The notes below the pieces were generated by a model, which was given only the letters and a program-made list of their open reading frames with translations, was not told where the DNA came from and searched no databases. The position numbers were made by a program, and so were the translations under genes. From Rhizobium sp. Q54 (GTDB taxonomy: Bacteria; Pseudomonadota; Alphaproteobacteria; UBA828), in assembly GCA_945892755.1 (NCBI GenBank), contig CAMDDO010000008.1, positions 1 to 60,936 of the forward strand: DNA of 60,936 nt, written 5' to 3'. Every line of letters begins with the position of its first letter. The first letter of the stretch is position 1. Shown here one piece after another: positions 1 to 60,936 of the stretch.

Positions 1-951
1 CATGTGTTGCGCTTTCGATAAATAGCTCACCGTCATCGGGCATTCGCCCTGGGCATAGATTTGCAGCAAACGCGGCCCGAAGACTTCGAGCGCCCGTTCG
101 ATATCGGCGACATAGGCCGGCCCGCCGCCATAATAGATCGACTTCAGATTGCTGAAGTCGGCACCTTGCACCGCCGGACTATTGATCATGCGCACGATCA
201 TAGTCGGCGCCGCGAACATCGTCGCGCCGCGATAGCGCTTGAGCAGCTGGACAATCTCATCCGGCTCGAAGCCTTGGCTGGCCGGCACGACATTGGCCGC
301 GGCCTTGGCGACATGCGCCAGTCCATAAAGCCCCGAGCCGTGCGACATGGGGGCGGCATGGATCGCCGAATCGGCCGGCTCGATCCAATCCATATCAGCA
401 AAGAAGCAGAGCGTCATCGCCATCAGGTTCCGATGGGTGAGTGTTGCTCCCTTGGGCCGTCCGGTGGTGCCGCTGGTGTAAAACAGCCAAGCGGGTTCTT
501 CAGGCGCGCACGCGACAAGAGGCGCAGCCTCCCGTGCCGTCAGCGCGCGCCAGCGCGCATCACCGATCACGATATAGTCAATCGTCGGCAGTTCGCGCGC
601 GACAATCTGAAATGTGCTCTCGAGCTCGGGCCCGACAAAGCAAACCTTGGCCCCGGAATTAGCGAGGATGTAGGCGAATTCCTGCGGGTGCAGCTTGGCG
701 TTCATGGGCACGGCGCAATAACCGCCATACCAAGCACTCCACATGGCCTCATAGAACTCGGGGCGATTCGCCATCGCGAGCGCGACGCGGTCGCCAGGGG
801 CAAGCTTCAGCGCGTCACGCAGCCCGCCACCAAGCGCGGCCGCCGTGCGTCGAAAGCCGGCATAGTCGGCATGGACCTTGTCGCCGAGGCAGAGCGCCGG
901 CCGCGCCCCCAAGCTTCGCGCGGTATTCTCGAGCAGGCTGGCGACGTTCAT
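1..951 (-). CDS. AMP-dependent acyl-CoA synthetase/ligase (3' end outside window)
   Basis: Class I adenylate-forming enzyme that would activate a carboxylic acid to its acyl-CoA through an acyl-adenylate. The first 317 codons are visible, starting at ATG 951 (MNVASLLENTARSL) and running off the left edge. The AMP-binding P-loop SGTTGRPKG is clear at about residues 158-166, followed by THRNL. Farther on, KSIYYGGGPA corresponds to the YGG/GA region just before the Y-TE motif. The C-terminal domain with the catalytic lysine lies outside the window, so the substrate cannot be judged. It follows the SapC-family gene by 12 bases on the same strand, so the two are probably co-transcribed. A long plus-strand ORF over the same bases is an antisense shadow. 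Confidence 0.9.
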   Translation of the reverse strand, partial: MNVASLLENTARSLGARPALCLGDKVHADYAGFRRTAAALGGGLRDALKLAPGDRVALAMANRPEFYEAMWSAWYGGYCAVPMNAKLHPQEFAYILANSGAKVCFVGPELESTFQIVARELPTIDYIVIGDARWRALTAREAAPLVACAPEEPAWLFYTSGTTGRPKGATLTHRNLMAMTLCFFADMDWIEPADSAIHAAPMSHGSGLYGLAHVAKAAANVVPASQGFEPDEIVQLLKRYRGATMFAAPTMIVRMINSPAVQGADFSNLKSIYYGGGPAYVADIERALEVFGPRLLQIYAQGECPMTVSYLSKAQHM

Positions 952-963
952 CGCGGCGAATTC

Positions 964-1725
964 TCAGGCTTCGGCCTCGCGCCGATTGGCGCGATCGACC
1001 AGCGCCGCCCAACAGCCTTGCGACGAAAGATGGGTATAGACCAATTGGATCCAGCCGCGCCGCCGCCATTCGAGGAACACATTGTCGCCGAGTGCATTGA
1101 GCTTGGCCTCGTCGATGACCCGAAAGCCGGTAAGCGTGCGCGGCGTGCCCGATCGCAGCGCCACCTTTGCCGCCCGCGGCACCAGAATCCCTTGTTTCTC
1201 GACCGCGTCGACGAACTGGCGCGTCGCCTCTTGCTGGGTCTGATAGATTTGGCAGAACTCCAGCGCCTTCTTGGTCAGCTCGGTCGGTTGACCGTCCTTG
1301 AACAACGTGCGCTCGCCCTTCGGCTCGAACAGGTCGGACGATGGATCGATGCACAGCGCATATTCCTTGGAACCCTTCGGCGCCAACGCAATGAACGGAA
1401 AGCGGCGCACATAGGCTGGAACATATTGCCGGCGCTCCCAGCGACCGGCTTGATCAACGAATAGATTCTCGCCGGCCTGCAAACCAAGTACGGCGACCGG
1501 TAGGCCGCGTTGCTCTTTGCTGAACACGATCGGAAAGCAGTGCGAACCGAGGCCAAATTCCATCGCGTTGAGGGGTACCGAGTTTGCCTTTGCCGCGAAC
1601 GCGAAGGTGCCTTGCTCCCTTACGGCAAGCGCGGCATGGCGTTGCGGATTGAGCACCTCGACCTGGTTGAAGAACAGCGGTAGCCCTTGCTGCTTGGCCT
1701 GGGTGCCGGTCGGAGCATCTGCCAT
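964..1725 (-). CDS. SapC family protein
   Basis: A 253-residue protein with the layout of the SapC family (PF07277), named for a Campylobacter S-layer secretion gene but of unclear function in proteobacteria. Recognisable family segments include LNPQRHAALAV near the N-terminus, the central FPFIALAP and CIDPSSDLF stretches, and a C-terminal region with FRVIDEAKLNAL. I see no signal peptide or membrane segment. The start ATG at 1725 gives the family's usual N-terminus. The gene lies directly upstream of the acyl-CoA synthetase, probably in one transcript. The link between the two is unknown. Family assignment is fairly firm; function is not. Confidence 0.8.
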   Translation of the reverse strand: MADAPTGTQAKQQGLPLFFNQVEVLNPQRHAALAVREQGTFAFAAKANSVPLNAMEFGLGSHCFPIVFSKEQRGLPVAVLGLQAGENLFVDQAGRWERRQYVPAYVRRFPFIALAPKGSKEYALCIDPSSDLFEPKGERTLFKDGQPTELTKKALEFCQIYQTQQEATRQFVDAVEKQGILVPRAAKVALRSGTPRTLTGFRVIDEAKLNALGDNVFLEWRRRGWIQLVYTHLSSQGCWAALVDRANRREAEA

Positions 1726-1837
1726 GAGGGTTCACTTTTCGGCTTGACCGGATTGGTTCATCCTGGCGGTTCAGCCGGTATAGCCGAGCCGCATAGCGAA
1801 CGGCAAGTGCAGCCCGTCCGGCGATCGCGGCGCGGCG

Positions 1838-2098
1838 CGGCGCGGCGCATAGTGCTTGCCACGCGGGCCACGTGGCGATCAAACGCGCCCACTCCGTATT
1901 CGCGGCAAGGGGCGTGAGAAGATCGGGTGCAGGAACCCCGACGGAAGCCGCGAGCTCGAGGAGCCGGCGGTTGAGCGTCGCGATGTCATGTCCATCGAAA
2001 GAGAGGCGGACGCCCGGAGGAAATTGCGCAACCGGCTTCTGGGCCGCGATCGGCGTCGGGCCGATGAAGGTGCGGCGCTCACGCGGAACCGGCCGGCC
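1838..2098 (-). pseudogene. Decayed SGNH/GDSL-type hydrolase remnant
   Basis: The interval between the FNR-type gene and the SapC gene is open in the same frame as the FNR gene, immediately after its TAG stop. The translation includes FIGPTPIAA, LNRRLLELAASVGVPAPDLL, PLAANTEWARL and IATWPAWQAL. These resemble the second half of SGNH hydrolases (GPTPI; gVPylDLf; pLaadpaW; then a W-aW tail). The block with the catalytic DG-HP-GY should lie between EWARL and ATWPAW and is missing, as is the N-terminal GDSL block. There is no credible start codon. A tandem gcggc pentamer (four copies, about 1827-1846) overlaps its 3' end. I read this as an eroded gene. Recognition is from memory of the family. 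Confidence 0.45.
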
Positions 2099-2857
2099 CT
2101 AGCCCTGGGCGAGATCAGCCAGCCGTTCGACCGCCGTCAGCTCGATTTCGGTCAGTGAACGCTGCCGGATCAGCTGATCTCGCCGCATTTGCGAAAGCGT
2201 CCGGCTGACCGTTTCTATGGTGAGGCCGAGATAGTCGGCGATATCGCCCCGAGTCATCGGCAATTGGACAGGGTTGCCGGGCTGACCACGGACTTTCCCG
2301 CGTTCGGAGAGGCGCAGCAGAAACGATGCAACTTTCTCGGCGGCCGTGCGCCGGCCAAGCAGCAACATTTGATCCTGCGCCGCGACCAGCTCGTCGGTCG
2401 CGAGCCCCAGCAATTGATGTTCAAGGCCCGGAAAAACCACGAACAACTGATCGAGCTTCCGGCGCGGAAAGCGGCAGAGCTCGACGGGTGAGATCGTCTC
2501 GGCGCTGTAGGAATAGCCGTCCTTGCCGGCAAGGCCGAGGAAATCGCCAGCCAGCAAGAAGCCGGTGATCTGGCGCCGGCCGTCGGGCAGGAGCTTATAA
2601 AGTTTCACCGCGCCATGGGTCACGTTGTAGACGAACTCGGCGGAATCGCCCTCGTGAAACAACATCTGGCGTGCCGCCAGGTTGAGGCGCGTCACGATGG
2701 CGGCGAGGCGGCCCATCTCCTCCGGCTTGAGCCCGGCGCAAAAGGTCAGGCTGCGCACTTCGCAGGCCGCGCAATCGGCGGCCGCGCAACCGGCCGATCG
2801 CGGCCGCGTCGGCATGGCCACAGGCTTAGGCAGCTTTTGACCAAGTTCAGTCATCAT
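2099..2857 (-). CDS. FNR/FixK-type transcriptional regulator with Fe-S cysteines
   Basis: Crp/Fnr-family regulator of 252 residues. Cysteines at positions 24, 29, 32 and 40 near the N-terminus (C29-x2-C32-x7-C40) plus C128 in the sensor domain match the oxygen-labile [4Fe-4S] cluster layout of FNR, FnrL and Anr proteins. A cyclic-nucleotide-binding-like beta-barrel covers about residues 45-150. The helix-turn-helix at about 201-226 carries E215, S218 and R219 in TIETVSRTL, the E--SR recognition set for TTGAT half-sites. It probably switches gene expression at low oxygen. Two adjacent ATGs (2857, 2854) are possible starts. A candidate FNR box lies upstream at 2963-2976, consistent with autoregulation or control of the divergent gene. 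Confidence 0.88.
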   Translation of the reverse strand: MMTELGQKLPKPVAMPTRPRSAGCAAADCAACEVRSLTFCAGLKPEEMGRLAAIVTRLNLAARQMLFHEGDSAEFVYNVTHGAVKLYKLLPDGRRQITGFLLAGDFLGLAGKDGYSYSAETISPVELCRFPRRKLDQLFVVFPGLEHQLLGLATDELVAAQDQMLLLGRRTAAEKVASFLLRLSERGKVRGQPGNPVQLPMTRGDIADYLGLTIETVSRTLSQMRRDQLIRQRSLTEIELTAVERLADLAQG

Positions 2858-2962
2858 CCCTCATTGGCGCCGATCGAGCAGGCTTGTCCCCAATAGCGAT
2901 CATAGCCCCGCGGCCGGAAGCTTCCAAGCGCGCCAGGGCGACCGCGGCGCGATTAAGGTGAT

Positions 2963-2976
2963 TTGATGCAAGTCAT
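2963..2976. promoter_or_regulatory. Candidate FNR box
   Basis: TTGAT-GCAA-GTCAT, compared with the FNR consensus TTGAT-N4-ATCAA: the left half-site is perfect and the right half matches 3 of 5. It lies between the FNR-type gene (start 2857, minus) and the GNAT-like gene (start 3012, plus), about 35 bases before the latter. Position and the recognition residues of the neighbouring regulator support it; the sequence alone is only moderately convincing. Confidence 0.4.
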
Positions 2977-3011
2977 GGTCGGCATGGACGGTGGCCGGCA
3001 ATATAGCATTT

Positions 3012-3518
3012 ATGGCCGGAAAACACCGAAAGGCCCTGAGCGAGGCCTATTCTTCGACCTATAAGGTGCGGCATTTGGCCGAGGCCGGTGTCGATCAAGC
3101 CTTTCCGCTGGTCCGCGAAATCGCCGGCTCGCTCAGTCTTGCCGATTGGCGTCGTCATGCGGCCATGCTGATTTGGACCGGGCGGGAACGCCCGCCTGAT
3201 TCCGGCATCGTCGTCGTGCAGCGACACAACTCAAACTATATTCGCGGCCTCTGTGCCTATCGGCTCTGCCCCGATCTGGCGGTGAGCTTTCGGCTGATCG
3301 TCGGCTGTTTCGCGGTGCCCGAGGCGGTTGACTGTGCTTCTGTCGCGCGTGCGCTGATCGCCGCCTGCGGTTCGATCGCCGAGGCCCATGATTGCCGCGC
3401 CGTACAAGTACTTCTGGTAGAACCGAATTCTTGGGTCGCGCCATTGCTGCACAAGGCTGGCTATTGCGTCGATCAGGGCTCTTTCGTGCGCCTTCTGCTG
3501 AGCCACGGATCCCCCTAG
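3012..3518 (+). CDS. GNAT-like hypothetical protein
   Basis: Protein of 168 residues from ATG 3012 (MAGKHRKALSEAY); an in-frame GTG at 2991 would add seven residues. The order of segments is that of a degenerate GNAT acyltransferase fold: an N-terminal helix pair, GIVVVQR and YIRGLCAYR strands, a hydrophobic FRLIVGCFAV strand, then a helix (SVARALIAACGSIAEAH), a VQVLLVE strand and a terminal HKAGY segment typical of the last GNAT helix and strand. The acetyl-CoA loop (Q/R-x-x-G-x-G/A) is not clear, so catalysis is uncertain. It is divergent from the FNR-type regulator and may be under its control. Function unknown. Confidence 0.6.
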   Translation: MAGKHRKALSEAYSSTYKVRHLAEAGVDQAFPLVREIAGSLSLADWRRHAAMLIWTGRERPPDSGIVVVQRHNSNYIRGLCAYRLCPDLAVSFRLIVGCFAVPEAVDCASVARALIAACGSIAEAHDCRAVQVLLVEPNSWVAPLLHKAGYCVDQGSFVRLLLSHGSP

Positions 3519-3670
3519 CGCTCCGGCCAGGTATCCGTCGATTGAGCTAGCGCAATGCCAGGCCCGGTTTGATCCCCTATTTAGATAGTAGGCGAACGGC
3601 ATCCGCCAATTCCGATTGGGGGCCGGGCGCGACAACCCGAATGACGGACAACACGAGGGGAGAACTCATC

Positions 3671-4237
3671 ATGGCTCCGCGCGGCCTGACTCCCTGGTTC
3701 GGCCGCTCTTTAGCGGCGCCGCGCCGCTGGCCGGAGAACCCGTTCGATTTGCTTCACCGCGACGTCGATTGCTTGCTCGGCGATTTCATGAGCGGCGTCG
3801 ATCTTTCACCTTGGACAGGCGGCGAGCGTCACGGATCGCTGATCCCCAAGATGGACGTGGCTGAGAGCGAGAACGCCTATGAGGTTACCGCTGATCTGCC
3901 CGGCGTCGATGAAAAGGACGTCGATGTCTCGATTACCGAGGGTGTGCTGCACATCAGGGGCGAGCGCAGCTTCGGCCGCTTCGAGCGGGCGATCGCGCTG
4001 CCCGACGATGTCGATTCGGACAAGATCGCAGCGAGTTTCAAGCAGGGCGTGCTGCGCCTGAACCTGCCGAAGTCCACCAAAGCCAAGGAAACCGCCAAGA
4101 AAATCGAGGTCAAGGCCGCCCGACGGACCGGAACGACGGCCGGGAAAAAAGACCGCAAAATAGCTCTAGCCGCCATGAATCCGCCGTATTTGGCCCTAAA
4201 TATCGCATTGTCTCCCTTCGGTTCTCCCCCAAGGTGA
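3671..4237 (+). CDS. Hsp20/alpha-crystallin small heat-shock protein with internal deletion
   Basis: ATP-independent holdase chaperone of 188 residues. ATG 3671 is chosen because GAGGGGAG sits just upstream; a longer in-frame start at 3569 lacks this. The alpha-crystallin domain begins at about residue 57 ([40 protein letters not shown]), jumps directly to [13 protein letters not shown], and ends with [12 protein letters not shown] and KKIEVK. The roughly 16 residues usually found between RGE and RSFG (the loop with strand beta-6, used for strand-swapped dimers) are absent. The last 40 or so residues after KIEVKAA do not look like an Hsp20 tail and may be read-through into former non-coding sequence. 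A strong terminator follows at once. Confidence 0.88.
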
Positions 4238-4246
4238 CGTACCTCG

Positions 4247-4276
4247 CCCGGCGGTCTTTGACCGCCGGGTTTTTTT
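4247..4276 (+). terminator. Rho-independent terminator after hsp20
   Basis: Nine-base perfect stem (CCCGGCGGT / ACCGCCGGG) with loop CTTTG, followed by seven T. It isolates hsp20 from the cox operon. The remaining 200 or so bases before coxS show only the GGAGG ribosome-binding site at 4471; I see no other feature. Confidence 0.9.
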
Positions 4277-4479
4277 CGCGCGCTTCCGGAGCGCGCTCGC
4301 CACGCCTCCTGAGACGACCCGCCGATGGAGGGTCCTTCTCGTGGCGCTCTTTTTTTTCCGGTTTTGCCTTTGCGGCGTTAACGCTATCCTCGCGCCCAAT
4401 CAGAACAAGCCGCCGGCAAAATGCCGATCGGGTCCACCGCCGTGCCAGCGGCGAATCCATCCTGGCCAAGGGAGGTAGT

Positions 4480-4953
<474 letters not shown>

Positions 4954-4957
4954 CGCC

Positions 4958-7342
4958 ATGGCAAACCCCAATGGTATCGGCGCCAGCGTGCGCCGGGTCG
5001 AGGACAATCGCTTCATCACCGGTCGCGGCACTTACACCGACGACATCAACCGCCCCGGCCAGACCTATGGCTGGTTCGTGCGTTCGCCGCACGCCGCCGC
5101 GAAGATCAAATCGATCAACGCCAAGAAGGCGCTCGCCATGCCGGGCGTGATCGCGGTGCTGACCGGCGCCGACATGGCGGCCGACAATATCGGCGGCTTG
5201 CCCTGCGGCTGGCTGGTCAAGAGCAAGGACGGCTCGCCGATGAAGGAGCCTGGCCACCCGCCTCTGGCCAACGATCGGGTCCGCCACGTTGGCGATCAGG
5301 TCGCCTTCGTCATCGCCGCGACGCGCGAAGGCGCGCGCGATGCCGCCGATGCTGTCGAAGTGAGCTATGAGCCGCTCAAGGCTGCGGTCGATGCCGCCGC
5401 GGCGCTCAAGCCCGGCGCGCCCCTCGTGCACGACGATGTGCCCGGCAATCTTTGCTACGATTGGGAATGGGGCGACAAAGCGAAGACCGATGAGGCCTTC
5501 AAGAACGCCGCCCATGTCACCAAGCTCAAGGTGATCAACAACCGCCTGGTGCCAAATGCGATCGAGCCGCGCGCGGCGATCGGCGAGTACGACCGCGCTT
5601 CGGACCGCTACACGCTCTACACGACGACGCAGAACCCGCACGTCATCCGCCTCTTGATGGGTGCGTTCGTGCTGCATGTGCCGGAGTCGAAGCTCCGGGT
5701 CGTGGCGCCCGATGTCGGCGGCGGCTTCGGCTCGAAGATCTTCCACTATGCCGAGGAGGCCGTGGTTACCTGGGCGGCCAAGAAGACCGGCCAGACGATC
5801 AAATGGACCTGCGATCGTTCCGAATCATTCGTAACCGACGCGCATGGCCGCGATCACACGACCGAGGCCGAGCTTGCCATGGACAAGAACGGCAAGTTCC
5901 TCGGTCTCCGGGTGCATACGATCGCGAGCATGGGCGCCTATCTTTCGACCTTCGCGTCGTCGGTGCCGACCTATCTCTATGCGACACTGCTCGCCGGCCA
6001 ATACTCGACGCCGGCGATCTACGCCAATGTGAAGGCGGTGTTCACCAATACCGTGCCGGTCGATGCCTATCGCGGCGCCGGGCGGCCTGAGGCGTGCTAC
6101 ATCCTCGAGCGCATCGTCGAGAACGCGGCGCGCGAGATGAAGCTCGACAAGACCGAGATCAGACGCCGCAATCTCGTGCCGGCAGCCGCCATGCCGTATA
6201 TGACCCCGGTCGCCTTGCAATATGATTCGGGCAATTTCGCGCACAACCTCGATGTCGGGCTGAAGGCAGCCGATTATGCCGGCTTCGCCAAACGCAAAGA
6301 GGCTTCGGCAAAACAGGGCAAGCTGCGCGGCATCGGGCTCTCGACCTATATCGAAGCCTGCGGCATCGCGCCCTCGGCAGTGGCTGGTGCGCTCGGCGCG
6401 CGGGCGGGGCTTTATGAAGCCGCGGAAGTGCGGTTCCATCCGACCGGCACGGTGACGGTGTTCACGGGCTCACACTCCCATGGCCAGGGCCATGAGACAA
6501 CCTTCGCGCAAGTCGTCGCGACCAAGCTCGGCGTTCCGTTCGAGAACATCGAGATCGTGCACGGCGATACCGACCGCATCCCGTTCGGCATGGGCACTTA
6601 TGGCTCGCGCTCGATCGCTGTCGGCGGCGTCGCCATCGTCGAGGCTTGCGAGAAGATCATCACGAAGAGCAAGAAAATCGCCGCTCACGTGCTCCAGACA
6701 ACGGCCGACAAGATCGATTTCGAAGACGGCGTGTTCAAGGACAAGGCGAGCAACAAGACCATGACGATCGCCGAGGTCGCGTTCACGGCCTATGTGCCGC
6801 ACAACTTCCCGCACGACACGCTGGAGCCGGGTCTCGACGAGCAGGCGTTCTACGATCCGAAGAACTTCACCTATCCGAACGGGTGCTATGTCTGTGAGGT
6901 GGAGATCGCGCAAGATACGGGCGAAGTCTCGATCGCGAGCTTCTATGCGGTCGACGATTTCGGCAAGGTGATCAACCCGATGATCGTCGAAGGCCAGGTT
7001 CATGGCGGACTCGGCCAGGGCATCGGCCAGGCTCTGCTCGAGCACTGCGTCTATGACCATCAGTCCGGTCAGCTGATCTCGGGCAGCTACATGGACTACG
7101 CCATGCCACGGGCCGACAATCTGCCCTCGTTCAACGTCTCGACCACCGAGGTGCCCTGCACGCACAACGTGCTTGGCGTGAAGGGATGCGGCGAGGCGGG
7201 CGCGATCGGGGCCCCGGCCGCCGTGATGAACGCGGTGGTCGACGCGCTGAGCAATCTCGGCATCAACCATATCGAAATGCCGGCGACCTCCCAGAACGTC
7301 TGGCAGGCAATGCAAGGCGCAACCAAAAAAGCGGCGGACTGA
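4958..7342 (+). CDS. coxL: Form II CO-dehydrogenase-like large Mo-binding subunit
   Basis: Catalytic subunit of 794 residues holding the molybdopterin-cytosine-dinucleotide cofactor. Residues 370-376 read AYRGAGR, the form II signature; the AYxCSFR loop with the Cu-binding cysteine of true (form I) CO dehydrogenase is absent. GGGFGSK at about 254-260, and GCGEAGAIG with the likely catalytic base E746, match the family. The fold order is the usual aldehyde-oxidase hammerhead domain followed by the Mo-binding domains. Form II members are often annotated as CO dehydrogenase, but many probably oxidise other small carbonyl or aromatic compounds. Context gives no accessory genes (coxD, E, F, G) in the window. 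Four bases after coxS, 18 before coxM. Confidence 0.92.
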
Positions 7343-7360
7343 GGAACAGGGAGAAAAATC

Positions 7361-8152
7361 ATGCGTGAATTCAGCTATCACAGGCCGAAGTCCGTCGCCG
7401 ATGCGGCCAAGGCGTTCAGCAGCAAGTCTGAAGCCCGCTATCTCGCCGGCGGTCATTCATTGTTGCCAGCCATGAAGCAGCGGCTCAATGCGCCGTCCGA
7501 CTTGATCGACCTGTCGGCGATCAAAGATCTGAAGGGCATCAAGATTGCCGGAGGCGAGGTCGTGATCGGCGCCGGCACGACGCACGCGGAGGTTGCCCAT
7601 TCAACCGAGATCAAGAAGGCGATCCCGGCGCTCTGCGTGTTGGCGGAAGGCATCGGCGATCCGCAGGTGCGCAATCGCGGCACGATCGGCGGCTCGCTCG
7701 CCAATAACGACCCGGCGTCGGATTATCCGGCGGCCGTGCTTGGGCTTGGCGCCACCGTCGTCACCAACAAGCGTGAAATCGCGGCCGATAGTTTCTTCAA
7801 GGGCCTGTTCGAGACCGCGCTCGAAGACGGCGAGATCATCACGGCGGTGCGCTTTCCGATCCCGGAAAAGGCGGGCTATGCCAAATTCGCCCAGCCGGCG
7901 TCGCGCTTCTGCATTGTCGGCGTGATGGCGGCGAAGACGAAGAGCGGTGTCCGCGTCGCGGTCACCGGTGCGGGTCCGGGCGTCTTTCGCGCCACCGATA
8001 TCGAGAAGGCGCTCGCCTCGAGCTTTTCGGCGGGTGCCTCGCTTCCCGCTGTCAAAGCAAGCGGTCTCAGCTCCGACATTCATGCCGGCGCGGAGTATCG
8101 CGCGCATTTGGTCGGCGTGATGGCGAAGCGGGCGGTCGCGGCCGCAGGCTGA
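7361..8152 (+). CDS. coxM: CO-dehydrogenase-type medium FAD subunit
   Basis: FAD-binding subunit of 263 residues that passes electrons from the Fe-S clusters to a membrane acceptor. The two FAD motifs are present: AGGHSLLP at 29-36 and TIGGSLANNDPASDYP from 108. A C-terminal CO-deh-flav domain follows (about residues 160-260). GGGAG precedes ATG 7361. It is last in the coxSLM operon and is followed by a terminator. Confidence 0.93.
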   Translation: MREFSYHRPKSVADAAKAFSSKSEARYLAGGHSLLPAMKQRLNAPSDLIDLSAIKDLKGIKIAGGEVVIGAGTTHAEVAHSTEIKKAIPALCVLAEGIGDPQVRNRGTIGGSLANNDPASDYPAAVLGLGATVVTNKREIAADSFFKGLFETALEDGEIITAVRFPIPEKAGYAKFAQPASRFCIVGVMAAKTKSGVRVAVTGAGPGVFRATDIEKALASSFSAGASLPAVKASGLSSDIHAGAEYRAHLVGVMAKRAVAAAG

Positions 8153-8178
8153 ACTGACGGCTCTTGTGGCCTAGCAGA

Positions 8179-8211
8179 ACGGCCTCGCCCAATCGCGGCG
8201 GGGCCGTTTTT
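8179..8211 (+). terminator. Rho-independent terminator after coxSLM
   Basis: Eleven-base stem ACGGCCTCGCC / GGCGGGGCCGT (one G-T pair), seven-base loop, then five T. Confidence 0.85.
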
Positions 8212-8348
8212 CTTCCTCGATACCCACGCTCAATTTACCGATGTCACGAATTCGGTCGGCCCCGGGCCGCTTCCTTAACGCTGGGTTTATCGCGCTGCGC
8301 TAGATTCTGAGAGAGATTTCTCGTGCCCCAGCCGGACCACATTTCGCC

Positions 8349-9098
8349 ATGACCCAGCCCGTCGCTCGCTCGATCTTCCAGCGCGTGACTCTTGACACTA
8401 GTGGCGGCGCGGGCGTCACCCCAACTAGTCCAGGCGCCGGCGTGGGTCCTGACTATCATACGATCCGCGATCATTACGAACGTTGTCTGGCGGAGCACGG
8501 CCCAACGCCCAAGGGCGTCGACTGGCCGAACGCGCCCGATCTCGCAACGCGGTTCGATGTCATGCTGAGTGTGCTGCGGCCGACCCCAAAGCGGCCGGCG
8601 GTGCTTGATCTCGGCTGCGGCCCTGGCCTGCTTCTTGACCACCTGCGAGTGACCCAGCGCCCGAACGCGCTCGCCTATACCGGGGTCGATCTCTCGCTTC
8701 CCATGATCGAGGCGGCCAAGCGACTCTGGCCGGACGCGCAATTCTACCAGCGCGATATTCTGGAGCAGCCGTTCGCCGATCAGAGTTTCGACTACGTCAT
8801 CATGAACGGCGTCTTGACCGAGAAACAGAGCCTGAGCGAGGCGGCGATGACCGCCTATGCCGAACACTTGATCGAGGCCGCGTTTCGCTCTTGCCGCATC
8901 GGCATAGCGTTCAACGTGATGAGCGCGCACGTCGATTGGCGGCGCGACGATCTATTCCACTGGCCGTTCGATGCGCTCGCCGGCTTTCTCAAAGCGCGCG
9001 TGACGCGGCATGTCACATTCCACGCCGATTACGGGCTGTACGAATATACCGTCTACGCCTATCGAACAGCGAGTTCGCCGACGCCGTCGTTCGGATGA
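8349..9098 (+). CDS. Class I SAM-dependent methyltransferase
   Basis: Protein of 249 residues with a Rossmann methyltransferase core. Motif I LDLGCGPG is at 86-93, the acidic end of strand 2 is in YTGVDLSLPMIEAA (about 114-127), and the strand 4 segment FDYVIMNGVL is at about 150-159. The first 40 residues are Gly/Pro/Thr-rich and probably flexible. The motifs place it with class-I methyltransferases but do not give the substrate. A similar protein type is common next to glycan and polyketide genes. It stands alone, with a terminator just after it, and converges with the minus-strand modification operon. Confidence 0.85.
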   Translation: MTQPVARSIFQRVTLDTSGGAGVTPTSPGAGVGPDYHTIRDHYERCLAEHGPTPKGVDWPNAPDLATRFDVMLSVLRPTPKRPAVLDLGCGPGLLLDHLRVTQRPNALAYTGVDLSLPMIEAAKRLWPDAQFYQRDILEQPFADQSFDYVIMNGVLTEKQSLSEAAMTAYAEHLIEAAFRSCRIGIAFNVMSAHVDWRRDDLFHWPFDALAGFLKARVTRHVTFHADYGLYEYTVYAYRTASSPTPSFG

Positions 9099-9103
9099 CG
9101 CCT

Positions 9104-9127
9104 AGGGCGGTGCAGTGCCGCCCTTTT
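9104..9127 (+). terminator. Rho-independent terminator after the methyltransferase
   Basis: Stem AGGGCGG / CCGCCCT with a seven-base loop (TGCAGTG) and a short T run. It ends at the stop codon of the convergent acyltransferase gene and may serve both directions. Confidence 0.7.
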
Positions 9128-10011
9128 CACTTATTTAGGTGACTGAACAAATCGTGTGTCGGCCACACCGGACCATCGCCATCGAGCTGTATTAAGTAAT
9201 CGCGCATTGGTTCAGGAAGCCGATCGAGCGCGATGAAGGTCCCGTCAACCTCGACGCCGCTGGGTCGATAGCTCTGGTGCGTGCTGCCATCGATGACGTC
9301 GAGCGACCCACGCTTCTCCAGCACGACATAATGCTCGACCGGGTCGTAGTGGTTTTGCCGTGCAACCCCCAACTTTTCGATGACGTCGTCAACCGCGCCT
9401 TCCGTCAGGGTTCCGATGTTGGCGGCCAAATATTCAAATTCAAAGTCCCACCAGCGAAGGTCGAGCAACTTCTCGATCTGCTCGGCGGGGAAGCGGCGGC
9501 GTAAGATACGCCCTGGATTGCCGGCCACCACGGCGAAGGGCGGCACGTCCCGGGTTACCACCGCGCCGGCTCCGATTATTGCGCCGCTGCCAATCCGCAC
9601 CCCCGAAAGAATGGTGACGTTGGTGGAAATTACGACATTGCCACCGATCTCGACCGGTCCCTTGCTTCGGGGGAAAACACGGTTGCGCTCAGGCTTCGAT
9701 ATTTGGGCCAACAGCTTGGGCAGGAACGACAATGAATTGTTCATGACCTGCTCGTTGTGGTGCTCGCCGCCAGCCAGAATGCGGCTTTCGCCCGCCGCCT
9801 CGCAAAAGGCACCGATCCGCAGCACAATCTGCCCGGTTCGCTCGAGGTCCGGGTAAAGGTCGATGAGGCGCAAGAGGCTGATCGAATTGCGTCCGATAAT
9901 CGCGATATTGCCAGCGGTGTTGCGCACCTTGACCCTATATGGCGCAAGGAGATAGGCCATCCGCGCCACGCCGGCTTGAATTCCGTCGGTTTTTTCGGCG
10001 ATCGCGCTCAC
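9127..10011 (-). CDS. CatB-like left-handed beta-helix acyltransferase
   Basis: Hexapeptide-repeat transferase of 294 residues. The repeats EIGGNVVISTNVTILSGV, IGSGAIIGAGAVV and TRDVPPFAVVAGNPGRI, followed by WWDF, are characteristic of CatB/xenobiotic O-acetyltransferases. An earlier ILAGGEHHN segment matches the family's gg-H region with the catalytic histidine. The GTG at 10011 is chosen because it overlaps the stop of the PhyH gene (GTGA); ATG 9962 (MAYLLAPYRV) is the alternative. The open frame extends farther upstream, but that part is a shadow of the PhyH gene. As last gene of the modification operon it probably O- or N-acylates a sugar. Confidence 0.8.
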   Translation of the reverse strand: MSAIAEKTDGIQAGVARMAYLLAPYRVKVRNTAGNIAIIGRNSISLLRLIDLYPDLERTGQIVLRIGAFCEAAGESRILAGGEHHNEQVMNNSLSFLPKLLAQISKPERNRVFPRSKGPVEIGGNVVISTNVTILSGVRIGSGAIIGAGAVVTRDVPPFAVVAGNPGRILRRRFPAEQIEKLLDLRWWDFEFEYLAANIGTLTEGAVDDVIEKLGVARQNHYDPVEHYVVLEKRGSLDVIDGSTHQSYRPSGVEVDGTFIALDRLPEPMRDYLIQLDGDGPVWPTHDLFSHLNK

Positions 10012-10859
10012 GATTTCTCGAATACCGTCCGCACCTGTTCCGCGGTTGGAAATCCAGGTGTCTTCAGCTCCTCCGGCACGGCGTAAAGGAACGGATTGAG
10101 AAAATCCCGCGCGATGAACGTAGGTTCGGCCGCGTTGTTGTAACGAAAATTGACCGTCAGGCGCACTTTGTCCGAGCGATTGGTGCCTGAACGGTGAATC
10201 AAGAACGCAGAGAATATCAAGGCGCCGCCCAGCGGGACATCGACCTCGACGAATTCCACATCGTTGACCTTGTCCGGTGCGATCGATAATGGATAGTCCT
10301 TCGTCTCGTCCTTGCCGAAGGGAAGCAGACCACGTCGGTGGCTGCCCGGCACGACCTGCAGACGCCCCATATCCGGTGAAACAGGCACGAGCGGCATCCA
10401 AGCCACCGCACCATCAAGGCTCCCTTGCATGTTGGACCATTCTTGATGCGCTGGCAGGCGATGATAGCGCTCGGTCTTGGCGACGCGCGGCGAGTGAAAC
10501 CACATCACGGGGCGCGCGCAGACCGCTGGAAAATCCAGGCCAAGCAGGATCAAATTTTCGACGATCTCCTCGGATAGCGAGAGGCGATGAAGGGAAATCA
10601 AGTGATTGCACAGTCGCGCCGCGCCATGATAGCCGGCGAAATTATCAGTGAACAAACCGGTCATTAAATCTTCGAGGGAGCCGTCGATGTCGGGATCCTT
10701 CATCTGGCCGTCACGTCGTGCCGCAAATACGCGGCCGACGTCACGGCGGATCGCGTTGAGTCGCGCGCTTGGAAACAGCCGCGGCAGCACGACGAAACCG
10801 TCGCGGCCATAGCGTGTCCTGAGGTCGTCCTCCAATGTCGCGTCGGCAATCCGTTGCAT
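10008..10859 (-). CDS. PhyH-family Fe(II)/2-oxoglutarate dioxygenase
   Basis: Protein of 283 residues with the phytanoyl-CoA-dioxygenase fold. Probable iron ligands are H138 and E140 (PAHQEW) and H222 (FLIHRSG), with R233 positioned to bind 2-oxoglutarate. Most family members have H-x-D, so the H-x-E variant is unusual. The strand pattern WMPLVPVSPDMGRLQVVPGSH is typical of family members acting on glycans, lipids or natural products. It overlaps the acyltransferase gene by 4 bases. A 116-base gap (10860-10975) separates it from the FemAB-like gene. The AT-rich part of that gap (GGTTAACC palindrome near 10893) could hold an internal promoter. Confidence 0.85.
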   Translation of the reverse strand: MQRIADATLEDDLRTRYGRDGFVVLPRLFPSARLNAIRRDVGRVFAARRDGQMKDPDIDGSLEDLMTGLFTDNFAGYHGAARLCNHLISLHRLSLSEEIVENLILLGLDFPAVCARPVMWFHSPRVAKTERYHRLPAHQEWSNMQGSLDGAVAWMPLVPVSPDMGRLQVVPGSHRRGLLPFGKDETKDYPLSIAPDKVNDVEFVEVDVPLGGALIFSAFLIHRSGTNRSDKVRLTVNFRYNNAAEPTFIARDFLNPFLYAVPEELKTPGFPTAEQVRTVFEKS

Positions 10860-10975
10860 GGCCCTGACCTTGCAATAACGGCGTTAATGGCTGGTTAACC
10901 ATCAATCTCGCAGGCGTCCGCCCGGCATACGCCATGTCCCGCATGGTGCCGCAGCGCTCCATCGAGACACGACGG

Positions 10976-12016
10976 TCATCGCGCGCGGCGCTGTATCGGA
11001 TGGGGTGGCAAGACGCTCTGCCGCCCACCGGCGGAGGCACGATAGGCCGGAAAATAACCGACGCGATCCATGGGATCCGCCCCCGCCGCGGCGCATAGCT
11101 CCGCATAAGCGCGTTCGTTCAAAACGATTTTCAGAACTTCGGTGTCGCGCCTTGTTCCGCCGAAGCGTGCCTTGAATTGATCAAGACCATCGCCGTCGGA
11201 CACGCCACCCGAGAGATTGAGGACGGGAACACCGTCGGCGGCAAGCCGCCGCATCGCTTCCCAAATCAATGCGCGCGCATGATCTCGCCCCGCCTCGGTC
11301 GCGGCGTTGAACAGGTAATCCGCCGCAAAGCGCGTCATACCGAAAGCGGCAATGGCCTGAAGCTCGCCGCCGCGCTCCGCCCCAAGCAGGAGCACATCGG
11401 GCGACGCGGCGACATGTTCCAACGCCGTGCGGTTGAAGTGATAGACCGGCGCGGCATCGATCGAGTGGATAAAATTGAGGTAGAGGTCGGGAAACGCACG
11501 CGCCAAACGAGTGCGATCATCGACGATCCGTGCCCCGCCGCGCGCCCAGGTCTTGAGACCGGCTTGGACATTGGGCGTAAGCCGTGCGCGCAAGGCGGTC
11601 TCGGTTTGCTTGAGGTCAACGAGATGAACGCCATGATGGCGCGCAGCCATGGCCTCACAGCCAAGATCGGCGGCCCGCGCGAACACCGGATTGAGCGCGA
11701 CATAGGCGCAAACCTGCCCGCCCTCGCGCGTGACCCGCAGCCATTCGCGAACCAAGGGCTTGAGGTCGCCTATGCCCGTGAAGCCACCCTGGCCATAGGG
11801 CGTCACCAAATCACTCATGGTGCCGATCGGACGTTCGGCAAAGGGACAAACCAGGCGGTTCGCCCCAGCCTCGCCAACATAGAGAAAAACGCGGTTGCCG
11901 CTTGATAACGCCATGGCATGGCAATGGGCCCAGCCATGCGCGATGCCATGGGGAATGCCCTGGAGGGCCGTGTGCCACGCCGACGCGTCATCGAGCGAAA
12001 TGAAACGATGGCTCAC
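10976..12016 (-). CDS. FemAB-like GNAT-fold transferase
   Basis: Protein of 346 residues resembling the FemAB/BioF2-like double-GNAT group, which transfers amino acids or acyl groups to cell-wall or sugar acceptors. The first half has GTMSDLVTPYGQGGF, a family-typical (S/T)-P-Y-GYGG-like motif. The second GNAT domain (about 150-320) has LLGAERGGELQAIAAFG, DYLFNAATEAGRDHARALIWEAMRRLA and a DGLDQFKARFGG segment matching the FKxxFG signature. It starts at GTG 12016, overlapping the formyltransferase stop (GTGA). Partner and acceptor are unknown. In context it may add an acyl or aminoacyl group to an amino sugar. Confidence 0.75.
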   Translation of the reverse strand: MSHRFISLDDASAWHTALQGIPHGIAHGWAHCHAMALSSGNRVFLYVGEAGANRLVCPFAERPIGTMSDLVTPYGQGGFTGIGDLKPLVREWLRVTREGGQVCAYVALNPVFARAADLGCEAMAARHHGVHLVDLKQTETALRARLTPNVQAGLKTWARGGARIVDDRTRLARAFPDLYLNFIHSIDAAPVYHFNRTALEHVAASPDVLLLGAERGGELQAIAAFGMTRFAADYLFNAATEAGRDHARALIWEAMRRLAADGVPVLNLSGGVSDGDGLDQFKARFGGTRRDTEVLKIVLNERAYAELCAAAGADPMDRVGYFPAYRASAGGRQSVLPPHPIQRRAR

Positions 12017-12888
12017 TGCAGGCGCTGCCCGGGAACCAAGATTTGGTCGGCTTTTATCAACACAGGAGTTGTGCCGGTCGCCACCACGCTCGACCCGTCA
12101 TCCTGCACCGCGATCACCACGCCAGCGCCCGGCGTGGCCAGCTGGCGGCGAAGCACGCGACATTCGTGGACAAATACTGTCTGGCCTGAAGGCCCTTCGA
12201 AAAACGCCAGGGGCAAAGGCGGCTGCAAGGCGCGCACCAGATCATGGATCGCGCGCGCGGGCTTGGCCCAATCGATGCGACCGTCCTCCGGGGTTCGGCG
12301 TGGCGCGTAGCAAGCTTGCCCGCTTTGGCGGCGCGCGCGCGGCAATGACCCTGTGGTTGCTATCTTTTGGAATAGCTCCACCGCCAGCCTGGCCGAAAGT
12401 CGATTGAGCCGCTCGGTCAGACTCCAAATATCGTCGGTTGCCCGGATTGGTAGGCTTCTTTGCTTCAGGACATCACCCGTATCGATGCCGGTATCGATGC
12501 GATGCAACGTCACACCGGTGCGTCGCTCGCCATTGATGAGCGCCCACGAAACCGGGTGCACACCGCGATATTCAGGAAGGAGCGACGAATGGATGTTGAT
12601 CGCGCCCAATCGGGGCGCCGAGAATACTGGTTCTGCAATGAGACCGAACCGACACAACAAGAGTAGATCGATCCCGTGTAATTGATCGACATGCTCGATC
12701 AATTTTCTCGACTGAGAGATCGGGACTCCATGGGTATGCGCGAAGGTCCGAAACTCGCGCTCCTCCGATGCCGCCTGGTCGGGTGCGAGCACCAAGAGCG
12801 AGGGCAAATGTCGACACTGCGAGAGCGCCTCAAGCACGGCGTGGCCTTGCGCCTTGGCGCCGGCAAAAACCCAAGATGGGTGGTTCAT
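12013..12888 (-). CDS. Fmt/ArnA-type formyltransferase
   Basis: N10-formyl-tetrahydrofolate-dependent formyltransferase of 291 residues. The catalytic triad is visible as N98, H100 (INIHSSLLPEYRG) and D136, with the same 38-residue N-to-D spacing as ArnA and the SLLPxYRG folate loop. A C-terminal subdomain (about 200-290) follows, as in Fmt and sugar formyltransferases. ATG 12888 is chosen because it overlaps the preceding stop as ATGA. It is divergent from housekeeping Fmt, and its place among glycan genes suggests N-formylation of an amino sugar or similar amine. Confidence 0.85.
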   Translation of the reverse strand: MNHPSWVFAGAKAQGHAVLEALSQCRHLPSLLVLAPDQAASEEREFRTFAHTHGVPISQSRKLIEHVDQLHGIDLLLLCRFGLIAEPVFSAPRLGAINIHSSLLPEYRGVHPVSWALINGERRTGVTLHRIDTGIDTGDVLKQRSLPIRATDDIWSLTERLNRLSARLAVELFQKIATTGSLPRARRQSGQACYAPRRTPEDGRIDWAKPARAIHDLVRALQPPLPLAFFEGPSGQTVFVHECRVLRRQLATPGAGVVIAVQDDGSSVVATGTTPVLIKADQILVPGQRLQ

Positions 12889-14333
12889 GCCGCGCGTGAC
12901 GAGCGCTTCGGCCATTCGCCGTCCATCGGAAAAACCCCGAGCTGCGGGCGAATCAGGGTCTTGAGCGCGGGGTAGAGCCGTGGATCGAGGAAGGCCTGGA
13001 CATTCTTGGCGTTGAGGTCGACATGATATTCGAGCCAGAACCAGAACCGCCCCATGTCAGGGCGATAGTTTGTCTGCTCGGCCTCGGCCACCCACTGAAT
13101 GATGTTCCACGTCTGTTTGCCCTCGAGCACGGCCGCCCATGTGCTCTCCGCGACATAGAGCGTCTGATCGACGGGCGCGTCATCATGCCAATCGATCTTG
13201 AAGCCTGACGCGGGGTCCGCCTTCAGGACGAAGCTGAAATTGCTATTGGGTCCCTCCACCACCTGACGGAAGCGCGCGGAAAAATCGATATAGTCGCGCG
13301 TAATCCAGCGCTGAACCCGCTGGCAATGCACCATTGAGCGACCTTTAAGATCGCCGAAATCGACATCTAAAAGCCACGCGTTCAAGGCGTCGAGCTTCGG
13401 TTGAAATCGACGCTTTACCGCAGCGATTTCGTCCAGATAATTCGGCCAGTTGATGGCTGCATGTTGGCGCGTGATGCCGGTCGACATATTCCATCGATCC
13501 GAGGGCAGCAGCACGATGGTTTCGAGATCGCGGTCCTCAAAGCTCGAGCGCACGAACCGCTCGAACAGTTCCGGCGTACCGCGATTGGCCCAATTATTGT
13601 GAAAATAGCGATCGTCGAGCCAGCCGAAATCGGCGGCGAAGGGCGCAATCCGCGCCGGTCTGATCCGCTCGATGGCGCGGCGCTGATCGGAATAGCCGAC
13701 TTTACGCCGCGCCGCTTCGCTGCGCATTTTTTCCGGCGCCATGCGAAAGCAGCCGGGATACATGGTGACGCCGCCCATCTGGATGAACTCGATATCGATG
13801 CGCGGGAAACGAAGCGCGATCTCGTCGCACAGGGCCTCGTCCGTCAGATTGTCGTTCATATTGAGCAGTGTGCAATCCGGGTGCTCGATGATGAACCCGG
13901 CATTTTCCCAATCATGGCTCCGCGTCGCGGCCGAGGGGATCAACGTGAAGGACGTCACGCCGCCTAGCTTGATGGTCTGCCATGGCCGGAGCTTGCGGAT
14001 ATTGTGGAAGCCGAGCAGCCGAAATACCCGTTCCACCGTGTAACCCCTGAGACCCGGGTGATTCTCGTATTCGGGGAGCAGAACCGTGAGGTCCCGCGAG
14101 AAGAGATCGACCGAGGGGATGTGGAAATGATCTTCGTGGGAGTGACTCACGAACAGATAGTCGACATTTCGCACGACCTCGGCGGGAGGAATAACCGCCG
14201 CCGGAAATTTCCAGGTCGAAAAATTGTAGACCGGCTCGTTCAGAATCCAGGGGTCGCACACAAGCGTGCCGAACGAACCCGAAATCTTGAGCGTGGCGTG
14301 CGAAACCAGCGTGACATCAAGCGATGCGGTCAT
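12885..14333 (-). CDS. Metallo-beta-lactamase-fold hydrolase (CMAH/UlaG-like)
   Basis: Protein of 482 residues. The metal motif SHSHEDH is at residues 63-69 and a second histidine region is at SAATRSHDWENAGF. The N-terminal LVSHATLKISGSFGTLVCDPW is typical of the UlaG / CMP-Neu5Ac hydroxylase-like branch of the metallo-beta-lactamase fold. The long C-terminal half (from about 300) has no domain I recognise; it includes KADPASGFKIDWHDD and many aromatic residues, suggesting a substrate-binding extension. No Rieske cysteines are present. ATG 14333 overlaps the wbqC-like stop (ATGA). The family suggests hydrolysis of, or another metal-dependent step on, a sugar or phospholipid substrate. Confidence 0.8.
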   Translation of the reverse strand: MTASLDVTLVSHATLKISGSFGTLVCDPWILNEPVYNFSTWKFPAAVIPPAEVVRNVDYLFVSHSHEDHFHIPSVDLFSRDLTVLLPEYENHPGLRGYTVERVFRLLGFHNIRKLRPWQTIKLGGVTSFTLIPSAATRSHDWENAGFIIEHPDCTLLNMNDNLTDEALCDEIALRFPRIDIEFIQMGGVTMYPGCFRMAPEKMRSEAARRKVGYSDQRRAIERIRPARIAPFAADFGWLDDRYFHNNWANRGTPELFERFVRSSFEDRDLETIVLLPSDRWNMSTGITRQHAAINWPNYLDEIAAVKRRFQPKLDALNAWLLDVDFGDLKGRSMVHCQRVQRWITRDYIDFSARFRQVVEGPNSNFSFVLKADPASGFKIDWHDDAPVDQTLYVAESTWAAVLEGKQTWNIIQWVAEAEQTNYRPDMGRFWFWLEYHVDLNAKNVQAFLDPRLYPALKTLIRPQLGVFPMDGEWPKRSSRAA

Positions 14334-15013
14334 GGCGTGCCGCTCACCGCCTGATCGTGGAGCTGCCGACGGATTTCGGCTTGGATCTTGGCGGGGTCGC
14401 CGTCGATCAAGCATTGAAGAATGCTCAGCGACGAACCCTTCCAGCAGGGCAGAAAACGCAGGCGAAGCCCGGCCTTGGCGAAAGCGGCCTCGTCGTAAAG
14501 CGCTCGCCCGCCTGGTGGATTGAGGTAAGTGTCCGCGCCAAGCGTTCGCGCGATCGCTATCACCCGGTCGGCACCGCGCAGACCTGGATCGATGTCGAGC
14601 GCTGAAGTTCGAACGGTATCGAATGGCAGGGCGAGTTCATTGCAGGCCGCTTTCAGTGTGGCCTCGAGGTAATCGACCAATTGCCCACTAACCCGTTTGA
14701 TCGGCTCCAACAGTCGTGCGGCCGCCGGGTTCGGCCGAGACGGCAAAAAGTGACCGAGCTCGGCATCGAAGCGTGCCTTGGCGTCCGGCGCGAATGTAAT
14801 GGCGCGGATATCACTCTCGCGGGGCGCCTTGGCGAGCGGCAAAGTGAGCCATTGCGGCTCACCCGCGCCGTCTCGCAAGCGATTGCGGTGAACCCAACCG
14901 CGCCGCGGAAATTGCACACAGTCGAAGAGTGCGACGATATCGGCCGCCGCGAACAAGCGAAAATACCCCGCATAGGGCACGAAGTAGGGCTGCATGACCG
15001 CGACGGTCGTCAT
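14330..15013 (-). CDS. WbqC family protein
   Basis: Protein of 227 residues of the WbqC family (PF08889): VAVMQPYFVPYAGYFRLF at the N-terminus, DCVQFPRRGWVHRNRL, the LPLAKAP segment, and GADTYLNPPGGRALYD near the C-terminus are all family hallmarks. Members occur in O-antigen, flagellin-glycosylation and natural-product clusters; their chemistry is poorly defined. ATG 15013 gives the family start, and upstream in-frame codons are weaker. The start overlaps the stop of a seven-codon mini-ORF that links it to the glycosyltransferase gene. Confidence 0.88.
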   Translation of the reverse strand: MTTVAVMQPYFVPYAGYFRLFAAADIVALFDCVQFPRRGWVHRNRLRDGAGEPQWLTLPLAKAPRESDIRAITFAPDAKARFDAELGHFLPSRPNPAAARLLEPIKRVSGQLVDYLEATLKAACNELALPFDTVRTSALDIDPGLRGADRVIAIARTLGADTYLNPPGGRALYDEAAFAKAGLRLRFLPCWKGSSLSILQCLIDGDPAKIQAEIRRQLHDQAVSGTP

Positions 15014-15033
15014 GGTGCGGATCGAGTTCTCAT
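15010..15033 (-). other. Seven-codon linker ORF (MRTRSAP) between OGT and wbqC
   Basis: ATG 15033-15031 overlaps the TGA of the glycosyltransferase (ATGA). The mini-ORF's own TGA overlaps the ATG of the wbqC-like gene (ATGA). It would keep ribosomes coupled across a 16-base gap. It is short enough to arise by chance. Confidence 0.3.
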
Positions 15034-16913
15034 GAACGACCGTCCCCCTGCCCGCCACAAAGACGATCGAGGAGCCCGGCAAAATCTTGCGCCCCCGCCG
15101 GATTGTCGAACAGTTGACCCGCGCGTGCGGCTATCTCGGCCGAAAGCTGCGCGCGATCCGTCGGCGTGTGCGCGAGCGTCAAAACCTTCCGAACATAGTC
15201 CTCATCGCTCTCGGCAATCGGCCCGTTTATGCCCGCGGCCTGGTAGAGCGCCGCCCCTGAGCGACCGCGGATTTCGCTGGTTGGATGCGTGACATAGGGA
15301 ACACCAAGGGCGAGCGCCGCAAGCAATGTGGTCGCGCCCCCGAAAGGATGCGTATCCAGAACAACCGTCGCGTGGCGGAGCACGGCCTTAAAGTCCGTCG
15401 GGCCAAGAAAAGGAAGGAAGCGTATGCGCCCCGCGTGAGCGCCCAAGGTTTCGGCGAGACGCTGCCGTGTCGCGTCGCCAAGCCGCGATGAGTGGCGATC
15501 CTCGAACAAAATGATATGGCCGCCTGGGTCGCCTTCGAGAATGCCCGAGAGACAATGATCGAAGGCCGGATGAAGTTTGTAGAGCGTCATCGGGCACAGG
15601 TAGAGCGACCCGGCTTCCGGTAGGCCGAGCGCGACCCGATCGCGTGTGTCGGGCAGGATCTCAGGCTTTTTCCACAGGGCCGGACACCACGACAGCCGCA
15701 CAAGGCGCTCGGTGAAAAAGCGTTCGGCGTCATTCGCTTCGACCTGTTCACAAGAGACGAAGTAATCCACGGTCTTGAGCCCGCTCGTCATCGGATGTCC
15801 GGGCACCACGAGCTGAACCGGAGCCAAGCGCGTCGCGGCCAGAAAATAGCTAAAGGGATCCATGCCGAGTTCGAGGTAGAGCAAGGCATCGAGCTGCTGA
15901 TCGGCAATGATCTGGCGCGCCACGCGTAGGTCGCGGGGCAACGCTTTGACCTCCCCGGTGCCGCGCACCGACATTGGCAGCGATGAATTGGCCCCCGCGT
16001 TGAACATCACGAGCTCGAGGCCGGCCGCGTGCAAGATTGGCCAAAATCCGTCAAAGCAACTGCCGACCGAATGGCCGCTCCAAAACGCCGAGACGACACC
16101 GATCCGCTTGCTCCGGCCGCGCCTCATCTTGGTTTGAGGTTCAACCTGCTCCGGCAACGACGGTCGCAGGAGAGCGGCGAAGCGCTCAAGCGTGGCGCGG
16201 TCGTCATAGCCCTGATAGGCCAAATAGAACGGCAAATGATTGAGCTCGGCGAGCGGATCGACAATCGACTCCGGTGCCGCCTCAAGTTCGTCTAGCGCCG
16301 TAAAGAAACCCTCGCGCGCCGCGGCCAGCGCCGCTCTCGACTGATAGACCGGCGGCAGAATCAGCCCGCGCCTGATGCGTCGCCCAAAGGAAGGCCGCAG
16401 CACCTCGGCACGATCACAATGGACGCGCGCTTCGTCCAACCGTCCATCAACGCGCAACGCATCCCCGAGATTATCGAGAGCCTTGATGTGTGTCGGCGCC
16501 GCGGCCAACGCCAGGCGGTAGTGCCCGACCGCGTCGTCATAGGCACCGCGTGCACGAAGAATGTTGGCGAGATTATTGTGAGCGTCGGGTTGATTCCGAT
16601 CGAGTTCGAGCGCCCGCCGATAGGCGGCCTCGGCTTCCTCGACCCGACCGAGCTGTTCAAGCGCCGTGCCGAGATTGTTATGCGCGTCGGCATTCTCCGG
16701 CATCGCCTTGACCGCGCGCCGAAAGCTGGTAAGCGCCTGTTCGACCGCTCCCTTCGCCAGGAGAACGACACCGAGATTAAGGAGTGAGGGAACATTGCTT
16801 GGGAACCGCCCGAGCACGCGCCGATAGCGGCCTTCGGCCCCGCTCAGGTCGCCGGCCAGATGGCGCTCAACCGCATCGGTGAATAGCTTTTCGGCGGTGG
16901 CAAGGGACGACAT
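15030..16913 (-). CDS. TPR-containing OGT/SPINDLY-type glycosyltransferase
   Basis: Protein of 627 residues. About five TPR units span residues 8-177 (ADAHNNLGTALEQLGRVEEAEAAYRRAL is one repeat plus its neighbour's start), followed by a linker. A GT41 (O-GlcNAc-transferase/SPINDLY-like) catalytic region runs from about 265. Markers are IGVVSAFWSGHSVG, VPGHPMTSGLKTVDYF, LYLCPMTLYKLHP and the nucleotide-sugar motif DTHPFGGATTLLAAL followed by GVPYVTHP. A GGAGG site six bases before ATG 16913 supports the start. It is first in the operon and probably glycosylates a protein or scaffold that later enzymes modify. It is cytoplasmic. Confidence 0.9.
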   Translation of the reverse strand: MSSLATAEKLFTDAVERHLAGDLSGAEGRYRRVLGRFPSNVPSLLNLGVVLLAKGAVEQALTSFRRAVKAMPENADAHNNLGTALEQLGRVEEAEAAYRRALELDRNQPDAHNNLANILRARGAYDDAVGHYRLALAAAPTHIKALDNLGDALRVDGRLDEARVHCDRAEVLRPSFGRRIRRGLILPPVYQSRAALAAAREGFFTALDELEAAPESIVDPLAELNHLPFYLAYQGYDDRATLERFAALLRPSLPEQVEPQTKMRRGRSKRIGVVSAFWSGHSVGSCFDGFWPILHAAGLELVMFNAGANSSLPMSVRGTGEVKALPRDLRVARQIIADQQLDALLYLELGMDPFSYFLAATRLAPVQLVVPGHPMTSGLKTVDYFVSCEQVEANDAERFFTERLVRLSWCPALWKKPEILPDTRDRVALGLPEAGSLYLCPMTLYKLHPAFDHCLSGILEGDPGGHIILFEDRHSSRLGDATRQRLAETLGAHAGRIRFLPFLGPTDFKAVLRHATVVLDTHPFGGATTLLAALALGVPYVTHPTSEIRGRSGAALYQAAGINGPIAESDEDYVRKVLTLAHTPTDRAQLSAEIAARAGQLFDNPAGAQDFAGLLDRLCGGQGDGRS

Positions 16914-16976
16914 GTCGAGCCTCCGTGGCCCGGCACGCTAACCGCCCTGACTTAACGATCCGTAAACCTTAGGCGA

Positions 16977-18182
16977 TCACACCCGTTCGAACACCGCAGC
17001 GATGCCTTGGCCGACGCCGATGCACATGGTGCAGAGGGCATAGCGTGCCTTGCGCCGGTGCAGCTCGTTGATCGCCGTCAAGGCAAGTCGGGCGCCGCTC
17101 ATGCCGAGCGGATGGCCGAGCGCGATCGCGCCACCAGTCGGGTTAACGTGCTGGGCATCGTCCGCCAGCCCAAGCTGACGGGTTACTGCGAGCGCCTGGG
17201 CGGCGAAGGCCTCGTTAAGTTCAATCACGTCGATCTGCGAAATCGCCAAGCCGGCGCGATCGAGCACTTTGCGCACCGCCGGCACCGGTCCAACCCCCAT
17301 GATGCGCGGCTCGACCCCAGCCGTCGCCATCGCGACGACGCGCGCTCGCGGTTCGAGACCATGGGCACGCGCGGCCGGCCCAGAGGCCAAAATTAGCGCG
17401 GCCGCGCCATCATTGACGCCCGAGGCATTGCCGGCCGTCACCGTACCGCCGGCACGGAACGGCGTCGGCAATTTGGCGAGGGACTCTATTTTGGTATCGG
17501 GTCGGGGATGCTCGTCGCGATCGACCACAATAGCCGGGCCCTTGGCCTGGGCCACTTCAACCGGCACGATCTCCGCCGCATACACGCCGGCTTCGATCGC
17601 CCGACCCGCACGCTGCTGGCTGCGCAGCGCAAAGGCGTCCTGATCCGTACGGCTGATCTGAAATTCCGCCGCCACGTTCTCCGCCGTCTCCGGCATCGAA
17701 TCGATGCCATGGCGCGCCTTCATCAGGGCATTCACGAAGCGCCAGCCGAGCGTGGTGTCTTCGATCTTGGCGCCGCGCGAAAACGCCGCGTCCGCTTTGC
17801 CCATCACGAACGGCGCGCGCGTCATGCTCTCGACGCCACCCGCAATCATCAGTGCCGTTTCGCCCGCGCGGATGGCACGCGCGGCGATGCCGACCGCATC
17901 CAGCCCCGAGCCGCAAAGCCGGTTCACCGTGGCTCCGGGCACGCCGGCCGGCAAGCCGGCCAGAAGAAGCGCCATGCGCGCGACATTGCGGTTGTCTTCG
18001 CCGGCTTGATTGGCGCAACCATAAATCACGTCGTCGACCGCCTGCCAATCGACGCGGGTATTTCGTTTCATCAATGCTGCGATCGGAACGGCGCCGAGGT
18101 CATCGGCGCGAACCATGGCAAGAACGCCGCCATAGCGGCCGATCGGCGTGCGCACGGCATCGCAGATAAAGGCGTCCGACAT
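16977..18182 (-). CDS. pcaF: 3-oxoadipyl-CoA thiolase
   Basis: Thiolase II of 401 residues that splits 3-oxoadipyl-CoA into succinyl-CoA and acetyl-CoA, the last step of the beta-ketoadipate pathway. Active residues are visible: C90 ([11 protein letters not shown]), H357 (GHPLGMSG) and C387 (CIGVGQG). Internal markers [27 protein letters not shown] and NEAFAAQ match PcaF/PaaJ/CatF. It follows the CoA-transferase genes by 17 bases on the same strand, the catI-catJ-catF arrangement, which supports this role over a general acetyl-CoA acetyltransferase. Confidence 0.9.
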
Positions 18183-18199
18183 GCAATCCCCCGTTTGCT

Positions 18200-18982
18200 T
18201 CAGGCCGCGGCAGAGCCGTGGGCCCGAGCGGTGCGTGCGTGCAGTGCGCGTAAGGTTTCAAGCTCGATCTTCGTTGGTGGCGGCGTGGCTTCGAGCCGTG
18301 CCGCAACATTGAGCTTCCAGCCCGTCGCGCCGATGGCCTGCTCCTTGGTGACGCCCGGGTGCAGCGAAACCAGCTCAAGCTCGCGGGTCGTCGAATGCGG
18401 CTTCAAAATGCCGAGATCGGTAATGACCGCACTCGGTCCCTTGCCCGGAAGGCCCGCCCGCTTGCGCGCGTCGCCGCCGTCGAGATGACCCACGGAGGTG
18501 ATGAAATCCAGTTTCTCGACAAAGGCCCGCGCAGTCTGGCGCAGCACGATGAAGACTTCGCCGGCGGACCCCGCGATCTCCGGCGCGCCGCCGGCGCCGG
18601 GCAACCTGACCTTCGGCTTGTCATAGGGGCCGATCACCGTCGTGTTGATATTGGCGAAGCGATCGATCTGCGCGGCACCAAGGAAACCGATATCGATGCG
18701 CCCGCCCTGCAGCCAATAGCGGAACATCTCAGGCACCGACACCACGGTGTCGGCGGTCGCTGAGAGTTCGCCATCGCCGATCGAGAGCGGCAGCACGTCG
18801 GGCTTGGTGCCGATCGTGCCCGATTCATAGATCAGCACAATCTCGGGCGCATGGGTCAACCGCGCCAGGTTCGACGCCGCGCTCGGTAGACCGATGCCGA
18901 CGAAACAGACCATGCGGTTCTGCAGCAAACGGGACGCCGCGATCGTCATCATCTCATCGGCGGTATAGGTCGGCTCAGCCAT
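18200..18982 (-). CDS. catJ: 3-oxoadipate CoA-transferase, beta subunit (glutaconate-type)
   Basis: Subunit of 260 residues. The catalytic glutamate is E53 in YESGTIG, and [17 protein letters not shown] and [15 protein letters not shown] follow the glutaconate CoA-transferase-like (GctB/CatJ/IpdB) family rather than the shorter PcaJ type. ATG 18982 overlaps the catI stop by 8 bases; an upstream alternative start is out of line with the family. With catI and pcaF adjacent, the substrate is most likely 3-oxoadipate, with succinyl-CoA as donor. Confidence 0.82.
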
Positions 18983-19844
18983 GGGACACCTGCTTCGGCT
19001 GCACGGCCGACAGACTTCGCTCATAGTCGGCGAAGTCCGTCGTCGACATGACGTGACGCGTCATCCAGGCGAGAAACGTCTCGCGCTCGCGCGCAATTTC
19101 GTCCCAATCACTGTAGAACTTGTTGTCGCGGCCATAATAGCCCTCGGCATAAGAGGGCCTCGCGCCCCGTGGCACGCAGCATACCGCGCTAACCACCCAA
19201 TTCGGCAAAATCGTGGCATTGCGCGGCGCATCAAGCGAAGCGACGATCTCCTCGACCGTCACGATCGAGCGCTTCGCCGCTAGCACCGCTTCTTTCTGAA
19301 CCCCGACGATGCCGTAGATCAGCACGTTGCCCTTGCGATCCGCCTTCTGCGCGTGGATCACCGCGACGTCGGGGCGCACCGACGGCACCGCCGCCAGCGT
19401 CTCGCCGGTGAACGGGCAGATGAGCGTCTTGATCTGCGGATTGTGCTTTGGCAGGTCGTTGCCGACATAGCCGCGCATCACCGCGAAGGGCAGGCCACTT
19501 GCGCCCGCCGCGTAGGCGTTCGCCAAATCAGCATGGCTCCGCTCGTAGAGTTTGAGCGGCGCCGGCCAACCACGCTCGACCGCGTCGCGGAAACGGTGGA
19601 GCGAACCGACGCCGGGATTGCCGCCCCACGAAAACGTCAACTCGCGCGCGCACCCCATGCCAATCATCTGGTCATGAATGATGTCAGGCGTCATGCGCAC
19701 GAGCGCGAGATTGCGTTTCTCCTGGCGGATGATCTCATGCCCAGCGGCGAATGGAATGAGATGCGTGAAGCCTTCGCAAGCAACGTAGTCACCATCGCCG
19801 ATCAGTTTGGCCACCGCTTCGCGCAAGGTCGTAATTTCGGCCAT
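18975..19844 (-). CDS. catI: 3-oxoadipate CoA-transferase, alpha subunit (glutaconate-type)
   Basis: Subunit of 289 residues: MAEITTLREAVAKLIGDGD, FTHLIPFAAGHEIIRQ, ARELTFSWGGNPGVGSLHRFRD and NPQIKTLICPFTGE match CatI/GctA-like CoA-transferase alpha subunits. It pairs with the beta subunit, which carries the nucleophilic glutamate. It is the first gene of catI-catJ-pcaF. PcaR-like operators lie about 140-170 bases upstream in the divergent region shared with a broken pcaR. The 191-base gap has a GAGGAA site before the ATG and otherwise nothing I can name. Confidence 0.83.
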   Translation of the reverse strand: MAEITTLREAVAKLIGDGDYVACEGFTHLIPFAAGHEIIRQEKRNLALVRMTPDIIHDQMIGMGCARELTFSWGGNPGVGSLHRFRDAVERGWPAPLKLYERSHADLANAYAAGASGLPFAVMRGYVGNDLPKHNPQIKTLICPFTGETLAAVPSVRPDVAVIHAQKADRKGNVLIYGIVGVQKEAVLAAKRSIVTVEEIVASLDAPRNATILPNWVVSAVCCVPRGARPSYAEGYYGRDNKFYSDWDEIARERETFLAWMTRHVMSTTDFADYERSLSAVQPKQVSHG

Positions 19845-19982
19845 TCGGGTTCCTCGAGGTCTGCGCGTCGGTCGGGCGGCCGACGGCTCAAGCCTTTCAA
19901 GCGTGCACTATAGCCAACCATGGGCGCCACGCCACGCCCCCAAACGCGTTGATTCGTCCATCGGCGCGTGCCCAATACATTT

Positions 19983-20016
19983 GTTCGGTCGTCGCACAAA
20001 CGTACATTTATCGCAC
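19983..20016. promoter_or_regulatory. Tandem PcaR-like operators
   Basis: Two 15-base elements, GTTCGGTCGTCGCAC (19983-19997) and GTACATTTATCGCAC (20002-20016), start 19 bases apart on the same face of the helix. They match the PcaR (IclR family) site I recall from Pseudomonas putida, GTTCGATAATCGCAC, at 12 of 15 and 11 of 15 positions. They lie between catI (minus) and the pcaR remnant (plus), where such a regulator would bind. Confidence 0.6.
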
Positions 20017-20035
20017 AAAGTCGAGGGCACGGATC

Positions 20036-20251
20036 GTGGTGGCGACGGCATTGGGGCGCGATTACGTGCTGTCGCCTGAGCATGGCCTCGGCGCCATCCA
20101 GGCGTTCGGTCACGAGCCCAAGCGTATGACGCTCCCGCAGGTCGCGCGGCGCGCTGGACTGCGGCGCGTCACGCAGACAGAGATGGTAAGGACGCTGCTG
20201 CCTGAATTGCGTCGCGGCGCCGCCGATTTGACCGCCGTACTGGTCAATTAA
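20036..20251 (+). pseudogene. pcaR: pcaR (IclR-family regulator) with internal deletion
   Basis: The 71-codon reading frame joins the two ends of an IclR-type activator. Residues 9-44 (RDYVLSPEHGLGAIQAFG..., MTLPQVARRAGLRR) match the start of PcaR, whose D-F-x-x-S-L-x-x-G-L-x-V-I-Q-A-F leads into the helix-turn-helix. Residues 46-71 (VTQTEMVRTLLPELRRGAADL) match the extreme C-terminal helix. The intervening effector domain, normally about 170 residues, is gone and the frame is kept. No ATG is present; GTG 20036 or 20039 could start it. It is divergent from catI beside PcaR-type operators, as an intact pcaR would be. The product would be half a helix-turn-helix with no ligand domain, so almost certainly inactive. 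Its TAA overlaps the TAA of convergent dusA. Confidence 0.72.
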
Positions 20252-21252
20252 CCGGCTTCGACCGCGGCGCCCTGCTCCGGCACGAGCGCAATCGCTTGGG
20301 TCAAAATGTCCGACCCAGCGCCGGGCCGAGGGCCATTTTCCGAAATGAAACGGCGAAAGGCGCGGGCGCCCGGCTGACCGCTGAACAGGCCCAGCATGTG
20401 TCGCACCACGGCATAGAAGGGCGTGCCGCGCCCGCGCGCCGCATCGATGTAGGGCAGCATGGCGCGGGCGACCTCGTGTCGGCTTGGCGGCGACCAGGAC
20501 TCGCCGAAAAGCAAGCGATCCGCATCGGCCAGCAGAAAGGGATCTTGGTACGCGCTGCGGCCGATCATGGCGCCGTCGAGGCGCTCCAGCGCGCCACGCG
20601 CCATTTCAAGGTTCGTGATTCCGCCATTGAGGATTATGGTCAGGTCAGGCCGCTCGGCCTTGAGGCGGTGCACGATCTCATAGCGTAGCGGCGGAACCTC
20701 GCGATTTGCCTTGGGCGAAAGGCCGCTCAGCACCGCGATGCGCGCGTGCACGATAAAAACTCGGCAACCGGCCGCCGCGACTGTATCGACGAAATGTCGC
20801 AGGTCTTCATAGGAATCCCGCCCATCTATGCCGATGCGGCACTTTACCGTGACGGGAATATTCACGGCCTGGCGCATGGCCGCAACGCCCCGCGCGACGG
20901 TCTCCGGCTCGGCCATCAGGCAAGCGCCGAAACGCGCGTTTTGCACACGCTCGCTCGGGCAACCAACGTTCAAATTGATCTCGTCATAGCCCATGGCCGC
21001 GCCGATCGCCGCTGCTTCCGCAAGCTGGCTCGGGTCGGCGCCGCCAAGTTGGAGCGCGAGCGGCCACTCGTTCGGGTCGAATCCGAGCAGCCGCTCCCGA
21101 TCGCCGCGCAGGATCGCCGCCGCCGCCACCATTTCGGTATAAAGCAACGTGCGGCGCGTAATCCGGCGCAGGAAGTAGCGGGCGTGGCGGTCGGTCCATT
21201 CCATCATGGGCGCGACCGCGAGCCGCCGGTCGATGGGCAGCCGCTCGGTCAT
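20248..21252 (-). CDS. dusA: tRNA-dihydrouridine(20/20a) synthase
   Basis: FMN enzyme of 334 residues reducing U20/U20a in the tRNA D-loop. Start ATG 21252 gives MTERLPIDRRLAVAPMMEW, the DusA N-terminus. C98 in NVGCPSERVQNARFGACLM is the catalytic cysteine motif. VKCRIGIDG, FIVHARIAVLSGLSPKANREVPPL, ILNGGI and DGAMIGRSAYQDPF follow DusA closely. A longer reading to 21378 is unlikely. It converges with the pcaR remnant. Confidence 0.93.
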   Translation of the reverse strand: MTERLPIDRRLAVAPMMEWTDRHARYFLRRITRRTLLYTEMVAAAAILRGDRERLLGFDPNEWPLALQLGGADPSQLAEAAAIGAAMGYDEINLNVGCPSERVQNARFGACLMAEPETVARGVAAMRQAVNIPVTVKCRIGIDGRDSYEDLRHFVDTVAAAGCRVFIVHARIAVLSGLSPKANREVPPLRYEIVHRLKAERPDLTIILNGGITNLEMARGALERLDGAMIGRSAYQDPFLLADADRLLFGESWSPPSRHEVARAMLPYIDAARGRGTPFYAVVRHMLGLFSGQPGARAFRRFISENGPRPGAGSDILTQAIALVPEQGAAVEAG

Positions 21253-21308
21253 GGCGGCGCACCTTACAAGCCGCCGGCCGCGCCTGCAATTCGAGGCAAG
21301 CCCCGGCG

Positions 21309-23441
21309 CTATCGGCCGCCGAGCGTAATGACCCCCTGCCAGGGCGTTGGCGGCGGCGCGGCAATCAAGGCACGGCATCGCACAGCCATGGCGGCGCTCG
21401 CCCGATCGGCCGGTCCGAGCGCGGCAAAGCGCTCTGCCGCTTCTGAAAATCGGCCGGCGCGATAATCGGCCAGCGCAAGGCCGTAGGCCGTAACAAAGGC
21501 GGCGTGCTCGCCGCTGAGCGTGCCTTCGCCCGCCATGGGTTCGTATAGCGACGCGGCTTGCGCCCGCCCGGCCACCATGACCCGATCGACCTCGCGAAAC
21601 GCGATCCGGTCGCCGCAGGAGGCGACCGTGTCATAGGCGACCAGGATCGCCGTGCCATAGACCTTGTTGGCGCCTTCAAGCCGGATTGCGAGGTTGAACG
21701 CGTCGCCCATCACCGTGTAGTTGAACCGGCGCGGCGAGCCGATATTTCCCACGAGCGCCGACCCGGTGTTGACGCCGATGCGCGCTTTCAGTCGTCGGTC
21801 AGCCGGTAATTCGAGTTCGGTTTCTAATGAGTCGAGGCGAGCGTCGCAGGCCAGCGCCGCGCGTACCGCGTTCAGGGCGTGGTCGTTGTCATCGAGAGGC
21901 GCGCCAAAGACCGCCACGATGGCATCGCCAATATACTTGTCGACAAAGCCGCCATGTGCCTCGATCAGTTCGGTCATGGCGCCAAGATAGAGGTTCATGG
22001 TTCTGACCTGAGCGTCCGGACGCATGCCTTCCGAAATCCGGCTAAAGCCTTCGATATCGGAGTAGAGAACGGATACCGTCCTGGTCTCGCCACTAAGCGT
22101 CGGCATCCGGTTGCCGGCAAGCAGACGCTCGATTACCGCGGGGGCGAGGTAATAAGAAAAGGCTCGACGAAGCCGATTTCGTTCGCGGTCGGTGACCGCG
22201 AGCCGAAATGCCGCCGGAACCGCGAACGCGACAAAGCCCGCGATCGGCGCGTCGATCAGCGGCAAAACCAAACCAACCCGAAAGACGCCGACACAAACCA
22301 CCAGCCAAAGCACGGCACCGACGCCGAGCCATAGTGCACTTCGGCCGATATCGCGCGACTGGCTCGCTGTCACGGCAAGCCCGCAGATGGCGAGCAAAAT
22401 GAGGCCGATCGCGGCCCGCGACGGCACGCTCAAAGAATCGCCGCGAAGCAGGTCGTTGATCGCCGTGGCCTGCACATAGACGCTCGGCAAGGTCTGACGG
22501 AGAAATGGTGAACCTTCGGATACAGCCGGCTCTTTCAATGCGCAACGAGCCGGCGCGTTCTCTCGTTCGCGGCCCGCGATAAAACGCTTCGAGGTCAACT
22601 TTCGATCCTCGACCTCGAGCGCGCCGCCGATCAACACGATCTTTCCGGCGAAGGCGCGCTTGAAATAGGTCATGTTGCCGATGGTCGCGCAGCTCGAGAG
22701 GTCGGCGAAGGAATAGGTCGGAATCGCCCCCGAACCACCATCGAAGTTCAGCAGGATCGAACCCTGAGCCGAGCCCGGCACGCGGGTCGGCCCGAAGGTC
22801 AAACCTTCAGCGTCCGAGACCGGTGTAAACTCACCGGCCCGCGCCGCGATCTCGAGTGCGAAACTGGTTTCGAACTGCTCGGCGCCACCCTCGGCGGCGA
22901 CCTCGAAAAATAACGGCACACGTCGTATCACGCCGTCGGGGTCCGCCTGGAGATTGACCGCCCTGATATTGCGTGAATGTCCGACCGCGTCGCTTTGGCC
23001 GGCGAATGGCGCGATCGGTATGCTCCCATGCTGCAACTTGGCGAGCACGATGCGGCCATCGTCAGCGGCACGTTTTAGGCTCAGCAGGAACGGCCGATCA
23101 TAGCCCGGAACATAGGGTTCGACCGAGACGGGCAATATCAGGTCTAAGCCAATCAACTTGGCGCCTGCCACCTTGACCGCATCGATGACGCGACCGAACT
23201 GCGGTGTCCACATCGCGATCGGCAGGCCTCCGAATTCCTCCCTGCTTTCACGATCCTCATCGATCGCGATGACCACAGTCGGTGACTCGGTCGGCTCATG
23301 GAGCTGACCGAACACGGCGTGCCGCAGCAGGAACAATGAATCGATCGACACGCCATCGAGTCGCTCGAGGACCGGCGAGGCGAACAAGCCAGCCAGCACG
23401 AAAGGGGTCGCGAACAAGGGAGCGAAGGGCGCGAGTTTCAT
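21309..23441 (-). CDS. CHASE2-domain class III adenylate cyclase
   Basis: Membrane signalling protein of about 710 residues making cAMP. From ATG 23441 there is an N-terminal membrane anchor (about 5-24). A large periplasmic CHASE2 sensor follows (about 30-330: VVIAIDEDRE..., LIGLDLILP, GKIVLIGG, VYVQATAINDLLRG). Three closely spaced transmembrane helices (about 345-420) lead to a cytoplasmic cyclase domain (about 450-630). Metal aspartates lie in LYSDIEGF and KYIGDAIVAVFG. The adenine-selecting K (VDKYIGD) and D (VMGDAFN), and the N-x3-R pair (NLAIRLE), are present, so ATP is the likely substrate. The ligand is unknown. The long open frame to 23498 adds an unlikely leader. Confidence 0.88.
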   Translation of the reverse strand: MKLAPFAPLFATPFVLAGLFASPVLERLDGVSIDSLFLLRHAVFGQLHEPTESPTVVIAIDEDRESREEFGGLPIAMWTPQFGRVIDAVKVAGAKLIGLDLILPVSVEPYVPGYDRPFLLSLKRAADDGRIVLAKLQHGSIPIAPFAGQSDAVGHSRNIRAVNLQADPDGVIRRVPLFFEVAAEGGAEQFETSFALEIAARAGEFTPVSDAEGLTFGPTRVPGSAQGSILLNFDGGSGAIPTYSFADLSSCATIGNMTYFKRAFAGKIVLIGGALEVEDRKLTSKRFIAGRERENAPARCALKEPAVSEGSPFLRQTLPSVYVQATAINDLLRGDSLSVPSRAAIGLILLAICGLAVTASQSRDIGRSALWLGVGAVLWLVVCVGVFRVGLVLPLIDAPIAGFVAFAVPAAFRLAVTDRERNRLRRAFSYYLAPAVIERLLAGNRMPTLSGETRTVSVLYSDIEGFSRISEGMRPDAQVRTMNLYLGAMTELIEAHGGFVDKYIGDAIVAVFGAPLDDNDHALNAVRAALACDARLDSLETELELPADRRLKARIGVNTGSALVGNIGSPRRFNYTVMGDAFNLAIRLEGANKVYGTAILVAYDTVASCGDRIAFREVDRVMVAGRAQAASLYEPMAGEGTLSGEHAAFVTAYGLALADYRAGRFSEAAERFAALGPADRASAAMAVRCRALIAAPPPTPWQGVITLGGR

Positions 23442-23568
23442 CAATTGTACCGCCCAGTCGGTCGGGCAAAAATCGGCTGGCCGTTGATCCAGTGCCACAT
23501 GGCCGAACTAATAGCGTCTTGGCAGCCTTGGCGCAAAACCCGATGCCACCGCTAGACCCCAACCATCA

Positions 23569-25305
23569 TTATCCCGTGGCGCGGCCATTTCGGCGCAGCA
23601 GTGCGCTGCCCACGACGTCGACGCGGTCTTCGGCCAGGACCACGCCAAAGCGCTCCGCCGCATCGGCCGGGGTGTAATAGCCGCGCCGGATATCCTGCTC
23701 GATCAGCGCCGGGTCGCGCGCGAACGGGTCGCCGAAGCCGCCGCCGCCCGGAGTCTCGACGGTGATCGCGTCACCCGCTTCAAGTTCGATACCCTGGTCC
23801 TTGGAAAGGTGCGCGGGCCGATAGACCTCGCCCCGCTGTTCGATCTGGATCGTGGTCACCGCGCCAGTGGCGCCGCCGGCCGCCCCATTCGGTCCGACTC
23901 GGCCATGATCCATGACCATTGAAGCCCGTGCGCTACCTTCGCGAAGCCGAAGTCTGTAACGCACGCCGAAGCCGCCGCGTTGCCGGCCGGTGCCGCACGA
24001 ACCCTCCCGCAGCGCATATTCCTCGAACAAGACCGGATAACGCTGCTCGAACACTTCGATCGGCGTCGTCTTCGAAATGCCGATGGTCGAGCAGCCATTA
24101 CTCAGCCCATCCAGCGACATCGAGCCGCCATAGCCGCCACCCGATATCACGTACATGACATAAGAGCGGTTGCGTTTCGGATCATGACCGCCGAGCGCGA
24201 GATTGCCTGACGTTCCCGCCGGCGCGGCGAACAGGCGTTCGGGAATCGCCAGCGCCAACGCATCGAACACGGCCTCGGCGATCCGCTGACTGACCTCGGC
24301 GGCACAGCCCGAGACCGGCCGAGGATACTCTGCATAGAGGAACGTGCCGACGGGGTCCTTGATGTGCAGCGGCTCGAACGTGCCGGCGTTGATCGGCACT
24401 TCAGGGAAGACATGTTTGATCGCGAGATAAATCGACGAACGGGTCGTCGCAATGACGCTATTCATCGGGCCCTGGCATGGCGGGCTGGTTCCCGCCATGT
24501 CGAAATAAAGATCGCCATCCCGCTTGGTGATAGTCATCTCGATCACCAGCGGCTCATTGACCACGCCATCGGAGTCGACAATGGCGCGGCCGCGATAAAT
24601 GCCGTCGGGAATGGTGGTGATACAGGCGCGCATCTGCCGCGCGGCGCGGCGGCGCAACTCGGCAATCGCCGCCTCGACCGTCGCTGCGCCGTAGCGGCCG
24701 ATCAACGCGCCAAGGCGTCGGGCCCCGACATGGAGCGCCGCTGCCTGGGCTTGAATGTCGCCGATGCGCTGGCCGGCGATGCGGATATTGGAGAGAATGA
24801 TCGCGAGGATCTCCTCATCGAGCACACCTGCCTTGAACAACTTGACCGGCGGCAAGCGCAGGCCCTCCTGCTCAACCTCGGTCGCGTTCGCCGAAAAGCC
24901 ACCCGGCACCATGCCGCCGATATCGGGCCAATGGCCGGTATTGGCGAGCCAGGCGAATAATTTGCCGCCGTGGAAGTAGGGCATGACAAAGCGGACGTCC
25001 ATCAGGTGCGTGCCACCCATATAGGGATCGTTCACGATGAAGATGTCGCCCTCGCGAATCTCCTTGGCGCGCGCGATTACGGCGGCGGTCGAATCCTGCA
25101 TGGTGCCGACAAAAATCGGCAGGCCGAGTTCGCCTTGTGCGATCAGCGCGCCGTCGCCCGCCGCATAGATGCCATCCGAGCGGTCGAGCGTCTCCGAGAT
25201 GACCGGGCTGAACGCCGCTCGCACGAAGGCCAGGTCCATCTCATTGCAGACTTGAATGAGCCCGCTTTCGATCACCGCGAGCGTGACCGGATCGAGTTCG
25301 CTCAT
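23569..25305 (-). CDS. hyuB: Hydantoinase/oxoprolinase-type subunit B (pair 1)
   Basis: Subunit of 578 residues of an ATP-dependent cyclic-amide hydrolase. NDPYMGGTHLMD, the HyuB signature, is at about 119-130; PDIGGMVPGGFSANATE and the C-terminal VETPGGGGFGDP are also typical. The subunit pairs with HyuA (ATMg-binding, phosphorylating) to open lactam or hydantoin rings. It overlaps hyuA (ATGA) and is the last gene of the operon beginning at 33884 or upstream. Here it may hydrolyse the ring amide of a reduced 6-oxonicotinate; this is inference from context. Confidence 0.9.
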   Translation of the reverse strand: MSELDPVTLAVIESGLIQVCNEMDLAFVRAAFSPVISETLDRSDGIYAAGDGALIAQGELGLPIFVGTMQDSTAAVIARAKEIREGDIFIVNDPYMGGTHLMDVRFVMPYFHGGKLFAWLANTGHWPDIGGMVPGGFSANATEVEQEGLRLPPVKLFKAGVLDEEILAIILSNIRIAGQRIGDIQAQAAALHVGARRLGALIGRYGAATVEAAIAELRRRAARQMRACITTIPDGIYRGRAIVDSDGVVNEPLVIEMTITKRDGDLYFDMAGTSPPCQGPMNSVIATTRSSIYLAIKHVFPEVPINAGTFEPLHIKDPVGTFLYAEYPRPVSGCAAEVSQRIAEAVFDALALAIPERLFAAPAGTSGNLALGGHDPKRNRSYVMYVISGGGYGGSMSLDGLSNGCSTIGISKTTPIEVFEQRYPVLFEEYALREGSCGTGRQRGGFGVRYRLRLREGSARASMVMDHGRVGPNGAAGGATGAVTTIQIEQRGEVYRPAHLSKDQGIELEAGDAITVETPGGGGFGDPFARDPALIEQDIRRGYYTPADAAERFGVVLAEDRVDVVGSALLRRNGRATG

Positions 25306-27341
25306 GGCGCAACCTCCACGATCAAATTGCCGAGCGTATCACGTCGCACGCGATTGCCGGGCTCGATCACACTGGTCGCGTCGAACTGAAGGACCAGCGC
25401 AGGGCCCTCGAACACGGCGTTCACCGGCAGCTTGGTGCGCTCATAGATCGGCGCCTCACGCCAACCACCGTCGAACCAGACCGGGCGCGTCGCCACCAAG
25501 GCGCCATCAAGCGTCGATGCCGAGCCATCGCCCGCCAGGGCATGAAGGGGCGGTGCGGCGCGGCGCCCGATCGCAGCGGTCTTGAGCGCCACCAGATTGA
25601 CGCCGATGCCCTGAAGTTCGACGGCGAAACGTTCGCGATAGGCGATCGCGAAGGCGGCGTGCAACGAGTCAACCCCGGCTTCGGTCGACGGCAGCGCGAC
25701 AGTTAGGATGTGGGTCTGCCCATCGAATTGCATATCGGCCGCGAACCGAAACTCGACACTCTCGACCGCGACGTTGTCGCGCGCGATTGCGGCGCGGCCT
25801 GCCGTGATTTGCTCGGTTAAGACGGCACGCAGGCGCGTATCGTCGAGCGATGCCAGCGGCGCATTCAAGGTCGTCACAAAATCATGGCGCAAATCGGCGA
25901 TCGCGCAGCCGAGCGCATTGGTGAGGCCGGGGCGCGCCGGAATCAAGACTCTGGGGATGCTCAGTTCGCGCGCCAGGGCAACGGCATGGAGCGGCCCCGC
26001 GCCGCCGAACGCCAATAGCGTGAAATCGCGCGGGTCATGGCCGCGCGCCAACGAAATCATGCGAATTGCGCCAGCCATGCGGTCATTCGCGATGCGAATG
26101 ATGGCCGACGCCGTGGCATCGCCATCGAGCCCAAGCGTTCGGCCGAGCGCCGCTTCGAGTCGCTCCGCGATCGCCTCGCGCGAGGGCGGAGCCTTGACCG
26201 CCAGAAGGCGCGCCGGATCGAGCCGGCCCAGGACGAGGTTGGCGTCCGTGATGGTTGGGCGCGTGCCGCCTTTGCCATAGGCGATCGGTCCCGGCATGGC
26301 GCCCGCGCTCTCCGGCCCGACGCGCAGCAATCCTGCGCGATCGATCCAGGCGATCGAGCCGCCACCGGCACCGATGCTATGAACGTCGACCATCGGCACA
26401 TGCACCGGCATGGCGTATTCGAGTTCGAGCTCGGTCGAGACCGCCGGCACGCCGCCTTCGACCAGGCCGACGTCGGTCGAAGTGCCGCCCATGTCATAGG
26501 TGATGATGCGCTCAAGCCCGGTCGCGCGCGCAATGGCCGCCGCGGCCATGACGCCCGAGGCGGGGCCGGACATCACGGTGTTGATCGCGTGCCGCACCAC
26601 CTGACGCGCCGCGATGCTGCCGCCATTGCCCTGCATGATCAGCAGATCGCGGGCGAAGCCACGCGCCTCGAGGCCGCTCTGCAATCGCCCGACATAGCGA
26701 TCGAGGATCGGCTGCACCGCGGCGTTTACCGATGCCGCCACGCCGCGCTCATATTCGCGGAATTCGGAGCTGATCTCATGACCGGCGGTGATATAGCCCT
26801 CGGGCCACATCGCCGCCGCGATCTCGGCGGCACGCCGCTCATGCATCGGGTTGCGGTAGCTGTGCAGGAAATGGATGACCAGTGCCTCGCAACCCAATGC
26901 CCGGAGACGATCGATCGCCGCGCGCACGGCACTCTCGTCGAGCGGCGTGATGACCGAGCCATCCGCTGCCATGCGCTCGGGCACTTCGAGCCTGAGTTCG
27001 CGCGGAATCAGCGGCTCGAAACTGCCGATCAGACCATAGGGCTTCGGCCGCGTGCGTCGACCGAGTTCGAGAACATCGCGAAAGCCCTGAGTCGTGATCA
27101 GTCCGACGCGCGCGATCTTGCGCTCGATGATCGCGTTGGTCGTCGCCGTCGTGCCATGGCTGATGCTCGCGACTTCACCGAGCGCGACGCCGCCCGCTTC
27201 AAGCGCAGACAACACCCCTTCCGCGCGGTTCTCCGGCGTCGTCGGCACTTTGGCGATGCGCAGCGCGCCTGACGCATCGAGCACGACGAGATCGGTAAAA
27301 GTGCCGCCAATATCGACACCGATGATCGAGCCTTCGGTCAT
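25302..27341 (-). CDS. hyuA: Hydantoinase/oxoprolinase-type subunit A (pair 1)
   Basis: ATP-using subunit of 679 residues with the actin/ASKHA fold. The N-terminal phosphate loop is IGVDIGGTFTDLVVLD (about 7-22), and a second set TYDMGGTSTDVGLVEGG appears mid-protein. IGAGGGSIAWID, VGPESAGAMPGP and LLAFGGAGPLHA are hallmark motifs. It probably phosphorylates the ring carbonyl oxygen so that HyuB can complete ring opening. Start ATG 27341 is 2 bases after the AA_synth gene. Confidence 0.92.
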   Translation of the reverse strand: MTEGSIIGVDIGGTFTDLVVLDASGALRIAKVPTTPENRAEGVLSALEAGGVALGEVASISHGTTATTNAIIERKIARVGLITTQGFRDVLELGRRTRPKPYGLIGSFEPLIPRELRLEVPERMAADGSVITPLDESAVRAAIDRLRALGCEALVIHFLHSYRNPMHERRAAEIAAAMWPEGYITAGHEISSEFREYERGVAASVNAAVQPILDRYVGRLQSGLEARGFARDLLIMQGNGGSIAARQVVRHAINTVMSGPASGVMAAAAIARATGLERIITYDMGGTSTDVGLVEGGVPAVSTELELEYAMPVHVPMVDVHSIGAGGGSIAWIDRAGLLRVGPESAGAMPGPIAYGKGGTRPTITDANLVLGRLDPARLLAVKAPPSREAIAERLEAALGRTLGLDGDATASAIIRIANDRMAGAIRMISLARGHDPRDFTLLAFGGAGPLHAVALARELSIPRVLIPARPGLTNALGCAIADLRHDFVTTLNAPLASLDDTRLRAVLTEQITAGRAAIARDNVAVESVEFRFAADMQFDGQTHILTVALPSTEAGVDSLHAAFAIAYRERFAVELQGIGVNLVALKTAAIGRRAAPPLHALAGDGSASTLDGALVATRPVWFDGGWREAPIYERTKLPVNAVFEGPALVLQFDATSVIEPGNRVRRDTLGNLIVEVAP

Positions 27342-27343
27342 GG

Positions 27344-27931
27344 TCAGCGCAGCCCGTCTTCGCCCTTGATCTCGTCGGCCCGCAGCCCGCCGACACGGGC
27401 ATGAACACGGCTGCCCGTGGTCATGGCGAGCACGAAGACGATCTCGTCGCGGCGCGGCGCGTCGGGGATGCCGACTTCGATCGAATCGAAATGGCTCCGC
27501 ACATAGGCCGCCTCGCGATGATGTAGGGGAATATCAATGCGCGCACCGATGCCGGCAAGCTTGGTGGCCGAGGGCACGATTGCCTTGGCGCCGCCCAAAA
27601 GCTCGCGCATCGCATAGCCGCCGGGCACGTGCCAGAGCGCGCCGTGTTCGAGCTCACCCGCCTCGCCCACGATACCGCCCTTGCCATAGGCCTCGATCGT
27701 TTTCGGATTGCCGCCCAGCGCGTCGATCAGACGGCGCGACATTTCAAGTCCGAGCGGCTTCAACGCTTCCATCATCGGTAAAATGTCGGTGACGTAACCG
27801 CCGGCGTAAGGATTGCGGATCGCCGCCAGCACCGCCGCGCGCAGCCTCGGCTTCCTGGCAGGCGGGCCGAATTCGTGGCGGATCTCCTCGATCACGGTGA
27901 CGAGTTCGCGAACCTGAACAAGATCGGTCAT
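27344..27931 (-). CDS. AA_synth (PF06684) family protein
   Basis: Protein of 195 residues matching the 'amino acid synthesis' family: conserved AAVLAAIRNPYAGGYV, ALGGNPKTIEAYGKGGIVGEAGELEHGALWH, GARIDIPLHHREAAYVRSHFDSIEV and PRRDEIVFVLAMTTGSR. The biochemical role of this family is not established. The conserved histidines suggest an enzyme acting on a small acid or amide. It sits between UPF0280 (one-base overlap, TGATG) and hyuA, so it almost certainly belongs to the same pathway. Confidence 0.85.
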   Translation of the reverse strand: MTDLVQVRELVTVIEEIRHEFGPPARKPRLRAAVLAAIRNPYAGGYVTDILPMMEALKPLGLEMSRRLIDALGGNPKTIEAYGKGGIVGEAGELEHGALWHVPGGYAMRELLGGAKAIVPSATKLAGIGARIDIPLHHREAAYVRSHFDSIEVGIPDAPRRDEIVFVLAMTTGSRVHARVGGLRADEIKGEDGLR

Positions 27932-28797
27932 CAGCCACTCCGGCGTTGGGACAGAGAGATTTCAGGCGGCGCGACGCGACCGTCGCCCTGAAGCGCGAGA
28001 TAGGCACCCTCGAGCAGGCCTAGCAGGCGCAGGCGCGATGCCTGAGCCGCGCCGGCGTCCAGCGCGCGCGCCACCAATTCACCCGGCAGAATGCCCACAT
28101 CGATCGTCACCAATCGATCGCCGAGGTCGGTGTCGTCGCGCATTTGATTGGCCGGCCGGCGCGCAATCGACTCGTGCTCGACATTGACCGCGTTGGCGAT
28201 CACCGTGGCGGCCGCGTCCGCTGCCGCGGCGTCGCGTGCCAGCACGGTCACGGCATCGGCGATTCCGAGCGAGAAGGAACGACCACGCCAGCCCGATGTG
28301 GCGAGCCCACGCACCGGCATCGAAGCTTTCAATTCGACACGGGCATCGATCGCCGCACGACCCTGGCTATTGACCACGCCGGCCCGAAGCATTTCACTTC
28401 GGGTCAAATAAAGCGCGATATCGCCGCCATTGTTGACATACGCCTTGGACATGCATCGACCCGCTATCATGGACGCGAGGATTTCGTCGGCGACCGCACC
28501 GGCGACCGCGGCCATCGGGGTGATGAACACCGCGCGATGCGGCCACACGGCCGCGACCATGCGGCGCGCGACCGGTCCTTTCGGCAGCGGGCGCGGCTCG
28601 CCGATCGGCGCGCGCAAGAGGCTGAGTTCATCGACCAATGGCGCCAAGATCGTTTCGAAGCGGCGCGCGGCTTGCTGGTATGCCAGGCGCACTTCATCCG
28701 CGCCACCAAACGCCTCGGCGATGATATCGATCGGGCCATGATGCAAATGCAGCCGCCGGCCATCGGGCAGCAAGGCCGCCTGCGCGCCGCTATTCAT
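27931..28797 (-). CDS. UPF0280 (ApbE-like) family protein
   Basis: Protein of 288 residues of UPF0280, distantly like the FMN transferase ApbE. Key parts are PIGEPRPLPKGPVARRMVAAVWPH, AVAGAVADEILASM, KAYVNNGGDIALYL, TSGWRGRSFSLGIADAVTVLA and ADAAATVIANAVN. ATG 28797 overlaps the reductase stop by 8 bases; a longer frame to 29043 is Arg/Ser-rich shadow sequence and is rejected. One possible role, from ApbE likeness, is attaching or handling a flavin for the reductase next door; unproven. Confidence 0.85.
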   Translation of the reverse strand: MNSGAQAALLPDGRRLHLHHGPIDIIAEAFGGADEVRLAYQQAARRFETILAPLVDELSLLRAPIGEPRPLPKGPVARRMVAAVWPHRAVFITPMAAVAGAVADEILASMIAGRCMSKAYVNNGGDIALYLTRSEMLRAGVVNSQGRAAIDARVELKASMPVRGLATSGWRGRSFSLGIADAVTVLARDAAAADAAATVIANAVNVEHESIARRPANQMRDDTDLGDRLVTIDVGILPGELVARALDAGAAQASRLRLLGLLEGAYLALQGDGRVAPPEISLSQRRSG

Positions 28798-30280
28798 GCG
28801 TCGTCGCCTTCGCCGGCCATGGGTTGGCCTCGTCCCACGCTTCCTGCCGATGCGCTGTGTTGGCCAACACCTGCGCGAGCGGAACGATGCGATCGCCATG
28901 GCCACCAAGCGCGACGTAATCATCACGGCGCAACGTGAACTCAATCGGCGCGACGATCGCAGGCGTCGGCACATAGCCAAACGAGCGCGCCGGCATGCGC
29001 GTGACATCGACCATGAATGTGATGCCGCCGCCGGGCCAGACATAGACCGGCGCGCCGCCGCTGGTGACGCGCGTCAGGGCGCTTTTTACCGAGCGCGTCA
29101 ATCGCACCGGATTTTCCGTGACACCGGCACGCAAACTGCCGCCCGCGCCGGCCATGAACAGCACGGTGCAGAGCGCCGGTTCGCAATTCTCAGCGACGCG
29201 CTCGACGGTGAGCTTGATGATGGGCGGCATCTCGGCCGGCTGGGGTTTGAGCGCCTCGTCGAGTACAAACCACGCGGCATCCTCGCCCGTGGTCGAGACC
29301 ATGAAGAGCCGAAGGCCCGGCCAGGCGATCTTGGGATCGATCTTCTCGATCACGTCGAGCGGGTTGGTGATGTTGGTACCGCCCCACCCCATGCCGGGCT
29401 CGGCCACTTTGAAATAGCGGCCGGGTGTCGATTTCCGCCCCCTGACCCGAACCCCGGTCGGCTTGACGTCGAGAAACCGTCCGGCCTGATGCTCCGACAG
29501 CACGCCCGTGATGTGATCATCGACGACGATGACCTCATCGGCGTGAGCGAACCATTGCTTGGCAAAAATGCCCATCGCCGCCGAGCCGCAGCCGACACGC
29601 ATGCGTGCCTCGGTTTTGTCGTCGATGATCGGCGCGCGGCCTGCCTGCACGACGAGACGCGCGCCACCATCGACCTTGAGCTCGACCGCCTTCGTTTCGC
29701 AGAGATCAAGCAGCGCCTGGCACGTGACGGTGCCCTCGCGTTTCGAGCCGCCGGTCAAATGACGCACGCCGCCGACGGACAGCATCTGCGAGCCGTATTC
29801 CGCGGTCGTGACGTGGCCGACCTGCTCGCCTTGGCAAAAAACCGCGGCCTGCTCGGGGCCGAGATAGCGGTCGGTGTCGATCTTCAGCTTGACGCCGCAA
29901 TAACTGAAGATGCCTTCGGAGACCACGGTCACCATGTCGACGCCCTCGACCGCGGCCGAGACAATGAAGGGCGCGGGCTTGTAGTCCGGATAGGTCGTAC
30001 CGGCGCCAATGCCGGTGACGAAGTGATCGGCCGGGCGCAGCAACGCGCCGTCCCAGGTCGCCGCCTGCCCGGCGAAGGGCACCAAGGCGCCGCCTTTGGC
30101 GATGATGCGCAATGGATCGAGCCTGACGAGCTGACCCGCGTGATTGGCGTAACGGTCGCATGCGCCGGTGCGGCCCTCGCGAATGCGGCAGAGCACCGGG
30201 CAAGCGTCACAGCGTACGATGCCGGCCTCGACCGGATCGTCGAGCGCGACCGCGTCGACGGTTGTGTTGTTGTCGCTCAT
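28790..30280 (-). CDS. hnr: 6-hydroxynicotinate reductase-like iron-sulfur protein
   Basis: Protein of 496 residues. It resembles the 6-hydroxynicotinate reductase family known from the anaerobe Eubacterium barkeri and annotated in some alphaproteobacteria. An N-terminal [4Fe-4S] motif C24-x2-C27-x3-C31-x9-C41 (CDACPVLCRIREGRTGAC) is intact. Later cysteines lie in YCGVKLK, FCQGEQ, TCQALLDLC and RVGCGSAAMG. The reaction in the known enzyme is ferredoxin-dependent reduction of 6-hydroxynicotinate to 1,4,5,6-tetrahydro-6-oxonicotinate. It sits directly after the molybdenum hydroxylase (ATGA overlap), which could supply 6-hydroxynicotinate. Substrate is inferred; a related hydroxypyridine is possible. 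Confidence 0.75.
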   Translation of the reverse strand: MSDNNTTVDAVALDDPVEAGIVRCDACPVLCRIREGRTGACDRYANHAGQLVRLDPLRIIAKGGALVPFAGQAATWDGALLRPADHFVTGIGAGTTYPDYKPAPFIVSAAVEGVDMVTVVSEGIFSYCGVKLKIDTDRYLGPEQAAVFCQGEQVGHVTTAEYGSQMLSVGGVRHLTGGSKREGTVTCQALLDLCETKAVELKVDGGARLVVQAGRAPIIDDKTEARMRVGCGSAAMGIFAKQWFAHADEVIVVDDHITGVLSEHQAGRFLDVKPTGVRVRGRKSTPGRYFKVAEPGMGWGGTNITNPLDVIEKIDPKIAWPGLRLFMVSTTGEDAAWFVLDEALKPQPAEMPPIIKLTVERVAENCEPALCTVLFMAGAGGSLRAGVTENPVRLTRSVKSALTRVTSGGAPVYVWPGGGITFMVDVTRMPARSFGYVPTPAIVAPIEFTLRRDDYVALGGHGDRIVPLAQVLANTAHRQEAWDEANPWPAKATTHE

Positions 30281-33042
30281 GACGCCCCCTCGTGTGCCTT
30301 TATCGCGGCGCGCAGACGATGCGGCAGCGCGGGCACGCGCGTCAGGCGCGCCCCGGTCGCGTGACGAATGGCCGAAAGGATCGCCGGCGCGGTCGGCACC
30401 AGGCCCGGCTCGCCGACGCCCTTGGCGCCGAACGGCCCGAGCGGCGTCGGATCTTCAATCAATATCACCTCGATCGCCGGCATGTCACCGATGGTCGGGA
30501 TCAGATAGTCGTGCAGATTGTCGGTCCGGCCCGGGTGATATTCTTCCATCAGCGCGAGCCCGAGCCCCTGTGCGATGCCGCCGGTGATCTGGCCTTCGAT
30601 CAACGTCGGATTGATCGCGCGACCGACATCGTGCGCGGCAATCATGCGCCTGACTTTGACCGTGCCGAGCTCGAGATCAACCTCGACCACCGCCATCTGC
30701 GCCGCGAACGCATAGGTCGCGTAGGGCACGCCCTGGCCATTGGTGTCGAGTGGCACAATCGGCGGATCGAAGCGGCCCTCGGCGCGCAGGACGACACCAT
30801 CCAAATGGGGCAAGTCGGTGAGCTCGATCCGATGCGTCGCTGGACCGTCAATGACAATCAAGGCGTCACCGTCGATGCGGAGGCTTGATTCCATCGACGC
30901 ATTGGCGAGCCGAAGCATCTTGGCACGCAAAGCCACCGCCGCCTCCAACGCGGCGCGACCCGACACGAAGGTCTGACGCGAGGCCGAGGTCTTGCCCGCA
31001 TCGGCGGTCAGATCCGTGTCGCCTACGATCGCGCAAATCGAACCGACCGGCAGGCCAAGCGCATCGGCGACGATTTGCGTCAAGATGGTCGTCGAGCCCT
31101 GGCCGATATCGACCGCGCCATTCCGGAACAACACCGTGCCGTCGCGCCGTAGTTCAAGCCTCATGACCGAGGGGTTGGCCATGCCGGTATTGCCGATGCC
31201 ATACCAGCTGCATCCCAGGCCAACGCCCTGGCGTATCATCCCGCGCCGTGCGTTATGTCTCGCCGCGTCATCGAGCGCCGCCTGCCAACGGATTTCAAGC
31301 GCGTCCAGACAGGCGACAAGACCGACGCTCGCTTCAAGGCGTTGTCCGGAAGCCGTGATGTCGCCGGTGCGGAGCGCGTTGAGCCTGCGGAATGCCAGTC
31401 GATCCATGCCGAGCTTGAGCGCGAGATCGTCCATCAGCGTTTCATGGGCGATTGCCGCTTGTGGCACACCGAAGCCGCGAAATGCGCCGCAATTTGGCCC
31501 ATTGGTCAGCACCGCGCGAGCCCGTGTCGCGACATTCGGCACGCGATAGGGACCCATGGCATGAACCGGCACACGACCCGCGACGGTCGGGCCCCAGGAG
31601 GCATAGGGCCCGGTATTGAAGTCCGCCTCGATCGCAACGGCGCTCAGGCGCCCCTCCGCATCGCAAGCGATACGCGCGTCGATGCGGGCTGCGTGACGCT
31701 TGGTGGTCGAGACCATGCTTTCGGGACGCGAATAGACGCAGGCGACCGGGCGGCCGGTCAGCCAGGCACCCAGCGCGATCAGAGGCTGCACCGAGAGATC
31801 GAGCTTGCCGCCAAAGCCTCCGCCGCAGGCACTTGGAACAATGCGCACCTGCACAGGCGAGAGACCCACGACACCCGCCGTCTCGTCGCGATCCATATAG
31901 GGCGTTTGGGTCGAGACGAAGATTTCGATGCGCTCGCCAACACGTCGCGCCCAGCCGGCCTCAGGCTCGATATAGGCGTGCTCGACATAGGCGGTCTCGA
32001 AACGGCCGTGCGCGGTCAAAGCCCCAGCCTCAAACGCCTCAGCGGGATGACCGCGCCGCACCCGGCCCTCGATGAGAATATTGTCCGTCTTGCCCGCTTG
32101 GACTTCGGGCGCGTCATGCGCGAGCGCCTCGTCGAGCGTCAGGACCGGCGTCAGCGGCTGATAGGTGATCGGCACGTCATCATCGCGCAGCGCCTCAATC
32201 GCATCGCGCGCACCAATCAACGCCAGCACCGCCTCGCCGCGAAAGCGCGCAATGCCATCGGCGAGGACCGGCTGATCTTTGATCTCGGGATAGATGCCAA
32301 AACCATTGCGCGGCACGTCGGCGGCACGGAGTGCGCGCACCAGGCCCGGATAACGGTGAAACAATGGGGTGAGATCACCGATCGCAAACCGCGCATGGGG
32401 CCAGGACGACCGGAGTACGCGGAGATGGAGCGCATCGACCGGAATAGCATCAGCCCCATAAATCTCGGTGCCATTCAGCTTGGCCGCGCCATCGAGCCGC
32501 GCGATGCGCGCACCGACAGCGCTGCCGATGCGCAGCGCCGCCTCGCCGATCGCCGCGCCCGCACGTGTCGCCTCAAGCACCGCCGCGATGATCGGTTGAT
32601 AGCCAGTGCACCGGCAGAGCACGCCGCCGAGCGCGTCCTTGACTGCGTCCTCGCCTGGATGCGGGTCGCGGCCCAGCAGGTCAGCTGCCGCCATGAGCAT
32701 CCCGGGCGTGCAGATGCCACACTGTGCCGCGCCCAATCGAAGGAAGGCCGCGCGCAACGGCTCAAAGCGCGGATCGGCGGCCAGTCCCTCAATCGTGATG
32801 ACACGCCTTCCTTCGACTTGCCCAACCGCGATCAAGCACGAGCAGACCTGCGCGCCATCGACCAATACGGTGCAGGCGCCGCAATCGCCGGCATTGCAGC
32901 CGAGCTTGGTGCCGGTCAGACCGAGGTCAATCCGAAGCAGGTCGCTTAGACGACGCGATCGTGACCCCTCCAGCGCGACTGGCCGGCCATTGACCTCGCA
33001 GGTCAAGGTGAAAGGCTTGATTGCAGGTGCCGCATGGCTCAT
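30277..33042 (-). CDS. Molybdenum hydroxylase, fused [2Fe-2S] and Mo subunits (nicotinate dehydrogenase-like)
   Basis: Protein of 921 residues of the xanthine oxidase family in which the small Fe-S subunit and the large Mo subunit are one chain. N-terminal [2Fe-2S] motifs GCNAGDCGAC, CSC, QCGICTPG and CRCTG cover about 1-160. A linker then leads into an aldehyde-oxidase hammerhead (about 185-300) and Mo-binding region with GGGFGGKLD and AFRGFGVPQ. GVGEPG near the C-terminus carries the probable catalytic glutamate. It likely hydroxylates an N-heterocycle with water, for example nicotinate to 6-hydroxynicotinate. It overlaps hnr and the FAD-subunit gene by ATGA at both ends. Confidence 0.85.
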   Translation of the reverse strand: MSHAAPAIKPFTLTCEVNGRPVALEGSRSRRLSDLLRIDLGLTGTKLGCNAGDCGACTVLVDGAQVCSCLIAVGQVEGRRVITIEGLAADPRFEPLRAAFLRLGAAQCGICTPGMLMAAADLLGRDPHPGEDAVKDALGGVLCRCTGYQPIIAAVLEATRAGAAIGEAALRIGSAVGARIARLDGAAKLNGTEIYGADAIPVDALHLRVLRSSWPHARFAIGDLTPLFHRYPGLVRALRAADVPRNGFGIYPEIKDQPVLADGIARFRGEAVLALIGARDAIEALRDDDVPITYQPLTPVLTLDEALAHDAPEVQAGKTDNILIEGRVRRGHPAEAFEAGALTAHGRFETAYVEHAYIEPEAGWARRVGERIEIFVSTQTPYMDRDETAGVVGLSPVQVRIVPSACGGGFGGKLDLSVQPLIALGAWLTGRPVACVYSRPESMVSTTKRHAARIDARIACDAEGRLSAVAIEADFNTGPYASWGPTVAGRVPVHAMGPYRVPNVATRARAVLTNGPNCGAFRGFGVPQAAIAHETLMDDLALKLGMDRLAFRRLNALRTGDITASGQRLEASVGLVACLDALEIRWQAALDDAARHNARRGMIRQGVGLGCSWYGIGNTGMANPSVMRLELRRDGTVLFRNGAVDIGQGSTTILTQIVADALGLPVGSICAIVGDTDLTADAGKTSASRQTFVSGRAALEAAVALRAKMLRLANASMESSLRIDGDALIVIDGPATHRIELTDLPHLDGVVLRAEGRFDPPIVPLDTNGQGVPYATYAFAAQMAVVEVDLELGTVKVRRMIAAHDVGRAINPTLIEGQITGGIAQGLGLALMEEYHPGRTDNLHDYLIPTIGDMPAIEVILIEDPTPLGPFGAKGVGEPGLVPTAPAILSAIRHATGARLTRVPALPHRLRAAIKAHEGAS

Positions 33043-33884
33043 CGGCGGCCACCTAGATCCGCAAGACCACGGCGGATCAACGTCAAGGCCGCCTCGCGGC
33101 GATAGGCCGCGTCAGCGCGGATGTCGTCGATCGGCGTGAGCGGCGCCAGATGATTTTCGTGTGGCACATCGGCGAGCGCTGAATTCAATGTCCGACCACG
33201 AAGCGCCGCCTCAAGTTCGGGCAAGCGACGCGCCACCGGTGAGCAGGCGCCGATCGCAATGCGTGCCGCTGTGATCCGTCCATCGGAGTCGACGTCAAGG
33301 CTGATCGCGATCATGACGATGGAGATCACGAGATAACGCCGGGTGCCGAGCTTTGAGAACCACGCGAGAGTTGTCGGCGCACGCGGCTTGGGTAGGATCA
33401 GCGCACTGACCAATTCACCCGGTCGACAAGCGGTTTTCCGCGCGCCGGTGATGAAGGCGTCGAGCGAAAGGCGCCGCCCGCCGTCTGCGGCCTCAAGCGC
33501 GACCTCTGCGTCGAGCGCTAGCAGACAGGGTACGCCATCGGCGGCCGGCGCCGCGTTGCAGACATTGCCAATGACCGTGCCGGCGTTTTGGATCTGCACG
33601 CCGCCGATTTCACGCGCCGCCTGCTTGAGCGCGTCGAACAGCGGCGGCAACGGCGCGGCGATCAGATCACTCCAAGTGGTCAGCGCCTTGATACGCCAAT
33701 GATCGGCGTGTTCGTCGATGCCACGCAGATCGCCGATTCCGCTCAGGTCAAGCACCGGTTCATCGAACGGCCGGCCGACATGGGCGGGGTAGATATCCGT
33801 GCCTCCGGCGAGCACGAGCCAGCGGCTCGCGGCCAGCGCCGAGAGCGCGTCGGGCAAAGATCTCGGCCGTAAATACGCCCCCAT
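33039..33884 (-). CDS. Molybdenum hydroxylase FAD subunit
   Basis: FAD-binding subunit of 281 residues for the adjacent molybdenum hydroxylase. The motifs VLAGGTDIYPAHVG and QIQNAGTVIGNVCNAAPAAD are the two FAD loops of the xanthine dehydrogenase FAD domain. ATG 33884 (MGAYLRPRSLPDAL) gives the standard family start; the frame to 33941 is longer without support. The 66-base gap to the MarR gene includes TTGTGTACGAACAA (TTGT/ACAA arms), which could be an operator but is weak. Confidence 0.88.
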   Translation of the reverse strand: MGAYLRPRSLPDALSALAASRWLVLAGGTDIYPAHVGRPFDEPVLDLSGIGDLRGIDEHADHWRIKALTTWSDLIAAPLPPLFDALKQAAREIGGVQIQNAGTVIGNVCNAAPAADGVPCLLALDAEVALEAADGGRRLSLDAFITGARKTACRPGELVSALILPKPRAPTTLAWFSKLGTRRYLVISIVMIAISLDVDSDGRITAARIAIGACSPVARRLPELEAALRGRTLNSALADVPHENHLAPLTPIDDIRADAAYRREAALTLIRRGLADLGGRR

Positions 33885-33950
33885 CCGGCGCCCTAATGTT
33901 TGTGTACGAACAAGTTTTGATCCATGCCGGTACACTGTCAAGCGACGGTG

Positions 33951-34379
33951 TCAGCTCAACCGACGAAGCAAGGCAAGAAAGGTTTCGCGCTCGTCCGGCG
34001 CGAGGGGGCTTAGAATTGCTTGGCCCACCCTCGGACCGTTTCTCGCCAGCCGCTCAATCAGGCGACGGCCCGCAAGCGACAGGCTCAGCACGGTCCGGCG
34101 CCGGTCATTCGGGTCGGCGGCACGTTCGATCAGCCCGCGCGTTTCGAGGCGCCGGATCACGCCCAGGATGGTCGCGCGATCCATGGCGGTGAGGCGCCCC
34201 AAATGGTTTTGGGACAGCGCACCCTCATCCTTCAGTTTGACCAGGGCGGCGAATTGCGTCGGCGTCAAATCGTCGACCCCGATCTGCCCGAGGAATATCG
34301 CGGTGGCGCGCTGATGGGCGCGCCGCAAGAGATGCCCGACTTGCTCCTCGACCCGATAGGGCGCCCCGCGCCGCCTCAT
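33951..34379 (-). CDS. MarR-family regulator
   Basis: Winged-helix regulator of 142 residues. The DNA-binding part is about residues 40-100 (LTPTQFAALVKL, LSQNHLGRLTAMDRATILGVIRRLETRGLIER, and the DPNDRR wing). The N- and C-terminal helices would form the dimer interface. It lies 66 bases upstream of the molybdenum hydroxylase operon on the same strand and divergent from the tartrate dehydrogenase-like gene, so it may repress either or both. MarR proteins such as NicR control nicotinate genes elsewhere; that parallel supports but does not prove the role. Confidence 0.85.
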   Translation of the reverse strand: MRRRGAPYRVEEQVGHLLRRAHQRATAIFLGQIGVDDLTPTQFAALVKLKDEGALSQNHLGRLTAMDRATILGVIRRLETRGLIERAADPNDRRRTVLSLSLAGRRLIERLARNGPRVGQAILSPLAPDERETFLALLRRLS

Positions 34380-34436
34380 GTCAGACCCTTTGACTCATCG
34401 AAAGCACCGGGCCTACAACATCCCGGCCTGAGGCAC

Positions 34437-34468
34437 CGACTATAGCCGCCCAGGCGGGACGACTATAG
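34437..34468. promoter_or_regulatory. Direct repeat in the MarR/tartrate-dehydrogenase intergenic region
   Basis: CGACTATAG occurs twice (34437-34445 and 34460-34468), 23 bases apart, flanking the inverted repeat CCGCC-CA-GGCGG. The second copy ends 15 bases before the ATG of the dehydrogenase gene. It could be an operator or a promoter element pair. No experimental consensus is known to me. Confidence 0.35.
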
Positions 34469-34483
34469 GGAAGAGGAGAAACC

Positions 34484-35539
34484 ATGGCGCGGCATCGGAT
34501 TGCCGTCGTCCCGGGCGACGGGATCGGCAAGGAGGTTGTACCCGAGGCAATTCGGGTGCTCGACAAGGTTGGGTCGCGCCACGGCGTGAGCTTCGATTGG
34601 ACGCATTTGGACTGGTCGTGTGAGACCTATGCCAAGACCGGCCGCATGATGCCGGAAGACGGCGTCGAGCAATTGAAGAAATTCGAATCGATCTTCCTTG
34701 GCGCCGTTGGCTTTCCGGGCGTGCCGGATCACATTTCGCTCTGGGGCCTGTTGATCCCGCTGCGACGCGCCTTCCGTCAATATGTCAATGAGCGGCCGAT
34801 CCGCTTGATGAAGGGCGTCACCTCGCCGCTCGCCGGGCGCCAGGCGGGCGACATCGATTTCGTGATCATTCGCGAAAACAACGAGGGCGAATATTCCGAA
34901 ATGGGCGGGCGCATGTATCGCGACACGCCCGAGGAATTGGCGATCCAGGAGAGCGTGTTCAGCCGAAAAGGCGTCGACCGCGTGATTACCTACGCCTTCG
35001 AACTCGCGCGCAAGCGCCGCAAGCACGTGACCTCGGCGACCAAATCGAACGGCATCATCCACACCATGCCGTTTTGGGACGAGCGCTTCGCCGCGATCAA
35101 GGCGAAGTACCCCGACGTCAAAGCCGACCAGTACCACATCGACATATTAAGCGCGCATTTTGTGCAGCATCCCGACTGGTTCGATGTCGTGGTCGGCAGC
35201 AATCTGTTCGGCGATATCTTGTCGGACCTGGGCGCTGCCGTGGTCGGTGGCATGGGCCTCGCACCTGCCGCCAACATCAATCCGGAGAAAGATTTTCCCT
35301 CGATGTTCGAGCCCGTGCATGGTTCGGCGCCCGACATCGCGGGCAAGATGATCGCCAATCCGATCGCGCAGATCTGGACTGGCGCGATGTTGCTGGATCA
35401 CCTTGGCCATGGCGCCGCGGCGCGCGAGGTCGAGGCCGCGATCGAGCGCGTCTTGGCCGGCGGGCTTTGCCGCACGCGCGATCTCGGCGGCAATGCCGGC
35501 ACCGCCGAAATGGGCAAGGCCATCGTCGACGCGCTGTAA
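34484..35539 (+). CDS. Tartrate dehydrogenase / D-malate dehydrogenase-type protein
   Basis: NAD-dependent beta-decarboxylating dehydrogenase of 351 residues, isocitrate/isopropylmalate superfamily. VVPGDGIGKEV (N-terminus), LLIPLRRAFRQYVNERPIRL, FVIIRENNEGEYSEMGGRMY, the metal segment GSNLFGDILSDLGAAVVGGMGLAP and FEPVHGSAPDIAGK match the TtuC/DmlA branch rather than leucine LeuB. It would oxidise tartrate, D-malate or an analogous 2-hydroxy acid. GAGGAG precedes ATG 34484. It is the first of three co-directional genes ahead of HyuAB pair 2. Confidence 0.88.
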   Translation: MARHRIAVVPGDGIGKEVVPEAIRVLDKVGSRHGVSFDWTHLDWSCETYAKTGRMMPEDGVEQLKKFESIFLGAVGFPGVPDHISLWGLLIPLRRAFRQYVNERPIRLMKGVTSPLAGRQAGDIDFVIIRENNEGEYSEMGGRMYRDTPEELAIQESVFSRKGVDRVITYAFELARKRRKHVTSATKSNGIIHTMPFWDERFAAIKAKYPDVKADQYHIDILSAHFVQHPDWFDVVVGSNLFGDILSDLGAAVVGGMGLAPAANINPEKDFPSMFEPVHGSAPDIAGKMIANPIAQIWTGAMLLDHLGHGAAAREVEAAIERVLAGGLCRTRDLGGNAGTAEMGKAIVDAL

Positions 35540-35583
35540 ACAACTAGACCGCGCTCCGCGCGCGGTAAACCTGGGAGGCCACC

Positions 35584-35895
35584 ATGACCTATCGTTTGAC
35601 CGTCACCTATGCGAACGAGCCCACCGGCAAGTTCGATTTCGCGTATTACCGCGACAAGCACATGCCGATGGTGCGCGCGCGCCTCGGCGCCAATGTCTCG
35701 CGAACCGAGATCGGCAAGGGAACGGCGTCGGGAGATGGCGGCAAGGCTGGGTTCGTGTGCGTTGGCCAAGTCTGGTTCAAGTCGCTGCCGGAGTTTCAGG
35801 CAAGCCTCAAGCAGCATGGCGCCGAGATCATGGGCGATATCCCGAATTACACGAACATCAAGCCGGCCGTACAAATCGATGAGCTGGTCGAATAG
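35584..35895 (+). CDS. EthD family protein
   Basis: Small protein of 103 residues with the ferredoxin-like dimeric alpha/beta-barrel of EthD: YANEPTGKFDFAYYRDKHMPMVRARLG at the start, and a second strand set VGQVWFKSLPEFQASL. YYRDKHMP is the family mark. GGGAGG precedes ATG 35584. Members often accompany dioxygenases or lactone/lactam hydrolases. A hairpin (ACCGCGC/GCGCGGT, 35548-35566) in the 44-base gap from the dehydrogenase lacks a T run. Role unknown here. Confidence 0.85.
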   Translation: MTYRLTVTYANEPTGKFDFAYYRDKHMPMVRARLGANVSRTEIGKGTASGDGGKAGFVCVGQVWFKSLPEFQASLKQHGAEIMGDIPNYTNIKPAVQIDELVE

Positions 35896-35928
35896 TCGCT
35901 AACAAGCGCAGCCGACAAGGGGGAGCCG

Positions 35929-37368
35929 ATGAACCTGCAGGATATGCGCCGGCGGAGCCATTGGCTTGGCGAGGCGCTCAAAGACGACGACAGCCAGGCG
36001 CCGCCACTTGGTGGCGACGCCAGAGCGGATGTTTGCATCGTTGGAGGCGGCTTCACCGGCCTCTGGACTGCCATTCGCCTGAAGGAGCATCAGCCTTCGC
36101 TCGATGTCGCGATCATCGAGAAGGATTTTTGCGGCGCCGGTGCGAGCGGGCGCAATGGTGGCTTCGTGCTGTCCTTGTGGGCGAAGTTCCTGTCGCTCAA
36201 GAAGATCTGCGGCGAGGAAGAGGCCGTGCGCCTGGCCAAGGCGTCAGCCGACAACGTCGCTGAGATCGGCAGGTTCTGCGCGGCCAACGACATCGACTCT
36301 CATTACCGTCATGATGGCTGGCTGTGGGCGGCGACCAGCGCGGCCCAGATCGGCGCCTGGCAAGGCACCATGGACGCCGCCGAAAAATGGCAACTCCACC
36401 CGTTCGACGCCTGGACACCGGATGAAGTCGCCCGCCGCTCGGGTTCGCCGCGCCACATCGCGGGGATTTTCGAGCCGACCGCCGCGACCGTGCAGCCGGC
36501 CCTCTTGGTGCGCGGGTTGCGCCGGGTCGCGCTATCGAAGGGCGTGCGGATTTACGAAGAGACACCGATGCGCCAGCTCGTGCGCGGCCGGCCGCCCAAG
36601 GTGATGACTCCCAAAGGTTCGATCACCGCCACCAAGGTGATCCTCGCCATGAATGCCTGGGGCATCGGCTTCGCCGAGCTGCGCAAGGGCATTGTCGTGG
36701 TGTCGAGCGATATTGTCGGCACCGAGGCCGCGCCGAATAAACTGCGCGAGATCGGCTGGGACAATGGCATGTGCATCTCGGACGGGCGCACGCTCGTGCA
36801 CTATTACCGTACCACCAAGGACGGCCGCATCGCCTTCGGCAAGGGTGGCATGAACGGAAACCTGCCGTTTGGCGGCAAGGTCGGGTCGATGTTCGACGGG
36901 CCATCGAGCTTGGCCGGCGGTGTCGAACAGTGGTTCCGTTGGACCTATCCGCAATTGGCCGCGCTCAAGGTCGAAACCAGTTGGACCGGCCCGATCGACC
37001 GCTCGAAGACCGGCCTGCCCCATTTCGGCCGCTTCGAGGACTGCCCGGACGTGCTTTATGGCATCGGCTATTCGGGCAATGGCGTCGGCCCGTGCGCGAT
37101 GGGTGGGCGCATCCTCGCCTCGCTCGCGCTCGACAAGAAGGACGAATGGTCGGGCTGCGGTCTGGTCCGCCCCATCACGCGGGATTTTCCGCCCGAGCCG
37201 ATCCGCTTTGTTGGCGGGCGGCTGGTGCAAAAGGCGGTCGCCGCCAAGGACCGCGCCGAGGACGCCGGGAAGCAACCCGGGCCGCTGGTCGACTATCTCG
37301 CGAGCTTCGCCCCCGCCGGCCTCTCGCCTTTCAAGGGCCAGAAGGCGGGGCTGGAGGAGAAGCACTGA
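35929..37368 (+). CDS. FAD-dependent amine/amino-acid oxidoreductase (DAO family)
   Basis: Protein of 479 residues. The FAD dinucleotide fold VCIVGGGFTGLWTAIRL (about 34-50) is followed by IEKDFCGAGASGRNGGFV, typical of the PuuB/OrdL/DadA group. The C-terminal FAD segment YGIGYSGNGVG (about 380-390) is also present. It would oxidise a secondary amine or amino acid. GGGGGAG lies a few bases before ATG 35929. It could act on an amino acid released by the HyuAB pair downstream, or stand alone; the substrate is not visible. Confidence 0.87.
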   Translation: MNLQDMRRRSHWLGEALKDDDSQAPPLGGDARADVCIVGGGFTGLWTAIRLKEHQPSLDVAIIEKDFCGAGASGRNGGFVLSLWAKFLSLKKICGEEEAVRLAKASADNVAEIGRFCAANDIDSHYRHDGWLWAATSAAQIGAWQGTMDAAEKWQLHPFDAWTPDEVARRSGSPRHIAGIFEPTAATVQPALLVRGLRRVALSKGVRIYEETPMRQLVRGRPPKVMTPKGSITATKVILAMNAWGIGFAELRKGIVVVSSDIVGTEAAPNKLREIGWDNGMCISDGRTLVHYYRTTKDGRIAFGKGGMNGNLPFGGKVGSMFDGPSSLAGGVEQWFRWTYPQLAALKVETSWTGPIDRSKTGLPHFGRFEDCPDVLYGIGYSGNGVGPCAMGGRILASLALDKKDEWSGCGLVRPITRDFPPEPIRFVGGRLVQKAVAAKDRAEDAGKQPGPLVDYLASFAPAGLSPFKGQKAGLEEKH

Positions 37369-37399
37369 CCGGACCTTCGCCTGTTGCCCTTCTCCCGTA

Positions 37400-37467
37400 T
37401 GCCCGGCCTTGAGCCGGGCATCCAGGCCCAATTCCTAAGACTGGATGGCCGGGTCAAGCCCGGCCAT
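37400..37467. repeat. REP/BIME-like paired palindromes
   Basis: Two hairpins in the 193-base gap: TGCCCGGC-CTTGA-GCCGGGCA (37400-37420) and ATGGCCGGG-TCAAG-CCCGGCCAT (37445-37467). The loops are related (CTTGA and its complement TCAAG), so the two units are inverted copies, the layout of a BIME. The rest of the gap holds only the hyuA ribosome-binding site. Confidence 0.65.
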
Positions 37468-37561
37468 GACGATGAAAGAGGCATGTTGCGAGCGCGATTG
37501 ACACCGCCGCGGCAGCCAAGAAGTATCACGGTCAACAAGATCGAAATTGGGAGAGAATCTC

Positions 37562-39601
37562 GTGGGTCAGATGGTCGGCATTGATGTCGGGGGCACGTTC
37601 ACGGATTTCGTGGCCTATGACCCGGCACAGAAGCAGCTCAAGGTATGGAAGACGCTCTCGACCCCGCGCGACCCGGGCGAAGGCATATTGAGTGGCATCG
37701 AGAAGGGCGGCGCGGTCGGCGCCATCGATCATTTGCGCTTCGGCACCACGATCGCGACCAACGCTATCCTCGAGCGCAAGGGCGCCGTGGTCGCCTACAT
37801 CACCACCGAAGGCTTCAAGGACGTTCCCTTCATCCAGCGTGGCAAGCGCAAGGCGCATTACGACATCACCTGGGTGAAGTCGAAACCTTTGGTGCGGCGC
37901 CGTCATTGCCACGAAGTGCGCGGGCGCATCACCGCGCGTGGTGGGGAATATACGCCGCTTGACGAGGACCGGGTGCGCCAACTCGCGAAAACGATCGCGG
38001 CCGATCCCTCGGTCGAGGCGATCGCGGTGTGTTTGCTCTTTTCCTATGTCACACCAATCCATGAGCGGAAGATCAAGGAAATCTTCGCCGAGGAATGCCC
38101 GACGAAGCCGCTCTCGATCTCCTATGACGTGCTGCCGAAATGGAAAGAGCATGAGCGCTCCTCGACCACGATCGCGGACGCCTATGTCAAGCCGCTGGTC
38201 AGCCGGCACCTGAGAAATCTCAAGGCGCGTTTCGAGGCGCGCGGCATCGGTACCAAGCGCATCGCGGTGATTCGCTCGAATGGCGGCGAGATGACGGTCG
38301 ATGGCGCGGCCGACATGCCGATCCAGATGACGCTGTCGGGCCCGACGGGCGGCGTGGTTGGCGCCAAGCAGATCGCCAAGTTGATCGGCGTCGACCATCT
38401 CGTCACGCTCGACATGGGCGGTACCTCGACCGACGTCGCGACCGTGGTGAACGGTCGCGAGAGCTTCACCACAAGCTTCGAGATCGAGTTCGGTGTGCCG
38501 ATTCAGATTCCGATGATCGATATTCGGACCATGGGCGCGGGCGGCGGCAGCCTTGCCTGGATCGACAAGGGCGGCATGTTACGCGTGGGTCCTGAGAGTG
38601 CGGGCGCCGACCCCGGCCCCGCCTGCTATCGCATGGGCGGCACGCGCGCGACCGTGACCGATGCCAATGTCGTCTTGGGGCGCATCAACCCGGCCAATTT
38701 CCTTGGCGGCGAAATGGCGCTCGATGCCGAGGCGGCGCGCCGCGCGGTTGCCGAGGTCGCCAAGGCGATCGGCAAGACGACCGAAGAAACCGCGCTCGCC
38801 ATGGTGCAGATCGCCAACAACAACATGATCGGTGCGCTGCGTTGGGTGTTGACCGAACGCGGGCTCGACCCGCGCGATTTCACGCTTCTGGCCTTTGGCG
38901 GCGCCGGCCCGGTGCATGTGACCGACCTGATGTACCACGCCGGAATCCCAAGCGGCGTGGTGCCGAATTATCCGGGCCAGTTCTCGGCCTTCGGCTTCAT
39001 CATGACCGACGCGCGCATCGATCTTGAGCGCACCGCGCAAATGACCTCGAAGGCGTTCGACGCGACGCACGCAAATCAGGTGTTGAAGGATCTCTTGAAA
39101 GAGAGTGTCGCCGCGCTCAAGGAGCAAAACTATACCGACCGCATCGAGCTGCACCGCTCGCTCGAAATGCGCTATTTCGGCCAGAACCATGAGCTCGACG
39201 TACCGATCGCGTTCGACGCCTTCACGCCCGCGACCATCGCCTCGATCTGGGACGCCTTCCACAAGGCACACAAGGCGCGCTTCAATTTCGACATTCCGGG
39301 CGAAACCATCGAGCTGATCTCAATCAAGGTGACGGCCGTATCGCTGACCGAGAAGCCCGAACTTCCGAAAATCGCGGCCTTGAGCGCGGCGCCAACGCCG
39401 GTGGCGCGGCGATCGGTCATTTTTGATCATGGCGCGCTCGACACGCCGGTCTATGATCGTGGTGCGTTGAAGGCCGGCCAACGCTTTACCGGCCCGGCGG
39501 TGATCGAAGAGCCGGCCTCGGTCACGGTCGTGCGGCCGGGCGATGCGGTCCGAATCGATACCTATGGTAATATCCTGATCGGCCGCATCGCGGCGAGTTG
39601 A
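37562..39601 (+). CDS. hyuA: Hydantoinase/oxoprolinase-type subunit A (pair 2)
   Basis: ATP-using subunit of 679 residues. GTG 37562 is chosen because GGGAGAG sits six bases upstream; ATG 37571 is the alternative. MVGIDVGGTFTDFVAYD is the first phosphate motif, TLDMGGTSTDVATV the second, followed by MGAGGGSLAWIDKGG and LLAFGGAGPVHV. It is nearly the same length as pair 1 but clearly a separate paralogue, with a different C-terminus (RPGDAVRIDTYGNILIGR). Together with hyuB it would hydrolyse an unknown cyclic amide or carboxylate. Confidence 0.92.
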   Translation: MGQMVGIDVGGTFTDFVAYDPAQKQLKVWKTLSTPRDPGEGILSGIEKGGAVGAIDHLRFGTTIATNAILERKGAVVAYITTEGFKDVPFIQRGKRKAHYDITWVKSKPLVRRRHCHEVRGRITARGGEYTPLDEDRVRQLAKTIAADPSVEAIAVCLLFSYVTPIHERKIKEIFAEECPTKPLSISYDVLPKWKEHERSSTTIADAYVKPLVSRHLRNLKARFEARGIGTKRIAVIRSNGGEMTVDGAADMPIQMTLSGPTGGVVGAKQIAKLIGVDHLVTLDMGGTSTDVATVVNGRESFTTSFEIEFGVPIQIPMIDIRTMGAGGGSLAWIDKGGMLRVGPESAGADPGPACYRMGGTRATVTDANVVLGRINPANFLGGEMALDAEAARRAVAEVAKAIGKTTEETALAMVQIANNNMIGALRWVLTERGLDPRDFTLLAFGGAGPVHVTDLMYHAGIPSGVVPNYPGQFSAFGFIMTDARIDLERTAQMTSKAFDATHANQVLKDLLKESVAALKEQNYTDRIELHRSLEMRYFGQNHELDVPIAFDAFTPATIASIWDAFHKAHKARFNFDIPGETIELISIKVTAVSLTEKPELPKIAALSAAPTPVARRSVIFDHGALDTPVYDRGALKAGQRFTGPAVIEEPASVTVVRPGDAVRIDTYGNILIGRIAAS

Positions 39602-39629
39602 ACGGACAGGCGGAAAGAGGAGACGTCCT

Positions 39630-41369
39630 ATGGACATGGTCGCGATGAACATCATCGACTCTGCGATGGTCGCCATCTGTCGGGAGATGGGCGTCAATGT
39701 GCAGAAAACCGCCTATTCGACGATCTTCTCGGAAGCGGAGGACTTCACCTGCGCGCTCGCAAGCCCCGAGGGCGAGATGATCTCGGTCGCCGAGTTCTGC
39801 CCGGCGCAGATCGGCGGCGTACCCCTCCTCGTCCGCTCGATGGTACGCGAGATCGGCGCCGCCCATATCCATGAGGGCGACGTGATCGTCCACAACGATC
39901 CTTATCGCGGGGGGCTTCACACACCCGAACATACGATGTTCAAGCCGATCTTCGTCGACGGCGAGTTGATGGGCTTCGCGGTCTGCATTGGCCATTTCGT
40001 CGAGATCGGCGGCATGGTGCCGGGGGGCTTCCCGGGCGAAGCGACGGAAATCTTCCACGAAGGCCTGCGCGTTCCGCCGGTGAAGATCGTCAAACAGGGT
40101 AAAGATGTACCGGAAGTCTGGAAGCTTCTGCTCGCCAATGTGCGCACGCCGCGCGGCAATTATGGCGATCTGCGCGCGTTGATCAGCGCGGTCGATCTCG
40201 GCGAGCGGCGCTTGATCGAGCTGATCGGCAAATACGGCAAGGCGATTTTCCGTCAGACCGTCAACGACCTGATGAATTATTCCGAGGCGCGTATGCGCGC
40301 CGAGATCAAGGCATTTCCCGACGGCCACTACGGCTTCGAGGACTACATCGAGGACGACGGCATCGAGGACAAGGAATACAAGATCAAGGTCACGGTGCAC
40401 GTCCAGGGCGACGAGGTGGTGATCGATTACACCGGCTCCTCGCCGCAGGCCAAGGGGCCGATCAACGCGACCTTGGGCGTCGCCTGGTCGGCCTCCTACA
40501 ACGCGATGTTGAACCTGACCGATCCCACGATACCGAAGAACTCCGGCTGTTTTCGTCCGATCCGCATCGTCGCGCCAGCCGGCTCGGTCATGAATGTCAA
40601 CTTTCCGGGCTCCTGTGTCGGCGGCAATACCGAGACGCACCCCTTGATCGTCGCCTGCATCCTGGGCGCGATGGCGGAAGCCGCACCCGACCGCGTCATG
40701 GCGTCCGAAGGCACCACCCATGGTTGCTTCGTGTTCGGCGGCTGGGACGAGCTCAATGACGAGCCGTTCGGCGCGTTCGACTTTACCTATGTCGGCTATG
40801 GCGGCCGCTCCTTCGCCGATGGCAATGACGCGACCGATTCGATCAACGGCAATTGCGCCAACACCCCGACCGAGGTGTTCGAGACGCGTTTTCCGTGGAT
40901 CGTCGAGGAATATGCGCTGCGGCAGGATTCAGGCGGCCCCGGCGAGCATCGCGGCGGGCTCTCGATTTCGAAAACCATGCTTTCGACCGGCCCGGTCATG
41001 ATCAGCCAGATGACCAACAAACATAAGCGCCATGCTTGGGGCATCAAGGGAGGGCGCGAAGGCGTGTGCGGCGCGACGCTCTATCTGCCGGCCAACGGTA
41101 ATCACTGGCAGACCATTTCGGAGGCTTTTGGCAAGGTCAGCCCAAGCAAATATTCCAACGTGCCGATCAAGCCGGGCGAGCGCGTCTCGGTCAAGGCGCC
41201 CGGCGGCGGCGGCTATGGCGACCCGAAGAAGCGCGATCGCCGGCTCGTTGTCGACGACGTCGTCGAGGGCTTTATTTCGCGCAAGAAGGCGAAGGAAGAC
41301 TATGGCTTCGAGGAGCGCTGGATCGCCGCCTATGGCGGCGACGCGCCGGGCGATAAGGCGGCGGAGTGA
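39630..41369 (+). CDS. hyuB: Hydantoinase/oxoprolinase-type subunit B (pair 2)
   Basis: Subunit of 579 residues: HNDPYRGGLHTPEHT (about 89-103), EIGGMVPGGFPGEATE, GPINATLGVAWSA and KAPGGGGYGDPKKRD. GAGGAG lies before ATG 39630, 28 bases after hyuA. NCANTPTEVFE and DSGGPGEHRGGL match the family's C-terminal half. It is followed by the small Cys4 protein, possibly in the same transcript, with a hairpin between them. Confidence 0.92.
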   Translation: MDMVAMNIIDSAMVAICREMGVNVQKTAYSTIFSEAEDFTCALASPEGEMISVAEFCPAQIGGVPLLVRSMVREIGAAHIHEGDVIVHNDPYRGGLHTPEHTMFKPIFVDGELMGFAVCIGHFVEIGGMVPGGFPGEATEIFHEGLRVPPVKIVKQGKDVPEVWKLLLANVRTPRGNYGDLRALISAVDLGERRLIELIGKYGKAIFRQTVNDLMNYSEARMRAEIKAFPDGHYGFEDYIEDDGIEDKEYKIKVTVHVQGDEVVIDYTGSSPQAKGPINATLGVAWSASYNAMLNLTDPTIPKNSGCFRPIRIVAPAGSVMNVNFPGSCVGGNTETHPLIVACILGAMAEAAPDRVMASEGTTHGCFVFGGWDELNDEPFGAFDFTYVGYGGRSFADGNDATDSINGNCANTPTEVFETRFPWIVEEYALRQDSGGPGEHRGGLSISKTMLSTGPVMISQMTNKHKRHAWGIKGGREGVCGATLYLPANGNHWQTISEAFGKVSPSKYSNVPIKPGERVSVKAPGGGGYGDPKKRDRRLVVDDVVEGFISRKKAKEDYGFEERWIAAYGGDAPGDKAAE

Positions 41370-41383
41370 AGGGGCCCGAATAT

Positions 41384-41403
41384 TGACGCGCCCCGGCGCG
41401 TCA
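41384..41403. repeat. Perfect 9-base inverted repeat after hyuB pair 2
   Basis: TGACGCGCC-CC-GGCGCGTCA in the 73-base gap before the small Cys4 gene. There is no T run, so it is not a clear intrinsic terminator. It may be an mRNA processing or stability hairpin. Confidence 0.45.
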
Positions 41404-41442
41404 CGCTAAGCAGGGCACAAACCACAGGAAACAGGGTCAATC

Positions 41443-41658
41443 ATGCGCTTTTCAGACAACGGCTATTACATCGAACGCTACGTCAAATGCGACAATTGTG
41501 GCGTGCTCATCTATGACGAGGGCCTCAAGGCCGAGACCAAGGAAGGCTCCAAGCTTTATTGCTCGAATTGGTGCACGGAGTGGGCCAAAATGCGCATGGA
41601 TGGGGTCGAGAACCCGCGTTTGCCGCTGCCCAAAGAAGGCATCCACAAAGTCGGCTAG
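41443..41658 (+). CDS. Small Cys4 (putative zinc-ribbon) protein
   Basis: Protein of 71 residues with two cysteine pairs, C16-x2-C19 (VKCDNCGVLIYDEG) and C40-x3-C44 (LYCSNWCTEW), spaced as in a zinc ribbon or rubredoxin-like knuckle. The remainder is mostly charged. GGAAAC lies before ATG 41443. I do not recognise a named family. Its position 73 bases after hyuB suggests a partner or third subunit of that system, since some ATP-dependent carboxylases of this superfamily carry a small zinc-binding gamma subunit. That is inference. Confidence 0.75.
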   Translation: MRFSDNGYYIERYVKCDNCGVLIYDEGLKAETKEGSKLYCSNWCTEWAKMRMDGVENPRLPLPKEGIHKVG

Positions 41659-41696
41659 CGCCTGGCCTGGTTTCTAAAGCCGGCCTTTCGCAAGTT

Positions 41697-42938
41697 TCAG
41701 GTCACGGTCGCGAGCCGCGCGAAGCGCGGTTCGCGCCACTCCCCAGTCTCAAGGATCGTTGCCAGCGCCTCGACCGCGTCGAAGACGTCGGCAAAGCGCA
41801 CATAGAGCGGCGCGAACCCGAAACGCATGAGATCGGGCGCGCGAAAATCGCCGATCACGCCGCGCGCGATCAAGGCTTGCATCATCTGGTAACCCTGCTC
41901 ATGGCGGAACGCGACCTGACTGCCGCGCGACGGCGCCTCGCGCGGCGAGGCGAGCACGAGGCCGTGACCGGAGCAGCGTTCCTCGACCAAGGCGATGAAT
42001 GTTTCGGTCAGCGCGATTGATTTCGCGCGCAGTGCCCGCAGATCGATGCCATTGAACGCATCGAGCGCGGTATCGAGCAGCGAGAGCGCAATCACTGACG
42101 GCGTTCCGGTCAAGAACCGGCCGATGCCCTCGGCCGGCACGTAGTCGGTCCCGAACGCGAACGGCGTGGCGTGGCCCATCCAGCCCGCGATCACGGGTTC
42201 GATCGTTTTGTGCCAGCGCCGTGCCGCATAGAGAAACGCGGGCGCGCCCGGTCCGCCATTCAAATATTTATAGCCGCAGCCGACCGCGAAATCGGCCTCG
42301 ACCGCTTCAAGATCGATTGGCAACGCGCCGGCGCTATGGCTTAAGTCCCAGAGCACGAGAGCGCCCTTCTCATGCGCCGCGCGGGTCAACGCCGCCATGT
42401 CGTGGCGTTCACCAGTGCGGTAATCGATTTCGGTCAACGTCAGCACCGCAACGCGATCATCAAGCGCCGCACCAAGCGCGTTTCGTTCGACCGCGCGAAG
42501 CTCAAAAGGCGCGTCGAGCCAGCGCACCAGGCCCTCGGCGACATAAAGATCGGTCGGAAAATTGTCGACCTCGGTCACGATGACCGGCCGGTCGGGCTTC
42601 AAGCGAAGCGCGGCGGCGAGCAGCTTATAGAGGTTGATCGAGGTCGAATCGGCGACGATCACCTCATCGGGGCGTGCGCCGATCAGGGGGGCGATCTTGG
42701 CCGCGACGCGGCGGGGTAAATTGATCCAATCGGCCTGGTTCCAGCTCCGGATCAGTCCTTCGCCCCATTCCTGGCCGACGACATGGGCGGCCCGCTCGGC
42801 CGCCGCCTTGGGCAAAGCGCCGAGCGAATTGCCGTCGAGATAGATCACGCCGTCGGGCAAAGCGAAACGGGCGCGGCAGGGGGCCAGCGGATCCGCATCG
42901 TCGAGCGCGGCGAGTGCCGCACGGCTGGTCACAACCAT
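41697..42938 (-). CDS. kynU: Kynureninase
   Basis: PLP enzyme of 413 residues splitting L-kynurenine into anthranilate and alanine. YLDGNSLGALPKAA, EGLIRSWNQADWINLPRR, VADSTSINLYKLLAAAL, WDLSHSAGALPIDL and the PLP-lysine motif CGYKYLNGGPGAPAFLY are all kynureninase. RFLTGTPSVIAL and DFRAPDLMRFGFAPLYVRF complete the fold. It is divergent from kynA, with 65 bases between start codons holding the promoters of both. Confidence 0.95.
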   Translation of the reverse strand: MVVTSRAALAALDDADPLAPCRARFALPDGVIYLDGNSLGALPKAAAERAAHVVGQEWGEGLIRSWNQADWINLPRRVAAKIAPLIGARPDEVIVADSTSINLYKLLAAALRLKPDRPVIVTEVDNFPTDLYVAEGLVRWLDAPFELRAVERNALGAALDDRVAVLTLTEIDYRTGERHDMAALTRAAHEKGALVLWDLSHSAGALPIDLEAVEADFAVGCGYKYLNGGPGAPAFLYAARRWHKTIEPVIAGWMGHATPFAFGTDYVPAEGIGRFLTGTPSVIALSLLDTALDAFNGIDLRALRAKSIALTETFIALVEERCSGHGLVLASPREAPSRGSQVAFRHEQGYQMMQALIARGVIGDFRAPDLMRFGFAPLYVRFADVFDAVEALATILETGEWREPRFARLATVT

Positions 42939-43003
42939 GATCGCCCCATTCTGCTCGTCTCCTGCCTAGAATACGATGGAACGAGTCGAATCCGGAGGGC
43001 GTC

Positions 43004-43852
43004 ATGAGCAATGAGCGCGATCTGCCGGGCGCCGGGCTACCGGCGGGTGCCGCGACTGAGTTCGCCGGCACCATGAGCTATGGCGACTATTTGGGACTCG
43101 ACCAGCTGCTATCTGCGCAGCGGCCGAGGAGCGAGAGCCATGACGAGCTCCTGTTCATCATCATCCACCAGGCGACCGAGCTTTGGATGAAATTGATGGT
43201 GCATGAGCTCGATGCCGCCTGTGCGGCGCTCGCCGCCGACGCGCTCAAGCCAAGCTTCAAGATGCTGGCGCGCGTCTCGCGCATTCAGGCGCAGCTCAAC
43301 CAATCATGGGACGTGCTCTCGACCCTGACACCGGCCGATTATTCGACGTTTCGTGATTCTCTCGGCCAATCCTCCGGCTTTCAATCCTATCAATACCGGC
43401 TGATCGAGTTCCGGCTCGGCAACAAGAACGCGGCGCAACTCGCGCCGCATCGCCACCGCGCCGATCTTCATGCCAGACTCGATGAGGCGTTGAATGCACC
43501 CAGCCTCTATGACGAGGCGATCCGCTTGTTGGCGCGTCGCGATTTCATCATCGACCGCGCTGAATCGTCGCGTGATTTGAGCGCAGCGCGACTGCCGAAT
43601 GATTCGGTGCGCGCGGCATGGCTCGCGGTTTATCGCGACACCACGACGCACTGGGAACTTTACGAATTGGCCGAAAAGTTAGTCGATGTCGAAGACTGGT
43701 TTCGCCAATGGCGCTTCCGCCATTTGACCACGGTCGAGCGCATCATCGGCGGCAAACGTGGCACCGGCGGCACGGCAGGAGTCGGTTATTTGCGCGAGGT
43801 CATCGCGGTCCGGCTGTTCCCGGAACTGTGGGATGTTCGCACGGTGCTTTGA
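43004..43852 (+). CDS. kynA: Tryptophan 2,3-dioxygenase
   Basis: Heme dioxygenase of 282 residues forming N-formylkynurenine from tryptophan. The distal histidine lies in [16 protein letters not shown] and the proximal histidine in [44 protein letters not shown] is the substrate-binding stretch. GGAGGG precedes ATG 43004, and a TAGAAT -10-like box lies about 30 bases before it. It is divergent from kynU. No kynB (kynurenine formamidase) is seen in the window. Confidence 0.95.
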
Positions 43853-43920
43853 CCGCGCCCCTTGATGCCGACCCCCTCTCTCGGTCACCATCGCACCGAG
43901 CAAGCCAAGAGGAACGGACG

Positions 43921-45147
43921 ATGGGCCGGATGACCCAAATCACGGCGGCGGATGGCGAGCGCTTCGGCGCCTATCTTGCCATGCCGGAAACCGGCCGAGG
44001 CCCCGGCCTTGTGCTGGTGCAGGAGATCTTCGGCGTCAACGCCACGATGCGCGCCCATGCCGACCTGTTCGCCGAAGAGGGCTATGTGGTCTTGGTGCCG
44101 GACCTGTTCTGGCGCATCGAACCCGGCATTGAACTTGGCTATGGCGACGCCGATGTAGCGCGCGGCCGGGCACTCCTTGAGCGCTTTGATACGGGCCGCG
44201 GGATCGAAGATATTGGCGCCTGCCTGACTTATTTGCGTGCCATGCCGAGCGGCACCGGCATGGCGGGGATCGTCGGATTTTGCCTGGGCGGTCGTCTCGC
44301 TTTTCTGGCCGCGACGCGCCTATCGCCCGATGCCGTGGTGGCTTTCTATGGCGGCGGTATCGACGCACATCTCGATGAAATACGCACGATCCGCTGCCCG
44401 ACGATCTTGCATTTTGGCAACCAGGATTCGCTGATTCCGCTCGACGCGGTAACGCGCATTCGCGAAGAAGCCAATGACAATAAGAATCTGCGAATCTTCA
44501 CCTATAACGGCGCCGGGCACGGCTTCTACAATCACGATCGCGTGGCCTATCACCGCCCCTCGGCTATGATGGCGCATTCGCGTACGATTGCACTATTGCG
44601 CCAAGCGCTCGGGCCCAATTTCGACCTCGAAGCGTTGTGGGAGCGTCATCTCGAGCTCGAATTCGCCACGCGCGACGCCGATGAAACCATGCGCACCATG
44701 GTGGCCAAGCCCTATGTCAATCACGTGCCCGTCATGACCGGCGGGACCGGCTTCGAGGACTTGAGGCGCTTCTACCGCCACCATTTCATTTCGCGAATGC
44801 CGAAGGACACCAACATGACCCCGGTCTCGCGCACCATTGGCGCGGACCGCGTGGTCGATGAAATGATCTTTCGCTTTACACATGACCAGGAGATCGACTG
44901 GATGTTGCCGGGCATCAAGCCAACCGGACGCAAAGTCGAAATTCCCCTGATCGCAATCGTGAATTTCCGTGGCGGCAAGCTCTATCACGAGCATATTTAC
45001 TGGGATCAAGCCTCGGTGCTGGTCCAGCTCGGCCTCTTGGATCCCAAGGGTCTGCCCGTCGCCGGGCGCGAGACCGCTGCCAAGGTGCTCGACGAGACCT
45101 TGCCCTCCAACAGCCTCATGGCGCGGTGGGCCAAAAGCGCGCCATAG
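43921..45147 (+). CDS. Dienelactone hydrolase fused to a SnoaL-like domain
   Basis: Two-domain protein of 408 residues. The N-terminal half is a dienelactone-hydrolase-type alpha/beta hydrolase with triad C121 (GFCLGG), D169 (GNQDSLIP) and H200 (GAGHGFYN), matching the C/D/H spacing of the classical enzyme. The C-terminal half (about 225-400) resembles the SnoaL/NTF2-like fold (GFEDLRRFYRHHF, RVVDEMIFRFTHD, EIPLIAIVNFRGGKLYHEHIYWDQASVLVQLGLL). AGAGGAA precedes ATG 43921; the open frame starting at 43618 is a shadow of kynA. It is 68 bases after kynA and may share its transcript. Substrate unknown. Confidence 0.88.
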   Translation: MGRMTQITAADGERFGAYLAMPETGRGPGLVLVQEIFGVNATMRAHADLFAEEGYVVLVPDLFWRIEPGIELGYGDADVARGRALLERFDTGRGIEDIGACLTYLRAMPSGTGMAGIVGFCLGGRLAFLAATRLSPDAVVAFYGGGIDAHLDEIRTIRCPTILHFGNQDSLIPLDAVTRIREEANDNKNLRIFTYNGAGHGFYNHDRVAYHRPSAMMAHSRTIALLRQALGPNFDLEALWERHLELEFATRDADETMRTMVAKPYVNHVPVMTGGTGFEDLRRFYRHHFISRMPKDTNMTPVSRTIGADRVVDEMIFRFTHDQEIDWMLPGIKPTGRKVEIPLIAIVNFRGGKLYHEHIYWDQASVLVQLGLLDPKGLPVAGRETAAKVLDETLPSNSLMARWAKSAP

Positions 45148-45250
45148 CTTCCGCTAAGCGCTTGACCTGAGGCCGAATTCGGGGTGAATCGGTCGGGTTG
45201 GGCCGCGTGGACGTGTGGCAAGAACGAATGGCCCAGGGAGAGCCAAGAGC

Positions 45251-47329
45251 ATGCGTTTTGCGGTCGATACGGGCGGCACCTTCACCGATCTGATCGTGGA
45301 AGAGGATGACGGCGCGCTCCGCATGTATAAGGCGGAGACCACACCCGATGATCCGATCCGCGGCGTGCTTGATAGTGTGCAAATCGCCGCCGATGATCGC
45401 GGCATCGACCGGCGGGCGCTGCTGGCCAAGGGCGATCTCTTCATCCACGGCACGACGCATGCGATCAACGCCGTGGTCACCGGCAACACGGCGAAGACGG
45501 CGTTTCTGGTCACCAAGGGCCATGGCGACATGCTGGTGTTCCGCGAGGGTGGTCGGATCGAGCCGTTCAACTTCACCGTGCCCTACCCCGACCCCTATGT
45601 GCCGCGTTGGCTGACCTACGAAATCCCCGAACGTGTGCTCTATGACGGGCGCGTCATGGCCGAACTCGATGAGCGCGCCGTGATCGAGGCGATCGGCAAA
45701 ATGAAAACCGAAGGCGTCAAGGCGGTCGCGGTGTGTCTGTTGTGGTCGATCGTCAACCCGGCGCATGAAACGCGCATCGGCGCATTGCTGGAGCAACACA
45801 TGCCAGGCGTGCCCTACACGCTCTCGCACGTGTTGAACCCGACCATTCGTGAATATCGCCGCGCCTCTGCCGCCACCATCGATGCCTCATTGAAGCCCTT
45901 GATGGGCGTCTATATGCGCACCCTCGCGAGCCGGCTGAAGGACGCGGGCTTCGCGGGTCGCACCCTGGTGGTGACCTCGCAGGCCGGCGTGATCGATGCC
46001 GAGCATGGCGCCGAGGCGCCAATCCATTTGTTGAACTCCGGGCCTTCGATGGCGCCGGTCGCCGGTCGCTTTTTCGCGCGCGCCGACGAGGCGGCTGAGA
46101 CAGCGATCGTCGCCGATACCGGCGGTACAACCTATGACGTGAGCCTGGTGCGCAAGGGCCGCATTCCGTGGACGCGCGAGACGTGGCTCGGCACGCCATT
46201 CCGAAGCCCGGTCACGGGCTTTCCCTCGGTTGACGTCAAAAGCATCGGCGCGGGCGGCGGCTCGATCGCCTCGGTTGATAGGGGCGGCATGCTGCATGTC
46301 GGGCCAAAGAGCGCCGGCGCGGTACCGGGCCCGGTCGCCTATGGCAGGGGCGGCACGGAACCAACCGTGACCGATGCCTCGCTCGTGCTCGGCCATCTCG
46401 ACCCTGATTTCTTTCTCGGCGGCGCGATGAAGCTCGATATCGAGGGCGCGCGTCGCGCGATCCGCGACAAGGTGGCGACGCCGCTCGGCCTTGGCGTCGA
46501 GCAAGCGGCGGATGCCATTCTCAAGGTCGCGACCGAGAACATGGTGCAGGCGATCATGAGCATCACGGTCAATCAGGGCATCGACCCGGCCGAGGCGGTC
46601 CTGATCGGCGGTGGCGGCGCGGCGGGACTCAATTCGGTTTGGATCGCGCGCCGGCTTGGCTGCAAGCAACTCCTGGTGCCTGAAGTTGGCGCTGCGCTCT
46701 CGGCCGCCGGCGCGCTGATGTCGGATTTGACCGCACACCACACCGCGCATCATTTCGCCTCGAGCGATAAGTTTGATTTCGACGGCGTCAATCGCACCCT
46801 CGAGGCGCTCGAAAGACGTTGCCGCGCCTTTATTGACGGGCCCGGCAAGGGCGCACAGCAGAGCCGCATCGAATTCTCGGTCGAAGCGCGTTATCCGAAT
46901 CAGGTCTGGGAAATCGAAGTGCCGTTGCGCGGGCTTCGCCTCGAGAACGCCGCGGCTTTGGCGGCGCTCCTCGCAGATTTTCACAAGGCGCATGAGGAAA
47001 TTTTCGCGGTGAGCGACCCAGGCTCAAGCATTGAGGCCGTGTCGTGGGGCGCGCGCGTCAGCTGCACTTTGCGCGCTAGCGACGACGCCAGGCTGGCGCC
47101 GGGCGCCGCCTCGGGCAGGACGGCGACACGGCGGCGCGCGTTCTTCGCCGAAACAGGCTTCGTCGATGCCGCGGTCAAGCGCTTCGAGACGATCAAGTCC
47201 AGCGAGGTGATCGCGGGGCCGGCGCTGGTCGAATCGGCGTTCACGACCGTGGTGCTGCCACCGGGCTCGCGCGCGGTCCGCCGCGCCTCGGGCAGCCTAT
47301 CGGTCGAAGTTGGGCAGCCAGGGGGGTGA
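45251..47329 (+). CDS. hyuA: Hydantoinase/oxoprolinase-type subunit A (pair 3)
   Basis: Protein of 692 residues from ATG 45251 (MRFAVDTGGTFTDLIVEED) with a GGGAGAG site before it. The second motif IVADTGGTTYDVSLV deviates from the MGGTSTD seen in pairs 1 and 2. SIGAGGGSIASVDRGG and GPKSAGAVPGPVAYG are present. The place of the usual LLAFGGAGP is taken by VLIGGGGAAGLNS. It belongs to a different subgroup, like that of acetophenone-carboxylase-type or related proteins. It is first in a run of genes continuing to the SDR at 56631. Confidence 0.9.
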   Translation: MRFAVDTGGTFTDLIVEEDDGALRMYKAETTPDDPIRGVLDSVQIAADDRGIDRRALLAKGDLFIHGTTHAINAVVTGNTAKTAFLVTKGHGDMLVFREGGRIEPFNFTVPYPDPYVPRWLTYEIPERVLYDGRVMAELDERAVIEAIGKMKTEGVKAVAVCLLWSIVNPAHETRIGALLEQHMPGVPYTLSHVLNPTIREYRRASAATIDASLKPLMGVYMRTLASRLKDAGFAGRTLVVTSQAGVIDAEHGAEAPIHLLNSGPSMAPVAGRFFARADEAAETAIVADTGGTTYDVSLVRKGRIPWTRETWLGTPFRSPVTGFPSVDVKSIGAGGGSIASVDRGGMLHVGPKSAGAVPGPVAYGRGGTEPTVTDASLVLGHLDPDFFLGGAMKLDIEGARRAIRDKVATPLGLGVEQAADAILKVATENMVQAIMSITVNQGIDPAEAVLIGGGGAAGLNSVWIARRLGCKQLLVPEVGAALSAAGALMSDLTAHHTAHHFASSDKFDFDGVNRTLEALERRCRAFIDGPGKGAQQSRIEFSVEARYPNQVWEIEVPLRGLRLENAAALAALLADFHKAHEEIFAVSDPGSSIEAVSWGARVSCTLRASDDARLAPGAASGRTATRRRAFFAETGFVDAAVKRFETIKSSEVIAGPALVESAFTTVVLPPGSRAVRRASGSLSVEVGQPGG

Positions 47330-47331
47330 AC

Positions 47332-49122
47332 ATGGCGACGGCAGCGAAACAGATGGCGAGTGCAAGCGGGTTCGACGGGGTGCGTCTCGCGCTGCTGTCG
47401 AACCGCTTCGAGGGCATTTGCCGCAAAATGGCGAACACGCTCCTGCGCACGGCGCGTTCGGGCGTCATCAACATCGCGCATGATTTTTCTTGCAGCATCT
47501 TGACCGCCGATTGCGAACTGCTTGCGGTCGCCGAGAGCCTGCCGATTCACGTGCTGGTCGGGCCCGATCAGATGGCCCGCACCATGAAGGAGTTTCACCC
47601 CGTATTGAAGCGCGGCGATGCCTTCCTGCACAACTCGCCCTACCACGGTTGTTCGCACCCGGCCGATCACACCATTCTCGTGCCGGTGATCGACGACGAG
47701 GGCCGTCATCGCTTCACGGTGTTGGCCAAGGCGCACCAGGCGGATTGCGGCAATTCGATCCCAACCACCTATAACGGCACGGCACGCGACGTTTATGAGG
47801 AAGGCGCGCTGATCTTTCCGGCCGTCCGCGTGCAGCGCGACTACAAGATGAACGATGATATCGTGCGCATGTGCCAGATGCGCATTCGCGTGCCCGAGCA
47901 ATGGTGGGGTGATTTTCTCGCCATGATCGGCTCGGCGCGCATCGGCGAGCGCGAAATTCTGGCCCTGGCAAACGAAATCGGCTGGGACACGTTGAGCGAA
48001 TTCGCCACCCAATGGTTCGATTATAGCGAGGCGCGCATGGTCGAGGTCATCAAGGCCCTGCCCAAGGGCCGCGTCACGCGCACCTCGACACACGACCCAA
48101 TCCCCGGCACGCCCGCCGGCGGCATTCCGGTCAATGCGACCGTTGAGATCAAGCCCGAGGCCGGGATCATCGAGGTCGATTTGCGCGACAATATCGATAG
48201 CCAGCCCTGTGGTCTGAACATGAGCGAGGCGTGCGCGCGCTCGGCCGCCATGATCGGCGTCTATAATTCGATCGACCATCGCGTGCCGAAAAACGCCGGC
48301 AGTCACCGCCGCCTCAAGGTGCATTTGCGCGAGGGCTGCGTGGTCGGCATACCGAAACATCCAACCAGTTGTTCGGTCGCCACCACCAATGTCGCCGACC
48401 GCATCTCGAACCCGGTGCAGGCGGCGATGGCCGAACTCAGAGACGGCATCGGGCTCGCCGAATGCGGCGCGACCTTTCCGCCCTCGCTCGGCGTCATCTC
48501 CGGCGTCGATCGGCGCTATGGCCGGCGCTATGTGAACCAGTTGTTGCTCGGCACCACGGGCGGCGCCGGCGCGCCGGCCTGCGATGCCTGGATGACGATC
48601 TGCCATGTCGGCAATGCCGGCATGATCCGCATGGATTCGATAGAGATCGACGAATTGCGCTTCCCCATGGTGATCACGGCGCGCGCGTTGCAGCCTGATT
48701 CCGAAGGCGCGGGCACGTTTCGCGGCGCGCTGTCGGCTTATGTCGAGTACGGGCCGTTTGGCGGCACGATGGAGGTCGCCTATGTCAGCGATGGCTGCAT
48801 CAACGCCGCGCAGGGCACGCGCGGCGGGCTCAAGGGCGGCGCCTCGAACCAATACAAGATCGACGCGGAGGGCCGGCAACACCCCTTGCCGGCGACCGGC
48901 GTGATCCCGCTCGGCGAGGGCGAACGGATCGTCGCAATCTCGACCGGCGGCGGCGGTTATGGCCCGCCAACGCTACGCGAGCCTGAACGCGTGGTCGCCG
49001 ACGTGCGCTCGGGCTGGGTCACGCCTGAACGTGCGCGCCAGGTTTATGGTGTGGCGCTCAAGCCCGATGGCGGGGTCGATAGCGCCGCCACCGCCGCGCT
49101 TCGGCGGGCCTCGATGGGCTGA
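47332..49122 (+). CDS. hyuB: Hydantoinase/oxoprolinase-type subunit B (pair 3)
   Basis: Protein of 596 residues. The HyuB signature is altered to HNSPYHGCSHPADHT where pairs 1 and 2 have NDPYxGGxH; the histidine is kept. CGGNSIPTTYNG-like metal/amide residues follow (DCGNSIPTTYNG). STGGGGYGPPTLREPE closes the protein. ATG 47332 is preferred, with GGGGGG five bases upstream; GTG 47326, overlapping the hyuA stop (GTGA), is possible. Immediately downstream is a complete ABC importer. Confidence 0.9.
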   Translation: MATAAKQMASASGFDGVRLALLSNRFEGICRKMANTLLRTARSGVINIAHDFSCSILTADCELLAVAESLPIHVLVGPDQMARTMKEFHPVLKRGDAFLHNSPYHGCSHPADHTILVPVIDDEGRHRFTVLAKAHQADCGNSIPTTYNGTARDVYEEGALIFPAVRVQRDYKMNDDIVRMCQMRIRVPEQWWGDFLAMIGSARIGEREILALANEIGWDTLSEFATQWFDYSEARMVEVIKALPKGRVTRTSTHDPIPGTPAGGIPVNATVEIKPEAGIIEVDLRDNIDSQPCGLNMSEACARSAAMIGVYNSIDHRVPKNAGSHRRLKVHLREGCVVGIPKHPTSCSVATTNVADRISNPVQAAMAELRDGIGLAECGATFPPSLGVISGVDRRYGRRYVNQLLLGTTGGAGAPACDAWMTICHVGNAGMIRMDSIEIDELRFPMVITARALQPDSEGAGTFRGALSAYVEYGPFGGTMEVAYVSDGCINAAQGTRGGLKGGASNQYKIDAEGRQHPLPATGVIPLGEGERIVAISTGGGGYGPPTLREPERVVADVRSGWVTPERARQVYGVALKPDGGVDSAATAALRRASMG

Positions 49123-49247
49123 GCGTCGGCCCGGTTGCCCTTGACTTCGCCTAATGATTGAATGCCCGGCGATGCGGTTCGCTTTCGATGAGCGGCCGCG
49201 CCGATAGCAAAGAAAACCGTCTCCAAATCAACCAGGGAGTTCAGACA

Positions 49248-50420
49248 ATGCGAAGATTGACAGCCTTGCTCGCGGGCATATCGCTCGCAACCGGCCTTGG
49301 CGCGGGCGCGGTTTCGGCGGCCGACGATGAAGTGATCGTCGGCGCCGCCATCGCCCTATCAAGCATCCTCGCGCCCTATGACGACGCGCCGTTCAAGGGC
49401 GCGCAATTGGCGATCGACGACATCAACGCCAAGGGCGGCGTGCTCGGCAAGAAAATCAAGGTGGTGACCGCCGACACCAAGTCGGACCCGGCGCAAGGCG
49501 CCAACGCGGCGATCGCGGTGATCGAGCAGGGCGCCGAGCTCGTGCTGGTCACCTGCGATTTCGATTTCGGCTCGCCCGCCGCGATCACAGCGCAAGGCAA
49601 GGGCAAGATCGCGTTCTCGCTGTGCGCCGGCGATCCGAAGTTCGGCGTGCAGGGCATTGGCGATCTCGCCTTCACCATGGGCAATGGCACGCCGAACGAG
49701 GGCGCGACCCTGGCCGAGTGGGCGGCGAAGCGGGGTTGGAAGAAGGCCTTCATCCTGAAGGATGTGCAGGTCGAGTACACCAAGTCGGTGGCAGACTATT
49801 TCAAGGGCCGCTGGCTTGACGGGCTTGGCGAAGTCGCGGGCGAGGACACGGTCAACGGCCAGACCGACACCCAGGTGCCCGGCCAGATCTCGAGCATCAA
49901 GGCGGCCAAGGACGCCGAGTTCATCCTCTTCCCGGGCGGTCCGGGCGGCCCGCCGATCATCCGCCAGATTCGCGCGGCTGGCATCGACCTGCCGATCCTG
50001 ATGCCCAACTCGCTCGACGGCAATTATTGGATCGAGGCGGTGCCCGATCTCTCCAATGCGTTCGTCCTCACCATGGGGTCGATCTATGGCGACGATCCGG
50101 ATCCGGCGGTGCAGGCGGTGATGGACAAGTTCAAGGCGAAATTCGGCGCCCCGCCGGTGACATCCTATGTCCTCTCCGGCTACGCCATCATCGAGGCCTG
50201 GGCCAAGGCGGTCGAGCGTGCCGGCACGTTTGATGGGCAGAAGGTCGCGGCCGAGCTTGAGAAGTTCAAGGACGAGCCGCTGGTCGCGGGCCTGACCACC
50301 TTCACCGACGAATGGCACATCAATCTCAACCGCCCGATGCTGGTGATCGAGATTCAGAACGGCAAGCACAAGGCGCTCGAGCGCACGCGCGTCGAGAAGG
50401 TGCCGGAGGTGAAGTTCTGA
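49248..50420 (+). CDS. Branched-chain-amino-acid-type ABC transporter, substrate-binding protein
   Basis: Periplasmic binding protein of 390 residues, LivK/Leu-Ile-Val type-1 fold. The signal peptide is MRRLTALLAGISLATGLGAG with cleavage near AVSA-ADD (about residue 24). The mature part has VIVGAAIALSSILAPYDDAPFKGAQLAIDDINAKGGVLG, typical of the family. The ligand could be an amino acid, amide, urea or aromatic acid. The upstream HyuAB pair suggests a cyclic amide or hydantoin. GGGAG precedes ATG 49248. The 125 bases before it carry no other feature I can name. Confidence 0.92.
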   Translation: MRRLTALLAGISLATGLGAGAVSAADDEVIVGAAIALSSILAPYDDAPFKGAQLAIDDINAKGGVLGKKIKVVTADTKSDPAQGANAAIAVIEQGAELVLVTCDFDFGSPAAITAQGKGKIAFSLCAGDPKFGVQGIGDLAFTMGNGTPNEGATLAEWAAKRGWKKAFILKDVQVEYTKSVADYFKGRWLDGLGEVAGEDTVNGQTDTQVPGQISSIKAAKDAEFILFPGGPGGPPIIRQIRAAGIDLPILMPNSLDGNYWIEAVPDLSNAFVLTMGSIYGDDPDPAVQAVMDKFKAKFGAPPVTSYVLSGYAIIEAWAKAVERAGTFDGQKVAAELEKFKDEPLVAGLTTFTDEWHINLNRPMLVIEIQNGKHKALERTRVEKVPEVKF

Positions 50421-50426
50421 GCTGAC

Positions 50427-51167
50427 GTGAACGAAACGATCGTCACGGGGGCCCTCGAAGCCGAACGCATTAGCGTTCGCTTCGGGGGCCTTCGCGCGCT
50501 GGAGGATATCGCGCTTGGCCTCGCGCGCGGCGAGCTCCTGGGCCTGATCGGCCCGAACGGCGCCGGCAAATCGACCCTGATCAACGTGCTGAGCGGCTTT
50601 CAGGCGCCGGTCGACGGCACGATACGGCTCGATGGCCGCTCCATAACCGGCCTCGAGCCGCACCAAATTTCACGCGCGGGCGTCGCGCGCACCTTTCAGG
50701 CGGTAAGACTGTTCCAGGGTTTGAGCGTGATCGAGAATGTCGCGGCCGGGCTGGTGCTTCGCCGTTCGAGTCGGCACGCCGCGATGAAGCGGGCGCGGGA
50801 AATTCTCGATTGGATGGGGCTTGGCCCAAAGGCGGAGTTGATCGCCGGTACGCTACCCTATGGCGACGAGCGACGCATCGGCATCGCGCGAGCGCTCGCC
50901 GCCGAACCGCGCTATTTGCTGCTCGATGAGCCGGCGGCGGGCTCCAATGAAGACGAGATCGGCGCGCTGACCGAAACCATCGCGCGTATCCGTACCGAGT
51001 TCGGCTGCGGCGTGCTCGTGGTCGAGCACAATATGGGCTTGATCATGTCGCTGTGCGAACGCATTCAGGTCATCGACGGCGGGCGCACCATCGCGATCGG
51101 CACGCCGGCCGAAGTGCAGCGCGATCCCGCCGTGCGGCGCGCCTATCTCGGCGAGGACGAGGATTAG
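50427..51167 (+). CDS. ABC transporter ATP-binding protein, LivG type
   Basis: ATPase of 246 residues. Walker A GPNGAGKST (about 38-46), Q-loop region in VARTFQAVRLF, signature region LPYGDERRIGIARAL (LSYG-QRR type of LivG) and Walker B YLLLDEPAAGSN. GTG 50427 follows the binding-protein stop by 6 bases. LivG-type proteins have the C-terminal extension seen here, ending DPAVRRAYLGEDED. Confidence 0.92.
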   Translation: MNETIVTGALEAERISVRFGGLRALEDIALGLARGELLGLIGPNGAGKSTLINVLSGFQAPVDGTIRLDGRSITGLEPHQISRAGVARTFQAVRLFQGLSVIENVAAGLVLRRSSRHAAMKRAREILDWMGLGPKAELIAGTLPYGDERRIGIARALAAEPRYLLLDEPAAGSNEDEIGALTETIARIRTEFGCGVLVVEHNMGLIMSLCERIQVIDGGRTIAIGTPAEVQRDPAVRRAYLGEDED

Positions 51168-51168
51168 C

Positions 51169-51897
51169 GTGCTCCAGATCGCCGGGCTCGACGTGCGCTA
51201 TGGGCCGATTCGCGCGCTTCGTGGGGTCTCGATCGAGGTCGGCCGGGGCGAATTCGTCGGCATTGTCGGGCCGAACGGCGCGGGTAAATCCACCTTGTTG
51301 CTCTCCATCGTCGGCATGGTGCGACCGCAATCGGGTCGAATCGAGCATGACGGGACCGCGCTCATGGGCCGCCCGCCGGAGGAGATCGTGCGACGCGGCA
51401 TCGCCCTCGTGCCCGAAGGGCGTGAAATTTTCGGCGAATTGACCGTCGAGGAAAATCTTCGCCTCGGTACCACGATCCGCAAGGACCGGCGCGCGGCGGA
51501 GGCCGATGTCGAACGCATGATGAAGGAGTTTCCGATTCTCGGCGAACGGCGACGCGGCCAGGCCGGCAAGCTATCGGGTGGCGAGCAACAACAGCTCGCG
51601 ATCGCGCGCGCCATGCTGGGCGATCCCAAGCTTCTCCTCTTGGATGAACCTTCGCTCGGCCTCGCGCCGCTGATCACCAAGCAGGTTTATCAGGTTCTCA
51701 AGCGGCTCAACGAGGCGGGCGTCACCATTCTTGTCGTCGAGCAGAATCCGAAGCGCATCATGAAGGCGGCGACGCGGCTCTATGTGTTGCGCAACGGGCA
51801 GCTCGCCTTCTCCGGCCCGCCCGAGGCGCTTGAGCGCGCCGAGGATCTCGACCGCGCCTATTTCGGCTTCAATGAGAAGGCCCGGCCCTTGCCATGA
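51169..51897 (+). CDS. ABC transporter ATP-binding protein, LivF type
   Basis: ATPase of 242 residues: MLQIAGLDVRYGPIRALRGVS, Walker A GPNGAGKST, signature LSGGEQQQLAIARAM and Walker B LLLDEPSLGLAP. It starts at GTG 51169, one base after livG. It forms the second ATPase subunit of the heterodimer. Confidence 0.93.
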   Translation: MLQIAGLDVRYGPIRALRGVSIEVGRGEFVGIVGPNGAGKSTLLLSIVGMVRPQSGRIEHDGTALMGRPPEEIVRRGIALVPEGREIFGELTVEENLRLGTTIRKDRRAAEADVERMMKEFPILGERRRGQAGKLSGGEQQQLAIARAMLGDPKLLLLDEPSLGLAPLITKQVYQVLKRLNEAGVTILVVEQNPKRIMKAATRLYVLRNGQLAFSGPPEALERAEDLDRAYFGFNEKARPLP

Positions 51898-52778
51898 CCG
51901 CCTTCCTGCAAGTGTTGGCCGATGCCGCGAGCCAGGGCTCGCTCTACGCGCTTTCCGCGCTCGGCATAGGGCTCATCTTCGGCATCATGCGGCTGGTCAA
52001 TTTCGCGCATGGCGAATTCATCATGATCGGCGCCTATATGCTCATGCTGTCGGCGGCGCCCTATGTGCCGCTCGCCATCCTGGCGACGCTCGCCGCCGTG
52101 ATTTTGCTCGCGCTCTTGACCGAGAGAATCGCCTTTCGCCCGGTGCGCCGCGCCAACCCGACCACGCTGTTGGTCACGAGCTTCGCGGTCAGCTTCTTCC
52201 TGCAATATCTGTTCGTGCTGATCGAGGGCGCGCGGCCCAAGGGCTTCGATTTTCTTTCCAGCCTCGCCGAGCCGTTCGTGATCGGCGAGGTGCGTGTTCC
52301 GAAGCTCAATATCGTGACCATCGGAATCACCTTGGTGCTGCTCGCCGCGCTGGCGTTTTTTCTGAAGCGGACCCATTTCGGCATCCAGATGCGCGCGGCC
52401 GCGCTCAATTTTCGTATGGCGCGACTCTTGGGCGTCAAGGCCAACCGCATCATCGCGGTCGCCTTCGCCATGTCGGGCGTACTCGCCGCCGTCGTCTCGG
52501 TGCTCTATGTCGCGGCGCGCGGTGAACTTTCGCCCGTGATGGGCCTGCAACTCGCCCTCGTCGGCTTCGTCTCGACCGTGATCGGCGGCATGGGTTCGCT
52601 GCTCGGCGCGGTGGTCGGCGGCTTCCTGGTCGGCGCGCTCACGGTGGCCCTGCAGGCGTCCCTGCCGCTCGAATTGCGACCGTTTCGCGAGGCCTTCGTG
52701 TTCGCGATCGTGATCGTCGTGCTGTTGGCGCGTCCGCGCGGCCTGTTTCGTGGGCGCGAAGCCCGGGAGCGTGTCTGA
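51894..52778 (+). CDS. ABC transporter permease, LivH type
   Basis: Permease of 294 residues with about eight membrane spans. GSLYALSALGIGLIFGIMRLVNFAHGEF is the LivH N-terminus. The EAA-like loop ALNFRMARLLGVKANRIIAVAFAMSG is present. GLQLALVGFVSTVIGGMGSLLGAVVGG is the conserved C-terminal region. ATGA overlap with livF. Confidence 0.93.
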   Translation: MTAFLQVLADAASQGSLYALSALGIGLIFGIMRLVNFAHGEFIMIGAYMLMLSAAPYVPLAILATLAAVILLALLTERIAFRPVRRANPTTLLVTSFAVSFFLQYLFVLIEGARPKGFDFLSSLAEPFVIGEVRVPKLNIVTIGITLVLLAALAFFLKRTHFGIQMRAAALNFRMARLLGVKANRIIAVAFAMSGVLAAVVSVLYVAARGELSPVMGLQLALVGFVSTVIGGMGSLLGAVVGGFLVGALTVALQASLPLELRPFREAFVFAIVIVVLLARPRGLFRGREARERV

Positions 52779-53812
52779 TGGCGCGCCACGCGATACGCCT
52801 CGCCTGGCCGTTCCTGTCGCTCGCGCTCTTGCTTCTCATCGTCGCGGCGCTCGGCTCGCTGGCGCCGACCGTGATCCAGCGCGTCATCACCGAGGCCTTT
52901 ATCAGGCTCGTGATGGTGATCGGGCTTTATCTTTTCGTCGGCAATTCGGGCGTTCTCTCGTTCGGCCACGCCGCCTTCATGATGACCGGGGCCTATGGCG
53001 CGGCCTGGCTCGATATTCCGGTCAAGAGCAAGAAAATCTTTCTCAAGGGTCTGCCTAATTTTCTTGGCCAGGCCGAATTTCCGCCTTGGCTCGCCGCGCT
53101 CTGCGCGATGGGCTTTTCCGGCTTGATCGCGCTGATCGTCGGCGTTCCGCTGGTTCGTCTATCGGGTCTCGCCGCCTCGATCGGCACGTTTTCGGTCCTC
53201 GTCATCGTGTTCGTGGTCTACTCGAACTGGAACGAGGTGACGAACGGCACGAGCTCGCTGATCGGATTGCCGATCTATGTCGATCTCTGGGTCGCCTATG
53301 GCTGCGCGGTCGGCGCGATGCTCGCGGCGTTTTTGTTCCAAAACTCGCGCCTAGGCCTCGCTCTTCGCGCCTCGCGCGAAGACGAAGTGGCGGCCAAGGC
53401 GATCGGCGTCAACGTGCCGTTCAGCCGGCTTGTCGCCTTCGTGCTGAGCGCCGCGCTCGTCGCGCTTGGCGGCATATTGCAAGCGCATTTCCTCGGCGCG
53501 CTCAACGTATTGCAGTTCTATATCGGCATCACGTTCATCACGATCGCGATGCTGGTGGTTGGCGGCACTGGCAGCCTGGCGGGCGCGGTCATTGGCACCG
53601 GAGCGATTTCGCTGGTGTTCGAACTCTTGCGCCAGCTCGAGGTTGGCTTCACGGTGGGAGCGACGGAAATTCAGCTGCCGCCGGGTCTGCGCGAACTTGG
53701 CGTCGCGGTGATCATGATCGTGATCTTGATTTTCCGGCCCGCCGGGCTGATGGCGGGGCGCGAAATACCGCTGCCGGGCCTTTTCAATCCTTCGACTGCG
53801 AGAGCGCCATGA
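52778..53812 (+). CDS. ABC transporter permease, LivM type
   Basis: Permease of 344 residues. GLYLFVGNSGVLSFGHAAFMMTGAYGAAWL is the LivM signature. The EAA-like loop is LRASREDEVAAKAIGVNVPFSRLVAFVLSAALVALGG, and VVGGTGSLAGAVIGT follows. A one-base TGATG overlap links it to livH, and an ATGA overlap links it to the hydrolase gene downstream. Confidence 0.93.
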   Translation: MARHAIRLAWPFLSLALLLLIVAALGSLAPTVIQRVITEAFIRLVMVIGLYLFVGNSGVLSFGHAAFMMTGAYGAAWLDIPVKSKKIFLKGLPNFLGQAEFPPWLAALCAMGFSGLIALIVGVPLVRLSGLAASIGTFSVLVIVFVVYSNWNEVTNGTSSLIGLPIYVDLWVAYGCAVGAMLAAFLFQNSRLGLALRASREDEVAAKAIGVNVPFSRLVAFVLSAALVALGGILQAHFLGALNVLQFYIGITFITIAMLVVGGTGSLAGAVIGTGAISLVFELLRQLEVGFTVGATEIQLPPGLRELGVAVIMIVILIFRPAGLMAGREIPLPGLFNPSTARAP

Positions 53813-54876
53813 CCGACCCATCGAACGTCTTTGGCGACAACTTCCGGGAAGCGCGCGCACGCTTCGAGGCCGCCGCGAAAGCCGCCGGCGCGGCGTTTCA
53901 CCGCCACCCCCATGACCAGCCCGATTTGTCATGCGATGTCGCCGTATTGGGACCGACAAATGCCCGGCGACGACTCGCCATGATCGCCGGCACGCACGGC
54001 GCCGAGGGCTTCGCCGGATCGGCCGTGATGGTCGATTGGCTGCGCCGGGGCGCGCGGCCCGAAGGCGCGGCGGTGGTGTTGATTCACGCGATCAACCCGT
54101 GGGGCTTCGCCAATATCAGCCGCTGCAACGAAAACAATGTCGATCTCAATCGCAATTTCGTCGATCACGGCAGCCCCCTGCCCGAGAACCCTTTTTACAC
54201 CGAGTTGCATGAAGCGCTGTGCCCGGCGCACTGGAATGACGCGGCGCGTCAAGCGACCCATGATGTTTGCCATGGTTTTGGCGCGCGGCATGGCCGTCAG
54301 GTCTTGATCGATGCGATCATGCGCGGCCAATACAGTCACGCGGATGGGCTCAATTTCGGCGGTACGGCGCCCGAATGGTCGAACCGCACGCTGCGCGCGA
54401 TCGCCGCACGGCATTTGCGCGGCGCCGAGGCGCTCATGCTGGTCGATTGGCACACTGGTCTCGGTGCCTATGGCATAGCTTCCGTCATGTGTCTCGATCC
54501 GCCGTCGCATCCAGCTTATGAAAAGGCCCGCGCGACCTTCGGGCCCGAGATCGATGCAGTGCAAAAGCTCTTCGAGGGCGAGGAACCACCGCAATATACC
54601 GGCCTTTTGCTTAACGCGCTTCGGGCCGAGGCCGGCGCGGGCGCGACCGTCGCCTGCACGGTCGAGTTCGGCACGCGCCCGCTCAATGCCATGCTCGATG
54701 GCCTTTTGGTTGATCGCTGGCTTCGGCTCGCCGCCCCGGCCACTGCGCCGGGGCTCGATGCGCTCAAGGCCGAGGTGCGCGACGCGTTCTGTCCGCACGA
54801 CCCGGCCTGGCGCAACGCCGTGATTCAATCCGGCGCCGAATTGATCGCGCGCGCCAATCAATGGCTCGCGAGTTGA
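53809..54876 (+). CDS. M14-like metallo-hydrolase (DUF2817)
   Basis: Protein of 355 residues of the DUF2817 group, related to M14 zinc carboxypeptidases and aspartoacylases. H63 and E66 (GTHGAEGF) are the first zinc ligands, N-x-N in NNVDLNRNF matches the substrate-binding stretch, and DWHTGLG gives the third ligand. The conserved E in CTVEFGTR is probably catalytic. It could hydrolyse an amide bond of the ring-opened product, or trim an imported substrate. ATG 53809 overlaps livM (ATGA), so it clearly belongs to the transporter operon. Confidence 0.87.
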   Translation: MTDPSNVFGDNFREARARFEAAAKAAGAAFHRHPHDQPDLSCDVAVLGPTNARRRLAMIAGTHGAEGFAGSAVMVDWLRRGARPEGAAVVLIHAINPWGFANISRCNENNVDLNRNFVDHGSPLPENPFYTELHEALCPAHWNDAARQATHDVCHGFGARHGRQVLIDAIMRGQYSHADGLNFGGTAPEWSNRTLRAIAARHLRGAEALMLVDWHTGLGAYGIASVMCLDPPSHPAYEKARATFGPEIDAVQKLFEGEEPPQYTGLLLNALRAEAGAGATVACTVEFGTRPLNAMLDGLLVDRWLRLAAPATAPGLDALKAEVRDAFCPHDPAWRNAVIQSGAELIARANQWLAS

Positions 54877-54889
54877 GGGTGCATCGCGC

Positions 54890-55855
54890 GTGAACTCGAT
54901 CGGGAAGATCGCTTGTGTCGGCGCCGGCAATATCGGCCGCGCTTGGGCCATGATCTTCGCGCGCGCAGGTTACGACGTGGCACTCTACGATACCGACCGG
55001 AGCGCGCTCAATCGCGCGATGACCGCGATCCGTGCTGGCCTCGACGATCAGGCGAGGCTCGGCCTGATCGAGGACGCGAGCGCCGTGCTGCGCGGCATCC
55101 GGCCTGAGCCCGACATCGACCGCGCGCTCAACGGCGTGCGTCATGTTCAAGAGAATGTTTATGAGGATATCGCGCTCAAACGCCGCGTGTTCGCCGAACT
55201 CGACCAACGCGCGCCGAAAGACTCCGTGATTGCAAGTTCGGTGTCCTCGATCCCGGTCTCGCAATTCATGGAGGACCTACCGGGCAGCCGGCGCTGCATC
55301 GGCGCGCACCCAGTCAACCCGCCGCACCTCGTGCCTCTGGTCGAGATCGTCATGTCGCCCTCGACCTCGGAGGAGACCTATGCGCGCACCGCCGCGCTGA
55401 TGGAAGCGATCGGTCAAGTGCCGGTTCGGCTCAACCGCGAGATCGTCGGCTATGTGCTGAACCGGCTCCAGTTCGCCATCATCAACGAGGCCCTGCATTT
55501 GGTCGAGCGTGGCTATGTTTCTGCGGTCGATTGCGACAAGATCGTCAAACACGGCCTCGGGCGGCGTTGGGCCTTCATGGGTCTGTTCGAGACCAATCAT
55601 CTGAACGCCTCGGGTGGCATTCGCGAATACTACACGAAGTTCGGCCCGACGATCGCGAGCATGCTGAATGAGCTATTCACGACGCCTCATCCGATCGGGC
55701 CCGAGATGATTGAAACACTGGCGCGCGAGATCGAGGCCGAGACACCGGCGGCTCAGGTGCCGGCGCGGCAAGCCTGGCGCGACCGGCAGCTCGCCGCCCT
55801 CGGCCGTCACCTCGCCGCCATGGCGGACGCCGAGAAGGCGGAGAAAAAACCGTGA
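54890..55855 (+). CDS. 3-hydroxyacyl-CoA dehydrogenase family (lambda-crystallin-like)
   Basis: NAD(P)-dependent dehydrogenase of 321 residues. The Rossmann loop VGAGNIGRAWAMIFARAGYDV is at the N-terminus. IASSVSSIPVSQF, IGAHPVNPPHLVPLVEI and GYVLNRLQFAIINEAL match the lambda-crystallin/L-gulonate 3-dehydrogenase/L-carnitine dehydrogenase branch. It starts at GTG 54890, 13 bases after the hydrolase gene. It probably oxidises a 3-hydroxy acid made in the pathway. Confidence 0.88.
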   Translation: MNSIGKIACVGAGNIGRAWAMIFARAGYDVALYDTDRSALNRAMTAIRAGLDDQARLGLIEDASAVLRGIRPEPDIDRALNGVRHVQENVYEDIALKRRVFAELDQRAPKDSVIASSVSSIPVSQFMEDLPGSRRCIGAHPVNPPHLVPLVEIVMSPSTSEETYARTAALMEAIGQVPVRLNREIVGYVLNRLQFAIINEALHLVERGYVSAVDCDKIVKHGLGRRWAFMGLFETNHLNASGGIREYYTKFGPTIASMLNELFTTPHPIGPEMIETLAREIEAETPAAQVPARQAWRDRQLAALGRHLAAMADAEKAEKKP

Positions 55856-56631
55856 GCCAGAACGCGACTCAACCCCAGCGCGTCGTCGTCACTGCGGGCG
55901 GCTCGGGTATTGGCCGCGCGACCGCCGAATGTTTTTTGGCCGCCGGCGCGCGCGTTCATATTTGCGACGTCGCGCCCGACATGCTGAACGCCGCGCTCAA
56001 GGCCAACCCGATGCTGACCGGCACGCTGGCCGATGTCGGCAAGCCGCCTGACGTCGAGCGCATGATCAAGGAGGCGATGACGAAGCTCGGCGGCATCGAC
56101 GTGCTGGTCAACAATGCCGGCATTGGTGGGCCCAAGGCGGCGGTCGAGGATATCTCGTACGACGATTGGGACCGCACCATCGCGGTCAATTTGAACGGCA
56201 TGTTCTATTGCATCAAACAGGTCGTACCCGGCATGAAGGCACAGAAATCCGGCTGCATCGTCAACATCTCGACCGCGTCGGCGCGGGTCGGCCTGCCCAT
56301 GCGCTCGCCCTATGTCGCCTCCAAGGTCGGCGTGCTCGGCTTGACCTACACGCTGGCGCGCGAGCTTGGGCCGCACAACATCCGGGTCAATTCGATTCTG
56401 CCCGGCGCGATCGACAACCCGCGCGGCCGCGGCCTGATCAAGCGCTTCGGCGAGGAACGCGGCCTGACCTTCGAGGAGGCCGAGGCGCAGTTCCTCGGCT
56501 ACATCTCGATGGGCACCTGGATCGACCCGAGCGAGATCGGCGAGACCGCGGTGTTCCTCGCCTCCCGCGCGGGACGGCATATTTCCGGCCAGAATCTGGG
56601 CGTCTGCGGCAATCTGGAGTGGGAAACCTAG
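55852..56631 (+). CDS. Short-chain dehydrogenase/reductase
   Basis: SDR of 259 residues. The cofactor loop is TAGGSGIGRA (about 14-23; usual TGxxxGIG with an A after T), followed by NNAG at 87-90. S140 with Y154 and K158 (SPYVASK) form the catalytic set. LGPHNIRVNSILPGAI is typical. GTG 55852 overlaps the previous stop (GTGA). It is the last gene of the run from 45251. Substrate unknown; it is plausibly the second oxidation after the hydroxyacyl-CoA-type enzyme. Confidence 0.9.
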   Translation: MSQNATQPQRVVVTAGGSGIGRATAECFLAAGARVHICDVAPDMLNAALKANPMLTGTLADVGKPPDVERMIKEAMTKLGGIDVLVNNAGIGGPKAAVEDISYDDWDRTIAVNLNGMFYCIKQVVPGMKAQKSGCIVNISTASARVGLPMRSPYVASKVGVLGLTYTLARELGPHNIRVNSILPGAIDNPRGRGLIKRFGEERGLTFEEAEAQFLGYISMGTWIDPSEIGETAVFLASRAGRHISGQNLGVCGNLEWET

Positions 56632-56638
56632 CGGGGTT

Positions 56639-57112
56639 CTAGCCGCCCTTGTTGTAATCCCAGGTCAGCCAGTCCTTCGGCGTGATGGTGACGATGGTGC
56701 GGCCCTCGGCCATGACCGGCGTGGTGTAGTTGTCGGCATCGGCCTTACCCAGCGTCTTGACCAATACGGCGTGGGTCACTTCTTGAATGAGTTTCTCGTC
56801 CTTCGAGAGCGTCGCGGTGCCCCGGCACATGATGGCCCAGGCCCCTGCGCCGATGCCTTTTTGCAAACGGGGGTCTTCGTCGATCAGGATCGTGACGCGC
56901 GGATCGCGCGCCAGGTTCTTCAAGTGGATACGACCCGCGCCGAGCGTCAGGCGGAACACCTCGCCATTCCAGTCGAACCAGATCGGCGTCAGATGGATCA
57001 TGCCGTCCGCCCGATAGCTCGCCATGCGCGCCAGGCCGGCCGCGGCGAGCCGCTGGTCGATCTCCTGTTTCGAAAGGGCGTTCTCCTTGGTCGCGGTGGT
57101 CTTCGAGCTCAT
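56639..57112 (-). CDS. Pyridoxamine 5'-phosphate oxidase-fold protein
   Basis: FMN or F420-binding split-barrel protein of 157 residues: GLARMASYRADGMIHLTPIWFDWNGEVFRL is the first half of the barrel, VTILIDEDPRLQKG the second. AAGLARMAS and TPIWFDW are typical of PPOX-class general reductases or oxidases. ATG 57112 is preferred, with AAGGAG before it; a longer start at 57151 has no support. It converges with the SDR gene with 7 bases between. Substrate unknown. Confidence 0.82.
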   Translation of the reverse strand: MSSKTTATKENALSKQEIDQRLAAAGLARMASYRADGMIHLTPIWFDWNGEVFRLTLGAGRIHLKNLARDPRVTILIDEDPRLQKGIGAGAWAIMCRGTATLSKDEKLIQEVTHAVLVKTLGKADADNYTTPVMAEGRTIVTITPKDWLTWDYNKGG

Positions 57113-57236
57113 GGCGTCTCCTTGGGGCGATGCGTTGGCGAACCCTACCAAAACGGGGAGTGGCTTAGTAGGCTAGCCGAACCCTATAGAATCGCGTCTA
57201 ATGGATCAAAGCGGTTTCGGCAAACAGGAGGCGAGC

Positions 57237-57482
57237 ATGATGAAGCGGACGGTTCTCGCGGCTGGCGTGGCCATGGCGCTGACCGCGCTGATCGCGACCG
57301 GGGCGGGCGCGCATCCCGGCCATGGCATCGAGCCGGCGGCCCCTGACGGCCACACACACCCCTTTGCCGGGCTTGAATACATCCTGGCCCTGATCGGCAT
57401 CGGTCTGGCGCTCGGCGTGTTCGGGCGTCGCCGCGCGCTGAAGCGCGTGCATGGCGCGCTGGCGCGCTGGCGGGCGCGCTGA
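57237..57482 (+). CDS. Short HupE/UreJ-like membrane protein
   Basis: Protein of 81 residues. A signal or first membrane helix is at about 6-22 (VLAAGVAMALTALIATG). A His-rich periplasmic stretch AHPGHGIEPAAPDGHTHPFAGLEYILALIGIGLALG resembles the start of HupE/UreJ metal permeases (HPGHG...HP--GL-H-LA). The protein ends after the second helix in an Arg-rich tail. HupE proteins usually have six or seven helices, so this is either a small relative or a truncated one. AGGAGGC lies before ATG 57237. A terminator follows. Confidence 0.6.
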   Translation: MMKRTVLAAGVAMALTALIATGAGAHPGHGIEPAAPDGHTHPFAGLEYILALIGIGLALGVFGRRRALKRVHGALARWRAR

Positions 57483-57534
57483 TGAAGATGTCGACCGCTT
57501 AGGCACGGCACTTTTTCTCCCAAACCTGTATCAA

Positions 57535-57562
57535 GGGGCGCCTGATGGGGCGCCCCTTTTTA
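57535..57562 (+). terminator. Rho-independent terminator
   Basis: Stem AGGGGCGCC / GGCGCCCCT, loop TGATG (57544-57548), and a T run after it. It ends the short HupE-like gene and precedes the less GC-rich segment. Confidence 0.8.
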
Positions 57563-57668
57563 TTGGAGCGCTCCGCCTACCCTACCCTGCCGCGTGGCCC
57601 TTGATAGAATGACGGCCTCGACCGCCGAGCGCTATTACCTCGGCTGCGGTTTAGATGGAGCCGCCGTG

Positions 57669-58472
57669 ATGAAGCTTCTGTTCGTGGCCTTAGGCCTCGC
57701 GCTCGGAACGCTCGCACTACTCGCGCCGACGAAGGACGCGAGGGCGGATTGGTGGGCCGAGATGTATCAGGTCCAATGCATTCCCGAGCTCGACGTATTC
57801 GAGCTACGGCCTCTCAGCGTCAACAGCCAAATCGCCGTTCTTGCCATCGAACAGAGAAACGAGCAGCTCGAAAAGCAGCACGGCCTCTATGTGCCGTCAT
57901 GGCACTATCGCGACGATGATGACTCTGTACGATATGATTTTCAGGGGAAGCGAATCTACCCAGGCGGCTATGTTCGATGGTCGGCTCGTTTCATCTGTCC
58001 GCTCAGCGTCGGTCTTGTCGAACTCGTCATTCTTCCGGAACCTCTCGCCGATGAGAATGAATGGGCCGAAAGCATCTCGATATCGCTGCTCGTCAACGAT
58101 CGACTGATTCTCCACGACATTCCGTTTCGTCGATGTGAGGACAATGCCAAGTTAGACGAGTTCGTCTATGAGGGCGGAAATTTTCGAATGTCGGGTCGGT
58201 TTCGTTGGATGGCGTCGATGGTTGGCGATGCGTCAAAGAATGCGGTTCGAGGCGGCTTCAAGAATTTTCGTGTCGAACCCGGACCGATTAACGTAACGGT
58301 GGACTATGGCTTATCGGGACACGAATCGTCGCGGTACACTGCCCCACTGCTGGCCGAAGATATTCTCAATCCCGCCCCGCCTCATCATATTAGAGGCGAG
58401 GAAGAACATTATCATTGTAGGTACCGCGCGCCGGGGGGCCTAACGCCCTATCGCGAATGGACAGGTTGGTGA
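57669..58472 (+). CDS. Exported protein of unknown function
   Basis: Protein of 267 residues with a signal peptide at the start (MKLLFVALGLALGTLALL, ending near KDARA-DWW, about residue 26). The mature part is about 240 residues, rich in aromatic and acidic residues (QGLYVPSWHYRDDDD-like region, HIRGEEEHYHCRYRAPG). It has at least four cysteines (CIPELD, FICPLS, RRCEDN, HCRYR), so disulfides are likely. I do not recognise a family. ATG 57669 is chosen because it gives the signal peptide. Base use looks less GC-rich than its neighbours, which may mean transfer. Confidence 0.65.
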   Translation: MKLLFVALGLALGTLALLAPTKDARADWWAEMYQVQCIPELDVFELRPLSVNSQIAVLAIEQRNEQLEKQHGLYVPSWHYRDDDDSVRYDFQGKRIYPGGYVRWSARFICPLSVGLVELVILPEPLADENEWAESISISLLVNDRLILHDIPFRRCEDNAKLDEFVYEGGNFRMSGRFRWMASMVGDASKNAVRGGFKNFRVEPGPINVTVDYGLSGHESSRYTAPLLAEDILNPAPPHHIRGEEEHYHCRYRAPGGLTPYREWTGW

Positions 58473-58531
58473 AGCCCCAGATATGACGAGGCCGTCAAGA
58501 GGGCGCCACGGCGTCGTGATTGCCGCTCCGT

Positions 58532-59233
58532 CTATTCCGGTCTCCATTCGTCGATGTCGGAGTTTTGCTCAAGCGGAAAGCCGATCGCTCGCAGGATCAA
58601 ATCCCTCGTTTCCAAATTGCGCTGTTCGGGAATAGGCCATTTGCGATGCGATTCCTTAGCAGCAGTCTTCCAGTTTTTCCCGGAAAGTGCTTCGTGGAGT
58701 AGAAACCACATGCGCAGCACTTTGCCGTCTTTGTCTAGCTCGCCATCCTCTCGCGGTTTGTTTATGAAGGCCGCGCCCATGTTCCATCCCATATCGAACA
58801 TGGCCTCTTGGACAGGGGGTGGAAGATGCTCAAACGTGATCCCCGCGGTGTTAAACTCGCGGACCAGATCACGATGAAGCCGAAGCAACTTGCTCGTGAA
58901 AACGCGGTCAATCGTAGCGTCTGACAACTCGACCCTCGTCTTCACGTCGTAAAATTTCGGGCTATAGCTTTTCCCATATGGAACCGCTCCTTGCAGATAA
59001 TTCCATTCGGCAACGGCGACTGCCGATGAAACCGGCCGGCGTCCCTCCTTCATCTGCCATGATAGTTCCGTTACCCGTGACTGAGTGTCCAAAAGAAACC
59101 CAATCCCTACTGTCATCTTTCCCTTCACATCACGATACATGTGCCGGACGCGTCCCTCGTGATTGAGAATCCTTTTTCGGATAGCCATCAAGGGAGGCGC
59201 GTACTCGATAGGCTCGGCGATAGGGGTTGCCAT
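58532..59233 (-). CDS. T4-type lysozyme-like protein (GH24-like)
   Basis: Protein of 233 residues. E26, D35 and T41 (LNHEGRVRHMYRDVKGKMTVGIGFLL around 24-48) have exactly the spacing of the catalytic E-8-D-5-T set of T4 lysozyme, and TVGIGFLL is the family strand. The central part (LPPPVQEAMFDMGWNMG) matches the second lysozyme lobe. No signal peptide is seen, so it would need a holin or other export, as phage endolysins do. Codon use is less GC-rich than in the flanking catabolic genes. It could be a prophage remnant or a small defence/competition gene. It converges with the exported orphan. Confidence 0.78.
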   Translation of the reverse strand: MATPIAEPIEYAPPLMAIRKRILNHEGRVRHMYRDVKGKMTVGIGFLLDTQSRVTELSWQMKEGRRPVSSAVAVAEWNYLQGAVPYGKSYSPKFYDVKTRVELSDATIDRVFTSKLLRLHRDLVREFNTAGITFEHLPPPVQEAMFDMGWNMGAAFINKPREDGELDKDGKVLRMWFLLHEALSGKNWKTAAKESHRKWPIPEQRNLETRDLILRAIGFPLEQNSDIDEWRPE

Positions 59234-59348
59234 GGGGTTATCTCCAAGCATGCGACGTTAGAAAAATACCATAACAGGAAATATCCTATTTCTCAAGCGC
59301 GGCGCGGCGCCAGGCGGGAATCGTGGCGGAAGCGGCGGCGGCCCTGCG

Positions 59349-60936
59349 TTAGATCGGGGTCTTGGCGGTCATTTGGGTGGCGCTCAGGAAATCGAAGTCG
59401 CAGCCAAGGTGCGCCTGCTCGACATGATCGAGATAGAGCTTCATATAGCCGCGCTCGGCGCCCTCGTGCGGCGCGGGTGGCTTCCAGGCCGCGCGGCGGC
59501 GGCCTAGCTCGGCCTCTTCGACCAGGAGGTCGATGCGCCTGGCCTCGACATCGAGCCGAATGCGGTCATTGGTCTTCACGAGTGCGAGCGGGCCGCCGGC
59601 GGCGGCCTCGGGCGCGATGTGCAGCACCACGGTGCCGAAGGCGGTGCCGCTCATGCGCGCGTCCGAAAGCCGCACCATGTCCTTCACGCCGGCACGCGCG
59701 AGCCGCTTCGGAATGGGGAGATATCCCGCTTCCGGCATACCGGGCGCGCCCTTCGGCCCGGCGTTCTGCAACACCAGCACGTCATCGGGCGTGATGCTCA
59801 GACTCTCGTCGTCGAGCCGGGCCACGATGTCATCGAGCGAGTCGAACACGACCGCCCTGCCCTCATGCTTCAAGAGGCGCGGCGTCGCGGCCGATTGCTT
59901 GATGATCGCGCCATCGGGCGCGAGCGAGCCCTTGAGCACGGCAAGCCCGCCCTCGGCATAGATCGGATTGCCAAGCGGGCGCACGATGTCTTGCGGAAAG
60001 GGCGCCGGGCCCGCCTCGATCTCTTGCCCAAGCGTGCGGCCCGTGATGGTCAGGCAATCGAGATGAAGGAGCGGCTTTAACTCGCGCAAGACCGGCAGCA
60101 AACCACCGACGCGGTTGAGGTCTTCCATATAGTGCTGACCGTTCGGTTTGAGGTCGACCAGCACGGGCGTTTCGCGGCTCATGCGATCGAACGCCTCAAA
60201 ATCGAGCGCGATGCCGCGCCGCCGCGCCATGGCGGTCAGATGAATGATCCCATTGGTCGAGCCCCCGATCGCTAGCAGAACGCGGAACGCGTTCGAAAAC
60301 GCCTTTGGCGTCATGATCATCGAGGGGCGAAGATTTTCTTCAACAAGTTTGACCGCGCGCATGCCGCTCGCCTGGGCATGGCGAAAACGATCGGCATTGA
60401 CCGCCGGGATCGCGGCGCCGCCCGGGAGCATCATGCCGAGCGCTTCGGTGACGCACGCCATGGTGCTGGCCGTCCCCATCACCATGCAGGTGCCCGCGGT
60501 CGGACACAGCTGGCCCGAGATCACGTCGATCTCGGTCGCGTCGACGCGCCCGCCGCGATGCTCCATCCAATAGCGCCGGCAATCGGTACAGGCGCCGAGC
60601 CGCTCGCCGCGATAGGAGCCGGTCATCATCGGCCCGGTCACCACCATGATCGCCGGCAAATCCGCGCTCGCCGCCGCCATCAACTGCGCCGGCACGATCT
60701 TGTCGCAGCCGCCGATCAAGACCACGGCGTCCATCGGCTGGCGCCGCACGGCTTCCTCGGTGTCCATCGAGAGCAGATTGCGCAACAACATGCTGGAGGG
60801 CGTAAGGAACGGCTCGCCGAGCGAGATGGTCGGGAACTCGAGCGGCAGGCCGCCGGCCGCGATCACGCCGCGCTTGACCGCGGCCACCAATTGCGGCGCG
60901 GTGCCCTGGCACGAGACCAGGTCGCTGAATGTGTTG
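59349..60936 (-). CDS. IlvD/Edd-family dehydratase (5' end outside window)
   Basis: Dehydratase for dihydroxy acids or sugar acids; at least 528 codons are visible and the start lies beyond the right edge. The cluster cysteines appear in SCQGTAPQ, VLIGGCDK and CPTAGTCMVMGTAS; the GGSTNGIIHL, GRTLGQEI, SDARMSGTAFGTVVLH and VVLHIAPEAA segments are family marks. Subtle differences from IlvD (GACTDCRRYWMEHRGG, and an extended C-terminus HEGAERGYMKLYLDHVEQAHLGCDFDFL) point to the sugar-acid (arabonate/xylonate-type) branch. The product would be a 2-keto-3-deoxy acid. The protein-like remnant upstream is cut by the window. Confidence 0.85.
   Translation of the reverse strand, partial: NTFSDLVSCQGTAPQLVAAVKRGVIAAGGLPLEFPTISLGEPFLTPSSMLLRNLLSMDTEEAVRRQPMDAVVLIGGCDKIVPAQLMAAASADLPAIMVVTGPMMTGSYRGERLGACTDCRRYWMEHRGGRVDATEIDVISGQLCPTAGTCMVMGTASTMACVTEALGMMLPGGAAIPAVNADRFRHAQASGMRAVKLVEENLRPSMIMTPKAFSNAFRVLLAIGGSTNGIIHLTAMARRRGIALDFEAFDRMSRETPVLVDLKPNGQHYMEDLNRVGGLLPVLRELKPLLHLDCLTITGRTLGQEIEAGPAPFPQDIVRPLGNPIYAEGGLAVLKGSLAPDGAIIKQSAATPRLLKHEGRAVVFDSLDDIVARLDDESLSITPDDVLVLQNAGPKGAPGMPEAGYLPIPKRLARAGVKDMVRLSDARMSGTAFGTVVLHIAPEAAAGGPLALVKTNDRIRLDVEARRIDLLVEEAELGRRRAAWKPPAPHEGAERGYMKLYLDHVEQAHLGCDFDFLSATQMTAKTPI

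What the first reader, a model, noticed from the sequence alone, without database searches (positions are those of the whole stretch)
3671..4237. Hsp20 lacking the beta-6 dimerisation loop, with a read-through tail
The strand ending in RGE is joined directly to RSFGRFE; about 16 residues that carry beta-6 in bacterial Hsp20 are missing. The stop seems lost too, adding about 40 atypical residues. Such a protein could not make the usual strand-swapped dimer, and may be a monomeric or metazoan-like form, or a decaying gene.
Basis: partly seen in the sequence, partly recalled or inferred. Interest (0 to 1): 0.5.

Follow-up and report, generated by a model that had tools for sequence, protein, structure and literature searches.

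The report
Hsp20 that lost its dimer arm
A small heat-shock chaperone gene of an alphaproteobacterium has recently lost, by a clean slip between two short DNA repeats, the loop that its bacterial relatives use to pair up, and has also lost its stop codon; it is probably a spare gene starting to be lost, though what remains of the protein should still fold.

Summary
The Hsp20 ORF (3671-4237) lacks exactly 16 residues (48 bp) between beta-5 and beta-7, and its last 38 residues are read from DNA that lies beyond the stop in a relative. The syntenic same-genus orthologue (G002) has the full 21-residue loop and TGA where the window has CGA; all 23 homologues aligned keep a loop and end within about three residues of that point. 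In G002 an 8-bp direct repeat brackets exactly the missing 48 bp; 1 of 23 homologues has such a repeat: slippage. Loop-deleted profile searches of 385 class and 398 phylum genomes (overlapping) gave no second example in the listed rows. AlphaFold2 predicts an intact sandwich with a tight beta5-beta7 hairpin and no beta-6. The remaining 5-residue connection is shorter than the animal loop (13-14), so 'metazoan-like' is wrong; closest in length are archaeal Hsp20.1 (PDB 4rzk) and CS domains. The domain shows no accelerated decay. Most likely a recent lesion in an accessory third Hsp20 gene, making a chaperone unable to donate its swap strand. Whether it still works is open.

The parts
3656..3663 (+). 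Shine-Dalgarno-like purine stretch upstream of the start codon
   Evidence: read; inference
3671..4237 (+). hsp20 ORF, 188 aa, bacterial class B type (P-G doublet), loop deleted, stop lost
   Evidence: PF00011, 67.3 bits against cut-off 20.8
3740..3790 (+). N-terminal region with predicted helix (residues 24-40)
3848..4072 (+). alpha-crystallin domain without beta-6 (beta-2 60-65, beta-3 69-75, beta-4 84-89, beta-5 92-99, beta-7 102-109, beta-8 120-124, beta-9 127-134)
   Evidence: AlphaFold2 model, block pLDDT about 90-95 over most of the domain; strand names assigned by me
3961..3968 (+). deletion junction: single copy of CGAGCGCA where G002 has two copies 48 bp apart
4103..4111 (+). C-terminal I-x-V motif (IEV), kept
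4121..4123 (+). CGA at the position of the orthologue's TGA stop (stop loss)
4121..4234 (+). read-through tail, 38 codons, low-confidence in the model (block pLDDT about 48-65)
4165..4254 (+). stretch 82% identical to DNA that lies downstream of the hsp20 stop in G002; C-rich, just before a terminator
4246..4277 (+). intrinsic terminator (11-pair stem, then T run)

Best explanation
An accessory, third hsp20 gene suffered two recent changes. (1) Replication slippage or repeat-mediated deletion between two 8-bp repeats (CGAGCGCA) removed 48 bp in frame, which is exactly the beta5-beta7 loop carrying beta-6. (2) The stop codon became CGA, so translation would run 38 codons into former 3' untranslated DNA and stop just before the terminator. 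The protein should still fold as a compact alpha-crystallin sandwich, with beta-5 and beta-7 as a tight hairpin, and it keeps the C-terminal IxV anchor. It has no strand to donate to a partner, so the usual reciprocal strand-swapped dimer cannot form; it is expected to be monomeric or weakly associating. Because the cell has two other full-loop Hsp20 genes and this type is patchy in the family, the most likely fate is loss: an early stage of decay rather than a selected new form. Shown: both differences from the relatives, the repeat in G002, the intact relatives, the patchiness. Computed: the fold. Inferred: slippage, oligomeric state, expression, fate.
For: Same-genus syntenic orthologue with full loop and TGA. 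23 of 23 homologues have the loop and end near the same point. 8-bp repeat exactly at the deletion ends; at spacing 48 the next longest run in the G002 gene is 4 bp; 1 of 23 homologues has a repeat of 7 or more there. No other loop-free case in the listed rows of a 385-genome class search and a 398-genome phylum search. Two other Hsp20 genes in the same genome, both loop-bearing. With the window protein as query 3 of 20 other family genomes match, against PF00011 in 20 of 21 family genomes, own included. Fold model against the long beta5/beta7 arm of the orthologue.
Against: The domain is not decaying otherwise: its branch (0.171) is shorter than that of the intact orthologue (0.257), it departs at 1 of 22 conserved columns, and of 27 differing sites 12 favour each lineage with 3 ties. 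dN/dS in the two ACD halves is about 0.25-0.3. The deletion kept the frame. All this fits a still-working protein as well as a very recent lesion. No reads were available to exclude an assembly or consensus error. AlphaFold2 with homologues in the alignment is a weak test of stability.
Confidence: 0.62

Rival explanations
1. A functional beta-6-less small Hsp: the loop loss is tolerated or favoured, giving a monomeric or loosely dimeric, permanently active holdase, as proposed for other beta-6-less forms.
For: Predicted intact sandwich; conserved residues and IxV kept, no acceleration; near-colinear with archaeal Hsp20.1 4rzk (Z 12.2, rmsd 2.2, 82 aligned; 82 against 84 residues); Arabidopsis Hsp21 lacks beta-6 and is thought to monomerise on heating and substrate binding (PMC8140096 passages); a review says the S. 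solfataricus Hsp20.1 dimer protects substrate (PMC9133787 passages).
Against: Found in one genome only; a second lesion (stop loss) is in the same gene; accessory gene with two intact paralogues.
Confidence: 0.27
2. A capping or regulatory subunit: the loop-free chain cannot donate beta-6 but keeps the beta-2 edge that accepts one, so it could half-pair with a full-loop Hsp20 and limit oligomer growth.
For: The acceptor side (beta-2, beta-3) is predicted intact and two full-loop Hsp20s exist in the cell. Inference only.
Against: The two other Hsp20s are of the other class (A-G instead of P-G) and need not pair with it; no data on hetero-pairing; the tail may hinder it.
Confidence: 0.06
3. Assembly or consensus error in one draft genome.
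For: Draft of 117 contigs; no second assembly of the species was seen; reads not available.
Against: A collapse between repeats of only 8 bp, 48 bp apart, is not a usual assembly error (general knowledge), and it would have to coincide with an independent error at the stop.
Confidence: 0.05

Closest known systems
Bacterial class B Hsp20 orthologue of the same genus (G002:C32; VGET01000032.1)
   Same: Same gene order around it, ACD and IxV motif
   Different: Has the 21-residue beta5-beta7 loop and stops at KAD-TGA
Sulfolobus solfataricus Hsp20.1 ACD (PDB 4rzk) and NCBIfam NF041800 archaeal Hsp20
   Same: Naturally almost without the loop: 2 more residues than the window over the same span; NF041800 aligns 89 window residues to 88 positions, whereas the orthologue needs 101 for 84
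   Different: Archaeal, a family rather than one recent deletion; the window scores 70.4 bits against the NF041800 cut-off of 140. That Hsp20.1 forms an unusual dimer without beta-6 is recalled from the abstract of Liu 2015 (BBRC 458:429); here I saw only its title in a reference list and sentences on it in a review
CS / p23-type domain (SGT1 CS, PDB 2xcm, 2jki)
   Same: Colinear sandwich without an inserted loop (2xcm_C: Z 11.3, rmsd 2.5, 84 aligned; 86 against 86 residues)
   Different: Pfam CS 13.0 bits against cut-off 21.3; SGT1 CS binds Hsp90 (entry title)
ArsA_HSP20 domain (PF17886)
   Same: Hsp20-like domain with little or no loop: the window aligns 63 residues to 60 positions (34.7 bits), the orthologue 79 to 60
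   Different: Described from ArsA; four of four loop-bearing relatives tested also pass this model (27-34 bits)
Arabidopsis Hsp21
   Same: Described as lacking beta-6 and not swapping strands (PMC8140096 passages)
   Different: Still has a beta5-beta7 loop that makes the dimer contact

Membership tests
Hsp20 / alpha-crystallin family (PF00011) | Score over Pfam's cut-off | tested here: met
   67.3 bits against 20.8
Canonical bacterial class B small Hsp | Long beta5-beta7 loop with beta-6 for the strand-swapped dimer | tested here: not met
   16 residues missing; 5-residue connection
Canonical bacterial class B small Hsp | P-G doublet and C-terminal I/V-x-I/V | tested here: met
   P77-G78 and IEV at 145-147
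Canonical bacterial class B small Hsp | Dimer-based oligomer and holdase activity | not testable with these tools
   needs protein work
Metazoan-type small Hsp | beta5-beta7 loop of about 13-14 residues | tested here: not met
   5 residues by the same way of counting (passages; my count); alphaB-crystallin 2y22 is 10 residues longer over the aligned span
Archaeal Hsp20 (NF041800) | Score over NCBIfam's cut-off | tested here: not met
   70.4 bits against 140
CS / p23 domain (PF04969) | Score over Pfam's cut-off | tested here: not met
   13.0 bits against 21.3
ArsA_HSP20 (PF17886) | Score over Pfam's cut-off | tested here: met
   34.7 bits against 22.5, but four of four loop-bearing relatives also pass, so this does not discriminate
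Pseudogene | Frameshift or premature stop | tested here: not met
   ORF open from 3671 to 4237; one in-frame deletion and a stop loss only
Pseudogene | Relaxed constraint since the split from the orthologue | tested here: inconclusive
   No acceleration on the branch; a very recent lesion would look the same

The most novel reading that the evidence does not exclude
A single slippage event turned a bacterial strand-swapping Hsp20 into a viable beta-6-less holdase with the domain length of a CS/p23 domain, working as a monomer or as a half-paired capping subunit of the cell's other Hsp20s: one-step evolution of a different quaternary structure, with an intact sister gene in the same genus.
Probability: 0.2. 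Interest if true: 0.6.

Novelty: new variant of a known kind. Interest (0 to 1): 0.3.

Why it matters
The window gene and its same-genus orthologue form a natural pair that differ in exactly the dimerisation loop, so the role of beta-6 in a bacterial Hsp20 could be tested on natural sequences. The case also shows how the E-R dipeptides at both ends of the loop can make a DNA repeat (when the first pair is coded GAGCGC) that lets the whole loop be lost in one in-frame step. If the protein is merely on its way out, this is ordinary gene decay.

Tried and rejected
Metazoan-like form: rejected on loop length. A family of loop-free Hsp20s in relatives: the loop-deleted profile A2 found none in the listed rows. 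One phylum row (G505, profile 25-87) looked insert-free, but its sequence has the loop; G452 had the shortest insert (9) and is a divergent protein. Both tables were cut ('more matches are not listed'), so loop-free but divergent proteins could rank below the cut; rows that match only one half of the profile cannot tell loop length and were left out of my counts.

Tail as an old coding extension: rejected as the poorer reading, because the matching DNA in G002 lies beyond the stop and has a different number of C in the C-run. A known RNA family in the tail: cmscan with relaxed limits gave only sub-threshold hits (best 26.4 bits against 229 on the minus strand; plus-strand hits 13.8-18.2 against 41-50), and none reached the gathering score in the whole window. 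The pattern match in G003 is not in the same context: it lies over the start of another gene.

Papers: seen as search listings and as passages (PMC9133787; PMC2850924; PMC8155344; PMC8140096). None was read whole. I saw no paper on a bacterial Hsp20 with a deleted loop in those searches, but most subscription papers are not held.

A dimer prediction was not possible with the tools. The CRP-like, 2Fe-2S subunit and CO-dehydrogenase/xanthine-dehydrogenase labels of neighbours are recalled from their sequences; no family search was run on them.

Full report
Observation. The ORF at 3671-4237 encodes 188 aa and is an Hsp20 (PF00011, 67.3 bits). In the genome search 86 residues cover 101 profile positions, 15 short; among the 40 Hsp20 matches listed for 21 family genomes no other falls short by more than 5 (my arithmetic).

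Same-genus comparison. Genome G002 (its contig C32 has the length, 19,968, and the gene of VGET01000032.1, a MAG titled Alphaproteobacteria bacterium isolate K_Offshore_80m_m2_187) has the gene in the same neighbourhood: a CRP-like regulator (71% identical), a small ORF (51%), hsp20, and a 2Fe-2S small subunit of a CO-dehydrogenase/xanthine-dehydrogenase-like enzyme (90%) (neighbour names recalled from sequence). Its Hsp20 has 16 more residues at the junction and no tail. All 23 homologues in alignment A3 have a loop and end 0-3 residues beyond the last residue before the window's tail region.

Mechanism of the deletion. In G002 the missing 48 bp are bracketed by CGAGCGCA; the window has one copy. 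At spacing 48 this is the longest run in the G002 gene, the next being 4 bp; over all spacings of 30-90 the gene has 4 repeats of 8 bp or more. Of 23 homologues, 1 (G002) has a repeat of 7 bp or more at the loop ends. Slippage or repeat-mediated deletion follows by inference. The stop loss is TGA to CGA by codon-wise reading of the two 3' ends.

How rare. A profile of 15 ACDs with the loop removed (A2) was searched in 385 class genomes and 398 phylum genomes (overlapping samples). Of 31 full-span rows listed in the class search, the window has insert 0 and the other 30 have 12-17. Of 35 other full-span rows in the phylum search, inserts are 9-17. The tables were cut, and the window itself is in the profile, so this shows rarity, not absence.

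Fold. AlphaFold2 on A3 gives mean pLDDT 72.3, but about 90-95 over most of the ACD: beta-5 92-99, beta-7 102-109, a tight hairpin and no beta-6. For the orthologue beta-5 and beta-7 extend into a long arm (91-106, 109-124). In the VIA-align rows the chain spans for the model's span are: Xylella 5j7n 98 for 82; human alphaB 2y22 86 for 76; Hsp20.1 4rzk 84 for 82; SGT1 CS 2xcm 86 for 86. So the remaining domain has the length of beta-6-less relatives, not of the animal proteins. Counting the loop so that crystallins have 14 and the plant-type peak is 21 (PMC2850924; the boundaries are my reconstruction), G002 has 21 and the window 5.

Constraint. On an ACD tree (loop columns left out) the window branch is 0.171 against 0.257 for G002; the window departs at 1 of 22 columns conserved in at least 80% of the 22 other proteins, G002 at 2; of 27 sites that differ, 12 favour each and 3 tie. 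Nei-Gojobori style counts give dN 0.16-0.17 and dS 0.55-0.67 in the two ACD halves. So either the lesion is recent or the protein is still kept; these data do not tell which.

Dispensability. The genome has two more Hsp20 genes, with loops and the A-G doublet of class A (class rule from PMC2850924). With the window protein as query, 3 of 20 other family genomes (G002, G012, G019) match at E 1e-3 or better, while 20 of 21 family genomes have some PF00011 match: this type is accessory.

Tail. Its 38 codons are read from DNA whose last part (4165-4254) is 82% identical to DNA downstream of the G002 stop; the stretch leads into a terminator. It looks like a conserved non-coding element, perhaps a small RNA, seen in 2 of 21 family genomes, both of this genus.

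What it works like and what it is. It is a member of the Hsp20 family by score, but not of the canonical bacterial strand-swapping form, since the defining loop was tested and is absent. It resembles beta-6-less archaeal Hsp20 and CS domains in domain length only; it scores below the cut-offs of NF041800 and CS.

Verdict. Observation right; 'metazoan-like' wrong; 'decaying gene' likely but only just begun; a working beta-6-less form cannot be excluded.

Noticed in passing
4165-4277: Conserved (82% with G002) C-rich stretch GTCTCCCTTCGGTTCTCCCCC followed by a strong terminator, between hsp20 and the 2Fe-2S subunit gene; sub-threshold similarity to several sRNA families. Possible genus-specific small RNA overlapped by the read-through tail.
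   Followed up: partly
2991-3518: Small ORF upstream of hsp20, syntenic in G002 (51% identical), with only a sub-threshold GNAT match (13.1 bits).
   Followed up: partly
32871-32922: 52-bp stretch 81% identical to part of the G002 2Fe-2S small subunit gene: probably a second such subunit in the window.
   Followed up: no
L077 (G452:C45:82000-82800): Divergent Hsp20-like protein with a short, different beta5-beta7 connection and a long C-terminal extension, in another genome of the phylum.
   Followed up: no
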